This document shows, piece after piece, positions 1-64,000 of a stretch of 64,000 nucleotides of DNA. Location of the stretch: contig NC_013131.1 in NCBI RefSeq assembly GCF_000024025.1, positions 7,626,001 to 7,690,000 on the forward strand. Reading direction: 5' to 3'. Both the position numbers and the translations under genes were made by a program. Source of the stretch: Catenulispora acidiphila DSM 44928. GTDB taxonomy: Bacteria; Actinomycetota; Actinomycetes; Streptomycetales; Catenulisporaceae. A model generated the notes under the pieces. That model was not told the origin of the DNA. It saw only the letters and a program-made list of their open reading frames with translations, and ran no database searches. Each line of letters begins with the position of its first letter. Position 1 is the first letter of the stretch.

Positions 1-1
1 C

Positions 2-1123
2 CATCTCCTGGGCCCGGTGGCCGCGGGCCCGCTGGCAAGAGCCAAAGACCCCCGTCGGGTTCTGGCCGCGGCGTTCGCAGGTTTCGGCATATGCCTGGCG
101 CTTTGTGGCGTCCTGCTGCAACACGGCCACCTCATCCTCGCAGCAGCGGCAGCTTGTACCGCTGGCTGTAGCGGACCACTGCTCACCGGCGGCTTGAGCA
201 CGCAAGTCAGCGCCCGCGCCGACGGCCTTGCGGAGCGACAACCGGGGACACCGCCGACACCGCCGCTTGATAAGAGTCCTGATATGCGGCGGGCAGAAGC
301 CTGGGACGCGGCCACGTACGGCGTCGGGGCAACGCTGGGACCCACTGTCGTGGCAGGAATCGTGGCCCTCGCATCACCGGTGGTCTCGGTCGTGGCGCTC
401 GGGGGCGCGGCGGTGGCCGCCGCGTTCCTGACCCTGAGGCTGCCGCGCGCCGCAGGGACCGGGCGCTCGGAGGCCGCGCAGATGCCGATGCGTAAGGTCT
501 TCGCGGCGATCATGGCGGTTTCCGTACTCCGACGAACCCTCGCGGCCACGGTGCTCGCAGCCTTCGGCACCGGCGGCCTGCTGGTGGCCGCGGTGGTCTT
601 CGGCACCCGTCTGGGTGGTCACACGGCCGACGGAGCCATGCTCGCCGCGGCCTTCGGCATCGGGAGCCTCACCGGATCGGCCGTGCTCATCATGCGGCCG
701 TTGCGCAGCGAACCGGAGTCCGCGATGGTCGCTCTGCTAGCCGTCTCCGGCCTCCTGATCGCCTTGTCCGCAGCCGCACCCGATCTGGGCCTGGCAGCCG
801 CCGCCTTCGCATCCGCCGGCGCGGCATCAGCCGCCCAATTCACCGCCAGCCTGGCAGTACGTTCCACCTACGCCCCACCCGGCACCCGAGCCCACGTGTT
901 CGTGACGATGGCCGGCCTCAAGATGGGCTGCTCAGCCCTCGGCGCAGCCGTCGTCGGCACCGTCCTCACCATCGGACCACGCCCCGCACTGCTCCTGATC
1001 GCCTCCCTCGTCCTCAGCGGCGCGCTGATCGCGACCGTGATGAGGCGCCGGACTCGTTTCGGACCAGCGACTCAGGACTCTGTCGTGCCAGCGGCGAATG
1101 TTCCGAACGCTCGTGTCCGCTAA
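2..1123 (+). CDS. MFS-type transporter, 5' end outside window
   Basis: The frame is open from the first bases, and the codons before the GTG at 17 already read as transporter sequence (HLLGPVAAGP), so the real start lies left of the window. The visible ~370 residues form repeated hydrophobic segments broken by a polar Pro/Thr/Asp loop near residues 65-95 and a second loop near 150-160. The Ala/Gly-rich helices and the Arg-rich cytoplasmic tail are typical of actinobacterial drug:proton antiporter-like MFS proteins. The substrate cannot be read from the sequence. The next gene starts about 100 bp downstream on the same strand but looks functionally unrelated. Confidence 0.75.
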   Translation, partial: HLLGPVAAGPLARAKDPRRVLAAAFAGFGICLALCGVLLQHGHLILAAAAACTAGCSGPLLTGGLSTQVSARADGLAERQPGTPPTPPLDKSPDMRRAEAWDAATYGVGATLGPTVVAGIVALASPVVSVVALGGAAVAAAFLTLRLPRAAGTGRSEAAQMPMRKVFAAIMAVSVLRRTLAATVLAAFGTGGLLVAAVVFGTRLGGHTADGAMLAAAFGIGSLTGSAVLIMRPLRSEPESAMVALLAVSGLLIALSAAAPDLGLAAAAFASAGAASAAQFTASLAVRSTYAPPGTRAHVFVTMAGLKMGCSALGAAVVGTVLTIGPRPALLLIASLVLSGALIATVMRRRTRFGPATQDSVVPAANVPNARVR

Positions 1124-1229
1124 GTCAGCCCGGTGACCGGCCAGCGCGCGCAACCTGCTTGTCTGTCCCAGACGTCATCCATACTGGCGGGGCATAGGCG
1201 AGGCATATCCACGGCGAGAAGGGGGAAAC

Positions 1230-2006
1230 GTGGCGCGATGGAGGCCGCTACCTGCGGGTCTGGCTCCGGCGGTGGTCAGGTTTGTCGTGCAGTTGCGGAA
1301 GCTGAAGGATGACAGTGGGCTGAGTCTTTCTCGGCTCGCGGCGAAGACCGGCTTCAGTGTCTCGTCCTGGGAGCGATACCTCGCGGGCAAGACGCTGCCG
1401 ACGGCGGCGGCGGTCGAGGCGCTCGCCGAGTTGGTCGGCGCCGATCCGGTGCGGATCGAAGCGCTCCGGGATGCCGCGGCCCAGGTTTGGACGGAGCAGG
1501 CAGAGCAGACGGAGCAGATAGAGAGCGATAAGACAGGCCTAGTCGAACAGCCCTCTGACACGCTCGAGCCGGACGACGAGCCCGGGCCTCCAGCAGGTTC
1601 CTCCCGTTCAAGGCGACTCCTGCGGACTGCCGCGACTGGGGCGGCCGGTGCCGTCGTCGGTGCGGCGGTCACGCTGCTGCTGGTCGGTCCGAGGAGCGGC
1701 GGTACCAAGCCGCAGGCCTTGGCGGTCACTCCGCGGGTCACCTACACCTGTACCTACACGCAGCGCGGCGGGCAGTGGTACGCCGGAAACAGCGCGACGA
1801 CCACCGACTTCCTTCAGGTCGACATGTGGGGTGCGGAAGTCGCCGAGCTCCAGTGCCTGCTGCAACGTGCGGGCTTCTCGCCGGGCGGTATCGACGGCAA
1901 CTTCGGCCCGCTCACCGAACTCGCCGTGATCAAGGCGCAGAAGGCAGACCAGTTGGACGTCGACGGTCAGGTCGGGCCGAAGACGTGGGCGGCTCTGCGC
2001 GCATGA
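1230..2006 (+). CDS. Membrane-anchored HTH protein with extracellular peptidoglycan-binding domain
   Basis: 258 aa from a GTG preceded by GAAGGGGGAAAC. Domains in order: a cytoplasmic XRE-type HTH (about residues 15-75, with LSRLAAKTGFSVSSWERYLAG as core), an acidic linker holding a 9-bp-encoded repeat (EQAEQTEQ, residues 89-97), one transmembrane helix (about 134-153), and a C-terminal PG_binding_1 domain (about 195-256, with GGIDGNFGPLTELAV and DGQVGPKTWAAL). The topology puts DNA binding inside and wall binding outside, so it could be a one-component sensor of the cell wall; that role is inference. The stop overlaps the next start (ATGA), so the two genes are probably translationally coupled. 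Confidence 0.85.
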   Translation: MARWRPLPAGLAPAVVRFVVQLRKLKDDSGLSLSRLAAKTGFSVSSWERYLAGKTLPTAAAVEALAELVGADPVRIEALRDAAAQVWTEQAEQTEQIESDKTGLVEQPSDTLEPDDEPGPPAGSSRSRRLLRTAATGAAGAVVGAAVTLLLVGPRSGGTKPQALAVTPRVTYTCTYTQRGGQWYAGNSATTTDFLQVDMWGAEVAELQCLLQRAGFSPGGIDGNFGPLTELAVIKAQKADQLDVDGQVGPKTWAALRA

Positions 2007-2962
2007 CCGCTCCGCAACCCGACATCCCCGGCGAGGTCACGAGGCTCGCCGCCGAACTGCGCCGGCTGCGCGAACAGACCGGCCTGAGCTTCACCGCGCT
2101 CAGCGAACAGACGCCGTACAGCAAATCGGCGTGGCAGCGCTATCTGACGGCGAAGGTCCTGGCGCCCTGGCCGGCGGTCCAGGAGCTGGGGCGCCTGGCC
2201 GGGGAGCAGGAGCCGAGGCTGCGAGCGCTGTGGGAACTGGCCGAGTCCGCGACCCGGAGACGCGCCGCGGTCATGGCCGGGCCCGGTGGGACCGAGCCGC
2301 CGGAGACGACCAAGGCGACCAAGGCGACAGAGCCAACGGAGACAACGAATTCTCCGAACTCCGCGCGACCCGCAGAGAGCGCAACGCCAGAGACCCGGAC
2401 CGAGACCAAGCCCGAGACCGGGCCCGCCTTCCCCCGTGAAAGGCGGGCCCGGGTTGCCGTCGCGATGATCCTTGTCGCGACAGTCGTTGCGGCCGTCCTC
2501 GGCGTCGCCGGCGTCCGCCTCCTCCACGGCACCGGCGTTACCGGCGGCACCACCAGCAAAGTGTTGAACGGCCGGTTCTCTGTGATCTGTACTAGCGGAT
2601 CCTGCGATCCCACCTGCCAAGGCGCGGCCTGCACCGGACAGGACCCCCAGATGACGCTGTGCGGAGTTCAGGGCCTGCCGCTGCACCGCGAGCAGACTGC
2701 AAGCGGCGTCGGCGTGGAGATCCTCTACAACCCCCGGTGCCGAGCCGCTTGGGCGAGCTTCTGGAACACCCAAATCGGCGACACTCTCACAGTGGCCGCG
2801 CCCGGTCAGCCGACCGAGAGCGTCCGCGTCTCCGACCCCCGATACACCAGCGGTTTCACTTATACGCCAATGGTCTTCGTGGCTGGCTCCGGTACCGCGC
2901 TGAAGGCGTGCATCACGTCGCCCAGCGGCGTCCCCGACTGCTCCGCTGCGACAGCATCCTGA
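2003..2962 (+). CDS. Membrane-anchored HTH protein with DUF2690-type extracellular domain
   Basis: 319 aa. The ATG at 2003 overlaps the upstream stop by 4 bp and fits the domain start better than longer in-frame starts from 1775, which would lie inside the upstream gene. An XRE-type HTH spans about residues 10-70 and is followed by a Thr/Glu/Pro linker with tandem KATKATEPTE-like units. A transmembrane helix lies at about 151-173. The exported C-terminus is Cys-rich (CQGAACTGQDP, then a YNPRCRAAWASF stretch), which matches DUF2690 as found in Streptomyces HTH proteins. It is probably a partner or paralogue of the preceding protein, and the target genes are unknown. Confidence 0.85.
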   Translation: MTAPQPDIPGEVTRLAAELRRLREQTGLSFTALSEQTPYSKSAWQRYLTAKVLAPWPAVQELGRLAGEQEPRLRALWELAESATRRRAAVMAGPGGTEPPETTKATKATEPTETTNSPNSARPAESATPETRTETKPETGPAFPRERRARVAVAMILVATVVAAVLGVAGVRLLHGTGVTGGTTSKVLNGRFSVICTSGSCDPTCQGAACTGQDPQMTLCGVQGLPLHREQTASGVGVEILYNPRCRAAWASFWNTQIGDTLTVAAPGQPTESVRVSDPRYTSGFTYTPMVFVAGSGTALKACITSPSGVPDCSAATAS

Positions 2963-3022
2963 TCCCTGCTCTGCGGACCGGGGTCTGACACACCGCTCGG
3001 GTCCCGCGCCGCGCCTACGGCT

Positions 3023-3508
3023 CTACTTGACGGTGAACCTCTGGTAGTTCCCGCCGTTGCAGGGGTCTATGTAGATCGCGCCTACGTTGTTCCCCTCCCC
3101 GTTGGTGTTGCTGTCCAGGCACCAGGTACCGGCCTTGAAGGTCTTGGTGCCGTCGGAGTTGGCGACGACGAGGAAGTTCACCGCGTTGTCGGCACACGGG
3201 GTCACGGTCTTCATGTAGACGAGGTTGCTGTTGGCCTGTGTCCCGGTGGTCAGGCATCGGCCGGTCTGGGAGTCCTGGAGGTATTGGTCGTTCCCGCCGA
3301 ACGAGCCCATGATCCAGCTCTGGTAGGTGCCGCCGTTGCACGCGATCGCGTAGGCCGTGCCCGAGGTGTTGCTGTCCAAGCAGCGACCCGTCGCCTTGGA
3401 GTGGAGTGTCACCGTGCCGCTCGCCGATGCCGAGCTGGAGACCATCGCTGTCAGAGCCACGACACCGACGAGGACGCCGGCCGTCTGAACCAATCTGGTA
3501 CGGAACAT
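3023..3508 (-). CDS. Secreted ricin-B-type lectin domain protein
   Basis: 161 aa. The start is the ATG at 3508: GGAGG sits five bases before it and overlaps an earlier in-frame ATG at 3520, which is therefore unlikely to be used. An N-terminal Sec signal peptide (about residues 1-30, ending ASAS-G) is followed by one beta-trefoil of roughly 125 residues. It carries repeated CLDSN and Q-x-W/F elements (GRCLDSNTSG, YQSWIMG, WCLDSNTNG, YQRFTVK). The family binds sugars, usually galactose or xylan type, but no catalytic domain is attached. It stands alone on the minus strand, convergent with the HTH gene pair. Confidence 0.85.
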   Translation of the reverse strand: MFRTRLVQTAGVLVGVVALTAMVSSSASASGTVTLHSKATGRCLDSNTSGTAYAIACNGGTYQSWIMGSFGGNDQYLQDSQTGRCLTTGTQANSNLVYMKTVTPCADNAVNFLVVANSDGTKTFKAGTWCLDSNTNGEGNNVGAIYIDPCNGGNYQRFTVK

Positions 3509-3985
3509 GAATACCTCCATCGCTCGGTGCCGGTACGCGAATCAAGTGCGCACGGACACCAGGCCGTGCCGCGGCCGTGTGGCCGGGGCACAGCAAGTCT
3601 TGTCGGCGGTGGGAGCCGAACGCGCCGGCTCGCGGCGTAGTGACGGACGCGCGGGATGGGATGGCGGCCGACCTGCGATTTCCCCTCGGCGTCTGACGAG
3701 ATGGAGGGACCTTGGGAGGTCCGGTGCCGCAGCGGGAGTCACAGCGGTGCCGCTAGGAAGGCTCGATCCTCGGGGGCGAAGCCGGCCCGGGGCGGATCGA
3801 GTCGCGGTACTTGATCCTTGTCCAGATCCTTGTCCAGATCCTTGTTCAGGTCTTGACGCGGTGGCGGCTTCTGCATTCAATACCTACTGAGTCAGAGGCC
3901 TGATTCCGGAGGCCCAGCCTCCGCTCACGCGCACCCCATGCTCACCCCACGCTCCCCCCACCCCACGAAGTGCAGGAGACGAGCT
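3509..3985 (+). other. Intergenic region, 477 bp, no convincing gene
   Basis: This spacer separates the divergent lectin and GH25 genes and must carry both promoters. Short open frames here lack ribosome sites and known motifs. It holds a 12-bp tandem repeat (3813-3848) and a CTGATTC element near 3900. The last 90 bases are poor in G and rich in C-A runs before the GH25 ribosome site. Confidence 0.6.
3813..3848. repeat. 12-bp tandem repeat, three units
   Basis: The unit GATCCTTGTCCA occurs twice exactly and a third time with one change (GATCCTTGTTCA). It lies in the spacer upstream of the GH25 gene, and its period is a multiple of three although the region is non-coding. Confidence 0.85.
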
Positions 3986-4861
3986 GTGTCATCCCGAATC
4001 CACAAGATCATGGCCGGGCACACGCGGTTGCTGACGGCCGGCGTCCTGGCCGCCGGTCTCGCCCTCGCGGCGACCGGGCCCGCGACCGCCGCGTCCCGGG
4101 CTCTGCCGGCGGGCAGCACCATCCCGCTCGGCGACGGTTACATGGGCGTCGGCTACGTGCAGGACGCCAAGCAGTTCACACCGGACACCCGGCAGGTCAC
4201 GGCCGCGGCCGTGACGCCCGACGCGACCTGGAGCCCGGCAGGCATCGACGTCTCGCACTACCAGGGGACGATCAACTGGTCGTCGGTGAAGTCGGCGGGG
4301 ATCTCCTTCGCCTACATCAAGGCGACCGAGGGCACCACGTACACGGACCCGCAGTTCAGCGCGAACTACCTGCACGCGTACAACGCCAAGGTCATCCGCG
4401 GCGCGTACCACTTCGCGCAGCCGGGCTCCTCCAGCGGCGGCGCGCAGGCGGACTACTTCGCGGCCCACGGCGGCGCCTGGTCGAAGGACAACCTGACTCT
4501 GCCGGGCATGCTGGACCTCGAGGGCGGGTGCTACGGCTTGTCGACGACCTCGATGCGCAACTGGATCCTCGCCTTCTACAACGAGTACAAGGCGAAGACC
4601 ACGCGCGACGTCGTCATCTACACCAGCCCGAGCTGGTGGAACACGTGCACCGGCAGCTGGAGCGGCATGTCCGCCAAGAGCCCGCTGTTCGTGGCGGACT
4701 GGACGTCCGCGGCCAACCCGACGATCCCCGCCGGCTTCCCCTACGCCACGATATGGCAGTACACAAACTCGGGGTCGGTGAGCGGCATCTCCGGCGCGGT
4801 GGACCGGGACCGGTTCAACGGCGGCAGCGCGCGGCTTCTGGCCCTGGCGAACAACACCTGA
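3986..4861 (+). CDS. Secreted GH25 lysozyme (N,O-diacetylmuramidase type)
   Basis: 291 aa from GTG 3986, chosen because CAGGAGA lies at 3973-3979; the upstream ATG at 3938 has no ribosome site. A long signal peptide (to about residue 36, ATAAS) is followed by a short linker. The GH25 barrel begins at about residue 86 with GIDVSHYQG, where D88 is the conserved first acidic residue. It continues through YIKATEGTTYTDP and MLDLEGG (D177, E179, the expected catalytic acids) to IWQYTNSGSVSG. It hydrolyses the beta-1,4 link between MurNAc and GlcNAc outside the cell, for wall turnover or attack on other bacteria. A hairpin follows at 4986-5003. Confidence 0.93.
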   Translation: MSSRIHKIMAGHTRLLTAGVLAAGLALAATGPATAASRALPAGSTIPLGDGYMGVGYVQDAKQFTPDTRQVTAAAVTPDATWSPAGIDVSHYQGTINWSSVKSAGISFAYIKATEGTTYTDPQFSANYLHAYNAKVIRGAYHFAQPGSSSGGAQADYFAAHGGAWSKDNLTLPGMLDLEGGCYGLSTTSMRNWILAFYNEYKAKTTRDVVIYTSPSWWNTCTGSWSGMSAKSPLFVADWTSAANPTIPAGFPYATIWQYTNSGSVSGISGAVDRDRFNGGSARLLALANNT

Positions 4862-4985
4862 TCCTGATGCGGCGCTGAGGCCTCAACCCCTCTGGGCTCG
4901 GCAGTACGGCGACGGTCGCCGCCCTGCCGGGCCCTTCCCCGTGCACGGTCCGGTAGAGGAGTGCTTAGGCCCGGCAGTCGGCCTT

Positions 4986-5003
4986 GCTCGGCGCTAGCCG
5001 AGC
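4986..5003 (+). terminator. Hairpin between GH25 gene and HEAT-like gene
   Basis: Perfect 7-bp inverted repeat GCTCGGC / GCCGAGC with a 4-base loop, about 125 bp after the GH25 stop. There is no T-tract, as is usual for actinobacterial terminators. Confidence 0.5.
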
Positions 5004-5064
5004 CCTGATGATGAAGCAGTCCGCTCAGGACGCGATCAGGTGAAGACCGACTGCGGGGAATCCG

Positions 5065-6345
5065 GTGCAGGAAGCGGGTAACGAAGCCTCGCCGCGTGAT
5101 GCGGCGCAGCTCTTGCGCGTGGCCGAAGACGAGGCCGCCGAGCCTCATCGCCGAGTGGCAGCCGCGCGCGAGCTCGCCGATCTCGACGGACGTCACGAGC
5201 AAGGCGTCCGGCTGCTCACGGAGCTCGCCAGCGTGGGCGGCATCGGGGAAGCGCGGCTTCGGTGGCGTCCATGGCCGAAGCGCAAACGCAAGCGGCGCGG
5301 CTATCCCAGTGGCGGCGGCTGGGTTCGGGCGTTGGCGTGCGCCGCCCTTGCTGATCTACCGGCGCAGGACGGTGTCGGTGCCGTGCTGCTCGCCGGACTC
5401 GCCGCCGACCAGAAGGCATCAGCCTCCGCGCGCGAGTTCGCGGCCGTCCGGCTGGCCGCTATCGAAGGCCGGTCGGAACAGGCCGCGGCCCTTCTCGTCA
5501 GCCTCGCCTCCGACCGCAAAACTGGTGACGCGACGCGTGCGACCTCCGCGCGAAGCCTCGCGAAGATCCCCGGCCACGAGGCGACGGGAATCGGCCTACT
5601 CACCCGGTTCGTCGCCGATCCCGCGCTCACCGATGCGAGCCGCCTGTTCGCGGCGCGCTGCTCGACCTCCGTCGGCCACGGCGAAGTCGGCGTCGGGCTG
5701 CTTTCCCAGCTCATCGACGATCCCGCCTTCGACGCGGGTCAGCGGGTCGAGGCAGCTGTCCTGCTCGCCTCGATCGAGGGGCAGGCGGACACCGGCGCGG
5801 CGCTGCTGCGAGCCTTCGCCGAACAAGACGGGTTTCCGAGCCAGGCGCGGGTCCGCGCCGCCGGCGCCCTGAGCGCGGTGGACGGCCACGAGACGACGGC
5901 CGTGGAAGCGCTCGCCCGGCTGGCCGACGACGTTCGGCTCGGTCACGGCGAAGACTACGAACGGCCGAGTCGGGCCGAAGCCGCCGAACTCCTGGCACGG
6001 ATCCCGGGACAGCTCGACGTCGGCGCCGGCCGACTCCTGCGCATCGCCCAGAACGCCGACGGCACCGTCGGCGTGCACCAACGCCTCAAGGCCGCCCAGG
6101 CGCTCGGCCAGCACGAGAAGTACCGGGCCACAGCCGCCGACCTGCTTGTCCGCATGGCCCGTGACCACCACCTCGATCGAGACCAGCGGGCCAACGCCGC
6201 CAGTTCCCTGTCCTACCTCGAAGGCCACGGGCCTGAGGCACTCAGGATCCTGCGGAACATCGCCTCCCAAGCCACCGAACCGTTCGACCACGCCGCGACT
6301 CTCGCCCACAGCCTCAGCAAGAGGCTGGAAGAAGAATCAGGCTGA
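5065..6345 (+). CDS. HEAT-like alpha-solenoid repeat protein
   Basis: 426 aa from a GTG preceded by GGGGAA. The protein is soluble, with no signal peptide or membrane segment. From residue 12 to the end it is built of ten or so helical-pair units of about 36-42 residues. Each ends in a motif like AA-x-x-LA-x-I-x-G-(H/Q/R), for example AARELADLDGRH, AAVLLASIEGQA and AAELLARIPGQ, followed by hydrophobic LLxxLAxD helices. One unit is interrupted by a basic insert (RWRPWPKRKRKRRGYPSG, residues ~70-88). Such scaffolds bind proteins or nucleic acid; no enzyme motif is present. It stands alone between lectin and lysozyme genes and has no recognised partner. Confidence 0.75.
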   Translation: MQEAGNEASPRDAAQLLRVAEDEAAEPHRRVAAARELADLDGRHEQGVRLLTELASVGGIGEARLRWRPWPKRKRKRRGYPSGGGWVRALACAALADLPAQDGVGAVLLAGLAADQKASASAREFAAVRLAAIEGRSEQAAALLVSLASDRKTGDATRATSARSLAKIPGHEATGIGLLTRFVADPALTDASRLFAARCSTSVGHGEVGVGLLSQLIDDPAFDAGQRVEAAVLLASIEGQADTGAALLRAFAEQDGFPSQARVRAAGALSAVDGHETTAVEALARLADDVRLGHGEDYERPSRAEAAELLARIPGQLDVGAGRLLRIAQNADGTVGVHQRLKAAQALGQHEKYRATAADLLVRMARDHHLDRDQRANAASSLSYLEGHGPEALRILRNIASQATEPFDHAATLAHSLSKRLEEESG

Positions 6346-6544
6346 TGTGATGGCGAAGCACGGGCTCCGTGCCGCCCCACATCGCGGCGCAGGTCCGGCC
6401 GGCCGGTTCCACTGACCGGAACACGGCACGACACCTTGACGCCCGTCCGCTCAAGCTGGTCCGCGAAGGAAGGCCTTCGACTTCTGATTCGTCATCAGCG
6501 GTCATCAGAGGTCTTTGATACTCCCATCCCAGCAAGGGAAGAAC

Positions 6545-7063
6545 ATGCGAAAGTTCGTCAAGCGGGCGGCCCTGTTCGCGTCCTCGGCGGTCATGGCGGT
6601 GCCGGCCATGGTCGTCTCCGGCGGGGCGGCGCACGCCACCGGCTTCACGTCCATCCGGGTCAACGGATCCACCCACTGCCTCGACAACGCGACCGAGAAC
6701 GCCGACAAGATCCAGATGTGGAACTGCACCGGCGGAGCCGAGCAGAAGTGGTTCCCGGAGTTCAACGCCTCGACCAACAGCTTCAGCCTCGTCAACCAGA
6801 ACACCGGATCGTGCATCACCACGCCCTACCCCAACGGCCCGGGACCGCTGGTCATGCTGTTCTGCCTCGGGTCGACCTCACAACAGTGGAACATCATCTT
6901 CACGAGCGTCCCGCACGGCCAGACCAGCGGCGGCTACTCGGTCTGGCAGAACGTCGAGAGCGGGCTGTGCCTGAGCACCGACAGCGTGGCGAACGGGACC
7001 GCGCCGCGCACCTGGCCCTGCGACGTCGGCGCCCAGTACGAGCAGTGGCACTTCGACAACTGA
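6545..7063 (+). CDS. Secreted ricin-B-type lectin domain protein
   Basis: 172 aa from ATG 6545, preceded by AAGGGAAGAAC; an ATG 30 bases upstream has no ribosome site. The signal peptide ends near residue 32 (GGAAHA-TG). The mature part is a single ricin-type beta-trefoil with THCLDNATEN, QMWNCTGGAEQKWF, GSCITTPYPNG, TSQQWN, GLCLSTDSV and YEQWHFDN, so the three Q-x-W signatures are present. It is a likely extracellular carbohydrate binder, the second of this family within 4 kb. The gene ends in a strong hairpin shared with the convergent gene. Confidence 0.87.
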   Translation: MRKFVKRAALFASSAVMAVPAMVVSGGAAHATGFTSIRVNGSTHCLDNATENADKIQMWNCTGGAEQKWFPEFNASTNSFSLVNQNTGSCITTPYPNGPGPLVMLFCLGSTSQQWNIIFTSVPHGQTSGGYSVWQNVESGLCLSTDSVANGTAPRTWPCDVGAQYEQWHFDN

Positions 7064-7079
7064 CACCCGCACCAGCGAA

Positions 7080-7109
7080 CGCCCCGGTCGGCGGACACCG
7101 ACCGGGGCG
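7080..7109. terminator. Bidirectional terminator hairpin
   Basis: Perfect 12-bp inverted repeat CGCCCCGGTCGG / CCGACCGGGGCG with a 6-base loop, between two convergent stop codons. It can serve both strands. Confidence 0.85.
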
Positions 7110-7123
7110 CGGAAGCAAAGTCC

Positions 7124-7471
7124 CTAGAAGCCCGCGCCCGGAAGCGTGGGGTTCCCGTCGGTCGGGAACGGGTTGGACGGCGAGGGGTCGCCGGCTGGGG
7201 CACAGGGCAGCGGGACGACCTTCGAGGTCCCGCTTTGCACGCCCCAGTCCGGGGGCAGCGGGGCGCCGGGGCACGGAGTGATGTAGTGCTGGCCGAGGAT
7301 GGTGTTCCCGTCGATGTAGTCGCGGACCATCAGCACCTGCGGACTCGGCGGCGGCAGAATCGCGTGCGACGACGGGGCGGTCATGAGCGTCAGGGCACCA
7401 ACGCCGGCCGCAGCCATCGCGGCGGAGCGTACCCAGAGCTTGCGGTTGGACGTGAGCTGGTTGAGTGGCAT
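7124..7471 (-). CDS. Small secreted protein, DUF6289-like
   Basis: 115 aa from ATG 7471, with GAAGGACAG as ribosome site. The signal peptide runs to about residue 38 (TAPSSHA). The mature 75 residues contain a short Tyr/Ile/Gly core (VRDYIDGNTILGQHYITPCPG) followed by DWGVQSGTSKVVPLPC, with two Cys that may pair. This pattern (aromatic start, glycine turn, Cys, then WG-x-x-(S/T)) resembles the DUF6289 secreted peptides, but I place it there only tentatively. The C-terminus is Pro-rich. No function is known. Confidence 0.7.
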   Translation of the reverse strand: MPLNQLTSNRKLWVRSAAMAAAGVGALTLMTAPSSHAILPPPSPQVLMVRDYIDGNTILGQHYITPCPGAPLPPDWGVQSGTSKVVPLPCAPAGDPSPSNPFPTDGNPTLPGAGF

Positions 7472-7599
7472 CTCTGTCCTTCGTTCCCGGAGTGGATGGG
7501 ACCGGTCGCCCTGGCGTGCGGCGATCCACGAAGAGATACGAAGGGGGTTACACCAAATCACACGAGAAGCGGCCGCTGCCGCGCTGATACCGTGCCGAG

Positions 7600-8127
7600 A
7601 TGATTCGGTTCGCGGGGCGGTTCTTCGACGTCGGCGCGGAGAGGGTGTACGCGGACGACAGGGTGACGCGTGAGGATCTTGTTGCGCTTGCCGGGATGCC
7701 TCGTCTTCGGGCGCTGAATCTCAATACGGCGGCCATTGGCGACGATGATCTGGAGGCGGTGGGCCGCCTGGTCGGGCTGCAGGATCTGGATGTGAGTACC
7801 ACTGACATCACCGATGCCGGTGTGCGACATCTCAGTGGCCTGACTGACATGCGCCACCTGCGGATCAAGGAGACCCGGGTCACCGATGCCGGGTTGCGGC
7901 TGCTGGCGCCGATGGGGGCGTTGGAGACGGTCAACCTGCGGCGGCTCGACATCAGTGACGAGGGGCTGCGCGGGTTGGCTGAGCGGCACCGGTGTCTGGA
8001 CACGATTGTCATCTCGGACGAGGTGGACGAGTGCCGGTTCACGGTTGCGGGCCTGGCCGAGGTGCAGCGCCTGCTCCCGGCGTGTGAGATCGTGGTGGTC
8101 GGCCGCGGTACCTTCCCCCATATCTGA
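7600..8127 (+). CDS. Leucine-rich-repeat protein (RNI-like)
   Basis: 175 aa, cytoplasmic. About four or five LRR units of ~24 residues lie between residues 25 and 130, for example LVALAGMPRLRALNLNTAAI, VGLQDLDVSTTDITDAGV, TDMRHLRIKETRVTDAGL and GALETVNLRRLDISDEGL. The recurring (I/V)TDAGV/L turn is typical of ribonuclease-inhibitor-like bacterial LRRs. The C-terminal 40 residues (FTVAGLAEVQRLLPACEIVV) form a cap. It is likely a protein-interaction module. It is followed after 15 bp by a membrane protein gene and may form an operon with it. Confidence 0.75.
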   Translation: MIRFAGRFFDVGAERVYADDRVTREDLVALAGMPRLRALNLNTAAIGDDDLEAVGRLVGLQDLDVSTTDITDAGVRHLSGLTDMRHLRIKETRVTDAGLRLLAPMGALETVNLRRLDISDEGLRGLAERHRCLDTIVISDEVDECRFTVAGLAEVQRLLPACEIVVVGRGTFPHI

Positions 8128-8142
8128 GCAGGGAGCGCCGGG

Positions 8143-9207
8143 GTGTCACGGCACTGGACAAGTCGAGATGTGGAGTCCATGGCTATGTCGGCCGAGGCGC
8201 ATCGGGCTGAGCTCCTGCGTGCTTTCCGGATCGGACCCGACGACCTCGCGGCCAACCGCGGCGGACGGCTAGGCGGCCGGCAACTGGCGCGGATCCGGCG
8301 ACAGGAGTGGGCAACGGCGGCGCTCGTGCTCGCGGGTCTCGCGGTATTGGCCGGGATCCTTTGGTCGGTGGCCGCGCGGCCGTTCAACGCCGCGCAGCTG
8401 ATCACGGCGGGCCTCGTGGCGGCCGGACTGCTGGCGGCCGGCGTCGCCCACATACGGCGACTGCGGCGGGCGACAGCCGAGGGTGAAGGTGAGCGTGAGA
8501 GCGAGGTCGCCTGTCACGTCGGTCCGGTAAAGGTGGGCTTGCGTGGCAGAGCAGGCTGGTGGCTGAGCATCAACGGACAGTCGTTCCACCTCCCCGTACG
8601 GTTCTGGCACATCGGCCCGGGACTGGAGTACCGGGTCTATGTCGCCACCAGCGCCAACCTGATCGTGGCGATGGAGCCGGTCGTCGACCTCACCGCCGAG
8701 ACGCTCGCGTGGGAACGCACCGACGACGGCGAATTCCCGTTCGCAGCCGTCTACGACGGACAACAGCTACGGATCCGCGTCAACGACTTCCCCGCCGAAC
8801 CGCTCTACACACTCATCGCGGACGGCCGCGAAGCCGTCGATCTCGACGACTGGCCCGCAGCCTGGAGCCGACCGAAGCCCACCCCCGACCTTCTGCGCAT
8901 CGCCGGTGCCGAGCAGGCCAGGCGCGGCCGGGTCGACGCGATCTTCGTCGCCGACCGCGCGTACCGGCTCTGCACCGGCGAGACCGACGCCGATCAGGAG
9001 GAGTTCACAGGCGGACCGAGCAGAGCCGCGCTCGACGAGCTGCTCGGTCCGGGACGTGAGGGCGTGCGCATTCACTGGGACAGCGCACGGCCGATGCACT
9101 ACGAGGTCGAAACCGGCGAGTCCCCGTACGTCTGCACCGTGACCGCCTATTTCCGCGGAAGTGAGACTGCGGCGGAAAGAGTGTTGCTCCAACGCCGCAG
9201 TCGTTGA
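8143..9207 (+). CDS. Two-helix membrane protein with large soluble domain, unknown function
   Basis: 354 aa from GTG 8143 (GGGAG seven bases before). An ATG at 8179, with GGAG five bases before it, is an equally good start and would remove 12 residues. Two membrane helices lie at about residues 52-74 and 82-105, followed by an Arg/Glu-rich stretch. A ~240-residue beta-rich soluble domain comes next (GWWLSINGQSFHLPVRFWHI, EYRVYVATSANLIVAMEP). The second half has acidic and aromatic strands but no catalytic motif I recognise. The gene lies directly after the LRR gene, which suggests they act together. Confidence 0.65.
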   Translation: MSRHWTSRDVESMAMSAEAHRAELLRAFRIGPDDLAANRGGRLGGRQLARIRRQEWATAALVLAGLAVLAGILWSVAARPFNAAQLITAGLVAAGLLAAGVAHIRRLRRATAEGEGERESEVACHVGPVKVGLRGRAGWWLSINGQSFHLPVRFWHIGPGLEYRVYVATSANLIVAMEPVVDLTAETLAWERTDDGEFPFAAVYDGQQLRIRVNDFPAEPLYTLIADGREAVDLDDWPAAWSRPKPTPDLLRIAGAEQARRGRVDAIFVADRAYRLCTGETDADQEEFTGGPSRAALDELLGPGREGVRIHWDSARPMHYEVETGESPYVCTVTAYFRGSETAAERVLLQRRSR

Positions 9208-9216
9208 CCGGGCCGG

Positions 9217-9942
9217 CTACTGAATGATGACGAAGCCGTCGAGGGTCGTGTACTGCCCGGACAGTTTCGTCACGACAACGGTGTGGCTCCCGCGAGCGAG
9301 TCCGGTCGCCGCGTATACGACGACGTTCGCATGGCGCTGGCCGTCGGCCGGCACTGTGCTGACCGTCTGTTGAGTGCCACCGTCGATGCTGATTCCGATG
9401 TTGCCCTGGTCCGTGTATTGCTCGCCGAAGACCTGGACGCCGGTTCCGGAGAACGACAGCTTCGCCGTGGAGCCGTTCGCCGTGGCGTAGTGCACGTCGT
9501 CGTCATAGTCGCCGAAGCCACGGTTCGCCGCATAGCTGAAGCTGCTGTAGGCGATCGACGGGTCAGTGTCGTTGAGGCGCGAGTTCAGCGCTTGGAAGCC
9601 GTCGAGCGTGGCGTACTGGCCGGAAAGCTTCGTCACCACGATCGTGTGACTCCCGGCCGCGAGCCCGCTGGCGGCATACACGACCACGTTGGAGTGACGC
9701 TGCCCGTCAGCGGGAACGGTGCTGACGGTCTGCTGGGTACCGCCGTCGATGCTGATTCCGATGTTGCCCTGGTCCGTGTTCTGCTCGCCGAAGACCTGGA
9801 CGCCGGTTCCGGAGAACGAGAACTTCGCCGTGGAGCCGTTCGCCGTGGCGTAGTGCAGATCGTCGTCGTAGTCGCCGAGACCGCGGTTCGACGAGTAGCT
9901 GAAGCCGCTGTAGGTGATCGACGGATCGGTGTCGTTGAGCCG
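9217..9942 (-). repeat. Two tandem 363-bp direct repeats inside the beta-helix gene
   Basis: The last 242 codons consist of two units with a period of exactly 363 bp (for example GCCGTCGAG at 9235 and again at 9598). Long identical stretches occur at DNA level, such as CCGATGTTGCCCTGGTCCGT in both. This points to a recent in-frame duplication. Confidence 0.85.
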
Positions 9943-12252
9943 GCTCGTGCCGGCGGGCGCGCCGACGGAGATCTGGGAGGACGGGGTTCCGGCCGGGACG
10001 GGCACGATCAGGAAGCCGCCGGACAGGTACTGGACGCCGCTGACCTGCGTCGAGCCCACGAATACCGGCGTGCTGGAGCTGAATCCTTCGCCGCCGATGA
10101 GCACCTGCGTGCTCGTGCTCGTGGTCGGCGAGGCGTAGTAGATCTTCGGGCCGGCGGCGACGGCCAGTGCCGAGTTGGCAGCCCGCACACCGGCCGCGCT
10201 GAACAGGCCGTTGGGAACGTCGCCCGGCGCCGGCGTGGCGGAAATGGTGGTCGTACCGCTGACGTTGGAATCGACCGGCGCGTTGCACGGGTAGTACTGC
10301 GTCTGGTTGGAGAAGTAGTTGCCGACGATCCAGAAATGGCCGGTCGGGCTACAGCCGCCCTGCGACGCCGAGCCCGCGCCGAAGGCGACGTTGCCCTGCC
10401 AGTTGATCCACTCCGAGCCCGCGTCGTCGTAGTAGGTGAAGTTGGTCGTCGGGCCGTGATAAGCGATGTTGCCGGTCACCTGGAGACCATGGGCCAGGGT
10501 CTGGACCGGGTCGATCGTCGTGCCGCCGCTTTGGTAGACGTACTGCGTCTGATGCCCTTCGGCGTAGATCGCGCCGCCGTCGCTGCGCACCGACAGGTAG
10601 TTGTGGAAGACGTTGTCGCTCAGGGTGTTGTTCTCGTTGATGTTGGTCGAGTTCTGCGGCGCGCTGGCCTGGTCGACGTGTCCTTGGATGACGCCGGCGG
10701 TGATGCCGGTATAGGGCAGGTCGTACAGGTCGTTGTGGGTGATGGTGGTGCCGCGCGAGAACAACAGCGTGATGCCGCAGGCTGAGGAGTAGTCGGTGCC
10801 GATGTGGTGGACGATGTTGTCCGAAACGGTGGTGCCGGTGAGGATCTCGTTGGTCCCGATCACGTCCGCGCTGACCGCGGAGCCGTTCGGTGTGCAGTTC
10901 TGCTTGATGCCCGCGGACTCCGACGCGTCGGTCGGCAGCGGATCGTAGGTACAGCCGAGCAGAATCGCCGTCGAGGCGATGTCCGTGAACTCGTTGCCCT
11001 GGATGAGGGTGTTCGCCGACCCGTACATCACGCTCAGCCCGGCGCCGCCGAGCTCGGCGAACCGGTTCCCGGTGAGCGTGACGTTGTTCGAGGCGGTGAA
11101 CGCCACGTTCGCCGTCGGCTGGGTCAGCGCGCCCCAAGGGCAAGTCCCGGCCGGTGAGGAGAAGGTGCACATGCCCTGGTTTTTCGCCCCGGTCATCCGC
11201 AGGTTGCTCTGCACGTCGGCGAAGCCGGAGGCAGCCGAGGGCGCGTTCCAGGTGGCGTAGGAGAACTGCAGACCGCGGAACGTCACGTCGTGCAGCGGCT
11301 TGGCCAGCGTGCCGGCTCCTTGCAGCAGGGACTCCAACCGCGGCAGCTCGACGTCCAGCGCGCTCATCTGCTGTCCGGTGGCGGGCTGGTAGTAGAGGGT
11401 GTTCGCGGCCGAGTCGAGGAACCACTGCCCGGGGTGGATCAGAGCCCTGGCATCCTCGATCAGCGTCGGCATGGTGCCGGTCGACATCGACGGCAGTCCG
11501 CCGCTGCCCTGGCTGAACGAGGCGCGCGCGGTCGTGTCGGTCCAACACGGCTGGGCCATCGTCAGCGTCTTCGCGGTGGCCGAGTAGCTCGCCACCCTGC
11601 ACCGGGACTCGGTCCACGCTCCGTTGCCGCCCGGGTAGTCGAACTCCACCCCGGCGACCTGGGCCGCGCTCAGCGCGCCGAACCAAGCCGACGCCGCGGC
11701 GTCGCCGCCGATCGAATAGCCGGTCGACGTGCCACTCCAACCGCCGGCGAACCCCAAGGCGGACGGCGTGGACATCGCGATCGGCGCCTCGGCTCCGCTG
11801 ACGTACAGCTGCCGACTGGCACTACCTGCCGGAACCACGGCCGACCACACCCCGGACGTCCCCACCTGAGTCCAGCCAGTGACCTGAGACGCCCCCGAGA
11901 TCACCGGATGCGCCCCCGGCGCGGCCTGCCACACCACCGGATGCCCGGCGCTTCCCGAATCCGCCGCACCGAAGGCCCATGTGGCGGCCAGCCGGTACGT
12001 GCCGTCCTGCACCAGCACGGTCACGTCGGCGCCCGGCGTCGCAGCCAACTGCGATCGAACGGCGCCCTGCGCGCCCGACAACGAGCACGGCGCGGCCTGC
12101 GAGCAGGCAGAACCACTGCCGCTCGGCGAGGCGTAGAACGTCACGGCGGTCGCGGCCGACGTCTGCGCAGCCGCCGACACCGCGACCGCGGCCGTCAACG
12201 CCGCGGTGCCCGTCCAGGCCGTCAGCCGTCTTCCCAGTATGGACAAACCCAT
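9217..12252 (-). CDS. Secreted GH141-like right-handed beta-helix protein with duplicated C-terminal module
   Basis: 1011 aa from ATG 12252, with AAAGGA six bases upstream. The signal peptide spans about residues 1-35. The beta-helix begins FYASPSGSGS and PVVWQAAPGAHPVISGAS, then RQLYVSGAEAP, and carries many N-x-F coils (GNRFAELGGAGLSVMYG, GNEFTDIASTAILLG). This is the organisation of GH141-type helices that attack fucosyl or xylan linkages, but catalytic residues cannot be assigned. An IPT-like domain (about 680-760) follows. Two near-identical 121-residue beta-sandwich modules end the protein (RLNDTDPSI...LDGF), probably carbohydrate-binding. It converges with the upstream membrane protein gene with only 9 bp between stops. 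Confidence 0.8.
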   Translation of the reverse strand: MGLSILGRRLTAWTGTAALTAAVAVSAAAQTSAATAVTFYASPSGSGSACSQAAPCSLSGAQGAVRSQLAATPGADVTVLVQDGTYRLAATWAFGAADSGSAGHPVVWQAAPGAHPVISGASQVTGWTQVGTSGVWSAVVPAGSASRQLYVSGAEAPIAMSTPSALGFAGGWSGTSTGYSIGGDAAASAWFGALSAAQVAGVEFDYPGGNGAWTESRCRVASYSATAKTLTMAQPCWTDTTARASFSQGSGGLPSMSTGTMPTLIEDARALIHPGQWFLDSAANTLYYQPATGQQMSALDVELPRLESLLQGAGTLAKPLHDVTFRGLQFSYATWNAPSAASGFADVQSNLRMTGAKNQGMCTFSSPAGTCPWGALTQPTANVAFTASNNVTLTGNRFAELGGAGLSVMYGSANTLIQGNEFTDIASTAILLGCTYDPLPTDASESAGIKQNCTPNGSAVSADVIGTNEILTGTTVSDNIVHHIGTDYSSACGITLLFSRGTTITHNDLYDLPYTGITAGVIQGHVDQASAPQNSTNINENNTLSDNVFHNYLSVRSDGGAIYAEGHQTQYVYQSGGTTIDPVQTLAHGLQVTGNIAYHGPTTNFTYYDDAGSEWINWQGNVAFGAGSASQGGCSPTGHFWIVGNYFSNQTQYYPCNAPVDSNVSGTTTISATPAPGDVPNGLFSAAGVRAANSALAVAAGPKIYYASPTTSTSTQVLIGGEGFSSSTPVFVGSTQVSGVQYLSGGFLIVPVPAGTPSSQISVGAPAGTSRLNDTDPSITYSGFSYSSNRGLGDYDDDLHYATANGSTAKFSFSGTGVQVFGEQNTDQGNIGISIDGGTQQTVSTVPADGQRHSNVVVYAASGLAAGSHTIVVTKLSGQYATLDGFQALNSRLNDTDPSIAYSSFSYAANRGFGDYDDDVHYATANGSTAKLSFSGTGVQVFGEQYTDQGNIGISIDGGTQQTVSTVPADGQRHANVVVYAATGLARGSHTVVVTKLSGQYTTLDGFVIIQ

Positions 12253-12643
12253 GGTCCATCCTTTCGTCGAGCCGTCGGCCAGACGGTCTGCGCCGACCCT
12301 GCGGACACGCTCCGATGCCGATTCATCAGATGTATCGCTTGGGATACTTACTCCCGCCACAGGGCTCGCGCAAGGGGTCGCGCCACCCGAAAAGCGGGGA
12401 CGCAGCTCTCTGAGGAGATGGAAGACGCCAGATTCAGCATGCTTGAATCAGTCGCGGATCGGTGGCGAATCGGTGGCGATTCGAGGTCTGATGAGGCCGC
12501 TGATCCGACCTTTGGGCCAGCTCGGTCCCAGCCATCCGCACTGGCACAGTGCCCGCCTGGCGCCGGGCACCCGGCCGAGTTGTCAGTCGGTGATCGTAGA
12601 GTGCCAAGATCCGATCTCATCCGTCGCGCTCAGGAGCCCGCCC
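12253..12643. other. Intergenic promoter region, 391 bp, no gene
   Basis: The spacer lies between the divergent beta-helix and GyrI-like genes. It contains GTATC/GATAC arms at 12332-12347, an imperfect palindrome with arms GATTCA / TGAATC at 12431-12449, and an 11-bp tandem duplication ATCGGTGGCGA at 12458-12479. Base composition is more AT-rich than coding DNA around 12320-12350. No open frame here has a ribosome site. Confidence 0.6.
12458..12479. repeat. 11-bp tandem duplication
   Basis: ATCGGTGGCGA occurs twice in exact tandem in the spacer upstream of the GyrI-like gene. Confidence 0.8.
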
Positions 12644-13138
12644 ATGCCTATCGAACCCGTCATCCTGCACCGCACCGAGCAGCCTTACATCGGGATCACG
12701 CAGACGATCACGATGCAGACCTTCGACCAGGCAACCGCCCACATCCCGCAGCTGTTCGCCTGGCTCGACGCCCGCGGACTCGCCCCGGACGGACCCCCAT
12801 TCCTCAAGCTCAACATCATCGACATGGAGCGGGAACTACAGGTCGAGGCGGGAGTCCCCATCGCCGACGGCACAACGCCCGACGACACCGTCCACTGCGG
12901 AACGCTGCCAGCCGGACGCTACCTCGCCCTCACCACCGTCGGTTCACCCGACGAGCACATCGCCGGGATCGCGGCCCTGTTCGACTGGGCCGACGCCCAA
13001 GGACTCGTCCTGGAGCGCTCCGAAACAGACGCCGGCTCCAAGTGGGCCGGCCGACTCGAAGAGCTGCTGACCGATCCGTCCCTGGAACCCGACCCGAACA
13101 AGCAGGAGATCCAGAACTTGTTCCTGCTCGTCGACTAA
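12644..13138 (+). CDS. GyrI-like small-molecule-binding domain protein
   Basis: 164 aa from ATG 12644, with CAGGAG eight bases upstream. Longer in-frame starts exist but would run through the promoter of the divergent gene. The single domain is an SRPBCC/GyrI (AraC effector-binding) type: VILHRTEQPYIGITQTIT, then QLFAWLDARGLAPDGPPFLKL, a LQVEAGVPI strand, the CGTLPAGRYLALTTVG strand, and the second helix-strand half, LFDWADAQGLVLE. No DNA-binding domain is attached. Stand-alone members bind hydrophobic or cationic drugs and sometimes hydrolyse them; the ligand here is unknown. Confidence 0.8.
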   Translation: MPIEPVILHRTEQPYIGITQTITMQTFDQATAHIPQLFAWLDARGLAPDGPPFLKLNIIDMERELQVEAGVPIADGTTPDDTVHCGTLPAGRYLALTTVGSPDEHIAGIAALFDWADAQGLVLERSETDAGSKWAGRLEELLTDPSLEPDPNKQEIQNLFLLVD

Positions 13139-13161
13139 CGCTGCAAAATCACAAGCTCTGC

Positions 13162-13635
13162 CTACCACAGGGATTCGCCGTGGATGACCCGCGCGATCAT
13201 GATTTTGCCGGCGGGTGCTTCGGCGGTGAGCGCTTCGGCCAATGCTGTGTCGTAGTCGGCGTATTTGGCCGTCTCGTGGATGGGCAGGCTCTGCTGCGCC
13301 TGGGCATACACGACGTATTGGCCGTTGTACTTGGCACATGACGTTGGGTCGGTCTGGTGCTGACGCGCGGTCGGGGACCACTCGCGCAGCACCTGTCCGC
13401 CGGAGACGACTGCTGACTTCTCCAGGCAGTGCAGGCAGGACCGCGGGTTGTTGAAGACGCTGTACAGGGACTCGTCTGCTGCGAAGCCCCAGCCGCTGTC
13501 CTGGTCGGTGGGGGCGACCCAGGCGCGGCTGATTCTGTCCTGGTTGACGAAGATCCACTGTGCACGAGGCTCGTCGATGTCGAACGGATCCAGCCAGCCG
13601 GCCGTCGGGAACTCATAGCCGATGGCGGTGCTCAT
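13162..13635 (-). CDS. Conserved-looking cytoplasmic hypothetical protein
   Basis: 157 aa from ATG 13635, with GGGAG upstream. There is no signal peptide or membrane segment. The sequence is rich in Trp, Tyr and Asn (GYEFPTAGWLDPFDIDEPRAQW, split by me as one hydrophobic face) and has a CLHC pair at about residues 68-71 that could bind metal, plus one further Cys (TSCAKYNGQYVVYA). Overall it has the size and strand pattern of a small alpha/beta binding domain, but I do not recognise a family. It is divergent from a small secreted protein gene across a 96-bp spacer. Confidence 0.6.
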   Translation of the reverse strand: MSTAIGYEFPTAGWLDPFDIDEPRAQWIFVNQDRISRAWVAPTDQDSGWGFAADESLYSVFNNPRSCLHCLEKSAVVSGGQVLREWSPTARQHQTDPTSCAKYNGQYVVYAQAQQSLPIHETAKYADYDTALAEALTAEAPAGKIMIARVIHGESLW

Positions 13636-13648
13636 GGGATTCTCCCTA

Positions 13649-13659
13649 GTGAATCAGGG
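13649..13659 (+). promoter_or_regulatory. GTGAATCAGGG motif, copy 1
   Basis: Exact 11-mer 73 bp upstream of the start of the exported protein at 13732 and 14 bp from the divergent gene start. The same 11-mer recurs at 24869-24879 and, on the minus strand, at 36560-36570. Binding function is inferred only from recurrence and orientation. Confidence 0.35.
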
Positions 13660-13731
13660 CCCTTGTTAAGGGTCCGACGTGGTGTCATCGTGGGCGGTGC
13701 CACCCCTCGTATGACGTCCAGGAGGTTGTCC

Positions 13732-14028
13732 ATGAGCATTCGGCCCACTCGGCGACGCGCGGTCCTGGCGGCGGTCGCCGTCACAGTTTCCCTGACCGGT
13801 GCCGCGGGCGCGACGACGGCTTCCGCAGCTGTGCGTCCCGCGACGTTCATCGGTATCGAGGACGGCTACGGCCCGACTCTCGCCGACGCGCAGGCCACCG
13901 CCGGCGCCCAGATGAACGCCGACTACACCGGCTGCAAGCGGCCCTACTTCCTGGTCTCCGACGGCCAGATCGCTGACGGGACGTGGTGGGCCAGGGTCGA
14001 GGCGAACGGCTGCACCGGCTATCGCTGA
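13732..14028 (+). CDS. Small secreted protein, unknown function
   Basis: 98 aa from ATG 13732, with AGGAGG seven bases upstream. A twin-arginine-containing basic N-terminus (RPTRRRAVLAA) and a hydrophobic core give a cleavable signal peptide ending near residue 33 (TASAA). The mature 65 residues contain two Cys (YTGCKRPYF and EANGCTGYR) that probably form a disulfide, and a helix LADAQATAGAQMNAD. Small exported proteins of this plan are common in actinomycetes; no function is assigned. Confidence 0.7.
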   Translation: MSIRPTRRRAVLAAVAVTVSLTGAAGATTASAAVRPATFIGIEDGYGPTLADAQATAGAQMNADYTGCKRPYFLVSDGQIADGTWWARVEANGCTGYR

Positions 14029-14072
14029 AGCGTTACGGGGAAGTCCCTTGTGAAGCGTGTGCGGTATGTGGC

Positions 14073-14627
14073 CTAGCGCGCTCCGCTGCCGGCGAACTGC
14101 TTGACCAGCTCGGCACAGAAGGCCGGGAGGTCGTCCGGGTTGCGGCTGGTCACGAGGGTGCCGTCGACGCATACTTCCTGGTCCACCCAGGTGGCACCGG
14201 CGTTCTGCAGGTCGGTGCGCAGGCTGGGCCAGGAGGTGACGGTGCGGCCGCGGACCACGTCGGCCTCGGCCAGCATCCACGGGCCGTGGCAGATGACGCC
14301 GACCGGCTTGTCCGCCTCGAAGAAGGCCTGCACGAAGCGGACGCTGGGCGCGTCGGTGCGCAACCGGTCGGGGTTGGCGACGCCGCCGGGGATCACGAGG
14401 CCGTCGAATCCGGAGGGATCGGCAGCCGAGGCCTCGGTGTCGGAGCGGATCGTGCCGCCCTTCTCGTCGTGCTGCATCATCTGGATCTCGCCGACCTCCA
14501 GCGAGACCAGAGTCGGGGTGCCGCCGGCGTCCTTGACCGCCTTGAGCGGTTCGGTGAGCTCGGATTCCTCGACACCGTCGGTGAACAGGAACGCGATGTG
14601 CTTGCCCTGCAAGGTGTGCTCACTCAT
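14073..14627 (-). CDS. DJ-1/PfpI family protein (type 1 glutamine amidotransferase fold)
   Basis: 184 aa from ATG 14627, with GGAGG upstream. It is a single DJ-1/PfpI domain: IAFLFTDGVEESEL at the N-terminus, FDGLVIPGGVANPDRLR, and the nucleophile elbow VICHGPWML with C113-H114. The length equals that of PfpI/YhbO proteins, which act as deglycases or chaperone-like stress proteins. The flanking genes are also stress-type (anti-sigma kinase, STAS, topoisomerase IB), so a general-stress role is likely. Whether it has protease or deglycase activity cannot be seen. Confidence 0.88.
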   Translation of the reverse strand: MSEHTLQGKHIAFLFTDGVEESELTEPLKAVKDAGGTPTLVSLEVGEIQMMQHDEKGGTIRSDTEASAADPSGFDGLVIPGGVANPDRLRTDAPSVRFVQAFFEADKPVGVICHGPWMLAEADVVRGRTVTSWPSLRTDLQNAGATWVDQEVCVDGTLVTSRNPDDLPAFCAELVKQFAGSGAR

Positions 14628-14868
14628 GACGTGCCTCCGGGTTCCATCCTTCGAGCAGATTGTCTCGTTCCGCGGGACAGTCGCTTCTTGATCACCCCGC
14701 GACCCGACCCTGGTGCCCTGTACCGTCGGTGACAAACGTGGGGAAAGTGCGCGCACTCGCAGCACAGAACAGCGTCCGTGGCAGCGCGGCGTACGCAGTA
14801 TTGTGCTGTCCGGCCAAGTCACCGAGCAGTGCGTCCTGCATTAAGGAGCGAAGGGAGGTGGCGAACCG

Positions 14869-15276
14869 GTGAGCGGAGACGGGTGGGTCGAACGAAGCCT
14901 GGATTTGGATCCGCATTCCTCAGCGCCGCAGCTGGCCCGAGACTTCGTCGTCGAGACGCTTTCGGCGTGGCAGCTGGGGAGCTGGGAGGAGCCCGCGGTC
15001 CTGATCACCAGCGAACTGGTCACCAACGCGGTGCGCCACGCCGGCACCGAGCTGACGGTGCGCCTCCTGAAAGCTGTGTCGGAGATCACCATCGAAGTGG
15101 CCGACGGCGCGGCGGACCGGGTACCCCGCGTCGGTTCGTCCGAGGCCTCTGTGCCGGGCGGGGTCGGTCTGGTGATCGTCGGACGGCTGGCGCAGGCATG
15201 GGGCGTCGAGAAGCGCCGGAACGGCAAGTCTGTCTGGGCCAGACTGGCCGTGGACGTCCTTAGCCCTGAGCCCTGA
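14869..15276 (+). CDS. ATP-binding anti-sigma-factor-type kinase (RsbW/SpoIIAB-like)
   Basis: 135 aa from GTG 14869; GGAGG lies 12 bases upstream. It is a HATPase_c_2 domain: N-box ELVTNAVRHAGTE (N53), a degenerate G1 region (VADGAADRVPR), and the G2-type loop GGVGLVIVGRLAQAWGV. These actinobacterial kinases bind sigma factors or phosphorylate STAS antagonists. The convergent gene immediately downstream encodes exactly such a STAS protein, and the stops are 4 bp apart, so the two are a natural partner-switch pair even though they are on opposite strands. No sigma factor gene lies nearby. Confidence 0.85.
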   Translation: MSGDGWVERSLDLDPHSSAPQLARDFVVETLSAWQLGSWEEPAVLITSELVTNAVRHAGTELTVRLLKAVSEITIEVADGAADRVPRVGSSEASVPGGVGLVIVGRLAQAWGVEKRRNGKSVWARLAVDVLSPEP

Positions 15277-15283
15277 GCCCTTA
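15262..15283. repeat. 7-bp tandem repeat at convergent gene ends
   Basis: The unit GAGCCCT (first copy TAGCCCT) occurs three times across the stop of the kinase gene and the spacer to the STAS stop. Confidence 0.7.
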
Positions 15284-15604
15284 AGCAGACGTCGGAGCAC
15301 TGTCGTGGATGACGAAGATGGACGTCACCCCGGCCAGCTCCAATACTCGCGCGACCGTCTGCGAGGGCACCAGCGAGAACGCTGTACCGGCCTGCGCGGC
15401 CTGGTTCAACGCGTTCACGGCCACCCGCAGGCCCATGGAGTCGAAGAACGTCACGCCCGTGCAGTCCAGGACCACGTCCCTGTCCGCCACCAGCGGCTCC
15501 AGCACGTCGCTGAGCTGCCCGGCCACGGACATGTCCACGTCCCCGGACACCTCGACCACGCTGACCCGGTCCTGCTCGCGGACCCGGTAGGAGAACTCCG
15601 GCAT
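15281..15604 (-). CDS. STAS-domain anti-anti-sigma factor
   Basis: 107 aa from ATG 15604 (GGAGGG six bases upstream; an ATG at 15637 lacks one). The single STAS domain contains VSVVEVSGDVDMSVAGQL, the strand DVVLDCTGVTFFDSMGLRV with the likely phospho-acceptor S56, and a C-terminal strand-helix. Members release sigma factors by binding the cognate anti-sigma kinase and are switched off by phosphorylation of that serine. The partner is probably the convergent HATPase gene. An AT-rich promoter island lies 55-110 bp upstream. Confidence 0.88.
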   Translation of the reverse strand: MPEFSYRVREQDRVSVVEVSGDVDMSVAGQLSDVLEPLVADRDVVLDCTGVTFFDSMGLRVAVNALNQAAQAGTAFSLVPSQTVARVLELAGVTSIFVIHDSAPTSA

Positions 15605-15658
15605 CGCACGCCCTCCAGCTGCTCTGACCCCGCACATGCATTCGATCTGTCGCGCGTC

Positions 15659-15690
15659 ATTTTAGTCCACACAGTTTACTCGTGTAACCA
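15659..15690 (-). promoter_or_regulatory. AT-rich promoter-like island for the STAS gene
   Basis: Within very GC-rich DNA this segment reads, on the minus strand, GGTTACACGAGTAAAC followed by TAAAAT (minus-strand -10-like box at 15664-15659). A partly palindromic GTTTAC/GTAACC pair overlaps the -35 area. GTTT upstream of it would also suit a SigB-type promoter. The assignment is by eye. Confidence 0.35.
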
Positions 15691-15806
15691 AACCCCGCCC
15701 GAGGAAGTGGTTTCGCTCGCCGAGATGAGGGCAGCAGCATCCCCCGCGCCGTGAGGCCGCTCGTTCGGGGACAGGCGAGGCGAGATGAGTGAGGTGGGAG
15801 CTGGTC

Positions 15807-16820
15807 ATGACACGTCTACGCCACAGCCGGACGCTGGATCCGGGCCTGCGCAGGATCCGGCACGGCAGCGGCTTCCGCTACGTGGACGCCGCGGGCGAGC
15901 CGGTCGACGCCGACACCAAGCAGCGGATCAAGGAACTGGTGATCCCGCCGGCCTGGGAGGACGTCTGGATCTGCCCCTGGCCCAACGGCCACATCCAAGC
16001 CACTGGCGTGGACGATGCCGGACGCCGCCAATACCTTTACCACCCCCAATGGCGGGAGCGTCGCGACCGGCTCAAGCACGACCACGCCCTGGAGTTCGCC
16101 CGCCGCCTGCCGAAGATCCGCGCCATCGTCGACGACGGCCTGGCCGGTGACGGACTGGGTCGCGAACGCGTGCTGTGCGCGGCGGTCGCGCTGCTGGACG
16201 TCGGTGTCTTTCGCATCGGCAATAACCAGTACGCGCAGGCCAACGGCTCGTATGGGCTATCGACTTTGCGCCGCAAACATGTCCGCATCCACAAGGGCGA
16301 AGCAGAGTTCTCCTACCTCGCCAAAGGCGGTCTGAAGCGGGCCGAGCACATCAGCGACCCGCGCGTGGTGGCTGTCCTGCGCGGGCTGCTGCGGCGCAAA
16401 GGAGGCGGGTACCAACTCCTCGCCTTCCACGAGGACAGCCGGTGGCAACCCATTCGCAGCCAGCACGTCAACGACTTCCTGCGCGAGATCTCCGGGATGG
16501 AGATCACCGCCAAAGACTTCCGCACCTGGCACGCCACCGTCTTCGCGGCAGTGGCATTGAGCGTGTCCACTCATGCCGACAGCTCGCAGACCGCACGCCG
16601 CCGCGCGGTCACCCGCGCCGTCGCCGAGACCGCCGCATACCTCGGCAACACACCCGCCGTATGCCGCGCCTCCTACATCGACAGCCGCTTGATCGACCGC
16701 TTCCTGCACGGCGAGACCATCGCCACCGCCCTGCCCGATCTCGGACGCGACACACCACCAGGCGTCCCGGCGATCCAGGGCGACGCCGAACACGCCGTTC
16801 TCCGGCTGCTCAGCGACTGA
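15807..16820 (+). CDS. DNA topoisomerase IB (eukaryotic/poxvirus-like)
   Basis: 337 aa from ATG 15807 (GGGAG six bases upstream; the ATG at 15789 is less favourable). An N-terminal OB-like part (RIRHGSGFRYVDA, VIPPAWEDVWICPWPNGHIQATG) precedes the catalytic region, with LRRKHVRI, FREIS-type basic stretches (HVNDFLREISGMEITAKDFRTWHATV) and the active Tyr in VCRASYIDSRL (Y290). It relaxes supercoils by 3'-phosphotyrosyl nicking. Bacterial IB enzymes are sporadic and often lie in stress or DNA-repair sets; here the neighbours are stress-type genes. Confidence 0.93.
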   Translation: MTRLRHSRTLDPGLRRIRHGSGFRYVDAAGEPVDADTKQRIKELVIPPAWEDVWICPWPNGHIQATGVDDAGRRQYLYHPQWRERRDRLKHDHALEFARRLPKIRAIVDDGLAGDGLGRERVLCAAVALLDVGVFRIGNNQYAQANGSYGLSTLRRKHVRIHKGEAEFSYLAKGGLKRAEHISDPRVVAVLRGLLRRKGGGYQLLAFHEDSRWQPIRSQHVNDFLREISGMEITAKDFRTWHATVFAAVALSVSTHADSSQTARRRAVTRAVAETAAYLGNTPAVCRASYIDSRLIDRFLHGETIATALPDLGRDTPPGVPAIQGDAEHAVLRLLSD

Positions 16821-16840
16821 CCGAGCCGGCCCGAGCCGGC

Positions 16841-16861
16841 GCCCTCCGGTACTAGGAGGGC
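16841..16861. terminator. Bidirectional terminator hairpin
   Basis: Perfect 7-bp inverted repeat GCCCTCC / GGAGGGC around a 7-base loop, between the topoisomerase stop and the stop of the convergent ligase gene, which it touches. Confidence 0.75.
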
Positions 16862-17961
16862 TACGGCCGCACCGCGAGCCAGTCCACGACATCGGCCAGA
16901 CGTCCACGCTCCCGATACACGGCACGCTGCCGGTCGGCAGGAGTGCCGCGCGAGTGGAACCGGGCCAGCAGCGCTGCCACGAGGTCTTCGTCACCCGCGG
17001 CGGCCAGGCCCGGGCGGCTGCGCTCGACCAGTCGGTCCAGCAGTGCGGCCGTCGAGATCAGCATCCCGGTCCGGGGATCGGTGGTGAGGGCGGGCAGGCC
17101 GTCCACCGCGACCCTGCGGTGGGCCTCGGTCAGCAACCGTCGGTCCATACTGGGCCACGGACGGCCGTACCGCGCCTCCGCCAGCAACGTCGTCGCAAGT
17201 CCGCGCAGCAGGAGCGTGAAGAGCATGACGACGTCGAGGTCGGGGTTGGCGTCGGCGATCCGGATCTCCAAGGTGGGACAGTGCTCGGACGGCCGGGCGT
17301 ACCAATAGATCATCTTGCGGTCCAGCAGGGTCCTGTCAGCGACCAGCCTGTCCGCGGTGCGCTCGTAGGCCGGCTCGTCCAGGATCGGCGTCGGCCCGAC
17401 GGTCGGCAGCGCCTGGATGTCGAAGTGGCGCCAGCTCGCGCAGTGGCGGTCCTCCCCGGCGGCGAAGGGCGAGTTCACGCACAACGCCTGCAGGGCCGGC
17501 AGCCACGGTCCCAGGTGGTTGCTCAGCAGCAGCGCGTCGCCGCGCGTCAGCGTACCGACGTGGACGTGGCACCCGCTGGACTCGCTGCGCATGCCGCCGA
17601 GGTGGCGGCGCGCGATGGTCTCGTAGCGGGCGTTCGGCGCGACGGGCAGCGGCGAGCGGTTCAGCACGGCGCTGCCCCCGGCGACCAGCAGGCAGCCGGT
17701 GTCCGCCGCGGCAGCCGCGCCGGCCTGGCGTCCCCGGACGAGTTCGGCGCGCACCTCCTCGGCGGTCATGCGAGGCCGCGTGGTGAACTCCACCTGTGTG
17801 GCGAAGAATTCGTGCTGAGCGTTGTCGCCCAGCCGCAGCCGCGCCTTCTCCACGACGTCGTCGGCCCGCGGCGCCGACACCCGGGTGGTGGCGTCGGCGA
17901 GGACGAATTCCTCTTCGACACCGATGCTGAGTACTTGGTCGATCGGGACAGTCGCGGCCAT
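16861..17961 (-). CDS. YbdK-type carboxylate-amine ligase (GCS2 family)
   Basis: 366 aa from ATG 17961, with AGGAGG five bases upstream. It is a GCS2-like ATP-grasp-related fold: IGVEEEFVLAD (residues 13-23) with the metal-binding acids, EFFATQVEFTT, SSGCHVHVG and LEIRIADANPD. Members resemble gamma-glutamylcysteine synthetase and have weak glutamate-cysteine ligase activity in E. coli YbdK; actinomycete paralogues are usually of unknown substrate. The length is normal for the family. It faces the topoisomerase gene and lies upstream of no obvious operon partner. A 12-bp tandem array sits just before its ribosome site. Confidence 0.88.
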   Translation of the reverse strand: MAATVPIDQVLSIGVEEEFVLADATTRVSAPRADDVVEKARLRLGDNAQHEFFATQVEFTTRPRMTAEEVRAELVRGRQAGAAAAADTGCLLVAGGSAVLNRSPLPVAPNARYETIARRHLGGMRSESSGCHVHVGTLTRGDALLLSNHLGPWLPALQALCVNSPFAAGEDRHCASWRHFDIQALPTVGPTPILDEPAYERTADRLVADRTLLDRKMIYWYARPSEHCPTLEIRIADANPDLDVVMLFTLLLRGLATTLLAEARYGRPWPSMDRRLLTEAHRRVAVDGLPALTTDPRTGMLISTAALLDRLVERSRPGLAAAGDEDLVAALLARFHSRGTPADRQRAVYRERGRLADVVDWLAVRP

Positions 17962-17988
17962 CTCTGCCTCCTGCGGCGCGGCTTCTGC

Positions 17989-18036
17989 ACGCTCTTCTAC
18001 ACGGTCTTGTACGAGGTCTTCTGCGAGGTCTTCTGC
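17989..18036. repeat. 12-bp tandem repeat, four units
   Basis: Units ACGCTCTTCTAC, ACGGTCTTGTAC and two exact GAGGTCTTCTGC follow each other between the ligase gene and the end of the heme-oxygenase-like gene. On the minus strand it would be read in frame with the ligase, but the ligase start has its own ribosome site downstream. Confidence 0.85.
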
Positions 18037-18040
18037 ATGA

Positions 18041-19054
18041 TCAAGGCGATGGAGGAGCGTCCGGCAACGGCTTGCGCAACGAGCTGCGCGATTGCTTCCA
18101 ACAGTCCAAGACGTGCGAGCCCAGGCGGTCGTCCACCAGGGCGCTGGCCGCGAGACCGAAGGCGATGTCCGCCTCCAACTGCGGCTCGTCGCGCAGCAGC
18201 GTGTCGATGACGTCGTGGCGGATGAGCTGCTCGTGCAGGGCGTCGGCTTCGACGTGCTCCCGGTAGAAGGCGGTGCCGTCGGCGCCGGCGCCGAGTGCGG
18301 CGAAAGCCTCCGCCAGGCGCCGAGAGCCGGGCGAGGAGGTGATCTCGACGCGCGCGAACTGGCCGACCAGCGCGCCGCGGTGGCTGCGGTGCAGTCCGAA
18401 CAGGGACATGAGGTTCACGACCGCGAGGCTGTGGGCGGTGGCGGCGTCGGTGTAGCCGCCGTAGTCCGCGTCCAGATCGAAGTCGGCCATCATCCGGGCG
18501 AAGAGCTGGGAATGCGCGGCCTCCGGACGCCCGGCGCCGTACTCGTCGTACTCCACCGCCACCAACGCAGCCTGCGCCGCGCCGTGCAGCCGAGGGATGA
18601 CCCACGCCTGGGGATCGGCTTCCTTCAGGTGGTAGAGCGAACGGTGCGCCAGGTACTCGCGGGCCTGCCAGCGCTCGCCCTGCTCCAGCAGGTAATAGGA
18701 GACGCCGGTCCCGTGGACGGGCTCCACGAGCATCGAATCCACCTGTTCCTGGACCGACGGCACCTGCCCCAACTCGTCCTCGACTCCGGACAGGAAGACC
18801 TTCTCCAGATCAGCGCGCGCCGCGAGCAATCCTGGCTGCCACTCCCATGCGTCGGATACATCGGCGAAGCCGCGATAGTGCAGCTCGTAGCACAGGTAAA
18901 GCGCGAGCTGCAGGTCCTCGTCCAACCAACCGCCGGTCGCCGGCGGCAGGCTCACTTCAGAGTCCGGAGACTGCAAGAGCCGGCCGGTGAGTGCCTCGGT
19001 GATCGGTCCCCGCGGCTCGGGGAGCCGGACCGGATTCAGTGTGCTGATACCCAT
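18041..19054 (-). CDS. Iron-containing redox enzyme family protein (heme-oxygenase-like fold)
   Basis: 337 aa from ATG 19054. It is all-helical, matching Haem_oxygenas_2: an N-terminal domain with LALYLCYELHYRGFADVSD, then the helical bundle with YHLKEADPQAWVIPRLHG, EYDEYGAGRPEAAHSQLF and TAFYREHVEADALHEQL. Glu/His residues in these helices are the expected di-iron ligands (EYDEYG, HVEAD, HEQLIRHD). Family members include oxidative C-C cleaving or N-oxygenating enzymes; the substrate here is unknown. It is the last gene of a three-gene operon with a CDGSH protein (9 bp upstream) and a methyltransferase. Confidence 0.85.
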   Translation of the reverse strand: MGISTLNPVRLPEPRGPITEALTGRLLQSPDSEVSLPPATGGWLDEDLQLALYLCYELHYRGFADVSDAWEWQPGLLAARADLEKVFLSGVEDELGQVPSVQEQVDSMLVEPVHGTGVSYYLLEQGERWQAREYLAHRSLYHLKEADPQAWVIPRLHGAAQAALVAVEYDEYGAGRPEAAHSQLFARMMADFDLDADYGGYTDAATAHSLAVVNLMSLFGLHRSHRGALVGQFARVEITSSPGSRRLAEAFAALGAGADGTAFYREHVEADALHEQLIRHDVIDTLLRDEPQLEADIAFGLAASALVDDRLGSHVLDCWKQSRSSLRKPLPDAPPSP

Positions 19055-19063
19055 GACGGCTTC

Positions 19064-19273
19064 TCACTCCTCGGAGGCCGCCGGGCAGCGGCGTCGGTGG
19101 CTGGTATCGCAGAAGGGATAGCGGCGGCTGCGGCGGCAGGCGCACAGGGCCACCATGGGACGGCGGCTCACGATGGTACGGCCGTCGTCCAGACGGATCT
19201 CGACCGGGCCCTGGACGAGGATGGGTCCGGCGCGCTCGGCCATCTCCACTCTGATCGGCTCAGGTGCGGACAC
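19064..19273 (-). CDS. CDGSH iron-sulfur domain protein
   Basis: 69 aa from GTG 19273, overlapping the end of the methyltransferase gene by 14 bp. It carries the CDGSH-type motif C44-x-C46-x8-C55-x3-H59 (CACRRSRRYPFCDTSH), which binds a [2Fe-2S] cluster with three Cys and one His. The canonical D-G after the third Cys is D-T here. The N-terminal strand region (GPILVQGPVEIRLDDGRTI) is typical of short bacterial members. It is a probable electron-transfer or iron-sensing partner of the adjacent heme-oxygenase-like protein. The operon is compact (spacers of -14 and 9 bp). Confidence 0.9.
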   Translation of the reverse strand: MSAPEPIRVEMAERAGPILVQGPVEIRLDDGRTIVSRRPMVALCACRRSRRYPFCDTSHRRRCPAASEE

Positions 19274-19907
19274 CGCGGATCACCACCATTTCCTCCATGC
19301 GCTCGCCGACGGCGAGCAGGCCTTCGCGCTCCAGCCATCCCGCGCGCGAGTTCGTGATCGGTCCCAGACCTCCGGCCACGCGGGTCACGGTCTGCACCGT
19401 CAGCCCCGCCTGGGACATCGTCTGGACCGTGCCCTGCACATCAGCCAGGGAAGAGTGCACGAGCAGCAACACCCCGCCGCGTTTCAACACCTTCGGCGCT
19501 TCGGCACAGATCCGGTCCAGCCAGTACCGTCCGGTGGGACCGGCGTCCCACGCCCGCGCCGATCCCTTGACCGGCAGGTCCTGAGAGGGCACATAGGGCG
19601 GATTGGAAACCACCACGTCGAAGCGGCCGGGCCCGAGAGCCTCGAGGAAATCGCCGCGCCGGACACGGATGAATCGGCGGTGCAGAACACCGTTCACCCA
19701 GGTGGTGGCGACCGCGCGCCGGGAGATGTCGACCGCGGTGACCCGCGCCCCGCGCCGTGCCGCCGCGACGGCGACCGCGCCGCTGCCGGTACCCAGATCC
19801 AGAACCCGGCAATTCCTGCCCAGCCGCTCGTTCCGCAGAGCGTCGATCAGCAGGTCGGTGTCGCTGCGCGGTTGGTAAACGCCAGGTGGAACAAACAGAA
19901 AGGTCAT
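19260..19907 (-). CDS. HemK2/MTQ2-type methyltransferase
   Basis: 215 aa from ATG 19907. It is a Rossmann SAM methyltransferase: motif I VLDLGTGSGAVAVAAA, acidic loop AVDISRRA, and the catalytic NPPY (VVSNPPYVPSQDL) typical of glutamine-N5 methyltransferases and HemK2. The N-terminal PGVYQPRSDTDLL box is also characteristic. It lacks the long helical N-domain of PrmC, so it is of the HemK2/MTQ2 class. It is the first gene of the operon with CDGSH and heme-oxygenase-like genes, an arrangement I recall from other actinomycetes, which suggests the substrate is linked to the redox pair rather than to release factors. Confidence 0.87.
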   Translation of the reverse strand: MTFLFVPPGVYQPRSDTDLLIDALRNERLGRNCRVLDLGTGSGAVAVAAARRGARVTAVDISRRAVATTWVNGVLHRRFIRVRRGDFLEALGPGRFDVVVSNPPYVPSQDLPVKGSARAWDAGPTGRYWLDRICAEAPKVLKRGGVLLLVHSSLADVQGTVQTMSQAGLTVQTVTRVAGGLGPITNSRAGWLEREGLLAVGERMEEMVVIRGVRT

Positions 19908-20041
19908 GGTGGTCCCCGGGTGATGAGACGTGGTCGAGACCGCGCCTCGGGAGCTTCAGCCCGGTTTGAGGGCCGGAGGGCTCTTGTGTCCTCTTGATCG
20001 CGGGGTAAACGAGGTCGTCTCTCGGGCGTCCTGATGCTGAT

Positions 20042-21139
20042 TCACTGGTTGTCTGCCTCGTCTGGCCATTTCCTGGCGTCGCGCGGCGGGACGTACGGCT
20101 CGTGCCGTGCGGACATGCCGCCCTCGATGGCGCGTTCGCGGGCCAGTTCGGCGTCGAACTCCAGCCCGAGCAGGATCGCCAGGTTCGACAGCCACAGCCA
20201 CACCAGGAACACGATCACGCCGGCCACGGTGCCGTAGGTCTTGTTGTAGGAGGCGAAGTTGGCCACGTACAGGGCGAATCCGGCGGACAGGATGAGCCAC
20301 AGCACGACCGCCAGCAGGCTGCCCGGCGAGACCCAGCGGAAGCCGCGGTCGCGGACGTTAGGCGCGGCCCAGTACAGCAGCGCGATCATGAAGGCCACCA
20401 GCACGACCAGGACCGGCCACTTCGCGATCGACCAGGCCACCAGCGCGGTGTGGCCCAGGCCCAGCAGGTCGCCGGCGCGCTGGGCCAGCGGGCCGGTGAA
20501 CACCACGATCACGGCGCTGGCCAGCAACAGCGCCATCATCAGCAGCGTCAGCCCGACCCGCAGCGGCGTGGTCTTCCACACCGGCCGCCCCTCGCGCATG
20601 TCGTACACGACGTTGGACGCCCGGATGAACGCCGCGACGTAGCCCGAGGCCGACCACAGCGCTCCGGCCAGGCCCACGACCGCCAGCGTCCCGCCGGCGC
20701 CGCGGCTGGACCGCACCTGGGTCACCGCGGTGCGCAGCAGGTCGCGCACCGATCCCGGCGCGAGCTTCTGGATGTTGTCCAGGAGCGAGTTGGTGGCGGA
20801 GGGACCGATGAGACCGAGGACCGACACGACCACCAGCAGCGCTGGGAACACCGCCAGGACGCCGTAATAGGTCAGCGCAGCGGCGCGGTCGGACAGTTCG
20901 TCGTCGCGGAACTCGCCGGCGGTCCGCCTGAGGACCGCCAGCCAGCTGCGCGCCGGGAGCTCCGTCGGCGAGTCCGGTCCGCGCTCGACGGCTTCGGCGG
21001 CTTCGGCTGCCTTGGCCGGCTCGGTGGCGTCGGGCTCGGCTGCTTCGGCTGCGTTAGCCGGCTCGGTGGCTTCGGTGGCGCCGACTGCCTCGGCAGGCTC
21101 GCGCTGATGGTTGACGTCGTGCTTCCGTCTCAGTCCCAT
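20042..21139 (-). CDS. YihY/BrkB family inner-membrane protein
   Basis: 365 aa. The first ~60 residues are a soluble Ala/Glu/Thr-rich tail built from 9-bp DNA repeats (EPAEAVGATEATEPANAAEA). Six membrane helices follow (about residues 95-330), with the family signatures LTYYGVLAVFPALLVVVSVLG, LWSASGYVAAFIRASN, YDMREGRPVWKTTPLR and FLVWLWLSNLAILLGLEFDAEL. The C-terminus is Arg-rich (RHEPYVPPRDARKW). Once misnamed RNase BN, the family is of unsettled transport function. The adjacent divergent gene encodes a YtxH-like protein, consistent with an envelope-stress role. Confidence 0.88.
   Translation of the reverse strand: MGLRRKHDVNHQREPAEAVGATEATEPANAAEAAEPDATEPAKAAEAAEAVERGPDSPTELPARSWLAVLRRTAGEFRDDELSDRAAALTYYGVLAVFPALLVVVSVLGLIGPSATNSLLDNIQKLAPGSVRDLLRTAVTQVRSSRGAGGTLAVVGLAGALWSASGYVAAFIRASNVVYDMREGRPVWKTTPLRVGLTLLMMALLLASAVIVVFTGPLAQRAGDLLGLGHTALVAWSIAKWPVLVVLVAFMIALLYWAAPNVRDRGFRWVSPGSLLAVVLWLILSAGFALYVANFASYNKTYGTVAGVIVFLVWLWLSNLAILLGLEFDAELARERAIEGGMSARHEPYVPPRDARKWPDEADNQ
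20992..21095 (-). repeat. 9-bp-period array at the 5' end of the BrkB gene
   Basis: Variants of GCTTCGGCG, GGCTCGGTG and GCTTCGGCT repeat with a nine-base period and encode the Ala/Glu/Thr-rich N-terminal tail. Confidence 0.7.
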
Positions 21140-21270
21140 CGCCTGCTTATGGCCGTTTCATCAGCCACTACACGGTCGCTGCCAGCACGAACGCCGAGAC
21201 TCTGTGTTTGTCCCGGCTGACGCTGGTCATCAGGCGCGGGAGAAGTTGAGGACAAAACCAGGAGGACTTC

Positions 21271-21609
21271 ATGAAGCGCGCACTTACTTTCGCCACCGGT
21301 TTGGCCGTGGGCTACGTCGCAGGGACCAGAGCCGGCCACGAGAAGTATGAGCTGATCAAGGAAAAGGCGCACGAGGTGAGCGAGCAGCCCGCCGTCGTCG
21401 ATCTGCGCGAGAACCTGAAGGGAACGGTCGAGACCGCGTCCAAGGCGGTCACCGCCAAGGTCGCCGACGCCACCTCGGAACTCACCAAGAAGCTCCACGG
21501 TTCTGCGCACGAGGAAGCCGCCTCCACTCCCGTGAAGCCGGCGCCCGCGGCGCCGGGCGAGTACCCGGCGGCGCCCACCGGCATCGTGCCCGGCAGCGGC
21601 ACCGTCTGA
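21271..21609 (+). CDS. YtxH-like small membrane-anchored protein
   Basis: 112 aa from ATG 21271 with CCAGGAGGACTTC upstream. The glycine-rich N-terminal membrane anchor (FATGLAVGYVAGTRAGHEKYE, with the GYVxGxRAG signature) is followed by an amphipathic helical stretch LRENLKGTVETASKAVTAKV and a Pro/Ala-rich tail. The YtxH family is induced by general stress in Firmicutes and actinomycetes. It ends in a strong hairpin. It stands divergent from brkB with a 131-bp spacer; GTTT-(15)-GGTCAT in that spacer could be a SigB-type promoter, read by eye. Confidence 0.82.
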   Translation: MKRALTFATGLAVGYVAGTRAGHEKYELIKEKAHEVSEQPAVVDLRENLKGTVETASKAVTAKVADATSELTKKLHGSAHEEAASTPVKPAPAAPGEYPAAPTGIVPGSGTV

Positions 21610-21653
21610 GAGTTCTCGCCAGCGCGCAGCCAGAACGAGCAGCCAGAACGATT

Positions 21654-21684
21654 CGGCCGGCCGACTCAACGAGTCGGCCGGCCG
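21654..21684. terminator. Strong bidirectional terminator hairpin
   Basis: Perfect 14-bp inverted repeat CGGCCGGCCGACTC / GAGTCGGCCGGCCG with a 3-base loop, lying between the convergent YtxH and glycosidase genes. Confidence 0.9.
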
Positions 21685-21715
21685 GTGGAACTAGAGCGTC
21701 AGTGCGCTGATGGGA

Positions 21716-23899
21716 TCAGCCGGTGGTGCAGGCGCTGCCGTTGACGGTGAACGCCGTCGGCGAGGCGCTGCTGGCGCTCCACGTGCCCTGGAACCCGAAT
21801 GAGGTGGTGGCTCCCGGGGCGATGGTGCCGTTGTAGCTCATGTTCGTCGCCGTGACGTTGGCGCCGGACTGGGTGACCGTGGCGTTCCAGCCGTTGGTGA
21901 CCTTCTCGTCGCCGGGGAAGGCGAAGCCGACGGTCCAGGAGGACCAGGCCGCCGTGCCGGTGTTCGCGACCGTCACGTTGGCGGTGAGCCCGCCGCCCCA
22001 GACGTTCGGCGCGTAGGTCACCTTGCAGGACGCGCCGGTGGAGCCGGCGCTCGTGGTGACCGCGAGCGTGCCGGAGCGCGCCGAGCGGTTTCCTGCAGTG
22101 TCGCGGGCATACACCGCGAAGGTGTAGGCGGTGGATGGAGTCAGGCCGGTGAGGGTCGCCGAGTTGGTGGTCGGAGAGGCGACGACGGTCTCGGTGCTGC
22201 CGTTGACCGCGACCACGTCGTATCCGGCCAGGCCGGTGCTGCTGGTGGAGGCGCTCCAGCTCAGCGTCGCCCCGGTGGACGTGACGTTCGAGGCGGTCGG
22301 GGTGCCCGGGGTGGTGGGCGGTGTGACCGTGGTGCCCGGCTTCAGCGTGACGACCGCGGCGCTGTAGGGCGCGATGGTCTGCGAGGACGCCGAGCCGGAG
22401 GCGGCGGTGGTGATGCCGGTGCCGGGCGGCGCCAGGGTCGCGACCGACGGGGCGCCGGAGGCCGGGGTGAAGCCGGTGTAGTTCAGGCCCACGGTGTAGC
22501 TGGTGGCCGGGTCGTCGTTCACCAGCAGGACCCGCAGCGAGCCGTCGGCGGCCTTGACCGCGTAGGACTTCAGCAGGCTCTGGCTGGAGGAGGCCGAGAC
22601 CAGGGCGTCGCCGGGATGGATGAACTGGCTCAGCAGCTGCGTGCCGTAGTAGGCGGGGAACGGCGTGTCGGCTGCGGGCTCGCAGACCCGGGAGCCGTTG
22701 ACCAGGCCGCAGCTGCCGTCGGAGAGCATGCCGTAGTCGCCGTAGGTGGCGGTGCCGTACAGCGAGGAGCTGGTGTTGCCGCCGGTCACGATGCCGTTGT
22801 GGATCTGCCACCAGTCGACGCTGGCGACGCCGTTCTGGATCCAGCCCAGGTAGTCCTGCGTCAGGTACAGCGCGTTGACGACGCTCAGGATCTGCTTGCC
22901 CGGGTTGGAGCTCACCGAGTTGGTCTCGGTGATCATGATCGGCACCGTCGAGGAGCCCTCCCACTGGCCCAGTTGCGAACGCAGCGTGGAGACCATCGTC
23001 GGGATCTGCGACGGGGCGGACAGCAGGGTGCTGTCACTCTCGTTGCCCGGGTTCTGCGGATACCAGTGCACGTCGGCGAAGCCGATCTGGCCGTTCAGCG
23101 CCGACATGACCGTCTGGTTCCAGGTCTGCGGGCTTCCGCCGTTGGTGACGCCGTCGGGCCAGTTGCCCGGGGCGGTCAGCACCACGCCGACGACGATCGT
23201 CGGGTCGACGGCCTTCATCGCCGCGATGTAGGCCTTGACGTTCTGGGCGTAGACCGCCGGTCCGCAGTTGGTCGGATTCGTGCCGGCCGCGCAGTGGTCG
23301 TCCGGCTCCCAGTTGGCGCCATAGGTCCCGTTGCCGTAGATCTCGTTGCCGATCTCCCAGTACTTGATGCCGTCGTGATGGGTCACGTTGGCGTACCGGA
23401 CCCAGTCCGCGGCGAACTGCGCGCCGGTCTCGGCAGGGCTCTGCGACGCGCCGGCGGCGTCGCCGGTGCCGTAGTCGACGGTGACCATGCCCTGGGCGCC
23501 GGTCTGGCTGAGCAGCGTCGCGTACTGGTCGAAGTCGACCGACTGGGCCAGGCCCGACTTCACATCGGTGTTGGTCTTCCAGTTGTAGGTGTCCGAGGAC
23601 GTCCCGCCGGGAAACCGGATCAGACCGGTCCCGGCGTTCTTCAGCAAGCCCGGGACCGCGGCGTCGGTGAGCGCGGCGTCGTAGACCGAACCGTTGGTGC
23701 CGATGGCGGTCGACGGGACGGTGGCGAGCGTCTGGCCGGCGTTCACCCCGACCGTGGCGGTCGAGGCCGCGGCGGCCGCCGGCCCGGCGCTCGCGGGCCC
23801 GGCGCTCGCCGCCAGCGGCACGGCGGCCGAGCCCACGAACAGCGCCGCCGCGGCGACAGCCGTCCAGGAGCGTGGGAACCGGCTTTGTCGTCTTCGCAT
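21716..23899 (-). CDS. Secreted clan GH-A glycosidase (GH51-like) with FN3 and CBM2
   Basis: 727 aa from ATG 23899, with AGGAGA upstream. The signal peptide spans about 1-35. The (beta/alpha)8-type domain (about 45-470) has LIRFPGGTSSDTYNW, the acid/base motif WEIGNEIYG (Glu near 186) and a nucleophile candidate in MITETNSVSS (Glu near 324). This layout is seen in alpha-L-arabinofuranosidase-like and endo-glucanase-like members of clan A. A C-terminal beta domain (VRLLVNDD-like region), an FN3 (about 535-620: ATLSWSASTSSTGLAGYDVV) and a CBM2 (about 628-727: CKVTYAPNVWGGGLTANVT, FGFQGTWS) follow. The CBM2 implies plant-wall or cellulose attachment. Exact specificity is not assignable by eye. 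Confidence 0.83.
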   Translation of the reverse strand: MRRRQSRFPRSWTAVAAAALFVGSAAVPLAASAGPASAGPAAAAASTATVGVNAGQTLATVPSTAIGTNGSVYDAALTDAAVPGLLKNAGTGLIRFPGGTSSDTYNWKTNTDVKSGLAQSVDFDQYATLLSQTGAQGMVTVDYGTGDAAGASQSPAETGAQFAADWVRYANVTHHDGIKYWEIGNEIYGNGTYGANWEPDDHCAAGTNPTNCGPAVYAQNVKAYIAAMKAVDPTIVVGVVLTAPGNWPDGVTNGGSPQTWNQTVMSALNGQIGFADVHWYPQNPGNESDSTLLSAPSQIPTMVSTLRSQLGQWEGSSTVPIMITETNSVSSNPGKQILSVVNALYLTQDYLGWIQNGVASVDWWQIHNGIVTGGNTSSSLYGTATYGDYGMLSDGSCGLVNGSRVCEPAADTPFPAYYGTQLLSQFIHPGDALVSASSSQSLLKSYAVKAADGSLRVLLVNDDPATSYTVGLNYTGFTPASGAPSVATLAPPGTGITTAASGSASSQTIAPYSAAVVTLKPGTTVTPPTTPGTPTASNVTSTGATLSWSASTSSTGLAGYDVVAVNGSTETVVASPTTNSATLTGLTPSTAYTFAVYARDTAGNRSARSGTLAVTTSAGSTGASCKVTYAPNVWGGGLTANVTVANTGTAAWSSWTVGFAFPGDEKVTNGWNATVTQSGANVTATNMSYNGTIAPGATTSFGFQGTWSASSASPTAFTVNGSACTTG

Positions 23900-24072
23900 C
23901 GAGCTCTCCTGGGCTGGGGGATGGTCGAGCTGGTCTGGCCTCACCCAGTGATGCTCGGCACCGGCCCGGAGACGGTCAAGGCGCGGATGTCCGTTCGACG
24001 CGCTGGTCTGCGCCGGAGCGTCGCAGAGCACGAAACTTCCACCGCGGCGCAGCCCGGCGCGCCCAGCGCCGG

Positions 24073-24768
24073 CTAGTTCACGAACACCGGCGGGCTCCCG
24101 GGGACGCTGGAGTCCACGACCGGCTGGTAGGTGAACGACATGAACTGGAGCGTCCCGCCGCACGGTCCGGGAGGGCCGCTCATGAGCTGGATCTTCTGGT
24201 TGAGGACGATCAGCCGGTTTCCGGGGTTTGCGTAGTTCCCCTGATAGATGCTGCCCACCGGCTGCCACACGCAGTTGAGCACGGCGCCGGGCACGGACTC
24301 CACGATGGTGAGCTGAACCGGCGCACCGGCCGGGACGAACTGCACGGGGAACCCGGCCGAGTCGTTGAACAGGACGTTGTTGTTCGGCAGGTTGTTCTCC
24401 GTCACGCTCAACACCGTCGATCCGGGGATGGTGGAGACGCACCCGCCGAAACCGAGAGCGGCCAGCTTGCTCACCGCGACCCCCGGCGCCGTCGGATTGG
24501 CCAGAACCTGCACTCCGATGTTCGACACCGAGCAGAAGGTGCCCACACCGCCTCCGGGAGCGGTGAGGAACGTGGCCTTGGTACCGGGCTGGAGGTTGCC
24601 GGTCAGGACCTGGCCGGGCGCGACGTTGGGACCGCCGGGTCCCGGGGCACCGTAGGTCAGGACGCTGACCGGTGCGGCGGCCGCCGACGCGGTGCCGACG
24701 ACCGCCACCGTGGCCAGCGCGGCCACGGCTGCTGCTACGGCGAATGCCTTGAGGCTGTGCATGTGCAT
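24073..24768 (-). CDS. Secreted hypothetical protein
   Basis: 231 aa from ATG 24768; a second ATG six bases on has better spacing from the GAAGAGG ribosome site, so the start may be 24762. A clear signal peptide ends near residue 31 (TASAAA). The mature protein is Gly/Pro/Val-rich, mostly beta, with three or four Cys (GTFCSVSNIG, FGGCVSTIPG, LNCVWQPVG, GPCGGTLQF) that would form two disulfides. No catalytic motif is visible. It sits upstream of the glycosidase on the same strand (about 170 bp gap) and divergent from a lectin gene. Confidence 0.7.
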   Translation of the reverse strand: MHMHSLKAFAVAAAVAALATVAVVGTASAAAAPVSVLTYGAPGPGGPNVAPGQVLTGNLQPGTKATFLTAPGGGVGTFCSVSNIGVQVLANPTAPGVAVSKLAALGFGGCVSTIPGSTVLSVTENNLPNNNVLFNDSAGFPVQFVPAGAPVQLTIVESVPGAVLNCVWQPVGSIYQGNYANPGNRLIVLNQKIQLMSGPPGPCGGTLQFMSFTYQPVVDSSVPGSPPVFVN

Positions 24769-24819
24769 CTACCTCTTCCCTGCAGGGAGCTCCGCACTTG
24801 CTTCGAACCGAGTGGTTCA

Positions 24820-24902
24820 TCAGTATTCTGGTTCACTCTCGACCGATTGCCCAGCCCCGTCCCGAGGGGTGAATCAGGGCTCATCATTCAGTACTCTGAT
24901 TC
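24820..24902. promoter_or_regulatory. Repeated 15-bp element between divergent secreted-protein genes
   Basis: TCAGTATTCTGGTTC (24820-24834) and TCAGTACTCTGATTC (24888-24902) match at 13 of 15 positions, 68 bp apart. The second copy also forms the right arm of GAATCAG / CTGATTC (24871-24877 and 24896-24902). The location is the shared promoter region, and the role is inferred. Confidence 0.4.
24869..24879 (+). promoter_or_regulatory. GTGAATCAGGG motif, copy 2
   Basis: Exact 11-mer 62 bp upstream of the lectin start at 24941, in the same orientation as copies 1 and 3 relative to their secreted-protein genes. Confidence 0.35.
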
Positions 24903-24940
24903 GTTGGCGGACCCGCCGCCCCTACCTCCAGGAGCACCCC

Positions 24941-25462
24941 TTGACGCGAATCACCACCAGCCGGCCGGCTCGACGCACCGCGCAGATCCTCGGCGCCCTG
25001 GGCCTGCTGGTCGCCGGGACCGCGCCCGCCTCGGCCTCCGCCACCGGCGCGGCCGCGCCCCATGTCGTCACCGGCTACCCCTGCACCAGCAACTCCTCGG
25101 TCAACGTGTCCAACTTCCAGGTCGCCGATGGTGGGAAGTACCTCGAACCCGGCCAGAACATCTGCGTCAACGGCTATCAGTTCATCGACCAGCGCGACGG
25201 CAATCTCGTGATCTACAACGCCGCCGACACCGCGCTGTGGTCCAGCCACACGGCGATCGGCTCGCCGACGACCATGGTCTTCCAGCCCGACGGCAATTTC
25301 GTGATCTACAACGGCACCAAGGCCCTGTGGGCGACCGGCACCTACGGACACCCCACCGACTACGTCTGCTTCCAGACCGACGGCAACATGGTCGTCTACA
25401 CCAACACCAACAGCGGCCGCACGACGTGCACCGGCTCGTCCCTGTGGGCCAGCCACACGTAA
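24941..25462 (+). CDS. Secreted bulb-type (D-mannose-binding) lectin
   Basis: 173 aa from TTG 24941; CCAGGAGCACCCC places an AGGAG five bases upstream, while longer in-frame starts lack one and would cross the promoter. The signal peptide ends near residue 34 (ASASA). The mature part is one B_lectin prism with the three mannose-site signatures Q-x-D-x-N-x-V-x-Y: QRDGNLVIY, QPDGNFVIY and QTDGNMVVY, separated by ALWSSHT/ALWATGT/LWASHT strands. All three sites are intact, so it should bind mannose-type glycans outside the cell. Confidence 0.9.
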   Translation: MTRITTSRPARRTAQILGALGLLVAGTAPASASATGAAAPHVVTGYPCTSNSSVNVSNFQVADGGKYLEPGQNICVNGYQFIDQRDGNLVIYNAADTALWSSHTAIGSPTTMVFQPDGNFVIYNGTKALWATGTYGHPTDYVCFQTDGNMVVYTNTNSGRTTCTGSSLWASHT

Positions 25463-25495
25463 GGAGAGCGCCTCACCCCACCCTCGTGCCAGCGT

Positions 25496-26629
25496 TCAGC
25501 GGTATGCGCGGAAGAACTCGGTGATGTCCCGGGCCAGCAGCTCGGGTTCTTCGTGGGCGGGGAAATGGCCGCCCCGCGGCATCTGCGTGTAGCGCGTGAC
25601 GCGGTACGTGCGCTCGGCCCAACTGCGCGGCGGCTGGCTCAGGTCGGCGGGGAACAAGGCGAGCGCCGTGGGAACGCCGACCTGCTGCACGCGCCGGGTC
25701 AGACCGTGCGCGTACTCGTAGTAGGGACGGAAGGAAGTGGAGATCGTGCCGGTGAACCAGTAGAGCGATGCCTGGGTCAGCAGGAAATCATCGGTGAAGC
25801 GCGAGGACAGGTCGCCGCCGCAGTCACTCCACGCGCGGTACTTCTCGACGATCCAGGCGAGCAGACCCGCGGGCGAGTCGGACAAGCCCTGGCTCAAGGT
25901 GAGCGGACGCGTGCTCTGCTGGTGCTGGTACCCGCCCTCCTGCGCCTGCCAGGTCGCGATGGAGTCCAGGTAGGCGCGCTCCTGCGCACTGAGCCCGGCG
26001 GGGTCGTAGTCGGCCGGCGCGGCCACGGCCAGCAGATGCAGGCCGACCACCGCCTCGGGGTGGGTCTCGGCAAGCCGCGAGCTGACACCGGCGCCCAAAT
26101 CGCCACCATGCGCCGCGTAGCGCGTGAAGCCGAGTTCGTCATGCATCAGCCGATGCCACAGGTCATGGGTCTGCTCCGCACCACCGAGCGCCGGCCGCTG
26201 CGGCGAGAAAGCAAACCCCGGCAGCGAGGGCACGATCACGGTGAAGGCATCCGCAGCGCTACCCCCGAATCGCGATGGCGCCGCCAACCGCTCCGCAAGC
26301 CCGGTGAGCTCCAGGAAGGAACTCGGCCAGCCGTTGGTAAGGACGATCGGCAGCGCATCCGGGCGCTCACCGTCATACCGCAGGTAGTGCACAGGCGTCC
26401 CGTCGAGATCGACGAAGCACGAGGGCAGGGCATTGATGGCGTCCTCATGAACCCGCCAGTCATAACCATCGGCCCAATACGCGACCAACCGCCGCAGCTC
26501 CGCCGGATCCGCACCGGCCTCCCACCCGCCGACCGGCCAAGCCTCAGCCCAACGCGTACCCCTCAACCGGGTACGAAGCTCCTCGACGTCCGCGTCACTG
26601 ACCGCGATCACGGCCTGGTTGCCTGCCAT
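25496..26629 (-). CDS. Epoxide hydrolase family protein (EHN domain, alpha/beta hydrolase)
   Basis: 377 aa from ATG 26629; an in-frame GTG at 26707 is possible but adds residues unlike the family. The N-terminal EHN domain (VSDADVEELRTRLRGTRW) precedes the hydrolase core: oxyanion region VLTNGWPSSFLEL (the HGWP-like motif has Asn for His), nucleophile elbow AAHGGDLGAGVSS (Asp near 176), cap tyrosines (YWFTGTISTSFRPYYEY) and catalytic His in MPRGGHFPAHEEP. It resembles microsomal-type epoxide hydrolases, which open epoxides to diols. It is alone on its strand. Substrate unknown. Confidence 0.9.
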   Translation of the reverse strand: MAGNQAVIAVSDADVEELRTRLRGTRWAEAWPVGGWEAGADPAELRRLVAYWADGYDWRVHEDAINALPSCFVDLDGTPVHYLRYDGERPDALPIVLTNGWPSSFLELTGLAERLAAPSRFGGSAADAFTVIVPSLPGFAFSPQRPALGGAEQTHDLWHRLMHDELGFTRYAAHGGDLGAGVSSRLAETHPEAVVGLHLLAVAAPADYDPAGLSAQERAYLDSIATWQAQEGGYQHQQSTRPLTLSQGLSDSPAGLLAWIVEKYRAWSDCGGDLSSRFTDDFLLTQASLYWFTGTISTSFRPYYEYAHGLTRRVQQVGVPTALALFPADLSQPPRSWAERTYRVTRYTQMPRGGHFPAHEEPELLARDITEFFRAYR

Positions 26630-26734
26630 GAGACCCACTAGATCACACAGGTCGCGGTCGGATGCCGCCGCGACACTTGACGCGCCGGGGTGCGCCACCG
26701 GCCGCACCAGTTCGGGCTCGGGATTTGGAAGAGT

Positions 26735-26890
26735 TTATTGCGGGGCTCGGGGAGTTGCGGCAGTGAGCGGGCGCTGAACTTCCACGCGGCCGTGCTCGCC
26801 TCGCTCGGCGACCGCACCCAAGCCTTCGCGCTCTACCAGCGGGCTGTCGAACAGGCCCGGGCCCGGCTGTCCGATCTCCAAGCGCAATAA
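26735..26890 (+). pseudogene. Possible remnant of a TPR-type coding sequence
   Basis: The last 45 codons of an open frame read as a clean helix-turn-helix of TPR style (ALNFHAAVLASLGDRTQAF, then ALYQRAVEQARARLSDLQA). Just upstream, another frame reads EEFIAGLGELRQ before a stop. There is no start or ribosome site, so this looks like the frameshifted 3' end of a lost gene. It lies between the epoxide hydrolase start and the histidine kinase end. Confidence 0.3.
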
Positions 26891-26897
26891 GCGCTTC

Positions 26898-28073
26898 TCA
26901 TCCGATAGCCGGGGAAAGCGGGAAAGCGACTTCGATGCTGAGGCCGCCTTCAGGACGAGGACGGATGGCGACGATGCCGCGGTGGGCATCCGCGACCGCC
27001 TGCACGATGGACAGCCCGAGCCCCAGCCCGTCGCGGCGGCCGACGCGATCGGTTTCGAGGCGGCGGAACGGTTGGCGGAGGCGGTCGATGGCGTCCGCGG
27101 GGATCGGGGAGCCGGTGTTGCTCACCGTCAGGACGGACCGGCCGTCGGCGACGTACGTGCTAACCCATACCTGCCCGCCCTCCAGGTTGTAGCGCAAAGC
27201 GTTGTCGACCAGGTTGACGGCCAGGCGCTCGATCAGGCGCGCGTCGCCGATGACCGGCGCGGGCGCCAAGCTGGTGTGGACCGCGATGCGGTCCGGCGCG
27301 CGCAGCGAGGTCCGGGCGCGACAGGCGGCCACCGCCTGGTCCGCGACGGCCGCGAGTTCGATGCGGTCGTGCCGGTCGGTCCCGGCTTGGCCGCGCGCGA
27401 GCGCGAGCAGGGCTTCGATGATCGCCTCCTGATGGGCACCGGCGGCGATGATCCGTTCGTGGGCCGCACGCAGGGAGCCGATCGTCGGGTCCGGGTCGTC
27501 GAGCGCGACTTCGGCGATCGCCCGTTGCCGGGCCAGCGGGGTGCGCAGTTCGTGCGAGGCGTTGGCGATGAACTGCCGCTGCGCATGGAAGGCCTGCTCC
27601 AGGCGGTCCATGAGGTCGTCGAAGGTCTGTGCCAGTTCCCTGAGTTCGTCGGCGGGTCCGGCCAGCGCGAGGCGTTCGTGGAGGTTGTGCGCGGAGATCA
27701 TCCTGGCCTTGACGGTGATCGTCCGTACCGGACGCAGCGCCCGGCCCGCCACGAAGTACCCGAGCACGACGGCGACCAAAGCGGTGGCGCCCAAAGCGAT
27801 CCCGGAGCGGATCAGGAACTGGTGCACGTCGTAGGAGTGCAGGTGCCGCAGTTGCGCTTGCAGGTCGCGACCCTGCGCCGGAATCCGATCCGACTGGAAG
27901 AGGGTCCCAGTCGGCGCGGGCGGCTGTGGCTGAGGTGAATACACCGCAGTGTCCGTGGAGCGGTCCACCAGGATGTTCGCGATACCGAGCAGCACCGCGC
28001 CGGCGGCCAGGAACAGGGTCCCGAACAGAGCCGTCAGCCGGGCTCGGGCGGTCCGCAGCGGCCTGAAGTCCAC
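26898..28073 (-). CDS. HAMP-containing sensor histidine kinase
   Basis: 391 aa from GTG 28073, three bases after the response-regulator stop. Membrane helices at about residues 12-34 and 88-110 enclose a short (~50 aa) Pro/Gln-rich extracellular loop. A HAMP follows (about 111-163), then the dimerisation helix with FIANASHELRTPLARQRA (H174) and the ATPase domain: N-box LAVNLVDNALRYN, G1 LTVSNTGSPIP, G2 GLGLGLSIVQAV. It is an EnvZ/TcrY-like class kinase that phosphorylates the regulator encoded just upstream. The small sensor loop suggests a membrane or small-molecule signal. Confidence 0.93.
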   Translation of the reverse strand: MDFRPLRTARARLTALFGTLFLAAGAVLLGIANILVDRSTDTAVYSPQPQPPAPTGTLFQSDRIPAQGRDLQAQLRHLHSYDVHQFLIRSGIALGATALVAVVLGYFVAGRALRPVRTITVKARMISAHNLHERLALAGPADELRELAQTFDDLMDRLEQAFHAQRQFIANASHELRTPLARQRAIAEVALDDPDPTIGSLRAAHERIIAAGAHQEAIIEALLALARGQAGTDRHDRIELAAVADQAVAACRARTSLRAPDRIAVHTSLAPAPVIGDARLIERLAVNLVDNALRYNLEGGQVWVSTYVADGRSVLTVSNTGSPIPADAIDRLRQPFRRLETDRVGRRDGLGLGLSIVQAVADAHRGIVAIRPRPEGGLSIEVAFPLSPAIG

Positions 28074-28076
28074 GGC

Positions 28077-28730
28077 TCAGATCCGGTAGCCGAACCGGGC
28101 GACCGTCTCGATGACCGGAGGGTCGCCGAGCTTGCGCCGCAGCCGGCTCATCGTGACTTTGACGGCCGTGGTGACCGGGTCGGTCGCGTCGTCCCAGACC
28201 CGTTCGAGGAGCTCCTCGGTGGAGACGACCCGGCCGTCCGCGGCGAGCAGCAGTTCCAGGACTCCGAACTCCTTCGGGCCGAGCTCGAGCAGCCGCCGGT
28301 CCCGGGTCGCACGGTGCCGGGCGGCGTCGAGTTCCAAACCTGCTCGGCAGAGCAAGGGCGCCACGACAGGGTGCGCGCGCCGACCCAGGGCCCTGATACG
28401 CGCGACGAGCTCCGCGAACGCGAACGGCTTCGGCAAGTAGTCGTCGGCTCCCAGGGCCAAGCCGTCGACCCGGTCATCGATTGCGGAAGCCGCGGTGAGC
28501 ATCAGGATGCGGCCCTCGACGCCGGCCGCCACCAAGTCGGCGCACACCTCGTCGCCGTGCCGACCCGGCAGGTCGCGGTCGAGCACGATCACGTCGTACC
28601 GGTTGACCAGGGCCTTCTCCTGACCGTCCAGGCCGTCGAAGGCAACATCGACGGCCATGCTCTGGCGCCGCAGACCCACGCCGAGCGTCTCGGCCAGCTC
28701 CTCGTCGTCGTCGACCACCAGGACTCGCAT
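28077..28730 (-). CDS. OmpR/PhoB-family response regulator
   Basis: 217 aa from ATG 28730, with GAGGAGAC upstream (a start at 28778 lacks this). The receiver domain contains MRVLVVDDDEELAE, the phospho-acceptor D51 in DVIVLDRDLPG, and the Lys in DDYLPKPFAFAEL. The C-terminal winged helix (about 125-217) includes LGPKEFGVLELLL, STEELLERVWDD, VKVTMSRLRRKL and TVARFGYRI. It is co-transcribed with the downstream kinase. The divergent gene at 28910 (erythromycin-esterase-like) and its neighbour are candidate targets by proximity only. Confidence 0.94.
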   Translation of the reverse strand: MRVLVVDDDEELAETLGVGLRRQSMAVDVAFDGLDGQEKALVNRYDVIVLDRDLPGRHGDEVCADLVAAGVEGRILMLTAASAIDDRVDGLALGADDYLPKPFAFAELVARIRALGRRAHPVVAPLLCRAGLELDAARHRATRDRRLLELGPKEFGVLELLLAADGRVVSTEELLERVWDDATDPVTTAVKVTMSRLRRKLGDPPVIETVARFGYRI

Positions 28731-28909
28731 GTCTCCTCGCAAGGTTCTCGGTCGGGATCCCCAGCCTGCCCGGCCCATGGTTGCACGGCGGTGACATGGC
28801 GCTGGCCGGGCTCGGTGTCACCGGGCCGCAACCGGCTCCTCGATAGGCCTGGAGCGACCGCAGCGGCCGCAGGGCCGCGCCTTTCGCCAGGCGAGGAGTG
28901 TCCCCAACG

Positions 28910-30079
28910 ATGACAGCAAACAATGATCCCCGGCGACGTCCGGCGATGTCCCGGCGCGCTCTGGTCTCGAGCGCCGCAGCCGGGATCGGCGCGCTCTCGG
29001 TCGCGGGCATCGTCCAGAACGCGCAGGCCGCCGGCAGCGCCAGGCCGGCGACTCCGTCCGCGACCGCAGGGCTGACCGATACGGTCCTCGACGCCTTCGG
29101 GCGGCACCGCCTCGTCGCCCTCGGCGAGTTCCACGGCTTGCAGGAGCACTACGACGCCCTCGCGGATCTGCTCGCCGACCACCGGATGGCCGGAGTCATC
29201 GACGATCTGGTCGTCGAGTGGGGCAACTCGCTGTATCAGGACACTGCGGACTGCTTCGTCTCCGGCGCCGTGGTGGAGAACGCCGAGCTGCGCCCGATCT
29301 GGCGGAACACGACCGACTCACCGCTCGCGACCGGCGACGAGCCGATCTACGAGCAGCTCCTCCGGCTAGTCCGCGCCGTGAACTGGCGGCGCCCGGCGGG
29401 GCAGCGTCTCCGAGTGCTCCTCGGCGACTCACCCATCGACTGGCCGACGACCACGACGCCGAGCCAGGTGACCGCGCTGCGCAACCAGCGGGATACGTTC
29501 GCCGCAGCCCTGGTCGGACGCGAGGTGCTCGACAAGGGACACAGGGCACTGATCTGCTACGGCGCGGGGCATGTGACGCACAGCGTGAAAAGCGGCGGCG
29601 GCAGCGGCTCCACGCCGGGTCCCAGCGGTGTCGTAGCGCTCATCGAGCAGCAGACCGGTCAGTCCGTGTTCTCCATAGCAACCCTGATCCCGACAGACGG
29701 CGATCCCGGAGGCATGGGTGCCCACCTCGCCCGGTACCCGCGAGGCATCGTCATACCGACAGCGGGCACCTGGCTCGGCGCGCTCGACGGCGGGAACCTC
29801 TTCCCCGCGCTGGCTCCGGGACCGTCGGGCCAGCCGGTCAACATCGACTGCGGCGTACCGCTCCGGGCGCTGGTGGACGCCGGTCTCTACCTGGGACAGG
29901 TCAACGAATTGACCATGTCGCGCCCCGACCCGGCGGTCTACCTCGACCCGGTCTATTGGGCCGAACTTCAACGGCGCGACGGGTTGCAGGGCGGCCTCAT
30001 CGATCTCAGCGCACTGCGAAAAGAGCAGTCGGTCGTCGTCACGCCACAGGTCCTCCCTCCGCCGCTGCGTTGCCCGTGA
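28910..30079 (+). CDS. Tat-exported erythromycin-esterase/ChaN-like protein
   Basis: 389 aa from ATG 28910 (GAGGAG 12 bases before). The N-terminus SRRALVSSAAAGIGALS is a twin-arginine signal. The mature protein begins with TVLDAFGRHRLVALGEFHGL, whose GE-x-H matches the metal/catalytic Glu-His of the EreA/ChaN fold, and continues VEWGNSLYQDTAD and ALICYGAGHVTHSVK. EreA-type enzymes hydrolyse macrolide esters, while ChaN-like proteins bind heme. Resistance function cannot be claimed from sequence. It is followed 62 bp on by an S41 peptidase, probably in one operon. Confidence 0.7.
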   Translation: MTANNDPRRRPAMSRRALVSSAAAGIGALSVAGIVQNAQAAGSARPATPSATAGLTDTVLDAFGRHRLVALGEFHGLQEHYDALADLLADHRMAGVIDDLVVEWGNSLYQDTADCFVSGAVVENAELRPIWRNTTDSPLATGDEPIYEQLLRLVRAVNWRRPAGQRLRVLLGDSPIDWPTTTTPSQVTALRNQRDTFAAALVGREVLDKGHRALICYGAGHVTHSVKSGGGSGSTPGPSGVVALIEQQTGQSVFSIATLIPTDGDPGGMGAHLARYPRGIVIPTAGTWLGALDGGNLFPALAPGPSGQPVNIDCGVPLRALVDAGLYLGQVNELTMSRPDPAVYLDPVYWAELQRRDGLQGGLIDLSALRKEQSVVVTPQVLPPPLRCP

Positions 30080-30141
30080 CCTCCTCACCACGACCAGAAC
30101 CCATGCCAGGCCACAGGAACCCGGGAAATCAGGACTCATCC

Positions 30142-31608
30142 ATGTCTCGTTCCAAGACCATCCCTCGCCCACTGCGCTACGCCGCGATCGTCAGCGCCTG
30201 CGCCATGCTGACCGCAACCCTCGTCAGCCAGCCCGCGATCGGCGTCGGATCGGCACACACCGACACAGCCCCGCCGACGCCCTGCGCACCGCCGACCGCG
30301 CCTGGTCCGCCGCCCCTGACCCCCACCACGGCGACCACGATCGAGCAGGCCTACTACTGCGTCTTCGCCCACTACTACAACGCTGCCGCGCTGGACGACC
30401 GGCCGCTGCTCGACGGCGCGTTCGCCGGTCTCACACAGTCGCTGGACCACCTCGGCATCGACCAGCCCGACGCGACCGCGCCCGCGTTGACCGGGAACCG
30501 TGAACAGGACTGGACCGCCTTCGCCGCCATCTATCAACAGATCGTGGACCAGCTGCCCACAGATCCGAACCTGCGTCAGCAGGTCGCCTCAGCAACGATG
30601 CAGGGCATGATCGCAGCCCTCGATGACAACCACGCCGGGTGGTCACGTCCGGTCATGCCGCCCGGATTCCAGCCGGGAGACCAATACGGCATCGGACTGG
30701 TCACCTCGCCTACCGGTCCGCTGCTCAGCGGCGCCCCGGCCGAGGCGCGTCCGCCGCTGTTCGTCAGCGCGGTCCTGGGCGGTCCGGCCGCCGCGCAAGG
30801 GCTGCGGCCGGGCGACGTGATCGACAGCGTCGACGGCCAGGCGCCGTTCGTCGACGGCGTGCCGAGCCCGGGTGTCGAGGCGCTGCTCGACCAGCGCTAC
30901 CCGCAGAGCGACCGAGTGCAGCTGAAAGTGCATCGTCCGGCCGACGGCCGCAGCTGGACCGTGACGCTCAAGCCGGAGCTCTATCCGATGAGCGCCGCCG
31001 CGAACCAACCTGTGTCGGCCAGCCTGCTGAGCGACCACATCGCCGATGTCCAGCTGCACTCGTTCCTTCCCGGCGCGGCTGACACGGTGTTGGCGGACGT
31101 CGCCCGGATGCGCGCCGGCGGCACGCTGAACGGCCTCGTCCTTGACCTTCGTGGCAACGGCGGCGGGGATGTGGAGGAGGTCAGCCGACTGCTCGGCGCG
31201 TTCAAGCATCAGGGGATCTGGAGCTTCGACTGCGACTCGCCGGACACCTGCGACATCCCCCATCGCACCGATGACACGGTGCCTTTGCTGGGCATCCCGC
31301 TCGTGGTGCTGACCGACCGCGGCTGCGCTTCGGCGTGCGATGCGTTCAGCGGCGCGGTGAAGGACCTGCGCCTCGGCCGCATCGTCGGCACGCGCACCGC
31401 CGGCGTCGTGGCCGGACCGGCTGCCGGCTTCGTGCTCGACGACGGCAGCTTCCTCGGCCTGCCGGCAGGCCACGAACTCGGTGCCGACCACGAGATGCTG
31501 AACGGTATCGGCGTGGCACCGGACGACTACCAGCTGACCACGCCGGCTGACCTGTCCACCGGCCATGACCATGTACTCGCCGAGGCTGTCAGGCTTCTTG
31601 GACACTGA
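30142..31608 (+). CDS. Secreted S41-family peptidase with PDZ domain
   Basis: 488 aa from ATG 30142. The signal peptide ends near residue 40. A helical N-domain (about 60-170), a PDZ-like segment (LFVSAVLGGPAAAQGLRPGD, about 205-285) and the S41 core follow: LVLDLRGNGGGDVEEVSRLL and VVLTDRGCASACDAFSGAVKD with the nucleophile Ser near 397. The usual GEKTFGKG block is GTRTAGVVAG here, so the Lys general base of CtpA-type enzymes is not evident. Tricorn-like TSPc members use other residues. It would act outside the membrane. Two extra Cys pairs (FDCDSPDTCD) suggest disulfides. Confidence 0.83.
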   Translation: MSRSKTIPRPLRYAAIVSACAMLTATLVSQPAIGVGSAHTDTAPPTPCAPPTAPGPPPLTPTTATTIEQAYYCVFAHYYNAAALDDRPLLDGAFAGLTQSLDHLGIDQPDATAPALTGNREQDWTAFAAIYQQIVDQLPTDPNLRQQVASATMQGMIAALDDNHAGWSRPVMPPGFQPGDQYGIGLVTSPTGPLLSGAPAEARPPLFVSAVLGGPAAAQGLRPGDVIDSVDGQAPFVDGVPSPGVEALLDQRYPQSDRVQLKVHRPADGRSWTVTLKPELYPMSAAANQPVSASLLSDHIADVQLHSFLPGAADTVLADVARMRAGGTLNGLVLDLRGNGGGDVEEVSRLLGAFKHQGIWSFDCDSPDTCDIPHRTDDTVPLLGIPLVVLTDRGCASACDAFSGAVKDLRLGRIVGTRTAGVVAGPAAGFVLDDGSFLGLPAGHELGADHEMLNGIGVAPDDYQLTTPADLSTGHDHVLAEAVRLLGH

Positions 31609-31613
31609 AGTCC

Positions 31614-31655
31614 GCCCCCGGCTTGCCAACTCGTGAGAGCGGGCAAGCCGGGGGC
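31614..31655. terminator. Bidirectional terminator hairpin
   Basis: Perfect 14-bp arms GCCCCCGGCTTGCC / GGCAAGCCGGGGGC around a 14-base loop, between the peptidase stop and the convergent beta-helix gene. Confidence 0.88.
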
Positions 31656-31675
31656 AGCGAAGCACTACATACAGC

Positions 31676-34498
31676 TCAGTTGTAGGTGACGATGTTGACT
31701 GGTCCGGCGTTGGTCGAGCTGACGGCTGCGCCGGTTCCGTCGATCACCGATTGGATGCCTCCGAAGTTGTTGAGCCATACGGTGAGCAGGTCGTGGAACA
31801 CGACACCGGAGGTGGTTGGGGCTTGGAACGCCTCCGAGCTTTCGATGGCCGGTCCGGCAGTGAAGTTGGAGTAGACGCCCATGCCGTAGCCCTGGAATGT
31901 GGTGACGCTGTTGGGGATGTAGAACCCCGGGTAGCCGTTCTGGGTGGAGGTGGCCATCCAGGACGCCTGGTTGGGCACGTCGTAGGGGTTCTCGTTCTGG
32001 AAGAAGATGACGGTGCCGCCTTGGCCGTTCCAGACCGTCTCGTACTTCTGGTAGTGCTCGACGGCCAGTCCGTAGGCGGTGACATTGGTGCCGTTGACGG
32101 TCAGCCCGGTGGCTGCGGTGTCCGAAGTCCAGGAACCGGAGCCGGTGCCGTGGTCGGCGCGCCAGGACCAGATGTCGTCCAGGATCGAGTTGTTGCTGTT
32201 GTCGATGAAGGCGTCGGTGACCGAGCCGGCGGTGGCGCCGCCGACGCGGAAGAACACGTCGTCCACGGTGACCGGGTCACTGGCGTGGCTGGTGGTGGAG
32301 CCGGCGGTGCCGATGGTGAGCAGGGTCGGCGAGGTGGTGGGTCCGGCGTCGAAGAGCAGGCCGGAGACGTTCACGCCGTTGACGTCGGCGACGGTCATCG
32401 TGGTCTGGCCGGCGCTGGGGACCAGCGTGGCGAACCCGAGTCCGACGATCTTGGTGTCGGCTTTGGTGACGTTGATGGTCTGGTTGTAGCTGTAGACGCC
32501 GGGGGTGAACAACAGGTTGTTGCCCGCGGCGAGCGCGGCGTTGATCTGGCTGATGGTGCTGGCGGAGTTGACGACGTAGAACGTGTTCAGCGACAGCGAG
32601 GTGCCAGGGGTGTTGCCGTTGGCCCAGGACGGTCCGCTGGAGTTGGTCCGCACCGAGGGCACGAACACGTTGTAGTTGCCGGAGGAATCGGTGTAGAGGT
32701 ACGGCGCTTCCTCGGTGGTCGGGCTGGTGGCCAGGGTGGAGTACGGCTGCGGACCGCCGGCTGAGACCGGGGTGGTGCCGAAGCTCTGCGCCGGTGCGCC
32801 GGGGTCGCCGCTGAACACCTGGTTCCACACGCCGTTGGTCCAGCTGCCGATGCTGGTGTTGCGCACCAGATACTGCTGCTGCGAGCCGTTCTCCACGGTG
32901 CCGTTGAGTTTGGAGTCGGCGATGAACCCGCCGCTGGACCAGCCCGGCGACCCGCCGCAGTAGTCCATCAGCGTGATGTTGCCGTTGACCGCGACCCGGC
33001 GCATCGGCGCGGCCTGCGAGGCGGCCCAGACGTCCTCACCGGCGTTGCAGCCGGTCAGGCCGGTGACGTTGATGGTCAGGTTCGACACCGAGCGCCAGAA
33101 GTTGTTGGTGGCGTAGCACTGGGTCTGGTCGCCGTTCGTGCACTGATTCCAGGAGTCGATCGTGCCGTTGATGACGACCTGGCTGGGATTCTGGCCCAGG
33201 CCCTCGACGCTCTCGTAGTAGCCGAGCTGGAAGTCCAGCGGGTTCGACGCCGAGCCGTAGGTCCCCGGCTGGAACAGGATCTCGTAGCGTTGCGCGCCGA
33301 ACTGGTTCGGCGCCTGCTGCGTCCCGATCGCGTTTAGCTGACTGGCGATCGCGCTCACCGACTGACTCGGGCTGATCACGATCACGTTCGGACCCAAGCT
33401 GCCGCCGGTACCGCCGCCGCTGGTGCCGATCGTGTAGGTGGCGCTGGCCACTGCCGAGTTCGTCATGCCCGAGGCGATCGCGATCGCGCTGACCGTGGTC
33501 GTCGCCGTGACGCTGATCGGACCGGAGTAAAGGGTCGACGAGGCTGTCGGCGTGCTTCCGTCGAGGGTGTAGCGGATGCTCGCACCGGAGGTCGCATCGG
33601 AGATCGTCACCGACTGGGCTGTCGTGTACGAACCGCCGGCCGGATTGAACGTCGGCGTCGCGGCCGTGCCACCGCCACCGGTGCTGCCGCCTTGTGTGTA
33701 GGTGAAGTGCGGCGTGTCGTACTGCGCACCGCTCTTCTCATAGGTGAACCAGTACTCGAGCACAGTGCCGGTTGTCAGTGAACTGACGGTCTGGGTCCAT
33801 GTGCCGGCGTTGTTGGTCATGCGGAAGTTCTGCTGACCGCCGCCGTTGACCAGGTAGTGGACGTCGACATAGGCCGCCGGTGTGATCGGGGTGATCGAGA
33901 GTTGAGCCTGCGTCGCGTTCAGCTGCGTCGCACTCTGCGTGTAGTCGGGCGAGGAGGAGCCGCCGCCACCGCTGGTGCCGCCTGTGCCGTAGACCTGGAA
34001 CTCCCAGAGCGAATAACCGTAGGGCGTGGCTCGGGCCGTGCCGTTCATCCGCACGTAGCGGCCGGAGCCGGCGACGGTCAGCGTTTGCACGCCGCCGGTG
34101 CTGGTCGTCGTGGAGTAGATCGACGTCCAGGTGGTTCCGTCGTTCGAGGTCTGGATCTGGTAGCCCGTCGCGTAAGCGGCTTCCCAGTTCAGCACGACCT
34201 TGTCGATGGTCGCCGTGGCGCCGAGATCGACCTCGAGCCATTGCGGGTCGCTGAACGCGCTGGACCAGCGGGTGGTGGTGCTGCCGTCCACAGCGTTCGA
34301 GGCCGGGTAGGTGGCGTTCTCCGCCGACGAAGCGGTTGCCGTTTTACCTTGCGAGAGCAGGGAATCGGCGGCGTGCGCGGTGGGCGCGACGACGGTGAGG
34401 AACGCGAGGCTCAGCGCGAGCAGCAGGAGGAACGCGGCATGTACCGAGCGGATCAGAGGTCTCCGGTGAAGCGTTCCACCGAAGGAGGGTGCCTTCAT
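31676..34498 (-). CDS. Secreted beta-helix enzyme with F5/8-type, CBM56 and chitobiase-like modules
   Basis: 940 aa from ATG 34498 (GGAG six bases upstream); the longer frame to 35056 lies over the next gene in another frame. Order: signal peptide (1-43); F5/8-type CBM32 (about 45-185, ATASSAENATYPASNAVDGS); CBM56 (about 190-285, HYLVNGGGQQNFRMTNNAG), a beta-1,3-glucan binder; CHB_HEX_C (about 300-375, IRYTLDGSTPTASSTLYSGP); then a ~540-residue beta-helix starting GPNVIVISPSQS. Such helices are often mislabelled adenylyl cyclase; no cyclase motif is present. CBM56 and the neighbouring GH16 point to beta-1,3-glucan as target. It is 44 bp behind the GH16 gene in one operon. Confidence 0.85.
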   Translation of the reverse strand: MKAPSFGGTLHRRPLIRSVHAAFLLLLALSLAFLTVVAPTAHAADSLLSQGKTATASSAENATYPASNAVDGSTTTRWSSAFSDPQWLEVDLGATATIDKVVLNWEAAYATGYQIQTSNDGTTWTSIYSTTTSTGGVQTLTVAGSGRYVRMNGTARATPYGYSLWEFQVYGTGGTSGGGGSSSPDYTQSATQLNATQAQLSITPITPAAYVDVHYLVNGGGQQNFRMTNNAGTWTQTVSSLTTGTVLEYWFTYEKSGAQYDTPHFTYTQGGSTGGGGTAATPTFNPAGGSYTTAQSVTISDATSGASIRYTLDGSTPTASSTLYSGPISVTATTTVSAIAIASGMTNSAVASATYTIGTSGGGTGGSLGPNVIVISPSQSVSAIASQLNAIGTQQAPNQFGAQRYEILFQPGTYGSASNPLDFQLGYYESVEGLGQNPSQVVINGTIDSWNQCTNGDQTQCYATNNFWRSVSNLTINVTGLTGCNAGEDVWAASQAAPMRRVAVNGNITLMDYCGGSPGWSSGGFIADSKLNGTVENGSQQQYLVRNTSIGSWTNGVWNQVFSGDPGAPAQSFGTTPVSAGGPQPYSTLATSPTTEEAPYLYTDSSGNYNVFVPSVRTNSSGPSWANGNTPGTSLSLNTFYVVNSASTISQINAALAAGNNLLFTPGVYSYNQTINVTKADTKIVGLGFATLVPSAGQTTMTVADVNGVNVSGLLFDAGPTTSPTLLTIGTAGSTTSHASDPVTVDDVFFRVGGATAGSVTDAFIDNSNNSILDDIWSWRADHGTGSGSWTSDTAATGLTVNGTNVTAYGLAVEHYQKYETVWNGQGGTVIFFQNENPYDVPNQASWMATSTQNGYPGFYIPNSVTTFQGYGMGVYSNFTAGPAIESSEAFQAPTTSGVVFHDLLTVWLNNFGGIQSVIDGTGAAVSSTNAGPVNIVTYN

Positions 34499-34542
34499 GA
34501 CATCTCCAGGTTGGTCGAGGTGCTTGGTTCCGGATCCAACGC

Positions 34543-36462
34543 CTAGCTGCCCATGACTTGGAACTCGTACAGGGAGTAGCCGTAGGGCGTGGCTCTGCTG
34601 GTGCCGTACATCCGTACGTAGCGGCCCGAGCCGCTGACCGTGAGGGTCTGGACGCCGCCGGTGCCGGTCGTCGTGGAGTAGATCGGCGTCCAGGTGGTCC
34701 CGTTGGTGGAGGTCTGGATCTGGAAGGCCGTCGCGTAGGCCGCCTCCCAGTTCAGGGTCACGCGGGAGATGGAATGGGTCGCACCGAGGTCGACCTGGAG
34801 CCACTGGGGGTCGCTGAACGCGCTCGACCAGCGCGTGGTGGTGTTGCCGTCCACGGCGTTCGAGGCCGGGTAGGTGGCGTTCTCCACCGACGAAGCGGTC
34901 GCGGGATGGCCTTGGGACAACAGGGTTCCGCCGGTGCTGCCGCCGCCTTGTGTGTAGGTGAAGTGGGGCGTGTCGTACTGTGCGCCGTTCTTTTCGTAGG
35001 TGAACCAGTACTCGACGACAGCGCCGGTCGTCAGAGAGCTGACAGTCTGGGTCCATGTGCCGGCGTTGTTGGTCATGCGGAAGTTCTGCTGACCGCCGCC
35101 GTTGACGAGGTAGTGGACGTCGACATAAGCCGCCGGTGTGGTCGGGGTGATCGAGAGCTGAGCCTGCGTCGCGTTCAGCTGCGTCGCGCTTTGTGTGTAG
35201 TCAGGCGAGTTGGACCCGCCGATCGTGTAGGTCGCGCTCGCCGTCGCGGAGTTCGTCAGACCGGACGCCAGGCCTATGGCCTTGACCGTGGTCGTCGCGG
35301 CGATGGTGATCGGCCCGGTGTAGAGGGTCGATGACGCCGTCGGGGTGCTTCCGTCCAGGGTGTAGCGGATGCTCGATCCCGGCGTCGTGTCCGACAACGT
35401 CACCGACTGCGCCGAGGCGTACGTGCCGCCGGCCGGATTGAACGTCGGCGTGGCGACGGACTGGCCGCCGCCCTGCTGGGTCGTGTACACGGCGACGTAG
35501 TCCACGGTCATCGGCGCGCCGGAGGTGGTGGCCGCCGTCGGCTCAGTGCACTGGCACACGTTGAACGGGTAGACGCCGCCGATGGCCACGTTGAGGATCG
35601 CGAAGAATCCGTGGTCGACGGCCGTCGCCCAGGTGTTCGCGTCGACCTGGTTCTGGTTGACGGTGTGCTGCAGGACGTTGTCGGTGTAGAACCGCAGCTG
35701 CTCGGCGTTGGCGTTCGTCCGGTCGATGATGACCGAGTAGGTGTGGAACGCGGTCTGGCAGCCGCCGCAGGCGAGCAGGCCGCTGCTGATGCCGGTGGTC
35801 TCGTTGCACGGGCCGCCGGGATCGACGCCGCAGTGGAACGTGTGCGACACCTCTGACAGGGCATTGACATCCTCCATGATGTCGAGCTCGCCGATGCTCG
35901 GCCAGTTGGTGGCGCCGACCGGACGGGCGTTCGCGCCCATGGCCCAGAAGGCCGGCCAGTAGCCGAGGCCGTTCGCCGGGTTCGGTTGCTGGAGCGAGGC
36001 GGTGATCTCCATCTGGCCGCCCGCCGGCGCCGCGAAGTCGGTGCGCGCGGTCTCCACACGTCCGGACGTCCAGGCGCCCTGCGCGTCCCTGATCGGCTTG
36101 ATGACGAGGTGGCCGGCGCCGTCCTGGTAGACGTTCTGGGTCGAGTTGGTCTCGGACTCGACCTCGCCGGTGCCCCAGTTGCCGGCGCCGCCGGGGTAGC
36201 TCGTGCCCAGATCGTAGATCCAGTTGCTGTCGATGGGGGTGTTCGCGGCGCCGGTGAAGTCGTCGCTGAAGGCTGTGGTCCAGCCGGAGGGCGGGGCGGG
36301 GACCGCGGACGGGATCGCGGCCGGCGCTACGGCTGGGACTGCGGCCGGGACAGCGGCCGAGGCAGACGGTGGAAAGGCGACCGCGACGGTCGCGGCGATC
36401 GGCGCCACCGCGGCGACGATCGCCAGGACGGTGCGGCGCCACCGGTGGAGAGCAGTACCCAT
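34543..36462 (-). CDS. Secreted GH16 beta-glucanase with chitobiase-like, CBM56 and F5/8 modules
   Basis: 639 aa from ATG 36462 (AGGAG six bases upstream). The signal peptide is followed by an Ala/Pro linker. GH16 jelly roll (about 55-300): FSDDFTGAANTPIDSNW, LGYWPAFWAMG and the catalytic GELDIMED (nucleophile and acid/base Glu near 190-195), of the laminarinase-type ExDxxE form. Then CHB_HEX_C (about 315-400), CBM56 (about 405-495) and F5/8 CBM32 (about 505-638). These accessory modules are the same three as in the neighbouring beta-helix enzyme but in reverse order. It cleaves beta-1,3 (or mixed) glucan outside the cell. LacI-type operators lie in its promoter region. Confidence 0.92.
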   Translation of the reverse strand: MGTALHRWRRTVLAIVAAVAPIAATVAVAFPPSASAAVPAAVPAVAPAAIPSAVPAPPSGWTTAFSDDFTGAANTPIDSNWIYDLGTSYPGGAGNWGTGEVESETNSTQNVYQDGAGHLVIKPIRDAQGAWTSGRVETARTDFAAPAGGQMEITASLQQPNPANGLGYWPAFWAMGANARPVGATNWPSIGELDIMEDVNALSEVSHTFHCGVDPGGPCNETTGISSGLLACGGCQTAFHTYSVIIDRTNANAEQLRFYTDNVLQHTVNQNQVDANTWATAVDHGFFAILNVAIGGVYPFNVCQCTEPTAATTSGAPMTVDYVAVYTTQQGGGQSVATPTFNPAGGTYASAQSVTLSDTTPGSSIRYTLDGSTPTASSTLYTGPITIAATTTVKAIGLASGLTNSATASATYTIGGSNSPDYTQSATQLNATQAQLSITPTTPAAYVDVHYLVNGGGQQNFRMTNNAGTWTQTVSSLTTGAVVEYWFTYEKNGAQYDTPHFTYTQGGGSTGGTLLSQGHPATASSVENATYPASNAVDGNTTTRWSSAFSDPQWLQVDLGATHSISRVTLNWEAAYATAFQIQTSTNGTTWTPIYSTTTGTGGVQTLTVSGSGRYVRMYGTSRATPYGYSLYEFQVMGS

Positions 36463-36524
36463 CTTCACTCCTGGGGTCGGGGGTGCGAGATCCGGGTCCG
36501 GATCTCGGGCGTTCGATGGATGCC

Positions 36525-36540
36525 CCGTATACGTTTCCGG
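36525..36540. promoter_or_regulatory. LacI-type operator O1
   Basis: CCGTATACGTTTCCGG, centre CG, 63 bp upstream of the GH16 start. It shares ACGTTTCCG with operator 3 and CGTTTCCGG with operator 2. Confidence 0.7.
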
Positions 36541-36559
36541 CTCGGTGAGAGAATCCGGA

Positions 36560-36570
36560 CCCTGATTCAC
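36560..36570 (-). promoter_or_regulatory. GTGAATCAGGG motif, copy 3
   Basis: Exact 11-mer on the minus strand, pointing to the GH16 gene and 98 bp upstream of its start. Confidence 0.35.
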
Positions 36571-36693
36571 TCAAACGGGTCCCGTGGCGTGGATTCCCTT
36601 GCCGGGCATGATGAACAGGCGTTTTGCTGATCGGCAGATCTGGTGTGCGCTGGGCGGGCTGCCGGGTGGCGGCCCCGGCGCGGCGGCGCGTGT

Positions 36694-36709
36694 CCGGAAG
36701 CGTTTCCGG
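36694..36709. promoter_or_regulatory. LacI-type operator O2
   Basis: CCGGAAGCGTTTCCGG, an almost perfect inverted repeat centred on CG, midway between the divergent genes. Confidence 0.75.
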
Positions 36710-36857
36710 CCACTGTCGCGGAAGATTACCTTGCTGTTTCGTCCGTCTGACGCGGATGGTGCACCCGCCCTCTGCCGCTGTCAAGGTTCTGCGGCGCCCG
36801 CCGACCGGTTCTTTGCCAGAACCGGGGCGCGGCATGGTCTTCCCCCGCGAACGAGGA

Positions 36858-36873
36858 CCGGATACGTTTCCGA
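36858..36873. promoter_or_regulatory. LacI-type operator O3
   Basis: CCGGATACGTTTCCGA, ending two bases before the probable GTG start of the regulator, so binding there would block its own expression. Confidence 0.75.
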
Positions 36874-36875
36874 AT

Positions 36876-37928
36876 GTGGTGGACATCCGCGAGCTGGCCC
36901 GCCGTAGCGGGGTATCGCAGGCAACTGTGTCACGGGCGCTCAACGACCGTACGGAGGTGAGCACGGAGACCCGGCGCCGCATCCTGGAACTCGCCGAGGA
37001 ACTCGGCTACACCCCCAATCAGCCGGCCCGCACCCTGGTCCGGCGCCGCTCGGACATGATCGGTCTGCTCTGGGACACCGGCTACGCCAACGAGGGCCGC
37101 CGCCCGGCCTTCTTGCTCGACCTGTTCGTCGGCATCAAGCAGGCGCTGACCGCCGGCGGCTTCCATCTCATGGTCCTGTCGGTCGCCGACACCGCCGGCG
37201 TGGACGCCTACCTGCGAGCCGCCCGCCAGCACAGCCTCGACGGCGTCATCATGATGGGCGTCGACGAAGGCCACCCGGCCATCACGGCCCTCGTCGACTC
37301 CGGCATCGCCTGCGTCGGCATAGACCTCCCGCTGCAACGCAAACGCACCACCTACGTCACCTCCGACAACCGCAGCGGCGCAGCCAGCGCGGTCCGCCAC
37401 CTGCACTCCCTCGGCCACCGCGCGATCGCGACCATCACCGGCCCGCTCCCCGCGATGCCCGCCGCCGAACGCCTAGCCGGCTACCGCTACGAAATGGCCC
37501 GCGTAGGCCTCGACCCCCACCCGGAGTACATCGAGCACGGCGACTTCTACCTCTCCAGCGGCTACGAATGCGCCCAGCGCCTGATCGCCCTGCCCGAACC
37601 CCCCACAGCCATCTTCGCCGCCGGCGACGAAATGGCCATCGGCGCCATGCAAGCCCTCCACGACGCCGGCATCTCAGTCCCCGCAGACGTGGCAGTCGTC
37701 GGCTTCGACGACATCGAGGCCGCCTCACTGGTCCGCCCGGCACTCACGACCGTCGCCCAGGACCGCGTCAGCATCGGCGTCGGCGCAGTCGAGACACTCC
37801 TGACCGCCATCGGCTCCCCCGACGACGACACCCGCGACGCGAAGCGGGACACGCACCCGACGGCCGCCGCGCCGCTTCTCATCCCCACGCAGCTCATCGT
37901 GCGGGGGTCGTGCGGGTCGGTGCGGTGA
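36876..37928 (+). CDS. LacI-family transcriptional regulator
   Basis: 350 aa from GTG 36876 (36879 is also possible). The family nearly always begins a few residues before the HTH, as in VVDIRELARRSGVSQATVSRALN, so the longer frame from 36624 is rejected. HTH and hinge helix (about 3-60, YTPNQPARTLVRRRSDMIGLL) precede the periplasmic-binding-like core: GVIMMGVDEGHPAI, CVGIDLPLQ, VTSDNRSGAASAVRHLHSLGHR, IFAAGDEMAIGAMQALHDAG, VAVVGFDDIEAASLVRP. Three operators in its own promoter imply autoregulation and control of the divergent GH16/beta-helix operon, presumably released by a beta-glucan oligosaccharide. Confidence 0.93.
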   Translation: MVDIRELARRSGVSQATVSRALNDRTEVSTETRRRILELAEELGYTPNQPARTLVRRRSDMIGLLWDTGYANEGRRPAFLLDLFVGIKQALTAGGFHLMVLSVADTAGVDAYLRAARQHSLDGVIMMGVDEGHPAITALVDSGIACVGIDLPLQRKRTTYVTSDNRSGAASAVRHLHSLGHRAIATITGPLPAMPAAERLAGYRYEMARVGLDPHPEYIEHGDFYLSSGYECAQRLIALPEPPTAIFAAGDEMAIGAMQALHDAGISVPADVAVVGFDDIEAASLVRPALTTVAQDRVSIGVGAVETLLTAIGSPDDDTRDAKRDTHPTAAAPLLIPTQLIVRGSCGSVR

Positions 37929-37938
37929 GTCCTGCGCG

Positions 37939-38439
37939 CTAGGAAGACCTGGTGCCCTTCGACAACGAAGCGTCCAGGGGTAGCGGTCCGCGGCTCAGGA
38001 CAGTGCGCAGTGCGAACGAGCTGCGGACGGATGTGACGCCCTCGATGGCCAGGATGTGGTCCAGGAGGACCTCTTCGTAGACCGCCAGGCTCGGTACGAC
38101 TGCTTCGACGAAGAAGTCGGCGTCGCCGGAGACGAGGTGGCAGGCGACGACTGCCGGGATGGCGGTGAGCTCGGCTTCGACCTGGCGGGAGACCTCTCGG
38201 GAGTGCCGCGCGGCTTTGAGTTCGACGAAGACCGTCAGGCCCAGGCCCAGGCGGTCCCGGTCCAGCTCCGCGCGGTAGCCGGCGATCACGCCCTGCGCTT
38301 CCAGGGCCTTGGTGCGGCGCAGGCACGAGGAGGGTGACAGGGAGATCTGCTCGGCGAGATCCACGTTGGCGATGCGGCCGTCGCGCTGCAGCCGGGTGAG
38401 GATGGCGCGATCTGTCGAGTCCAGATGGATGTCTGGCAT
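37939..38439 (-). CDS. Lrp/AsnC-family transcriptional regulator
   Basis: 166 aa from ATG 38439, with GAAGGG upstream. The N-terminal HTH (LDSTDRAILTRLQRDGRIANVDLAEQ, LSPSSCLRRTKALEAQGVI) precedes a RAM/ACT domain (GLTVFVELKAARHSRE, VVACHLVSGDADFFVEAVV, GVTSVRSSFALRTVL). It is divergent from an amino-acid permease/exporter with a 105-bp spacer that contains a palindrome of Lrp type. The likely role is amino-acid-responsive control of the exporter, as in other Lrp-exporter pairs. Confidence 0.93.
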   Translation of the reverse strand: MPDIHLDSTDRAILTRLQRDGRIANVDLAEQISLSPSSCLRRTKALEAQGVIAGYRAELDRDRLGLGLTVFVELKAARHSREVSRQVEAELTAIPAVVACHLVSGDADFFVEAVVPSLAVYEEVLLDHILAIEGVTSVRSSFALRTVLSRGPLPLDASLSKGTRSS

Positions 38440-38496
38440 GCGGTATCCCTTCATCGAGGTTCTCTGGTGGAAGATTGCACCAGTGGGCCTGCTGGC

Positions 38497-38509
38497 GGCA
38501 AACTTTGCC
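38497..38509. promoter_or_regulatory. Probable Lrp/AsnC binding site
   Basis: GGCAAACTTTGCC, a perfect 6-bp inverted repeat about one central base, in the spacer between the divergent regulator and transporter genes. Confidence 0.55.
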
Positions 38510-38544
38510 ATCGCGTGCCGCGCGTTTCCTGACACGCTCAAGGC

Positions 38545-39909
38545 ATGACGGTTCTCGATGTGAACAGGGCGCCCGCTGCCTCGGTCGGCGCTGGTGAAAA
38601 GGGTGCTTCCGGTACTTCTCCGTCGCTTCCTCGTCCCCTCACGGTTCCGCGTGGTGTGGCGCTGTACGTCGGCGCGTTGTTCGGTCCCGGTCTGCTGATG
38701 CTGCCCGGACTGGCCGCCAAGATCGCTGGTCCCGCCTCGGTTCTCGCCTGGGTCGGGCTGCTCGCGGTCTCGGCCTTGTTCGCCCTCGTCTTCACCGCGC
38801 TCGGTACCCGGTTCCCGGACGGCGGCGGCGTCATCGCGTACACCGCCGCGGGTCTCGGCCACCGGGCCGGACGCGCCGTGGGCTGGTGCTTCCTGATCGC
38901 CGTGGTGCTCGGCGCACCGGTGGTCTGCCTCATCGGTGCCGGCTATGTCACGGCCCTGACGGGCGGCGGTCGCGGAGCGACGTCTTTGGTCGCCGCGCTC
39001 CTGCTGGCCGGGGTCACGGCCCTGACCACCGCGGGAGCCCGGGTGGGCACCGCCGTGCAGATGGTGCTGGTCGGGGTGTTGCTCACCGTCGTCGTGGTCG
39101 CTGTCGCCGGTTCCGCGCCCTCCGCGCGAGCCTCGCACTGGACCCCTTTCGCCCCGCACGGGTGGACGGCGGTCGGCTCGGCGGCGTCGGTGCTCATGCT
39201 GTCGTTCGTCGGCTGGGAGGCGGCGGCTCCGCTGACCAAGCGGCTGGCCGATCCCGCGCGCTCCCTGCCGCGCATCATCGCCGTGGCGTTCAGTGTGACG
39301 ACGGTGGTCTACCTGGCCCTGGCCGCAGCGGTGGTGTCGGTGCTCGGTGCAGCCACCGCCGGGACCGTGCCGGCCGCCGACCTGCTGCGGGTCGCCGTCG
39401 GGTCGGCCGGACCGGCGATCGCAGCGGGCGCGGCGGTGCTGTTGACGCTGGCCGCTGTGAACTCCTACCTGACCGGAGCGGCGGCCCTGCAAGCCCATCT
39501 TCGCGCTGAGCGGCAGCATGGCGCTGCGGAGCGGGCTGGAGAGGGAGAGGCCGAGTCAGGGGGTCGCGGCTTGTTCGCCTGGATCGCGATCGCCGGCTGC
39601 CTGGAGTTGACCGCCGAAGCCTTCGGCGTCGTGGACGCGACGCGGATGATCACGCTGACGACGTCGCTGTTCCTGGTGGTCTACGTGGCTTCGATGACGT
39701 CGGCGGCGCGGGTGCTGACCGGGTGGCTGCGCGGGGCGGCCGCAGCGGCGTGCGCGGCGTCGGTGGTGGTGCTCGTGTTCGCGGGGATGTCGGCGGTGCT
39801 GGCGTGCCTTGTCGCGATAGGCGGCATGGCCGTGCAGATCAGGTCGCGCAGGGCGCGTACGTCGCGCAGGTCGCACACGTCGCGCAAGGCAGCGTCACCG
39901 TCACGCTGA
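38545..39909 (+). CDS. APC-superfamily amino-acid transporter (YjeH-like)
   Basis: 454 aa. Twelve membrane segments follow a soluble Pro/Ser N-terminus. The first helix signature VALYVGALFGPGLLMLPG is the substrate-binding G-x-G type of APC proteins. LSFVGWEAAAPLTKRLADPA matches the YjeH/exporter subgroup, as does the Lrp pairing. The tail is Arg/Ser-rich and built from 9-bp DNA repeats (RSRRARTSRRSHTSRKA). It likely exports neutral or branched amino acids; direction is inferred. Confidence 0.87.
   Translation: MTVLDVNRAPAASVGAGEKGASGTSPSLPRPLTVPRGVALYVGALFGPGLLMLPGLAAKIAGPASVLAWVGLLAVSALFALVFTALGTRFPDGGGVIAYTAAGLGHRAGRAVGWCFLIAVVLGAPVVCLIGAGYVTALTGGGRGATSLVAALLLAGVTALTTAGARVGTAVQMVLVGVLLTVVVVAVAGSAPSARASHWTPFAPHGWTAVGSAASVLMLSFVGWEAAAPLTKRLADPARSLPRIIAVAFSVTTVVYLALAAAVVSVLGAATAGTVPAADLLRVAVGSAGPAIAAGAAVLLTLAAVNSYLTGAAALQAHLRAERQHGAAERAGEGEAESGGRGLFAWIAIAGCLELTAEAFGVVDATRMITLTTSLFLVVYVASMTSAARVLTGWLRGAAAAACAASVVVLVFAGMSAVLACLVAIGGMAVQIRSRRARTSRRSHTSRKAASPSR
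39843..39887 (+). repeat. 9-bp tandem array at the 3' end of the permease gene
   Basis: Five nine-base units (GTCGCGCAG, GGCGCGTAC, GTCGCGCAG, GTCGCACAC, GTCGCGCAA) encode the basic tail. Confidence 0.8.
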
Positions 39910-40028
39910 AAGCCTGAAGGCGCAAGCCACGCTGGCGCATTCGTGGCGGCGCCGATATGAACGATGCGGCGGCCTCCTTCCACGGTGTGTCCGACGTAGA
40001 GTGCTGTTGCCACTCAGGAGGAGCTTGC

Positions 40029-40154
40029 GTGCACACCATTTTTGATCGGAGCGCGATGCGTGAGGTGCGCGCGTTCTCGGCGATTGTTTGCGGCGTTGAC
40101 GCGCCGAACTTCGCCGTGACCGTGTGCCCCGCCGACGCGAAGCTGGGCCTCTAG
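40029..40154 (+). CDS. Possible 41-codon upstream peptide gene
   Basis: GTG 40029 follows a strong AGGAGGAG ribosome site with good spacing, better than that of the transporter it precedes. The 41-residue product starts MHTIFDRSAMREVRAFSAIV and ends CPADAKLGL; it has two Cys and resembles no family I know. The TAG stop is two bases before the ATG of the MFS gene, so translation could be coupled. It could be a true small protein, a leader peptide, or a remnant. Confidence 0.4.
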   Translation: MHTIFDRSAMREVRAFSAIVCGVDAPNFAVTVCPADAKLGL

Positions 40155-40155
40155 T

Positions 40156-41514
40156 ATGCGGCGGACTGCGGCGGCCCTCCTCGCGTTGACGGTGGGGTGC
40201 GTGCTGGCGGACTCGGCGGTGGTCACGCTGGCGCTGCCGGAGATCTTGGAGCGGCTGCACACCACGGTGGGGCAGGTCGCCTGGGTGCTGATCGCGTTCA
40301 ACCTCGTGCTCGCAGTGGTCGTTCGGCCTGCGGCGTGGTTCTTCAAGCGGCTGGATCCGGCAATTTTGTCTGCGGTCGGGATCGCGGTGTTCGCTGGGGC
40401 TTCGGCGTTGTGCGCGGTGGCCGGGTCGCTGGACGTGCTGATCGTCGCGCGGTCGGTGCAGGCGGTGGGTGGGGCGTTCGCGGTGGTCGGGTGCCTTCAG
40501 CTGCTGGTCGAGGAGTTGAGCGAGCGGCGCGGAACGGCGTGGTGGATCGCCGCCGGTGTGTTCGGGACCGCGGTCGGGCCGGTGGCCGGCGGGCTGCTCA
40601 CGGATGCCTTCTCGTGGCGGTCGATCTTCGTCGTCCAGGTGCCGATCGCGGTGCTGGCCGTTCCTGCCGCGCTGGTGAAGCGCCGCAGGAAGGGGCAGGA
40701 GCTCGCCGAGGACACACCGAAGCACCGCGTGCAGATCGGGCCGAACATCGCTCTGGCGCTGCTCTCGGCGGCGCTGACAGCGGCGCTGTTCTTGTTCGTG
40801 CTGCTGCTGGTCGACGGCTGGCGTCGGTCGCCGGCGATCGCGGCCGTCACGGTCTCGGTGATCCCGCTCGCGGCGCTGTTCAGCCGGCCGCTGAGCCGGA
40901 AGCTGCGCGCCGGACCGACAGCGGAGACCATGTCCGGATGCCTGCTCATCGCCGGCGGTCTGGCCGGGCTGGCACTGCTGCCGTCGGCCGAACTCGGGTG
41001 GACGATCGCACCCCAGGCGCTCGTCGGACTCGGGCTCGGTCTGACGCTGGATCCGTTGACGCTGCAAGCGATGGACGGCCGCATGCCGCACTTCCTGCAC
41101 GGCAGCTGGACCATCGCGGCCCGGCACGCGGGAGTGGTCCTGGGACTCGCGATCCTCACGCCGGTCTTCACCGCCGACCTGCAGAACGCCCAGCCGCCCG
41201 CGAAAGACGCCATCACCGCGCTGGTCCTGGACGCGCCGCTGACACCCGAGGACAAGATCTCGATCGCCGGCGGACTGTCCGATCAGCTGAAGGAGGAGAA
41301 CGGCCGGGTGCCCGACCTCGATCCCGCCTTCGCGAAGCTGCACGTGTCCGCCATCGAGAAGCCCGCCACCGTGCAGCTTGAACGCGACCTCAACGATCAG
41401 CTCCAGCGGGCAGCCACCCACGCGTTCCGCAACGCCTTCCTCATCGGCGCGGCGCTCGCCCTCACGGCGTTGCTGTCCCTGATCCCGCTGCGGCGCCGGG
41501 GTGGTGAGCGATGA
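40156..41514 (+). CDS. MFS transporter (DHA-type efflux)
   Basis: 452 aa from ATG 40156. The N-half has the drug-efflux signature regions CVLADSAVVTLALPEIL (motif D1-like), VARSVQAVGGAFAV and GVFGTAVGPVAGGLLTD (motif C, antiporter class). A ~75-residue extramembrane insert near residues 355-430 (LTPEDKISIAGGLSDQLKEE) sits before the last helix, unusual for a plain MFS and reminiscent of MFS proteins with an extracytoplasmic loop. The stop overlaps the next gene by 4 bp. Confidence 0.87.
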   Translation: MRRTAAALLALTVGCVLADSAVVTLALPEILERLHTTVGQVAWVLIAFNLVLAVVVRPAAWFFKRLDPAILSAVGIAVFAGASALCAVAGSLDVLIVARSVQAVGGAFAVVGCLQLLVEELSERRGTAWWIAAGVFGTAVGPVAGGLLTDAFSWRSIFVVQVPIAVLAVPAALVKRRRKGQELAEDTPKHRVQIGPNIALALLSAALTAALFLFVLLLVDGWRRSPAIAAVTVSVIPLAALFSRPLSRKLRAGPTAETMSGCLLIAGGLAGLALLPSAELGWTIAPQALVGLGLGLTLDPLTLQAMDGRMPHFLHGSWTIAARHAGVVLGLAILTPVFTADLQNAQPPAKDAITALVLDAPLTPEDKISIAGGLSDQLKEENGRVPDLDPAFAKLHVSAIEKPATVQLERDLNDQLQRAATHAFRNAFLIGAALALTALLSLIPLRRRGGER

Positions 41515-42119
41515 GCGCCTTCGCCCGCCTGCGATCGGCGGCGCTCCCCGCACTGTCCGTCGTGATGGTGGGCGGGGTGCTGGCCTTGCAGCTCGCGCAC
41601 GGAGGCGGCGACTACAAGCCGCTTCGCCCAGCCAGCTCCTGTTCCGCACAGCCGGTCAGCTCGGTGTCGACCGGGATCGACGGCCTGACCGAGCAGCTCG
41701 TCCTGATCGGCGTGGACGTCGCCGCCTGCCAGCTCGGCATGACCCGCGAGGCCCTCACCCTCCAGCTCGCGCAGCCCGGCACCCACACCGACGCGCAGAT
41801 CAGCGCGTTGCGCGCCGGCTTGCTCAGCGCCGTCGACACCATGAAGGCCGACGGCAAGCTCCCGCGGGCGTCGCAACTCACCCGCGAAGCGGTCGACGTA
41901 TCGAACCTCAGCAGCTTCCGCAAGGCCGCGATCCGCGCCATCCCCGACGCCCTCATCGACAAAACCCTGACGACCGACGACGTCCTGCGCCGCACCATCA
42001 ACGATCTCGACCTGCGCACCCTGCTGGCCAACCTCAGCAACCGCCAGCAGCTGACCGCCCAAGTGGACGCGGCCGTCATGAAGGCGGTGCTGGCACGCAT
42101 CGCGGATGACTTGCACTAA
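41511..42119 (+). CDS. Membrane-anchored extracytoplasmic protein coupled to the MFS transporter
   Basis: 202 aa; the ATG lies within the transporter stop (ATGA). One N-terminal hydrophobic helix (about 8-28) acts as anchor or signal. The rest is helical and exported, with two Cys (PASSCSAQP and VAACQLGMT) and repeated LTxxxL segments (NDLDLRTLLANLSNRQQLT). Its style matches the insert of the MFS protein, which shares the same kind of helical content, so the two probably form a complex. I know no family for it. Confidence 0.7.
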   Translation: MSAFARLRSAALPALSVVMVGGVLALQLAHGGGDYKPLRPASSCSAQPVSSVSTGIDGLTEQLVLIGVDVAACQLGMTREALTLQLAQPGTHTDAQISALRAGLLSAVDTMKADGKLPRASQLTREAVDVSNLSSFRKAAIRAIPDALIDKTLTTDDVLRRTINDLDLRTLLANLSNRQQLTAQVDAAVMKAVLARIADDLH

Positions 42120-42191
42120 AGCCTGTTGGAGAAGTCGAGTGTGAACGCCCGAGGTCTCTGGCGGTTGGGTCAGCGACGATCAGCGGCGGGT

Positions 42192-42208
42192 GGACGCGAT
42201 TGGCGTCC
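42192..42208. terminator. Hairpin between convergent genes
   Basis: GGACGC / GCGTCC arms with a 5-base loop, just before the stop of the convergent DUF3592-like gene. Confidence 0.55.
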
Positions 42209-42213
42209 GGACC

Positions 42214-42663
42214 TCACTGTGGCAGGAACCAGGCGAGCCCGACGAATGCGCCCCCGCTGATCAGGCCGACCACAGCCGTGACCCAATAGGATACGAGCCG
42301 TGGTCTGGTGAAGCGATGGGCGTGTGGGTCTTCGGGCAGGTAGCGCAGTTGGTACGTGCCCTTTTCGGGCTTCGGCGTATCCCAGCCGTCCAGGTTCGCC
42401 CAGAACGTGACGCGCTGGCCCTCAGCCGTGGTGAAGCTGACAAGGCCCTGTTGTCGATAGCTGACGCGGGGCACGTAGATACCGGCGTTGATTCGTTGCA
42501 GGGAGTCGATTCTTCGCGATCTGTTGGCAACGACGGTACCGACCGCGGGCAGCCCGTGACGCCGGATTGTGACGGTGCGCAGCGCTGGGAACAGCCCCTC
42601 AACGAGACCCTTCCATACTATATATATCCCTAAAATGATTATGGGTACGGATATGCCCTGCAT
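42214..42663 (-). CDS. DUF3592-like membrane protein
   Basis: 149 aa from ATG 42663 (GGAG seven bases before); a TTG at 42741 lacks a ribosome site. Two membrane helices lie at about 4-26 and 124-146. Between them is a ~90-residue exported or cytoplasmic beta domain: GLPAVGTVVANRSR, VPRVSYRQQGLVSFTTAEGQRVTF, then KGTYQLRYLPEDPHAHRF. This (V-x-Y-x-P-x-D-P-x-x-A/H) pattern is the DUF3592 hallmark. No function is known. It stands alone. Confidence 0.78.
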   Translation of the reverse strand: MQGISVPIIILGIYIVWKGLVEGLFPALRTVTIRRHGLPAVGTVVANRSRRIDSLQRINAGIYVPRVSYRQQGLVSFTTAEGQRVTFWANLDGWDTPKPEKGTYQLRYLPEDPHAHRFTRPRLVSYWVTAVVGLISGGAFVGLAWFLPQ

Positions 42664-42782
42664 GGCACGTCTCCGTCTTCTACCGAGAGCCGGGTTATTG
42701 GCGTCATTTGTGATGGAAGCAGACGGCGTGCGGACTGACAAGCCGTTTTGGCGGAATCGTGCTCAACCATCGCGGAACGCAA

Positions 42783-42816
42783 GAGGGCCAAGCCGCCCCG
42801 CGACGGCCTGGCCCTC
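42783..42816 (-). terminator. Terminator hairpin after the second beta-helix gene
   Basis: Arms GAGGGCCA / TGGCCCTC extended by GCC / GGC after one mismatch, with an ~8-base loop, about 35 bp beyond the stop on the minus strand. Confidence 0.75.
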
Positions 42817-42849
42817 CTGCCCGGCGACCCTGGGGTCGTCAGGCCTCTG

Positions 42850-44787
42850 TTACGGGTACGAGACGATGTCGCTCGGACCGGCGAACGTCGTGCTGACCGG
42901 GGCGCCGGTGCCGTTGATGACCGACTGGATGCCGCCGGAGCCGGTGAGGAACACCGTGAGGATGTCGTGGAACTGGACTCCGGGCGCCGGCGGGGACTGG
43001 AACGCCATCGAGTTCTCGATGTCCACGCCCTGGTTGAAGAAGGTGTAGCTGCCCATGCCGTAGCCCTGGAAGGTCTTCACGCGGTTGCCGACCAGGAAGG
43101 CGGGATAGCCCTTCTGCGTCGGGCTCGCCATCCACGAGGCCTGGTTCGGGACTTCGTACGGGTTCTCGTTCTGGAAGAAGATCACGGTGCCCTGCTGGCC
43201 GTTCCAGACCGTCTCGTTCTTCTGGAAGTGCTCGACGGCGAGTCCGTAGGCGGTGACGCCGTCGCCGTTGACGGTCAGGCCGGTGTCGGCCTGGTCGCCG
43301 GTCCAGGTGCCGGCGCCCGCGCCGTGGTCGGCGCGCCAGATCCAGACGTCGTCGAGGATGGAGTCGTTGCTGTTGTCGATGAAGGCGTCGTTCACGGTGC
43401 CCGCCGTCGCGCCGCCGACGCGGAAGAACACGTCGTCGACGGTGATCGGGTTCGCGGCGTGGCTGCCGGGCAGGGGCAGCGGCGCCAGGTCGAGCAGGGC
43501 CGGGGACTTGGTGGTGCCGGCGTCGAAGATCAGGCCGGACAGGGTGGTGCCGCCGGTGTCCGCGACGTCCATCGTCACGTTGCCGCTGCTCGGGATCAGA
43601 GTGGGGAAGCCGAGGCCGACGATCTGCGTGTTCGGCCACAGGACGTGGATCGTCCGCGGGACGTTGTAGACGCCCGGGGTGAACAGGAGGTCCTCGCCGA
43701 GCAGCAGCGCGGTGTTGATCTGCGAGACCGTGCTCGCCGGGTTCACCACGAAGAACTTGCTCAGCGGCAGCGAGGTCCCGGGGGTGTTGCCCGCAGCCCA
43801 CGTCGGTCCGCTCGAGTTCTTCTGGAGCGAGGGGACGAAGACGCGGTACTTACCGGAGTCGTCGAGGTAAAGGTACGGAGCTTCCTTGGTGACCGGGCAC
43901 GTGGCCAGCGTCGTGTAGGGCGCCGCGCCGCCGGGGTCGCCGGAGTTGGAGGCGAAGCTCTGCGCCGGAGCGCCGGGGTCCCCGCAGAAGACCTGATTCC
44001 ACACGCCGTTGGTCCAGCCGTCGAGGTCGGTGTCGCGGGTGATGTACTGCTGCTGCGAACCGTTGATGACCGTGCCGCCGGTGAACCGGGAGTCGGCGAT
44101 GAAGCCGCCGCTGGCGTAGTCCGGCGAGCCGTCGCAGTAGTCCATCAGGCTGACGTTGCCGTTGACGACGACCCGGCGGAGCGGGGCGGCCTGCGAGGCG
44201 GCCCAGAACTCGGTGTTCGCCTGGCAGCCGTTGCCCCCGGCGACGTTGATCGTCAGGTTCGTCACCGACCGCCAGAAGTTGTCGGTGGCGTTGCAGTTGG
44301 TCTGGCTGCCCATGCACTGGTTGTAGACGTCCAGCGAGCCGTTGATGACGGTCCGGTCCGGAGTGAGTCCGAGGCCTGACACGCTCGTGTAGTAGCCGAC
44401 CTGGAAGACCAGCGGATCGGCGAGGGACCCGTACGTCCCCGGCTTGAACAGCACCGCGTACCGCTCGGTGCCGAACTGGTTCGGCACCTGCTGGGCGGCG
44501 ATCGTGTCCAGCGTGCTCTGGATCGACGCCTGCGCCATCGACGGATCGAAGACGATCACGTTCGGGCCGAGGGCGCCGCCGGTGGGCGGAACGAGCGTCG
44601 CAGGACTCTGCTGCGCGCCGATCGCGGACGCGGCGTGGGTCGCGGACGCCGCCGCGGAAGCCGACGCGGAGGCCGTCGCGGTGAGGGCGGAGGCCGTCAC
44701 CAGGCCCAGCGCCGCCGCCGCGATCGTCAGAGCCCGCCCCGCGCGCCCGAGCGTGCGCGGTACGAGGAACCGTTCGGGTTTGATCAC
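42850..44787 (-). CDS. Secreted beta-helix protein, paralogue without binding modules
   Basis: 645 aa from GTG 44787 (AGGTGG three to four bases upstream, a tight spacing). A long signal peptide with an Ala/Ser-rich tail (to about 50) is followed directly by the beta-helix, GPNVIVFDPSMAQASIQSTL, YAVLFKPGTYGS, LRRVVVNGNVSLMDYCDGSPD and VWNGQQGTVIFFQNENPYEV. This aligns end to end with the helix of the modular enzyme at 31676-34498 but lacks CBM32, CBM56 and CHB_HEX. It is probably an extracellular polysaccharide-active enzyme, reaction unproven. An 18-bp palindrome lies 33 bp upstream. Confidence 0.83.
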   Translation of the reverse strand: MIKPERFLVPRTLGRAGRALTIAAAALGLVTASALTATASASASAAASATHAASAIGAQQSPATLVPPTGGALGPNVIVFDPSMAQASIQSTLDTIAAQQVPNQFGTERYAVLFKPGTYGSLADPLVFQVGYYTSVSGLGLTPDRTVINGSLDVYNQCMGSQTNCNATDNFWRSVTNLTINVAGGNGCQANTEFWAASQAAPLRRVVVNGNVSLMDYCDGSPDYASGGFIADSRFTGGTVINGSQQQYITRDTDLDGWTNGVWNQVFCGDPGAPAQSFASNSGDPGGAAPYTTLATCPVTKEAPYLYLDDSGKYRVFVPSLQKNSSGPTWAAGNTPGTSLPLSKFFVVNPASTVSQINTALLLGEDLLFTPGVYNVPRTIHVLWPNTQIVGLGFPTLIPSSGNVTMDVADTGGTTLSGLIFDAGTTKSPALLDLAPLPLPGSHAANPITVDDVFFRVGGATAGTVNDAFIDNSNDSILDDVWIWRADHGAGAGTWTGDQADTGLTVNGDGVTAYGLAVEHFQKNETVWNGQQGTVIFFQNENPYEVPNQASWMASPTQKGYPAFLVGNRVKTFQGYGMGSYTFFNQGVDIENSMAFQSPPAPGVQFHDILTVFLTGSGGIQSVINGTGAPVSTTFAGPSDIVSYP

Positions 44788-44819
44788 AATCCACCTAGCC
44801 TTCGTAGCGGATGCCTGTG

Positions 44820-44837
44820 CCGGAGAGCGCTCTCCGG
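44820..44837. promoter_or_regulatory. 18-bp perfect palindrome, LacI-type operator
   Basis: CCGGAGAGCGCTCTCCGG, perfectly symmetric about CG, 33 bp upstream of the beta-helix start. AGAGATGCTCTCT at 44873-44885 is a weaker second copy. The core GAGAGCGCTCTC resembles CebR/CelR-type sites, but no regulator gene lies next to it. Confidence 0.7.
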
Positions 44838-44943
44838 AGCGTGAGTGAACTCGCGTGCGACGGCCGCTGTCAAGAGATGCTCTCTGGCTGAGCAAGGGTT
44901 TGGACATGCAGCGTTTTATCGGTGTTCGCAATGCACCGAAATA

Positions 44944-45030
44944 CGCGATCGTGGGTCCTGCGGAATATCGCGATCGTCCACAAAGGCACAGACGCACAGA
45001 GACACAGAGACGCAAAGAGCGTGACAGAGC
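44944..45030. repeat. CGCGATCGT direct repeat and CACAGAGA-type tandem tract
   Basis: CGCGATCGT at 44944-44952 and 44969-44977 is followed by overlapping GCACAGA/GACACAGA/GACGCAAA units (44984-45030). The purine-rich tract is unlike its GC-rich surroundings. Confidence 0.6.
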
Positions 45031-45035
45031 GAGGG

Positions 45036-47441
45036 CTACGCCTTGGAATCTCGAATCGGTTCCGGCTCGGCCTTCGCCGCCGCTTCCGTGTCGGCGATCA
45101 GCTGCTCGATCTCGTCGGCCTTCGGGCTTCCCAGCTCCCGGTTGACGGCGACCGCTTCGCGCCAATACCCGATCGCCTCGTCGAAGCGGCCCAGATCGCG
45201 CAGCGCGTTGCCGAGGCCGAGCAGGCTGATGGCGACCTCGACGCGGTCGCCGACGGACTTCGCCAGCTGGTGCTGCTCGGCGTAGACGGCGTGTGCCGCC
45301 TCCGGTGCGTGCAGGAGGAGGTTCGCTTCGCCGATGTTGCCCATGATGAGGGCTTGGGCGCGGAGCTGGCCGAGTTCGCGGGCGTCGGTCAGGGCCAGGC
45401 GGAACATAGCCAGCGACTCGTTCAGCTCACCGAGCCGGAAGCGGGTCATGCCGATGTTCGTGCAGCAGATCATGGTGCGCCGTCGGTCGCCGAGACGATC
45501 GCTGATGAGCTGGGCCTGCTCCCAGACCGAGATGGCCTCGTGATAGCGGCCGCTCGCGTCGTGCAGCAGGCCGAGGTCTATCAGGGCCCAGACTTCCCCT
45601 GTGCCGTCATTGCTGCGGCGGCTGCGGTCCAGGGCTTCGAGGAGCGTTTCGTGGGCTTCGTCCATTCGCCTCAAGGCGATGAAGCGGCTGGACAGGCACA
45701 GCAGATGGCGCGTCATCACCGCCTCGTCCTGGCGGTCGCGGGCTGCCTGGACCGCGGCGCGGTGCGCGGCCATGCTCTCGGCGTGGGCGAAACGCAGGGT
45801 GGAGAAGTGGTCGAGGATGATCGGCAGTTGGCAGATCGCGTCGTAGGATCCCTGCGCGATGGCGGCGGAATGGATCGCGCTGAGATTGGCGTGCTCGGCG
45901 TCGAGCCACGACAGGGCACTGTCATAGGTGTCGAACCGCAATGGGTCGACGTCGGAATCGGCGACGTCGGGGAGATTGTTCGTGCGGATGGCGACGGCTG
46001 CGTTGTGAGCCGAGCGTAGGAACCACGACGTGAGCCGGTTCAGCATCAGGGCACGGTCGACGTCCGCCCCTTTCCCTTCCGCTACCGCGTCGGCGCAATA
46101 GGCACGGATCAGATCGTGCACTTCGAAGCGTCCTGATATGCGTTCCCGGGCCAGGCTCTCGAAGACCAGCTCCTCCATGGCGATTTCCACCTGCACAGGC
46201 TCGAGGCCGCATGCCGCGGCCAGTGCCGGCACGGTGTAGTCGGTGCCCGGATGCACCCCGATCGCCTGCGCCACCGCCTTCGCCGGCGCGGACAGCCCTT
46301 GGAATGACAGGTCGATGAGCGGGCGCAGCGAGCGCGCTCCGAGCTGGACGCCGTCCAGCCGTCGGCTGTGCAGGGCGTGCGCGGCCTCCGCGAGGCTCCA
46401 GGCGGGGCGGGCCCGCAGCCGGGAGGCGACCAGCGCCACAGCCAGCGGGAGCCCGCCGGTCGCCGCGATCAGCTGCTCGGCGGCTTCTTTCTCAGCGGCT
46501 ATCCGGTCGGGTCCGATCACGGAGGTGAACAGGGCCAGCGACTCGTCAGGGTCGAAGACGTCCAGATCGACCAGCCGGGCACCGTCGATCCCGGCCAGGC
46601 TGCGCCGGCTGGTGATCAGGACCAGACACGAGGGTGCGGCGGGAATCAGGTCCCGTACTTGCCGGTCGTCGGCGGCGTTGTCCAGCACGATGATCGCCTG
46701 CTTGTCCTGCAGCCGATCCCGGAACATCGCAGCCCGCTCGTCCAAGGCGGCCGGGATGTGGCGGGCCGGGACGTTCAACGCCCGCAGAAACCCCTCCAGC
46801 ACCGCGGCCGGATCCATCGGCGGCACCTCGGGATCGAAGCCGCGCAGGTTCACGTACAACTGCGCGTCGGCGAAGCGGCCGGAGCGCACCAGCTCATGCG
46901 CGGCATGCACCGCCAACTGGGTCTTGCCCACCCCTGCGGTCCCGTTGATCGCCGAGATCACGACCGTCTGCGACCCGCCGGCAGCAGGCTCCAGCATCGC
47001 CGCCAACTCCGCCTCGCGGCCGGTGAACGTCGCCAGATCCGCCGGCAACTGCCGAAAAACCCCGGTGGGACCGCCCCTGCGAGCCTCCGCCTGAACCCGG
47101 ATGCACGCCTGCCGCCACCGATCGACCCCGGCCTCGTCCAGGCCCAAAGCCCGCACTGCGGCCACCACCAGATCCAGATCGAGACGACGCCTCCCCGGCC
47201 GGAACACGGCAGCCAACGTCGAATGACTCAACTCCCGCGGCGGCCGCAGCAAAGGCCCGGCCCGCCTGGCCAGCGTCCGATACGACGGAGCACCGGCCCA
47301 CACCCGCAGCCGCCCGAACAACTCGACGAACTCATCCACATCAGCTGCCTGCGACGGATCCGGACCCGAAACCCGCGACGGCTCCACAGCCCTGCCCTCC
47401 CCAACGGCCGACGGACGGGCCGATACCTCTGCCCATGTCAC
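45036..47441 (-). CDS. STAND NTPase regulator: HTH, NB-ARC and TPR domains
   Basis: 801 aa from GTG 47441, without a clear ribosome site. Domains: XRE-like helical N-terminus (about 35-115, with LFGRLRVWAGAPSYRTLARR), NB-ARC ATPase (about 135-420) with Walker A INGTAGVGKTQLA (167-177), Walker B KQAIIVLDNAA and the sensor TSRRSLAG, a winged-helix extension (FEVHDLIRAYCADAVAEG), and TPRs (about 480-790: GEVWALIDLGLLHDASGRYH, AISLLGLGNALRDLGRFDEA). This is the AfsR/GutR-like signalling plan, but without the SARP DNA-binding domain. It is presumably a signal-gated regulator, target unknown. Confidence 0.88.
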   Translation of the reverse strand: MTWAEVSARPSAVGEGRAVEPSRVSGPDPSQAADVDEFVELFGRLRVWAGAPSYRTLARRAGPLLRPPRELSHSTLAAVFRPGRRRLDLDLVVAAVRALGLDEAGVDRWRQACIRVQAEARRGGPTGVFRQLPADLATFTGREAELAAMLEPAAGGSQTVVISAINGTAGVGKTQLAVHAAHELVRSGRFADAQLYVNLRGFDPEVPPMDPAAVLEGFLRALNVPARHIPAALDERAAMFRDRLQDKQAIIVLDNAADDRQVRDLIPAAPSCLVLITSRRSLAGIDGARLVDLDVFDPDESLALFTSVIGPDRIAAEKEAAEQLIAATGGLPLAVALVASRLRARPAWSLAEAAHALHSRRLDGVQLGARSLRPLIDLSFQGLSAPAKAVAQAIGVHPGTDYTVPALAAACGLEPVQVEIAMEELVFESLARERISGRFEVHDLIRAYCADAVAEGKGADVDRALMLNRLTSWFLRSAHNAAVAIRTNNLPDVADSDVDPLRFDTYDSALSWLDAEHANLSAIHSAAIAQGSYDAICQLPIILDHFSTLRFAHAESMAAHRAAVQAARDRQDEAVMTRHLLCLSSRFIALRRMDEAHETLLEALDRSRRSNDGTGEVWALIDLGLLHDASGRYHEAISVWEQAQLISDRLGDRRRTMICCTNIGMTRFRLGELNESLAMFRLALTDARELGQLRAQALIMGNIGEANLLLHAPEAAHAVYAEQHQLAKSVGDRVEVAISLLGLGNALRDLGRFDEAIGYWREAVAVNRELGSPKADEIEQLIADTEAAAKAEPEPIRDSKA

Positions 47442-47553
47442 GATCAGATCACGGATCTCGTTTGCTGTGACCCCTCCTCGGGGGCGAAGGAGTCAGTGAT
47501 GGTGACAGTTATCGGCACGATCAGCACGATCGGTATCACGGGGGAGGCGGGCC

Positions 47554-48807
47554 ATGTCGGCTTTTTCGAAGCGCGCGGTCATCATCACCACGACGGTTGT
47601 CGCGGTTGCCGCAGGTGGGACGGCGGTGGCGGTGAGTCGGAGCGGTTCGGGCGGGACGCACAAGGCGGGTGTCGCGGCTGACGGGTCGCCTGGTGCGCCG
47701 GTGACGACGACGGCTGCCTCGGCGTCCGATGCGGCGGCTGCCCCGGCCACCCCGCCGACCTCCGGAACTCCGACTTCCGCTGCGGGGACACCGGCGCCGA
47801 GCGACTCCGGAGCGCTGGGCGCCTTCGCCGACGACGGCACCACGCCTTTGACCGACTTCCCGAGCATGGTGAAGTTCAGCCAGGCCTTGGGGAGCGGCTC
47901 CCACATCGTCACGACCATCGATCCCAAGTACCAGCGCGCCGCCGCCGATGCCGTGTCGGCGAAGCCGTTGTCGGGGATGGTCGTCCTGCAGGCCGACACC
48001 GGCAAGATTCTGGCGATGGCCAGCAACGGTCCGGCAGACCTGGCCTATCACGCGGCGCGTGCGCCGGGGTCGACGTTCAAGGTCGTCACCGCCGAGGCGT
48101 TGCTGCGCGGCGGGATGACGCCGAACTCGGCCGCGCCGTGCCCGTCGAAGGACAAGGACTACCCGATCACCAACGACGAGACCAGCACCGTCAACCTCAA
48201 GGCGACGCTTCACTGGGGCTTCGTCTTCTCCTGCAACACGTCCTTCACCGGCCTGTTCGACAAGGCCGCCGACACCCCGGTGTCGCAGGAGTCGACGAAG
48301 TACTTCGGCCTGAACCAGCCGTGGGACCTGGGTCTGGGGGCGACGCTCTACGGGGTCGTGGACGGCGTCGCGGCCAACGTCCCGACGGCCAAGGGGCAGG
48401 ACTTCGCCGCCGAGTTGTTCGGGCAGGGCGCGATCACCATGTCGCCGCTGAACATGGCCTCGGTCGCCGCGACCGTGGACGCCGGGCAGTTCCACCAGCC
48501 GTACCTGGTCACGGGCACCAAGCCCACCGCGCACGCGCAGCCGCTGGGCAAGACCGTCGACAGCGAGCTGAAGAGCATGATGCGCGACGTCGTGACCGAG
48601 GGGACGGCGCACGACTCGTTCTCCGCCGTGACCCCGGCGGTCAGTGCGAAGACAGGTACGGCGCAGGCCACCGGCGGCGAGGACAGCTGGATGATCGCCT
48701 TCCAGGGCAACATCGCGGTGGCGTGCCTGGTCGAGGGCGGCGGATTCGGCGACAAGGCCGCCGGCCCGGAGATCGCCGCGATGCTCAACGCGGCGAACGG
48801 GCACTAG
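47554..48807 (+). CDS. Single-pass penicillin-binding transpeptidase
   Basis: 417 aa from ATG 47554, with GGGGGAGG upstream. An N-terminal membrane helix (about 7-27) and a Ser/Thr/Pro linker (to about 100) precede the transpeptidase domain: STFK (S173-K176), SCN (S226-N228) and KTGT (366-369), so the active site is complete. There is no PBP-dimer or glycosyltransferase domain, so it is shorter than FtsI/PbpA-type class B PBPs. It acts outside the membrane in D,D-cross-linking or as a beta-lactam-interacting enzyme. It is divergent from the STAND regulator (113-bp spacer). Confidence 0.9.
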   Translation: MSAFSKRAVIITTTVVAVAAGGTAVAVSRSGSGGTHKAGVAADGSPGAPVTTTAASASDAAAAPATPPTSGTPTSAAGTPAPSDSGALGAFADDGTTPLTDFPSMVKFSQALGSGSHIVTTIDPKYQRAAADAVSAKPLSGMVVLQADTGKILAMASNGPADLAYHAARAPGSTFKVVTAEALLRGGMTPNSAAPCPSKDKDYPITNDETSTVNLKATLHWGFVFSCNTSFTGLFDKAADTPVSQESTKYFGLNQPWDLGLGATLYGVVDGVAANVPTAKGQDFAAELFGQGAITMSPLNMASVAATVDAGQFHQPYLVTGTKPTAHAQPLGKTVDSELKSMMRDVVTEGTAHDSFSAVTPAVSAKTGTAQATGGEDSWMIAFQGNIAVACLVEGGGFGDKAAGPEIAAMLNAANGH

Positions 48808-48839
48808 CGGCAGCGGCTTTGCAGGCGACGCGGCCTCAA

Positions 48840-48866
48840 GGCGACTAGGGCGACTACGGCGACAAG
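48840..48866. repeat. 9-bp tandem repeat after the transpeptidase gene
   Basis: GGCGACTAG, GGCGACTAC and GGCGACAAG follow in exact nine-base register in the spacer 30 bp beyond the stop. Confidence 0.85.
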
Positions 48867-48893
48867 GCAACTGCCCGGTCCCTCCGGTACCGC

Positions 48894-49931
48894 TCAGCTT
48901 CCGGTGGCGGTCGGCGGAGCCGAAAGCGTCTGGAACGTCAGCGAGCCGATGTCGATGCATGCGTCGGCCGTCGTCGCCGACGCGCCCGACGGCGCCGACG
49001 GCGTGAAGGTGACGGCGATACACGTCGACGAACTCGGGCCCGGCGGCACCTCGTAGACGCCGCTGGAGGAGAACGACGAGCCGTCGAGGAGGCCGGAGCC
49101 GACCGTCACCGTGAAGCCGCTGGCGGACATCGAGAAGGAGACCTGGTCGGTCGGGTTCATCACCTCGTCGGCCTTCGGCGCGGTGATCTTCACCGGCTTG
49201 CCCCAGTCGGTGAAATGCAGGTCGCCAAGACTGTTCCCAGCCTTGACCCTGAGCTCGACCGGCAGCCCGGAGTGATTCAGCCAGACATCGACGTGCGCCG
49301 GCTTGCCACCGGCGAACTCGGCCGCATAGCGCACGGTCGCAACCCCGTCAGCCGTCTCCGCACCGACCCTCGCGAACTTCCCCTCGGCAAGCAGCCCAGA
49401 AACGAGCCCAGCCGGATCCCCCAACTTCACCGGAAGGTGCACCCCGAACAACTCGTGGTCATCGGAAGGTATCGCGAACCACGTCGCATTCGGCTTCGCC
49501 ACGACCTTGGCGTGCAAATTAGGCGGCGCCTTGGCGTAGAGCGTGCTCCCGTCATAGATCACCCGGTCAGGAACGTCATCACTGTCCGGCTTCACCGCCA
49601 ACGACAAGTCGGCCACCATCTTCGGCCCGAACCGGACCGGACCATCGATAACCACGGTGCTATCCCCGGCAGCGCCGCCACCCGCACCCGCACCACCCGT
49701 GACGGTGACCGTGCCATGCACATGAACCCCGTCAGCAGCCAGGACACTCTGCGCAGCGGCATGCATGACCTGATCCGCAGGCAGCGACGGATCAAGCTTC
49801 CCCGCACTCTTGCCCGACATCCCACTCGCGCACGCGGCAGTGACCGCCACAGCCGCGACCGCAACACCGAATGCCACCACCGCCGACACCGCTTTGCGCC
49901 GCGCTGTCGCGTCGCCGATCTCTGTGTTCAT
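48894..49931 (-). CDS. Lipoprotein of LppX/LprAFG type
   Basis: 345 aa from ATG 49931 (GGGGG six bases before; a start at 49964 lacks this). The lipobox VTAACAS places the lipidated Cys near residue 34. A ~200-residue beta-rich half-barrel follows (VHVHGTVTVTGGAGAG, VIYDGSTLYAKAPP, VRYAAEFAGGKPAHVDVWL, LPVELRVKAG, LHFTDWGKPVKITAP), typical of LppX_LprAFG lipid carriers. A C-terminal Ser/Pro-rich domain with two Cys (SSTCIAVTF, ADACIDIG) is extra. It is probably involved in envelope lipid transfer. It is convergent with the transpeptidase gene. Confidence 0.83.
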   Translation of the reverse strand: MNTEIGDATARRKAVSAVVAFGVAVAAVAVTAACASGMSGKSAGKLDPSLPADQVMHAAAQSVLAADGVHVHGTVTVTGGAGAGGGAAGDSTVVIDGPVRFGPKMVADLSLAVKPDSDDVPDRVIYDGSTLYAKAPPNLHAKVVAKPNATWFAIPSDDHELFGVHLPVKLGDPAGLVSGLLAEGKFARVGAETADGVATVRYAAEFAGGKPAHVDVWLNHSGLPVELRVKAGNSLGDLHFTDWGKPVKITAPKADEVMNPTDQVSFSMSASGFTVTVGSGLLDGSSFSSSGVYEVPPGPSSSTCIAVTFTPSAPSGASATTADACIDIGSLTFQTLSAPPTATGS

Positions 49932-50385
49932 GGCAGCCCCCGCTCTCCGATGATGGACGCGCATCAGGCTAGTGGACCTGTGGCTGAAGAGGTGCGATCA
50001 GCACAGACCGAGCACGGCGCTGTATCCGGCCGAACCGTGACCATTGAGGGCGAGGTCCGACTAAATCATGGGTATTCCATGGATCACAACACCCACGATT
50101 GCGCATTAGAGGAAACCACTAGCACGGGAAGTGACGAGTGGACGAGACTATCGCAAAGCGCTGGGATCGAAGTCAGGGAAACGCAGGACTCAACATTCCT
50201 TGGTTTCCACGGGAATACACGGCAATTCCCCCGGCTTGACAATGTGCGCGGCGACCTCTGCGATCCGGGTCATCCGCACAGGGCACCGGACGAAGGCGGC
50301 GCCGGTCCCGCGGCGGCCGATCGTCGTGCCGGGCCGCCGCTGGAGCTGTGCCATCAGACCGTTGCCAGTATGCGGATTCGGGACT
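49932..50385. other. Spacer of 454 bp with lower GC and possible degraded gene
   Basis: The stretch 50050-50260 is clearly less GC-rich than its surroundings. From ATG 50079 one frame reads MDHNTHDCALEETTST, then EWTRLSQSAGIEVRE and TRQFPRLDNVRGDL, faintly like a DUF397 protein (W, S-x-S, V-R-x-x-x-D, F-x-x-V-x-x-G). It has no ribosome site and runs without a natural end into the hopanoid gene. No other feature was found. Confidence 0.35.
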
Positions 50386-51390
50386 CTAACTCTCCCGCAG
50401 CGCCCGCACCGACTCCCGTAGCGAGCCCAGTGTTGCGAAGACGGCGGTGGGCTCGTAGCCGCAGTGGGCCATGCAGTTGGCGCAGCGGGGGTCGTTGCCG
50501 CGGCCGTAGCTGTCCCAGTCGGTTTCTTCGAGGAGTTCCTTGTAGGTGGCTGCGTAGCCGTCGGACATCAGGTAGCAGGGTTTTTGCCAGCCGAAGAGGG
50601 AGTAGCTGGGGATGGCCCAGGCGGTGCAGGGGAAGTCGGTCTTGCCTTCGAGGAAGTCGAGGAAGAGGGGGCTGTGGTTCAGGCGCCAGCGTTCGCGGTT
50701 GCCGTTGGAGAAGGCTTTGTGGAAGAGTTCGCGGGTTTGTTTCACCGGGAGGAAGTGTTGCTGGTCGGGGGCTTTTTCGTAGGCGTAGCCGGGGCTGATC
50801 ATCATTTGGTCGACGCGGAGGTCGTCGTTGAGGTAGTCCAGGATGTCGATGACGTCTTGGGGGGAGTCGGTGTCGAAGATGGTCGTGTTCGTCGTCACGC
50901 GGAAGCCTCGGCGGCGGAGTTCGCGGACGGCGGCCACGGCTTCGTCGAAGACGCCTTCCTTGCAGACGGATTCGTCGTGGCGTTCGCGCAGGCCATCGAG
51001 GTGGACCACCCAGGTGAAGTAGCGGGAGGGCTTGAAGCGGTCCAGCTTCTTGGGGATGAGGAGGGCGTTGGTGCACAGGAAGACGTAGCGCTTCATCTTC
51101 ACCAGTTCGTCGACGAGTTCGCCGATCTGGGGGTGCATCAGGGGTTCGCCGCCGGCGATGGAGACCATCGGGGCGCCGCATTCGCGCATGGCGGCGAGGG
51201 CTTGCTCGACGGGCATGCGCTTCTTCAGGACGTCGGCGGGGTGCTGGATCTTGCCGCAGCCGGCGCAGGCCAGGTTGCAGGCGAACAGCGGCTCCAGCTC
51301 CACCAGGAGGGGGAACTTCTCACGGCGGCGCAGCTTGTTGCCCAGGACATAGCTTCCGATGCGGATGCTCTGGCGGACCGGCATTCCCAT
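50386..51390 (-). CDS. hpnH: Adenosylhopane synthase, radical SAM
   Basis: 334 aa from ATG 51390, with AAGGAGG nine bases upstream. The radical SAM cluster is CNLACAGC (C38, C42, C45), followed by ADVLKKRMPVEQALAAMREC, VSIAGGEPLMHPQIGELV and the C-terminal auxiliary Cys-rich segment NDPRCANCMAHCGYEPTAV. The family couples the 5'-deoxyadenosyl radical to diploptene, giving adenosylhopane, the first C35 hopanoid. It is the last gene of the hopanoid operon, 38 bp behind hpnG. No ispG, dxs or hpnO homologue follows, unlike the Streptomyces cluster. Confidence 0.95.
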   Translation of the reverse strand: MGMPVRQSIRIGSYVLGNKLRRREKFPLLVELEPLFACNLACAGCGKIQHPADVLKKRMPVEQALAAMRECGAPMVSIAGGEPLMHPQIGELVDELVKMKRYVFLCTNALLIPKKLDRFKPSRYFTWVVHLDGLRERHDESVCKEGVFDEAVAAVRELRRRGFRVTTNTTIFDTDSPQDVIDILDYLNDDLRVDQMMISPGYAYEKAPDQQHFLPVKQTRELFHKAFSNGNRERWRLNHSPLFLDFLEGKTDFPCTAWAIPSYSLFGWQKPCYLMSDGYAATYKELLEETDWDSYGRGNDPRCANCMAHCGYEPTAVFATLGSLRESVRALRES

Positions 51391-51428
51391 GGTTCCGCGC
51401 CTCCTTGCGAGTAGTTCCTGCTGGTTCT

Positions 51429-52070
51429 TCAGACGTGTTCGAGTGCTGTGGCCCAGTCCCGGAGGACCGCGCCGATGGCCTGCAGCCGTTTGCGGGCGTT
51501 CAGTCCCGCGCGCAGTGTCGACGGGCGGACCAGGGGGTGGTCCGGGGTGTCGACGATGACCCGGACCACCGTGAAGGGCCGCCCGCGAGCGGTCGCGACC
51601 AGGGGGAACGACTCCATGTCCACCGTGGTCACGCCCTGTCCGGCCAGCCGGGTCAGGATCTGCGCGGAGGCGATGTGGTCGATCGTCTCGACCGGCCCGG
51701 TCATCACCGCCGGCGTGCCGCGCCCGGCGGCGTTCAGACCGTGCGCGGTGTGCGGCTCGGGCGCCTCGTCCACCTCGGGCTCCAGGATCAGGTGGCGCTC
51801 CAGCGCGAAGGCGATCGAGTCGGCCCAGGGGCACTCGATCACCTGCCCGCCGCGGCGCACCTCGTCGGCGACCACGATGTCCCCGGGCCGCAGACACTCG
51901 TCGGTGGCGCCGCCGAATCCGGCGACGGCCAGCACGTCGAAAGCCCGCTCGCGCCGCGCGAACTCCTCGGCACGCCGCACTCCCATGCCGACGCGCTCGA
52001 CCCGCAGGCCGTCGGTCTTCAGGGCCCGGGCTTCGATGCCTAGCGCGGCGCAGACGAGCAGGTCGGTCAT
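51429..52070 (-). CDS. hpnG: Hopanoid-associated nucleoside phosphorylase
   Basis: 213 aa from ATG 52070, which overlaps the shc stop (ATGA). It is a PNP/MTAP-fold protein: LVCAALGIEARAL, VERVGMGVRRAEE, VLAVAGFGGATDECLRPGDIVVA, VTTVDMESFPLVATA (the nucleoside-binding Met-Glu pair) and VVRVIVDTPDHPL. HpnG removes adenine from adenosylhopane to give ribosylhopane (or its phosphate). Direct adjacency to shc and hpnH fixes this role. The length is normal. Confidence 0.92.
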   Translation of the reverse strand: MTDLLVCAALGIEARALKTDGLRVERVGMGVRRAEEFARRERAFDVLAVAGFGGATDECLRPGDIVVADEVRRGGQVIECPWADSIAFALERHLILEPEVDEAPEPHTAHGLNAAGRGTPAVMTGPVETIDHIASAQILTRLAGQGVTTVDMESFPLVATARGRPFTVVRVIVDTPDHPLVRPSTLRAGLNARKRLQAIGAVLRDWATALEHV

Positions 52071-54001
52071 GACACGGTCCCCGCATGTCCCGCATGTCCC
52101 GCATCTCCCCCGTCTCCCGCCGCTCCCACAGCACGCACATAGCGGCCGAGGGCGCTGATCGGGAAGACGAGCCGATACAGGTGGTAGTTCAGGTAGAAGT
52201 CGCCGGGGAAGCCGGTGCCGGTGTAGTGGTCCTCGTCCCACGTACCGTCCGCGCGCTGCGTGCGGATCAGGAACCTGACGCCCTGCTCGACCGCCGTCCC
52301 GCGCTCCTCCCCCGCCGCCAGCAACGCCAGCAACGCCCACGCGGTCTGCGACGCCGTCGAGACCCCGCGCCCGATCCAGCTCTTGTCGCGGTAGGAGCGC
52401 AGGTCCTCGCCCCACCCGCCGTCGTCGTTCTGGTGCTCCTCCAGCCAGCGAACGGCCCGGCGGATCATCTCGTCCTCGGGATCGACGCCGACGGCGACCA
52501 TCGCCGGGACCACGGCGCCGGTGCCGTAGACATGGTTGGCGCCCCAGCGCCCGAACCACGAGCCGTCGCGCTCCTGCGCCTTCACCAGCCACTCCAAAGC
52601 GCGTTGCGACGCCCGCGAGTTCGCAAGCCCGAGGGCCGCGTACGCCTCCAGCGTGTGCGCCGTGACGTCGGCGGTCGGCGGATCGATGACCGCCCCGAAG
52701 TCGCAGAACGGCAGCTTGAGCGCCAGCGTGCGGGTGTTGTCGGCGTCGAAGGCGCCGTAGCCGCCGTCCTTGCAGGCCATGCCTTCCAGCCAGTCGACGC
52801 CCCGGCGGATGGCGGCGGGGGCGTCCGGATGCGCGACGCGGTTCAGCGCGAGCACCACCTCGGCGGTGTCGTCGACATCCGGGTAGCCGTCGTTGTCGAA
52901 CTCGAACGCCCAGCCGCCGGGCGCCACGCGCGGACGCCGCACCGACCAGTCGCCGGGGTTGGTGATCTCCTCCCCCAGCACCCAATCGGCGGCCTTCACC
53001 AGCGCCGGATGATTCTCGGGCAGCTCGGCGTCGCGCAGCGCGGTCATCGCCAGGACGGTGTCCCACACAGGGGACTGACACGCCTCCAGCCGCCGCCCGC
53101 GCTCGTCGCGGATCGTGAAGCGGTCCAAGCCCTCGATGCCCTTGCGCATCACCGGGTGGTCCACGCCGTATCCGAGCAGGTTCAACGCCATCAGCGAATA
53201 CACCCACGGCGGCTGGATCCCGCCCCAGGAACCATCAGCCTCCTGACGCGCGATGATCCAGTCCGCGGAGCGGCGCAGCGCCGCGTCCCGGACCGAGCGC
53301 AGCGGCTTCCGCTCATAGACGTGCAACGCGCGATCGAGCGTGCTGAACAAGCCGCGCTGCGCCGGCGCGCGCCGACCGGTCCGCAGCTCCTTCAGGTCGA
53401 AGCCGAGCGGCCGGACGGGACGCAGAGCATTGACGATCGTCAACGGCACCACGGTCTGCCGGGCCCAGCACGCCCAGTCGTAGACGTTGAGCGGGAACCA
53501 CTTCGGCAGGTAGATCAGCTCCGGCGGCATGACCGGCAAGTCAGACCACTGCCATTCGCCGAACAGCGCGAGCCAGATCCGGGTGAAGACCCGGCTGGCC
53601 TCGATGCCGCCGGAGTCCAGGATGTAGGTACGCGCCGCGCGCATGTGCTCGGCGTCCTTCGCGTCCCCGGCCATGCGCAGCGCCGTGTAGGCCTCGATGG
53701 TCGTCGACAGGTCGGCCGGGCCGTCGAAGAAGTTCGCCCATGTGCCGTCGGCGCGTTGCTGGGAGCGGATCCAGTCGCCGGCTTCGCGGGTCACCTCCTC
53801 GGTGCGGATGCCGAGAAACTGGCGCAGCAGAAGGTCTTCGGCGTCCATCGTGACGTTCGTCTCGAGTTCGCCCTTCCACCAGCCGGCGTCGTCCTGCAGC
53901 CCGAGCAGGTGGTCGGCGGCGGCCTGGAGCGTCGCGGCCGCGCCCTGGGAGGGATCGGCCGGCCCGGTCGCCGCGACGGCTTTGTCGATGACGTCAGTCA
54001 C
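52067..54001 (-). CDS. shc: Squalene-hopene cyclase
   Basis: 644 aa from GTG 54001, with GGGG six bases upstream. It has tandem QW motifs (QQRADGTW, QEADGSWGG, QERDGSWFGRWG, QNDDGGWGED, QRADGTWDED), the catalytic D-x-D-D as DVDD (near 371-374) and the substrate-channel stretch WAFEFDNDGYPD. It cyclises squalene to hop-22(29)-ene and hopanol at the membrane. The C-terminal tail past residue 620 is Gly/Asp/Ala/His-rich (GDAGHAGHAG), encoded by a 9-bp tandem array, and is absent from the family norm. It is the central gene of the operon. Confidence 0.97.
   Translation of the reverse strand: MTDVIDKAVAATGPADPSQGAAATLQAAADHLLGLQDDAGWWKGELETNVTMDAEDLLLRQFLGIRTEEVTREAGDWIRSQQRADGTWANFFDGPADLSTTIEAYTALRMAGDAKDAEHMRAARTYILDSGGIEASRVFTRIWLALFGEWQWSDLPVMPPELIYLPKWFPLNVYDWACWARQTVVPLTIVNALRPVRPLGFDLKELRTGRRAPAQRGLFSTLDRALHVYERKPLRSVRDAALRRSADWIIARQEADGSWGGIQPPWVYSLMALNLLGYGVDHPVMRKGIEGLDRFTIRDERGRRLEACQSPVWDTVLAMTALRDAELPENHPALVKAADWVLGEEITNPGDWSVRRPRVAPGGWAFEFDNDGYPDVDDTAEVVLALNRVAHPDAPAAIRRGVDWLEGMACKDGGYGAFDADNTRTLALKLPFCDFGAVIDPPTADVTAHTLEAYAALGLANSRASQRALEWLVKAQERDGSWFGRWGANHVYGTGAVVPAMVAVGVDPEDEMIRRAVRWLEEHQNDDGGWGEDLRSYRDKSWIGRGVSTASQTAWALLALLAAGEERGTAVEQGVRFLIRTQRADGTWDEDHYTGTGFPGDFYLNYHLYRLVFPISALGRYVRAVGAAGDGGDAGHAGHAGTVS
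52082..52108 (-). repeat. 9-bp tandem array at the 3' end of shc
   Basis: CGCATGTCC twice exactly and CGCATCTCC once, with further degenerate units, encode the Gly-His-Ala tail of the cyclase. Confidence 0.85.
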
Positions 54002-54009
54002 GGTTGCCC

Positions 54010-55026
54010 CTAGTTGTCCCGGTGGGTGACGAAGCGGGCCACGGCGAGGAACTCCTCGCGCACGTCGCCCGGGATGTCGGCCTCGGCGAGCCGGGCCTCG
54101 GCGGCGGCGATCCGCGCGTCGGCCGCGCTCTCGGCCCAAGCCCGGCCGCCGGCTTCCTCGATCAGCGCCGCGGCCTCGACGAGCTGCGGCTCGGTCAGCG
54201 GATCAGGCTGCGAATACAGCAGCGCCAGCCGCGTCGAGGCCGGGGTCCCGGCGCCGAGCGCGGCGGTCACCGGCAGCGACTTCTTGCGCGAGCGCAGGTC
54301 GTTGAGCACCGGCTTGCCGGTCACCTCGGGCTGTCCCCAGATGCCGAGCAGGTCGTCGACGAGCTGGAAGGCCAGCCCGAGGTCTTCGCCGAACCCGGAC
54401 AGCGCGAGCGCCAGCCGGTTCGGCGCCTCGGCCAGCACCGCGCCGATCGAGCACGAGCAGGCGAACAGCGCCGCGGTCTTGTCCATCGACATCACCGTGC
54501 ACTCGTCCAGCGAGACGTCGGTGCGGGTCTCGAAGCCCAGGTCGAGTGCCTGGCCGGCGATGAGCTTGCGGGTGGTCGCGGCTATGTGGCGGGCGGCGCG
54601 GTGTGCGCCGGTCGTGCCGCGGTCCAGCAGCACTTCCTCGGCGAGCGCCAGCAGCGCGTCGCCGGCCAGGATCGCCGCCGGGACGCCGAAGACCGTCCAG
54701 GCCGCCGGGCGGTGCCGGCGCATGCGGTCGTTGTCCATGACGTCGTCGTGCAGCAGGGAGAAGGCGTGGACGAACTCGACCGCCACCGCCGCCGGGACGA
54801 CCCGGGCCATGTCGGCGCCGGCCGCCCGGCCGGACAGCAGCGCCATCGCCGGGCGCAGCGCCTTGCCGCCGGACGGGCCGCGCGGCGCCGAGCCGTCGGC
54901 CTCGACCCAGCCGAAGTGGTACGCCGCGACCCGGCGCATCCGGGGGTCGAGCCGTTCGACGGCGGCGCGCATGGCCGCCTCGACCATTTCACGGCCGGCG
55001 GTGACGGCGTGCGGGACGACTGTCAT
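54010..55026 (-). CDS. Polyprenyl diphosphate synthase of the hopanoid operon
   Basis: 338 aa; the ATG at 55026 overlaps the hpnE stop (ATGA). It is an all-helical trans-prenyltransferase: first Asp-rich motif DDVMD (94-98) in FSLLHDDVMDND, GKALRPAM with the diphosphate-binding Lys/Arg, AGQALDLGFE, MSMDKTAALFACS, and second motif QLVDDLLGIWG (D224, D225). It makes FPP (or GGPP) from IPP and DMAPP; placement between hpnE and shc argues for FPP to feed squalene formation. The product length cannot be fixed from sequence alone. Confidence 0.93.
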   Translation of the reverse strand: MTVVPHAVTAGREMVEAAMRAAVERLDPRMRRVAAYHFGWVEADGSAPRGPSGGKALRPAMALLSGRAAGADMARVVPAAVAVEFVHAFSLLHDDVMDNDRMRRHRPAAWTVFGVPAAILAGDALLALAEEVLLDRGTTGAHRAARHIAATTRKLIAGQALDLGFETRTDVSLDECTVMSMDKTAALFACSCSIGAVLAEAPNRLALALSGFGEDLGLAFQLVDDLLGIWGQPEVTGKPVLNDLRSRKKSLPVTAALGAGTPASTRLALLYSQPDPLTEPQLVEAAALIEEAGGRAWAESAADARIAAAEARLAEADIPGDVREEFLAVARFVTHRDN

Positions 55027-56357
55027 CGGACGTTGCCTTTCTGCAGGTGGCGACGGCACAGGCGGGCGGCCGTCAGTCCGCTGCGCACCGCGCCCTCCAT
55101 GGTGTCGGGCCAGCCCGTGGCGGTCCACGCGCCGGCGAGGAAAAGCCCTGGTACGCCGGTCGCCGACGGCGGCCGCAGGGCAGCGGAGCCGGGCGCCTGG
55201 CGGAAGGTCGCGTGGCGCTCCCGGGTGACGAAGAACTCCGAGACCGCCGCGCGCCGGCTGCGCGGCAGCACCTCGGCGAGCGCCGGCAGGAACGCCTCGC
55301 GGATCTGCGCGACCGGCGCGTCGATCCACTGCCCGGCCGCCGACACCACGCTGCTGACGTACTGCCCGTGGGTCTGGCCGAGCCCGGCGGCGCCGGTGCG
55401 GTCGAAGACCCACTGCACCGGCGAGTCGACGACGGCGGCGAACGGGACGTCCATCACCGGCCGGTCGTAGAGCACGTGCACGTCCACGATCGGCGAGGAC
55501 GCCAGTCCGGCCCAACGCTCGCGGTCCGGACACGCCGCCTGGGGCACCAGCGCCGCGGCGGCCGGGTGCGGGACCGCGACGATGACCGCCTCGGCGTCCA
55601 CCGGAAAGCCGTCGACGACCAGCCGGGTCCCGGAGACGATCTGCTCGACCTTGGTCTTCAGGTGCACGCCCCGCAGCGTCCGCTCGGCGGCGCGGCCGTG
55701 CAGCTCCCCCAGCGGGATGCGCGGGACGCCGATGTCGGCGGCGTCGGCGCGGCCGAGCAGCGCGTTCTGGATCACCATCGCCGACAGCCCGAGCGAGGCC
55801 TCGTCCACGCCGCAGTTCAGCGCGGCGGTGACGAACAGCTCCCACAGGTAGCGGCGGGTACGGTCGTTCTGGCCGTGCCGGTCGAGCCACTCCCCCAGAC
55901 TGGTCGCGTCCAGCTCCGGGTCGTCCGGGTCCAGCTTGCCCAGCGCCAGCGAGGCCGAGGCGGCGCGCAGCCGCTCGGCCGGGGTGAGCAGGGAGTACTT
56001 CGCCAGTGCCGGAAGCAGGTGCAGCGGTCCGGGCAACGCGGTGCGGCGCAGTCGGGAGTCGGGCCGCTCGTCGGGAGTCAGGATCCGCAGGTCGAAGCGG
56101 TCCTGCAGGTCGATGCCGTCGGCGGTGCCCAGGCGCTCCAGCAGGCCGCGGTAGGCGGTGAAGGCGCGCAGCATCACGTGCTGGCCGTTGTCGACGGTCA
56201 GGTCCGGGCCGCCTTCGGAGCTCGCGCGCTGGAAGGAATGCGTGGCGCCGCCGAGACGCGGGCGCGCCTCGTACAGCTCCACGTCGATCCCGGACTCCTG
56301 GAGCGCCACGGCCGCCGCGATGCCGGCCAGGCCGCCGCCGACCACCGCCACGCTCAC
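55023..56357 (-). CDS. hpnE: Hydroxysqualene dehydroxylase
   Basis: 444 aa from GTG 56357, overlapping the hpnD stop (GTGA). It is an FAD-dependent amine-oxidase-fold protein: dinucleotide motif VAVVGGGLAGIAAAVAL, the ELYEARPRLGG loop, LTVDNGQHVMLRAFTAY near the N-terminus, and the C-terminal FAD motif GLFLAGAWTATGWPDTMEGA. HpnE reductively removes the hydroxyl of hydroxysqualene to yield squalene, the third step after HpnD and HpnC. The operon position between hpnD and the prenyl synthase is typical. Confidence 0.95.
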   Translation of the reverse strand: MSVAVVGGGLAGIAAAVALQESGIDVELYEARPRLGGATHSFQRASSEGGPDLTVDNGQHVMLRAFTAYRGLLERLGTADGIDLQDRFDLRILTPDERPDSRLRRTALPGPLHLLPALAKYSLLTPAERLRAASASLALGKLDPDDPELDATSLGEWLDRHGQNDRTRRYLWELFVTAALNCGVDEASLGLSAMVIQNALLGRADAADIGVPRIPLGELHGRAAERTLRGVHLKTKVEQIVSGTRLVVDGFPVDAEAVIVAVPHPAAAALVPQAACPDRERWAGLASSPIVDVHVLYDRPVMDVPFAAVVDSPVQWVFDRTGAAGLGQTHGQYVSSVVSAAGQWIDAPVAQIREAFLPALAEVLPRSRRAAVSEFFVTRERHATFRQAPGSAALRPPSATGVPGLFLAGAWTATGWPDTMEGAVRSGLTAARLCRRHLQKGNVR

Positions 56358-57223
56358 GGCGTCACCCCGGCCAGCGCGCGGGCCGCGACCACGCCCTTCT
56401 CCCAGGCCGGCAGCGACATCCGGGCGTTCAGGGCGCTGATCGGCTGCTCGGCGATGCGGATCAGCAGCCGGCGGTAGATGCCGGCCATCGCCGCGGTGCA
56501 GGCGGCGCTGCGGCGGTCCAGCAGCGGCAGCAGGCGCAGGCCTTCGTCGTACCAGGCTCGGGCGCGCGCCGCCTGGTCGCGGACCAGGGCGGCGAGGTCG
56601 GCGTCGTCGTCGACGAAGCGGCCGTGCTCGTCGATCTTGAGCGTGCAGCCGTGCCGGACCAGCTCGTCGGCCGGGAGGTAGACGCGGCCCATCAGGCCGT
56701 CCTCGCGGATGTCGCGCAGGATGTTGGTGAGCTGGAGCGCGACCCCGAGGGAGTCGGCGTAGCCGGAGGCTTCCTTCTGGCGCGCGGGGTCGACGCCGTA
56801 GACGCCGAGGGAGAGCCGGCCGATGGACCCGGCGACGCAGCGGCAGTAGAAGGTCAGCTGGTCGGCGGTGGCGTAGTCGGTTCCGCGGACGTCGGCCTCA
56901 CAGCCGTCGATGAGCTCGTCGAAGGCGGCCAGCGGGATCGGGTGCTGGCGCGCGGCGTCGGCGAGCGCGACCAGGACCGGGTCCTCCGGATGCTCGTCGA
57001 TGCGGTGCAGCTCCTCGCGGGCGGCGGCCAGCTGGGTCAGGCGCTCGCCGCGGGTCTCCGAGCCGTCGCCGATGTCGTCGACGCGGCGCGCGAAGGCGTA
57101 CACCGCGGACAGCGCCTGGCGTTTGGTCGTCGGCAGCAGGCGGATGCCGTACGCGAAGTTCCGGGCCCGGGAGCGGACCACCCGTTCGCAGTGCTCGTAG
57201 GCGGCTTGGGGGTCCATGCTCAC
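56354..57223 (-). CDS. hpnD: Presqualene diphosphate synthase
   Basis: 289 aa from GTG 57223 (an ATG six bases later is the alternative), overlapping the hpnC stop by 4 bp. It is a squalene/phytoene-synthase fold with the two Asp-rich motifs, ARRVDDIGD and NILRDIREDGLMGRVYLP, plus YCRCVAGSIGRL. HpnD condenses two FPP to presqualene diphosphate. It is separated from its paralogue hpnC by order and by the RDIREDxxxGRxYLP motif typical of HpnD. It is a soluble or membrane-associated enzyme. Confidence 0.95.
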   Translation of the reverse strand: MSMDPQAAYEHCERVVRSRARNFAYGIRLLPTTKRQALSAVYAFARRVDDIGDGSETRGERLTQLAAAREELHRIDEHPEDPVLVALADAARQHPIPLAAFDELIDGCEADVRGTDYATADQLTFYCRCVAGSIGRLSLGVYGVDPARQKEASGYADSLGVALQLTNILRDIREDGLMGRVYLPADELVRHGCTLKIDEHGRFVDDDADLAALVRDQAARARAWYDEGLRLLPLLDRRSAACTAAMAGIYRRLLIRIAEQPISALNARMSLPAWEKGVVAARALAGVTP

Positions 57224-58128
57224 TTGGCCACATCCCTTCCGAGGATCAGCAGTGCCTCGCCGAGGGTCCGGGCGCGGCTCGGGCGCAGGCGGGCGGCGTG
57301 CACGTCGTAGGCGCCGCCGCTCAGCGCCGCCAGGGTGGCGCGGCCGCCGGCCAGGTAGCCGGCGACCGCGACCCGGGCCCAGCCATCGAGCTTGCCGATC
57401 AGCGGCGCGCCCTCGTCCAGCAGCGCGGCGGCGCGGTCGGCGTTGCGGGCCACCACGCCGCGCAGCCGGGTCGGTGTGGTCTCGGCGCCCAGGTCGGCGT
57501 CGGTGCAGCCGAACAGCTTCAGGTCGGTGGCCGGCAGGTAGACCCGGCCGTCGGCGAAGTCCTCGGCGACGTCCTGGCAGTGCTCGATGACCTGCAGCGC
57601 GGTGCAGATGTGGTCCGACAGCGCGAGCCGTTCGGGGGACGCGGCGTCGAACACGTGCAGCACCAGGTGGCCGACCGGGTCGGCGGACAGCGCGCAGTAC
57701 TCCACGAGCTGGTCCCAGGTGGCGTAGCGGTGGATCTCCTGGTCCTGGCGGTTGGCCTGGACCAGCTTGCGCAGCGGCGCCTCCGGGATACCGTGCTCCC
57801 GGGCGACGGCGCCGATCGCGCGCAGCGCCGGCAGCTCCGGGGCGGTGCCGGCGAAGATCCGGTCGATGTCCCGGTCCACCAGGTCGAACAGCCGCCCGCG
57901 GTCGGCCGGCGGCGCCTCGTCGCCGATGTCGTCGATCAGGCGGGCGTACCGGTAGACGGCGCCGAGCGCCGCCCGGTGCCGGGCCGGGAGGATGCGCAGC
58001 GCCACCGGGAAGTTCTCCCGGATGGTCCGCTCGGGCGGCATGGCCGGATCGCCGGCGCCCGGACGCGTGGCACTCGCCGCCCGCGGACCGGGCCCGCTAG
58101 CGGTGTCGAGCCGGCTGGCCTTCAGCAT
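57220..58128 (-). CDS. hpnC: Hydroxysqualene synthase (squalene synthase HpnC)
   Basis: 302 aa from ATG 58128; AAGGG lies about ten bases upstream. It is a squalene/phytoene-synthase fold with YARLIDDIGDE, ENFPVALRILP, YCALSADPVGHL, and the HpnC-type second motif EHCQDVAEDFADGRVYLPATDL. HpnC converts presqualene diphosphate to hydroxysqualene. The first ~30 residues are Pro/Ala-rich and disordered. It is the promoter-proximal gene of the hopanoid operon; the promoter must lie in 58129-58304, shared with the divergent deacetylase gene. Confidence 0.95.
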   Translation of the reverse strand: MLKASRLDTASGPGPRAASATRPGAGDPAMPPERTIRENFPVALRILPARHRAALGAVYRYARLIDDIGDEAPPADRGRLFDLVDRDIDRIFAGTAPELPALRAIGAVAREHGIPEAPLRKLVQANRQDQEIHRYATWDQLVEYCALSADPVGHLVLHVFDAASPERLALSDHICTALQVIEHCQDVAEDFADGRVYLPATDLKLFGCTDADLGAETTPTRLRGVVARNADRAAALLDEGAPLIGKLDGWARVAVAGYLAGGRATLAALSGGAYDVHAARLRPSRARTLGEALLILGRDVAK

Positions 58129-58304
58129 CAGTGGAATCCCTTCGCCTCTCCAGCAACGCAATCAGCACTCGGCCCTCCCGTCCCCTTTTCCTGATCCATT
58201 CGAGGGTCCCCAGCGGGTCCGCACGCGGAAAGGTGTTGATTCGGGGGTCCGGGCGCCGCGGCGAGCCGGGGTGTGATCCCCTCCCGCGCGGGAAGGTGGC
58301 GGGC

Positions 58305-59027
58305 ATGCGTTCGGTGGCAGTGGCGAGGGCCGGCGCGGCGATCGGCGTGGCCGGGCTGGGCCTGGCGCACATCGGGCCCGCCGCGAGCTGGCTGCCGCCG
58401 GTGCGCGACCGGCTGCTGCCGGCGCTGGCCGCCCGAGGCCGCGCCGACCACGTCGCGCTGACCTTCGACGACGGACCCGACCCGGTCAGCACCCCGCGCT
58501 TTCTGGACCTGCTGGACGAGCTGGACGTGCGCGCGACCTTCTTCGTCCTGGGCTCGCGGGTGGCGCGGCATCCGGAGGTGGCGGCCGAGACCGCGGCGCG
58601 CGGGCACGAGGTGGCGGTACACGGATGGACGCACGAGCCGCAGTGGCTGCCACATCCCCAGCGGGACGTCACGGAGCTGCGGCTGGCCTGCGATGTCGTG
58701 GAGCAGACGTGCGGGGCGCGGCCGACGTGGTTCCGACCGCCGTTCGGGGTGCTGACCACGGGGTTGTGGCGCGCGGCGCGGCGGGCGGAGCTGCGGCCGG
58801 TGCTGTGGGGCGCGTGGGGCAAGGACTGGGAGCCGGGCCGGTCGGTCGCCGAGGTGCGGGAGACGGTGCTCGGGTCGGTGTGCGGGGGCACGACGCTGCT
58901 GCTGCACGACGCGGCGCCGGACGGACGCGGCCAGGCGTGGCGCACGACGCTGGCGGCGCTGCCGGGGATCGTGGAGAGCTGCCGGGGCGCGGGGTGGGAT
59001 GTGGGAACGCTCGCCGAGCACTTCTGA
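58305..59027 (+). CDS. Polysaccharide (NodB-type) deacetylase
   Basis: 240 aa from ATG 58305, with GGAAGGTGG five bases upstream; a longer frame from 58131 crosses the hopanoid promoter. An N-terminal hydrophobic helix (about 8-28) anchors or exports it. The CE4 domain has motif 1 VALTFDDGPDP, motif 2 HEVAVHGWTHEP (H-x3-H-type metal site, partly altered), motif 3 RPTWFRPPFGVLTTG, and TTLLLHDAAPDGRGQ. It removes acetyl from GlcNAc-type sugars. It is the only plus-strand gene here, between the hopanoid operon and the glycosyltransferase operon. Confidence 0.9.
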   Translation: MRSVAVARAGAAIGVAGLGLAHIGPAASWLPPVRDRLLPALAARGRADHVALTFDDGPDPVSTPRFLDLLDELDVRATFFVLGSRVARHPEVAAETAARGHEVAVHGWTHEPQWLPHPQRDVTELRLACDVVEQTCGARPTWFRPPFGVLTTGLWRAARRAELRPVLWGAWGKDWEPGRSVAEVRETVLGSVCGGTTLLLHDAAPDGRGQAWRTTLAALPGIVESCRGAGWDVGTLAEHF

Positions 59028-59067
59028 GGCAGCCGTCGACGTAACTCTCTTGGAGCAAGCATCAGCG

Positions 59068-59080
59068 ACTCCTCCGGAGT
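59068..59080. terminator. Weak hairpin between convergent genes
   Basis: ACTCC / GGAGT arms around three bases, between the deacetylase and glycosyltransferase stops. Short, so low confidence. Confidence 0.35.
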
Positions 59081-59085
59081 AGTCA

Positions 59086-60174
59086 TCACGACAGCCCCAC
59101 ACTGCTCAGCGCGGTACCGAAAGCCGCCTCCCACGGCGCTCGCACTGAGCCGATCGAGGGATCCGGCGTGGGCCGTTCGAGTGCTGCCAGGGCGGCGCGG
59201 ACCACGTCCCGGGGCGCGGCTCCGGTGACGTCGGCGTGGCCGAGTTCCAGCTCGTGCTGCAGGTTGTCGCGGCCGTGTCCGGGGACCACGTCCAGCAGCA
59301 ACAGCCGCCGTCCGATGGCTCGCGCCTCGCTGCACGTGTCCCCCGAACTGGTGACGACCAGATCCGCCGCCGTCATCAGCGACGGCACCCGATCGGAGTA
59401 GCCGAAGGCGTGGACGCGAGGCTCGCGCCGGGCCACGGCCCGAAGGCGTGCCTCCAGCTCTTGGTTGCGCCCCGCGACCGCCAGCACGTGCACCCCGGCC
59501 GCCCCCAACGCAGCCGCCGCGGCAGCCACCGGACCCAATCCCCACGCGCCCGACATCAGCAGCACGCACCGCGCGTCGTCCGGAACCCCGAACTCCTGCC
59601 GCGCCTGCTGCTTCGTCGGCGGCGTGTAGAAGGCGGGGCGCAGCGGAGCCGGAACCACGGCGATCGCGGCATCGGGCCGGTACCGCCGCACTCCGGCCGC
59701 CGCTGCCTGCGACGTCACCAGGAACACGTCCGTACTCGGATGCACCCACAGCCGGTGCGGCGTGACGTCCGTGCAGAACACCATGTGCGGCGGAACCTGT
59801 CTGCCCTCGCGGTGCAGCGCGTCGACCGCCCCGGCGGCCGTGGCGAAGACCGAGACCACCAGGTCGGCCGGCTCGCGCTCCAGCAGTTCCTTGATCCGGG
59901 GTGCGAGGCGGGCCACCGCCGCCTTCTCGGTATAGAGCGCCAAGCGGTTGCCGGGGCGCAGCGCCGAGAAGTGGAACGCGTCGTAGACGCCGGGGATCGC
60001 CAGCAGCCGCCGGAACACCGCCTCCCCCGCCGCGCCGGAGCGGCGGCCCAGCAGCGCCATCGCGTCGACGGTGGACGTGGTCCAGCCGCGGTCGTGCAGC
60101 GAGTCCGCGCAGGCTGCCGCCATCACGTCGTGCCCCTGGCCCAGGGACCCGGACAGCAGCAGTGCGTGCGGCAT
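59086..60174 (-). CDS. MGDG-synthase-like glycosyltransferase (GT28 type)
   Basis: 362 aa from ATG 60174. The N-terminal MGDG_synth domain (MPHALLLSGSLGQGHDVMAAA with the conserved GxGH, FHFSALRPGNRLALYTE) and C-terminal GT28-like donor domain (VLLMSGAWGLGPVAAA, VLAVAGRNQELEARL, DLVVTSSGDTCSEARAIGR) form a GT-B enzyme related to MurG and diacylglycerol glycosyltransferases. Such enzymes put a sugar on a membrane lipid acceptor from the cytoplasmic side. It is the last gene of an operon with an epimerase (24 bp away) and an aminotransferase. Confidence 0.87.
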   Translation of the reverse strand: MPHALLLSGSLGQGHDVMAAACADSLHDRGWTTSTVDAMALLGRRSGAAGEAVFRRLLAIPGVYDAFHFSALRPGNRLALYTEKAAVARLAPRIKELLEREPADLVVSVFATAAGAVDALHREGRQVPPHMVFCTDVTPHRLWVHPSTDVFLVTSQAAAAGVRRYRPDAAIAVVPAPLRPAFYTPPTKQQARQEFGVPDDARCVLLMSGAWGLGPVAAAAAALGAAGVHVLAVAGRNQELEARLRAVARREPRVHAFGYSDRVPSLMTAADLVVTSSGDTCSEARAIGRRLLLLDVVPGHGRDNLQHELELGHADVTGAAPRDVVRAALAALERPTPDPSIGSVRAPWEAAFGTALSSVGLS

Positions 60175-60198
60175 CGCGGCGGCCTCGCCTCTCGGCCT

Positions 60199-61122
60199 TC
60201 AGCGCGCCTCGGCCCGGTACCACTCGACGTAGCGCCGCACACCCTCGGTGAACCCGGTGGTCGGCGACCAGCCCAGCAGCCGTTTGGCCTTGGCGTTGGA
60301 GATGCGGGTGCCCGCGTAGTCCGCGGCGCGCGCCGGGACCTGTTGGACGGTGATCGGGCCGAGCAGTCCGTCGACGGTGTCGGCGATGTGCCGGACCGAG
60401 ATCGGGGTCGTGCCCTCCAGGGCGATGGTCTCGTCCTCGGCGGTCGGGGACAGCGCGAGGACGTGCGCGGCGGCCAGGTCGCGGACGTAGACGTAGTTGC
60501 GCGTCTGGCGGCCCTCGCCGGCGATGGTGATCGGCTGTCCGGCCAGCGCCGCCTGCACGAACTTGGCGATGACCAGGGCGTCGCGCATGCGCGGGCCGTA
60601 GGGGATGCCGTAGCGCAGGATCGTGAAGTGCTGGCCGTACAGCTCGCGGTAGCTCTGCACGGCCATCTCGGCGGCGAGCTTGGTCGCGACGTACAGGTGC
60701 CCGCTGCGGCGCAGATCGAAGGGCACGTCCTCGGTGAGCTCGGCGGCGGCGCCCTCGCTGTCGGTGTGCGCGGCGCCGTAGACCCAGACCGTGCTGGCCA
60801 GCACGAAGCGGTTCATGCCGGTGCGCCGCGCGGCCTCCAGGGCGGTGCCGGTGCCCTCGACGTTGAGCCGCAGCGCCCGCACCGGATCGGCGGTGACCTG
60901 TTCGACGTCGGCGGCGGCGGCGAGGTGGAAGACCACCTCGCCGCCGTCCAGCGCGGCGGTCAGGCCGGCCAGGTCCAGGATGTCGGCCTGGCGGTACTCG
61001 GCGGCGGGGTTGAGCTTGCGGATCACGCTGTCCACGACCACGACCTCGTGGCCGGCCTCGACGAGCTGGTCCACGACGTGCGAACCGATGAACCCGCAGC
61101 CTCCTGTGACGACCGTGCGCAT
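60199..61122 (-). CDS. NAD-dependent sugar epimerase/dehydratase (extended SDR)
   Basis: 307 aa from ATG 61122, with AAGGAG upstream. NAD-binding motif VVTGGCGFIGSHVVDQL, VVVVDSV, FHLAAAADVEQV, the active-site Thr/Ser-Tyr-Lys set as VLASTVWVYG and YVATKLAAEM, RYGIPYGPRM and YVYVRDLAAAHVLAL. It is a member of the UDP-glucose-4-epimerase-like group. It acts on a nucleotide sugar; together with the DegT enzyme upstream (22 bp) it could make an amino sugar nucleotide for the downstream glycosyltransferase. Exact substrate unknown. Confidence 0.9.
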   Translation of the reverse strand: MRTVVTGGCGFIGSHVVDQLVEAGHEVVVVDSVIRKLNPAAEYRQADILDLAGLTAALDGGEVVFHLAAAADVEQVTADPVRALRLNVEGTGTALEAARRTGMNRFVLASTVWVYGAAHTDSEGAAAELTEDVPFDLRRSGHLYVATKLAAEMAVQSYRELYGQHFTILRYGIPYGPRMRDALVIAKFVQAALAGQPITIAGEGRQTRNYVYVRDLAAAHVLALSPTAEDETIALEGTTPISVRHIADTVDGLLGPITVQQVPARAADYAGTRISNAKAKRLLGWSPTTGFTEGVRRYVEWYRAEAR

Positions 61123-61144
61123 GACGGTTCTCCTTCCGGTTCGG

Positions 61145-62269
61145 TCAGCCGAACATCTCGCGGGAAACCGTGGTCACCGCGGTGAGGACCTGCTCGACCT
61201 CGTCGTCGCGCATGTCGGAGTGCACCGGCAGGCAGACGTGCCGGGAGCAGACGTCCTCGGCGACCGGCAGCGAGCCGTTGGCGTACTTCAGCAGCACCGG
61301 CTGTTTGTGCAGCGGCAGGTCGTAGACCTCGCCGGACAGGCGCACGGCGAAGCGGTCGGCGACCTCGGCCTTGAAGCGCGCGCGGTCGGCGCCGGCGGGC
61401 AGCAGCAGGATGTACTTGTAGAAGTTGCTGACGGCGCCGGGCGGCTCAGTGAGCGGCGTGAGCGCGCCGATCCCGGCGAGCGCTTCGGTATAGCGCGCGG
61501 CGACGCCGCGCCGGTGCTTCACGAACTCGGTCAGGCGCTGGACGTGGACCGCTCCGGCCGCCGCGTTCAGCTCGCTGAGCCGCCAGGACGCGCCGTCGCG
61601 GACGTGGTGGTTCGCGGTGAACGCGCCCTTGCCCTGGTCCCGGTAGATGCGGGCCTCGTCGCGCACCTGGGTGTCGGCGGTGAGGATCATGCCGCCCTCG
61701 GCGCTGGTGGTGACCTTGGTCGGGTAGAAGGAGAAGGCGCCGGCCAGCCCGAAGGTCCCGGCCATGCGGCCGTCCAGGCTGCATCCGTGGGCGTGCGCGG
61801 CGTCCTCGACGAGCGCGACGCCGCGCCGGTCGCACAGCGCGCGGATGGCGTCCACCTCCGGGGTGATCATCCCGCCGATGTGCACGAGCACCACGGCCTT
61901 GGTCGAGGGCGTGAGCACCGCCTCGACGGTCTCCGCGGTGAGCGCGAAGGTCGAGGCCGCCACGTCGGCGAACACCGGCCGCCCGCCGGCGTGCACCACG
62001 GCGGCGGCGGTGGCGTAGAAGGTGTTCGACGGCACGACCACGTCGTGGTTGGCCACGCCGACCACGCGCAGCGCGATCTCCAGCGCCGCGGTCCCGGTGG
62101 ACACCGCCACGGCGTGCTGCGCGCGGTGCGCCGCCGCGAAGGCGGTCTCGAACCGCTCGGTGTGGGGTCCGAGCGTCAGGGCGCCGGTGGCCAGGCTCTC
62201 GGCCACGGCGGCGGCGACCGCCGCCCGGTCGTCGGCGTCGAACACGATGCGAGCCGCGGGTACTGTCAC
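61145..62269 (-). CDS. DegT/DnrJ/EryC1-family sugar aminotransferase
   Basis: 374 aa from GTG 62269, with GGAGG six bases upstream. PLP-dependent fold: VAVSTGTAALEIALRVVGV, VPSNTFYATAAAVVHAGG, VEDAAHAHGCSLDG and the Schiff-base Lys near 185 in AFSFYPTKVTTSAEGGMI. The C-terminal part (LPVHSDMRDDEVEQVLTAV) matches the family. It transaminates keto-sugar nucleotides. It is the first gene of the three-gene sugar operon; the 222-bp spacer to the divergent GT39 gene holds a repeated motif that may be its promoter. Confidence 0.92.
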   Translation of the reverse strand: MTVPAARIVFDADDRAAVAAAVAESLATGALTLGPHTERFETAFAAAHRAQHAVAVSTGTAALEIALRVVGVANHDVVVPSNTFYATAAAVVHAGGRPVFADVAASTFALTAETVEAVLTPSTKAVVLVHIGGMITPEVDAIRALCDRRGVALVEDAAHAHGCSLDGRMAGTFGLAGAFSFYPTKVTTSAEGGMILTADTQVRDEARIYRDQGKGAFTANHHVRDGASWRLSELNAAAGAVHVQRLTEFVKHRRGVAARYTEALAGIGALTPLTEPPGAVSNFYKYILLLPAGADRARFKAEVADRFAVRLSGEVYDLPLHKQPVLLKYANGSLPVAEDVCSRHVCLPVHSDMRDDEVEQVLTAVTTVSREMFG

Positions 62270-62340
62270 TGCACACCTCCGAAGTACGGATGAAAGCCGC
62301 TTTCCCATGAAAGCTCCCGAGGGGGGTGTCAGCTAGCTGA

Positions 62341-62452
62341 GCGGTCAAATGGGGTAGCCGTGCGCCGGGGGGAGAGAGAAGGAGCTGGCGCGAAACCATC
62401 AGCCCGCCCTTGCATCCTTTTGAGCCACCGAAGCGGTCAAGTCTGGTAGCCG
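62341..62452. promoter_or_regulatory. Direct repeat in divergent control region of the sugar genes
   Basis: GCGGTCAAATGGGGTAGCCG at 62341-62360 and GCGGTCAAGTCTGGTAGCCG at 62433-62452 match at 17 of 20 bases, 92 bp apart, in the spacer between the DegT and GT39 genes. The second copy ends 40 bp before the GT39 start. It could be a pair of regulator sites or of promoters. Confidence 0.5.
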
Positions 62453-62491
62453 GTCACTTCACCGGCGCGGGGCGGACGGGGTGGGTGGCGC

Positions 62492-64000
62492 ATGGGGGAA
62501 GGACGGATTGCCGTGGGGGCGGCGATCGAACGGGAGCGGGCCGCTGATCAGGTGGACCTTCCTCGGCAAAGCCGGCTCGCCGGCTGGGAGCCCGGGGACA
62601 AGCTGTTCTGGTTCGCGGGCGTCCTGCTCGGGGCGTGGGCGCTGTTCCAGAGCTTCTTCAAGATCGGGACGGCGCCGATCCTCGCCGACGAGCCGGTCTA
62701 CGTCGCCGCCGGCCGGCGCTACCTGCACGGCGAAGCCGGCTCGCCGCCGCGGTTCACCGGGCAGCTCGAACTGCCGGACAACTTCGAGCATCCGCCGCTG
62801 ACGAAGTACCTGTTCGGTCTGGCGCAGATGTTCGTCGGGGCGCCGGAGGATCTGACCGCCGCGCGGTGTGTGAGCGCGACGGCGACGGTTCTGGCGGCGC
62901 TCGTCGCGGGCGTCTGGATCGGCCGGATCGCGGGCCGCTGGACCGGGCTGCTCGCCGCCGGGCTGCTGGCGGTGCTGCCGCAGCCGGCCGGCGGCTCGGA
63001 CGGCCGCTTCGGACGGTTCGCGATGCTGGACCCGCTCGCGATGCTGTTCATGGTGGTGTCGGTCGTCCTGGCGTGGGAGTGGTCCCGGCGCAGCGGCCGG
63101 TCCGCGTGGGTCTTCGCGGTCTGGACCGGCGGCGCGGTCGCGCTGGCGGCCGGGGCGAAGGAGAACGGGTGGCTCGGCGCCGTCGGACCGGTCGCGCTGA
63201 TCCTGGCCGGCGCGGTCCGGAGCCGCGCGGGATCGCTGATCCGCGCTCGGATCGCGCAAGTCGCGGTGGCCGTCGTGATCGCCGTCGCCGGCTTCGCCGC
63301 GCTCTACCTTCCGATCAGCAATCCGGTCACGGCTATTAGATACCTGTTCGACTTCCAGTCGACGCACTCTTCCGACGGTCACCTAGTCGGCTTCGCCGGA
63401 CGGGTCACGGACCGGCCGCCGTGGTGGGCGAACCTGTGGTTCGCAGGGCATGCCTACGGCTCGGTCCTGACGTGCTTCATCGTGATCGCGGCGCTGTGCG
63501 CGGTGGCGCTCCGCCGGGACGCGCTCGTCGGCTGGTGCTCGGCTTCGCTGGCGGCTCCGTTCGTGTTCCACTGCTTCGTCGCGCATGTGGCGCTCGGCTT
63601 CTACTGGGTCCTGTGGACGCCGATGGTTCTGGTGCTCGCGGCGTTGGGGGCGTGCGAGGTCATCCGCGCGGTCACTGCCCGCCTCACACGCTTTCAACGC
63701 CCTGTCGCCGCGGGTGTGGCAATGGCTGTACTTGTCATCCCAGTGGTGGAGAGCGTCGACGGATCCGTTGTCACCGCTCGGATCCGTCCCGCCGGGGTGC
63801 AGGTGCTGCCGGCGGTGATGGCGCGCCACGGTCTGTCCGGACCGATCGTGAGCACCGGGGTCGGCGAGTGGGCGTACTCGTACTACCTGCCGTCGGTGAA
63901 GGTGGCGCCGCGCTTCGACGCGTCAGCGCCCGCCGACACGATCGTCATCGCCAAGCCGCAGTGCCGCGATCCGCTCGACCCCGCGGTGCGCGCACTGGTC
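62492..64000 (+). CDS. GT39-type membrane glycosyltransferase, 3' end outside window
   Basis: At least 503 residues from ATG 62492, still open at the window edge. After a charged ~35-residue N-terminus there is a membrane helix and an exported loop with ADEPVYVAAGRRYLHG, the Asp-Glu of GT-C enzymes, then EHPPLTKYLFGLAQ, a signature of protein-mannosyltransferase/ArnT-like GT39 proteins. Eight or so further helices follow (LLAAGLLAVLPQPAGG, LALAAGAKENGWLGAV). It moves a sugar from a polyprenyl-phosphate carrier to an exported acceptor. It is divergent from the sugar-nucleotide operon and probably part of the same pathway. Confidence 0.85.
   Translation, partial: MGEGRIAVGAAIERERAADQVDLPRQSRLAGWEPGDKLFWFAGVLLGAWALFQSFFKIGTAPILADEPVYVAAGRRYLHGEAGSPPRFTGQLELPDNFEHPPLTKYLFGLAQMFVGAPEDLTAARCVSATATVLAALVAGVWIGRIAGRWTGLLAAGLLAVLPQPAGGSDGRFGRFAMLDPLAMLFMVVSVVLAWEWSRRSGRSAWVFAVWTGGAVALAAGAKENGWLGAVGPVALILAGAVRSRAGSLIRARIAQVAVAVVIAVAGFAALYLPISNPVTAIRYLFDFQSTHSSDGHLVGFAGRVTDRPPWWANLWFAGHAYGSVLTCFIVIAALCAVALRRDALVGWCSASLAAPFVFHCFVAHVALGFYWVLWTPMVLVLAALGACEVIRAVTARLTRFQRPVAAGVAMAVLVIPVVESVDGSVVTARIRPAGVQVLPAVMARHGLSGPIVSTGVGEWAYSYYLPSVKVAPRFDASAPADTIVIAKPQCRDPLDPAVRALV

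What the first reader, a model, noticed from the sequence alone, without database searches (positions are those of the whole stretch)
31676..36462. Mirror-image modular architecture in two adjacent glucan enzymes
The GH16 protein is ordered GH16, CHB_HEX_C, CBM56, CBM32, while the next gene is ordered CBM32, CBM56, CHB_HEX_C, beta-helix. The three shared modules are nearly identical in protein and in much of their DNA (for example HYLVNGGGQQNFRMTNNAG in both). The catalytic domains sit at opposite ends with the binding modules facing each other across the 44-bp spacer. This suggests block-wise module copying within the operon and two enzymes built to sit on the same beta-1,3-glucan.
Basis: partly seen in the sequence, partly recalled or inferred. 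Interest (0 to 1): 0.6.

Follow-up and report, generated by a model that had tools for sequence, protein, structure and literature searches.

The report
Mosaic glucanase pair sharing binding modules
Two neighbouring genes of a soil actinobacterium make a likely chain-cutting and a likely chain-end-trimming beta-1,3-glucan enzyme that carry the same three accessory modules in opposite order; the order largely follows from how such enzymes are normally built, and the modules seem to have been moved one by one between genes, a known kind of evolution seen here in an instructive case.

Summary
The architecture is real. Gene 1 (34543-36462, -) is GH16-CHB_HEX_C-CBM56-CBM32; gene 2 (31676-34498, -) is CBM32-CBM56-CHB_HEX_C-GH55; the spacer is 44 bp. 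"Nearly identical" holds only for CBM56 (95.5% protein, 92% DNA). CBM32 (84/82%) and CHB (78/79%) are about as close to modules of other genes. The genome's only two CBM56 and only two CHB_HEX_C_1 hits lie here.

The mirror mostly follows family convention: in the relatives kept (one GH16-GH55 fusion aside), CBM56 sits behind GH16 in 15 of 15 ORFs and before GH55 in 61 of 61. A block copy does not fit. Gene 2 looks mosaic: signal peptide and CBM32 resemble another GH55 gene, its CBM56-CHB front is typical of a distant GH55 lineage, its catalytic domain belongs to a Catenulispora clade. The Catenulispora rubra draft locus lacks both CBM32s and the gene boundary.

Copying between neighbours is clearest at a second GH16/GH55 locus: in 4 of 7 Catenulispora genomes examined the N-terminal CBM32s of the two genes are closer to each other than to any orthologue (in 3 not), and a gene-wise tree is rejected (AU p = 7.5e-5).

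Function, inferred: a LacI-controlled endo/exo beta-1,3-glucanase pair. New member of a known kind.

The parts
34543..36462 (-). Gene 1: GH16 glucanase with signal-peptide-like start, 639 aa (GH16-CHB_HEX_C-CBM56-CBM32)
35473..36312 (-). GH16 catalytic domain with GELDIME motif; best solved relative 3dgt (endo-1,3-beta-glucanase)
35215..35460 (-). CHB_HEX_C_1 module 1 (CHB1)
   Evidence: PF13290 E 1.8e-22
34945..35208 (-). CBM56 copy a
   Evidence: PF22184 E 8.9e-32; 5t7a E 1.7e-21
34546..34923 (-). CBM32 (F5/8 type C) copy a
   Evidence: 4zy9 E 9.2e-38
34499..34542 (-). 44-bp intergenic spacer with a GGAG ribosome-binding-like stretch before the ATG
31676..34498 (-). Gene 2: GH55 glucanase, 940 aa (signal-peptide-like start-CBM32-CBM56-CHB_HEX_C-GH55)
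34364..34498 (-). Signal-peptide region of gene 2, homologous to that of paralogous GH55 gene X (own copy G000:C1 about 3885270-3888180)
33992..34363 (-). CBM32 copy b, grouped with copy a inside the first-module clade of gene X
33689..33952 (-). CBM56 copy b
33422..33664 (-). CHB_HEX_C_1 module 2 (CHB2)
31679..33397 (-). GH55 catalytic domain of a Catenulispora clade; 12 of 13 checked active-site and subsite residues as in 4pew
36876..37928 (+). Divergent LacI-family regulator (GTG start inferred)
36525..36540 (.). operator-like palindrome 1 (3 mismatches to site 2), beside gene 1
   Evidence: 16 of 16 bases identical in C. rubra
36694..36709 (.). operator-like palindrome 2, CCGGAAGCGTTTCCGG
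   Evidence: 16 of 16 bases identical in C. rubra
36858..36873 (.). operator-like palindrome 3, directly before the inferred LacI start
   Evidence: 16 of 16 bases identical in C. rubra

Best explanation
This is an operon for two separately secreted beta-1,3-glucanases under a neighbouring LacI-type regulator (operon and control inferred from position and conserved palindromes). The GH16 enzyme is predicted to cut beta-1,3-glucan chains internally and the GH55 enzyme to trim the new non-reducing ends. CBM56 holds both on insoluble beta-1,3-glucan; the CBM32s, closest in the PDB to chitosan-binding modules of a Paenibacillus glucanase/chitosanase, may add contact to another fungal-wall polymer. 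The mirror layout is not an adaptation of the pair as such. GH16 enzymes carry CBM56 behind, GH55 enzymes carry CBM56-CHB in front, and the modules were moved one at a time: gene 2 joins a Catenulispora GH55 catalytic domain to a CBM56-CHB front of another GH55 lineage and to a signal peptide-CBM32 of the gene-X type. The two CBM56 copies share an origin in this locus, by duplication or conversion at about the time of the split from C. rubra. Shown here: architecture, copy numbers, gene trees, and module homogenisation at a second locus in 4 of 7 genomes. Inferred: enzyme activities, regulation, and the order of events.
For: Domains and PDB relatives. GH55 residues equivalent to SacteLam55A T149, F152, Q174, S198, W444, W446, D449, E480, H481, E502, Y505 and W196 are conserved (alignment; roles from PMC10637969 passages; a numbering offset of 44 is the only one from 0 to 119 that fits all 13 named residues). 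CBM56 raises activity on curdlan and pachyman in a GH81 enzyme (PMC9609564 passages). Family convention: 15 of 15 GH16 ORFs and 61 of 61 GH55 ORFs, one fusion aside. Mosaic gene 2: the GH55 tree places it in a Catenulispora clade (98*/99*), far from CBM56-CHB-GH55 proteins; SP-CBM32b matches gene X of G013 and C. rubra in DNA, including at least 18 bp upstream of the ATG, and in protein. CBM56 a, b and C. rubra are one clade (DNA 100/99; protein 83). Each CHB is nearest to its C. rubra counterpart. Second locus. Three palindromes between LacI and gene 1, each identical in C. rubra; 1 of 100 shuffles of the window had as many matches.
Against: Few informative columns: the CBM56 a+b pairing against C. 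rubra is weak (80/46), and a tree holding all 20 GH16-linked CBM56 together is not rejected (AU p = 0.20), so CBM56a could have come with GH16. CBM32a and b are sisters (98/92), so they may share an origin within the locus after all. CBM32b is further from gene X (dS 0.52-0.62) than the species are from each other at this locus and gene X (0.18-0.38), so the X-type piece is old or fast-evolving. At the second locus 3 of 7 genomes (C. rubra, G013, G012) do not show the within-genome copies as closest. The operator core has 5 genome sites against 4 for the reversed control, so it is not specific by itself. Y194 of SacteLam55A is not conserved. No activity, binding or expression was measured.
Confidence: 0.6

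Rival explanations
1. Fission (a question of order within or beside the best explanation): the ancestor was a single two-headed enzyme GH16-CHB-CBM56-CHB-GH55, as the C. rubra contig reads apart from a frame offset. In the window's species the central CBM56 was doubled and CBM32a, a stop, the spacer, a signal peptide and CBM32b were inserted, splitting one symmetric gene into a mirrored pair.
For: C. rubra locus layout, about 1.25 kb shorter. Natural single-ORF fusion GH16-CHB-GH55-CHB-CBM56-CHB-CBM56 in Ca. Solirubrobacter pratensis (L103), whose GH16 (support 89) and CBM56 (91) group with the window's in the protein trees, neither starred. CBM56 a-b (dS 0.34) are closer than either is to C. 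rubra (0.45, 0.69). The CBM32 tree nests a+b beside the own genome's X (99/75).
Against: The CBM56 DNA tree puts Solihabitans, not Solirubrobacter, next to the window's clade (85/83), and by path the GH16 of G001 is nearer than that of Solirubrobacter. The C. rubra contig is from a draft of about 870 contigs, has a frame offset in a G run of the linker, and ends inside a GH55 that is 97.3% identical to another C. rubra GH55. CBM32b is older than the species split by dS. The a+b grouping is weak (80/46).
Confidence: 0.3
2. Fusion by deletion: the mirrored two-gene pair is ancestral, and C. rubra lost the middle by recombination between the CBM56 direct repeats, joining the two genes.
For: The window's CBM56 copies are direct repeats (294 nt, 90%, spacing 1256) and the C. 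rubra locus is shorter by about one spacing, though any loss that leaves one CBM56 would be. The best listed match to the missing stretch in its assembly is 80% (40 of 285 candidates were scored).
Against: C. rubra CBM56 is b-like from its first bases and in the linker before it, so the junction would lie outside the shared module. The outside fusion in Solirubrobacter is not explained.
Confidence: 0.3
3. One reading: one three-module block copied within the operon and then reversed in order, or conversion along all three modules.
For: CBM56 and CHB_HEX_C_1 were found nowhere else in the genome; CBM32a and b are sisters (98/92).
Against: Unequal divergence of the three modules, different outside relatives, CHB pair older than the species split, no clear shared tracts. 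A block copy would keep the order.
Confidence: 0.1
4. Draft artefact: the short C. rubra locus is a collapsed assembly and its real locus looks like the window's.
For: The record title says NODE_108; the genome has about 870 contigs and 6% estimated contamination; frame offset and contig end inside a near-duplicate gene.
Against: No listed match elsewhere in the assembly carries the missing CBM32-spacer-CBM32 piece at more than 80% identity.
Confidence: 0.25

Closest known systems
Actinobacterial CBM56-CHB_HEX_C-GH55 and GH16-CBM56 glucanases
   Same: Same modules on the same sides of the catalytic domains (57 ORFs with CBM56-CHB(1-2)-GH55, 4 with CBM56-GH55, 14 with GH16-CBM56 among 83 CBM56-bearing ORFs).
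   Different: In the window the GH55 catalytic domain is of another clade, GH16 also carries CHB, both carry CBM32, and the two genes are adjacent.
SacteLam55A (Streptomyces sp. SirexAA-E, PDB 4PEW), GH55 exo-beta-1,3-glucosidase
   Same: Whole catalytic domain aligned, E 4.5e-145; catalytic, subsite -1 and aromatic-block residues conserved, with W196 (subsite +2).
   Different: Y194 (subsite +5) is not conserved; the window enzyme adds three accessory modules.
Caldicellulosiruptor bescii glucan degradation locus (CelA and neighbours)
   Same: Neighbouring multimodular enzymes with near-identical binding modules (CBM3b above 99% within one of them), identical GH48 domains and a swapped N-terminal catalytic domain (PMC6892212 passages); expansion by recombination after duplication has been proposed (PMC7142884 passages). 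The fused C. rubra and Solirubrobacter types resemble CelA in having two catalytic domains in one chain.
   Different: Cellulose, CBM3 and GH9/GH10/GH48 rather than beta-1,3-glucan, CBM56/CBM32 and GH16/GH55; the window pair is two proteins with modules in reverse order.
Paenibacillus sp. IK-5 glucanase/chitosanase CBM32 modules (PDB 4zy9, 4zz5)
   Same: Nearest solved relatives of CBM32a (E 9.2e-38; the strain name comes from PMC12154041 passages, and the link to these PDB entries is recalled).
   Different: Ligand-contact residues were not compared; chitosan binding is only a lead.

Membership tests
GH55 | Sequence match over the whole catalytic domain | tested here: met
   4pew E 4.5e-145 over residues 2-573 of 574
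GH55 | General acid Glu, assisting Tyr and proton-relay residues present | tested here: met
   12 of 13 residues named in PMC10637969 conserved, all catalytic ones included; Y194 not
GH55 | Hydrolyses beta-1,3-glucan | not testable with these tools
   needs an assay
GH16 laminarinase | Match to solved beta-1,3-glucanases | tested here: met
   3dgt E 8.9e-90, 7eo3 E 4.9e-78
GH16 laminarinase | ExDxxE catalytic motif | tested here: met
   GELDIME in the translation; the motif's role is recalled. No Pfam GH16 family other than a weak SKN1_KRE6 match was listed at E up to 1
CBM56 | Pfam model over the curated cut-off, full length | tested here: met
   109.6 and 105.4 bits against 27, positions 1-75 of 75
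CBM56 | Binds insoluble beta-1,3-glucan | not testable with these tools
   effect on curdlan known for a relative (PMC9609564)
CBM32 | F5/8 type C family match | tested here: met
   97.4 and 93.8 bits against 28.2
Concerted evolution by gene conversion, window pair | Copies within a genome closer than orthologues, for all three modules | tested here: inconclusive
   weakly for CBM56 only; not for CHB; no C. rubra counterpart of the CBM32s found at this locus
Concerted evolution by gene conversion, second locus | CBM32 copies of the two genes do not group by gene, and are closer within a genome than between genomes | tested here: met
   first part for the set of 7 genomes (6 label changes, AU p 7.5e-5); second part in 4 of 7 (own, G005, G006, G011), not in C. 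rubra, G013, G012

The most novel reading that the evidence does not exclude
The mirrored pair is the split product of a symmetric two-headed endo/exo enzyme (GH16-CHB-CBM56-CHB-GH55). Catenulispora keeps rewriting the binding modules of neighbouring endo/exo glucanases by gene conversion, so that partner enzymes share one binding front while their catalytic domains diverge.
Probability: 0.25. Interest if true: 0.55.

Novelty: new member of a known kind. Interest (0 to 1): 0.36.

Why it matters
It gives a small, testable natural series (two genes, a possible fusion in a sister species, a natural fusion in Solirubrobacter) for asking whether endo and exo glucanases work better tethered or apart. 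It also gives a case, clear in four of seven genomes, in which binding modules of neighbouring genes are homogenised while catalytic domains are not; this can mislead annotation and phylogeny of multimodular enzymes.

Tried and rejected
Rejected or left open: (1) an inverted-order block copy, because the modules differ in divergence and outside relatives. (2) Clear conversion tracts inside CHB or CBM32 (permutation p 0.088 and 0.16; CBM56 0.042, from seven pairs tried). (3) The claim that CBM56a was certainly taken from a GH55 gene: the tree suggests it, but the AU test does not reject all 20 GH16-linked CBM56 as one clade (p 0.20). (4) A LacI regulon read from the operator core: 5 genome sites against 4 for the reversed control, so only local clustering and conservation in C. 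rubra are used. (5) Sigma-70 and terminator scans gave nothing useful. (6) 'Adaptive mirror geometry': two separate proteins, so gene order has no spatial meaning. No structure prediction was run.

The Solirubrobacter link is weaker than I first held. For these reasons I lowered confidence in the best explanation from 0.62 to 0.60, in fission from 0.35 to 0.30, in the novel case from 0.30 to 0.25, and interest from 0.38 to 0.36.

Searches ('carbohydrate-binding module', 'gene conversion', 'module shuffling', 'glycoside hydrolase', at least 3 of 4; 'concerted evolution' with 'carbohydrate-binding module'; 'Catenulispora' with 'GH55'; 'gene conversion', 'CBM', 'cellulase', 'domain shuffling', at least 3 of 4; 12 of 26 listed; 'GH16', 'GH55', 'bifunctional', 'laminarinase') listed no paper whose title or abstract start describes this pair, such conversion in actinobacterial glucanases, or a GH16-GH55 fusion. 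The library holds open-licence papers only, so this does not show absence from print. Papers seen as passages only: PMC10637969, PMC12154041, PMC9609564, PMC7142884, PMC6892212; the others as listings.
Full report
Observation. Gene 1 spans 34543-36462 and gene 2 31676-34498, both on the minus strand, with 44 bp between them. Pfam gives CHB_HEX_C_1, CBM56 and F5/8 type C (CBM32) in gene 1 and the same three in reverse order in gene 2. The GH16 domain got only a weak SKN1_KRE6 match from Pfam but matches solved beta-1,3-glucanases (3dgt E 8.9e-90). The 'beta-helix' of gene 2 is GH55 (4pew E 4.5e-145). The window lies in a 10,467,782-base single-contig genome. Its size recalls Catenulispora acidiphila; that species name is my recall. 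The genus rests on the named same-genus relative C. rubra.

How alike are the modules? CBM56 95.5% protein, 92.0% DNA, dS 0.34; CBM32 83.7%, 82.1%, 0.53; CHB 77.8%, 78.6%, 0.62. Against the relatives collected, only the CBM56 pair stands out: next best outside Catenulispora 85.2%. CBM32b is slightly closer to CBM32 of a paralogous gene (84.7%) than to CBM32a; CHB1 matches a Kitasatospora CHB as well as it matches CHB2. Still, both CBM56 and both CHB_HEX_C_1 matches of the genome lie in these two genes, so the sharing is not chance.

Why a mirror? A scan of genome contigs with a CBM56 alignment confirmed 160 relatives, of which the best 80 were kept, 79 loci. Among their 83 CBM56-bearing ORFs: CBM56-CHB-GH55 40, CBM56-CHB-CHB-GH55 17, GH16-CBM56 14, CBM56 with neither catalytic domain found 6, CBM56-GH55 4, GH16-CHB-CBM56 1 (C. 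rubra), and one ORF with both enzymes. That fusion aside, CBM56 follows GH16 in 15 of 15 and precedes GH55 in 61 of 61; placing these two enzyme kinds side by side yields a mirror by itself. Unusual in the window are CHB behind GH16, the CBM32s, and the adjacency. CBM56 is rare: 3 of 14 genomes of the family, 16 of 391 drawn from the order.

Gene 2 looks mosaic. Its catalytic domain belongs to a Catenulispora clade (98*/99*) whose other members are three genes with a CBM4/9-like front (name by recall), one cut off by its contig start, and the C. rubra locus; it is far from the GH55 domains that normally follow CBM56-CHB (39 of 89 rows used). Its signal-peptide region and CBM32 match paralogous GH55 gene X: in DNA in G013 and C. 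rubra, from at least 18 bp before the ATG, and in protein in the own genome and others. In a tree of 54 CBM32 modules, which are not all those of these genomes, CBM32a and b are sisters (98/92) inside the first-module clade of gene X.

The sister species. In C. rubra DSM 44948 (handle G007; matched to the named contig by length and content), GH16-CHB1-CBM56 runs directly into CHB2-GH55, about 1.25 kb shorter (alignment offsets), with no CBM32 and no gene boundary, but with a frame offset in a G run of the linker. Each CHB is nearest to its C. rubra counterpart, so that duplication is older than the split. Its single CBM56 is nearer to copy b. Its GH55 is 97.3% identical to another C. rubra GH55, so catalytic domains may be exchanged too. 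The assembly is a draft (about 870 contigs, 6% estimated contamination), so an artefact cannot be excluded. A continuous ORF in Ca. Solirubrobacter pratensis (1393 codons, open to the contig end) reads GH16-CHB-GH55-CHB-CBM56-CHB-CBM56. In protein trees its GH16 (89) and CBM56 (91) group with the window's, while its GH55 does not. Against this, the CBM56 DNA tree puts Solihabitans next to the window's clade (85/83), and the GH16 of same-family genome G001, without CBM56, is nearer by path. A (CHB-CBM56) repeat cut at different points would give both CHB-CBM56 and CBM56-CHB. Whether the split pair came from a fusion or the reverse is open: the CBM56 DNA tree gives a+b together with only 80/46 support, and the AU test leaves a common GH16-linked origin possible (p 0.20).

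A clearer case of the same kind. At a second locus (own genome about 4.89 Mb) a GH55 and a GH16 gene are divergent and both begin with a CBM32. In the 7 genomes examined (of 10 of the genus; G008-G010, the less complete ones, were not examined) the two CBM32s of one genome are 85.6-99.7% identical in DNA. In 4 of 7 (own, G005, G006, G011) they are closer to each other than to any orthologue; in C. rubra, G013 and G012 they are not. In G005 they are 99.7% identical (third positions 99.2%), while G005 and G006 differ by 8% in the module and by about 3% in the catalytic domains. The DNA tree needs 6 changes between 'GH16' and 'GH55' labels for 7+7 rows, and a tree holding the GH16 copies together is rejected (AU p 7.5e-5; the grouping was tested after the protein tree suggested it). 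In four of these genomes the C-terminal CBM32 of the same GH16 proteins groups by gene, an internal control. This is good evidence for conversion between neighbouring glucanase genes in at least part of this genus.

Mechanism. GH16 as endo-enzyme and GH55 as exo-enzyme on beta-1,3-glucan is family knowledge; GH55 also has endo-acting members (PMC10637969 passages). Of 13 residues named there for SacteLam55A, 12 are conserved, all catalytic ones included; Y194 is not. CBM56 helps on insoluble linear glucan in a relative (PMC9609564). The CBM32s resemble modules of a glucanase/chitosanase (PMC12154041 passages). A LacI-family gene lies divergently upstream, with three palindromes between it and gene 1 that are identical in C. 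rubra. Together this suggests an induced secreted system against fungal-wall-type glucan; none of it was measured.

Known kind. Neighbouring multimodular enzymes with near-identical modules and exchanged catalytic domains are known from the C. bescii glucan degradation locus (PMC6892212, PMC7142884 passages). I therefore rate this a new member of a known kind, with moderate interest from the natural fusion series and the homogenised binding modules.

Noticed in passing
G000:C1 about 4890100-4895700 (L069) and L187-L192: Divergent GH55/GH16 pair whose N-terminal CBM32s are homogenised, clearly in 4 of 7 genomes.
   Followed up: yes
L103:2140-6318: Single ORF fusing GH16 and GH55 with CHB and CBM56 modules in Ca. 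Solirubrobacter pratensis; the ORF is open to the contig end.
   Followed up: partly
L013 / L063: Two C. rubra GH55 copies 97.3% identical in DNA; both contigs end near the 3' end of these genes.
   Followed up: partly
window 42850-44790 (-): A further GH55 gene in which Pfam found no binding module, about 6.4 kb from gene 1.
   Followed up: no
window 36525-36873: Three operator-like palindromes between a LacI-family gene and gene 1, each identical in C. rubra.
   Followed up: partly
window 21716-24820 (-): Long ORF whose later part reads like another secreted glycoside hydrolase with C-terminal accessory domains (by eye).
   Followed up: no
L110, L113, L166: In three Streptomyces a GH16-CBM56 gene follows another CBM56 gene; the two CBM56 kinds fall in separate clades, so no sign of homogenisation there.
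   Followed up: partly
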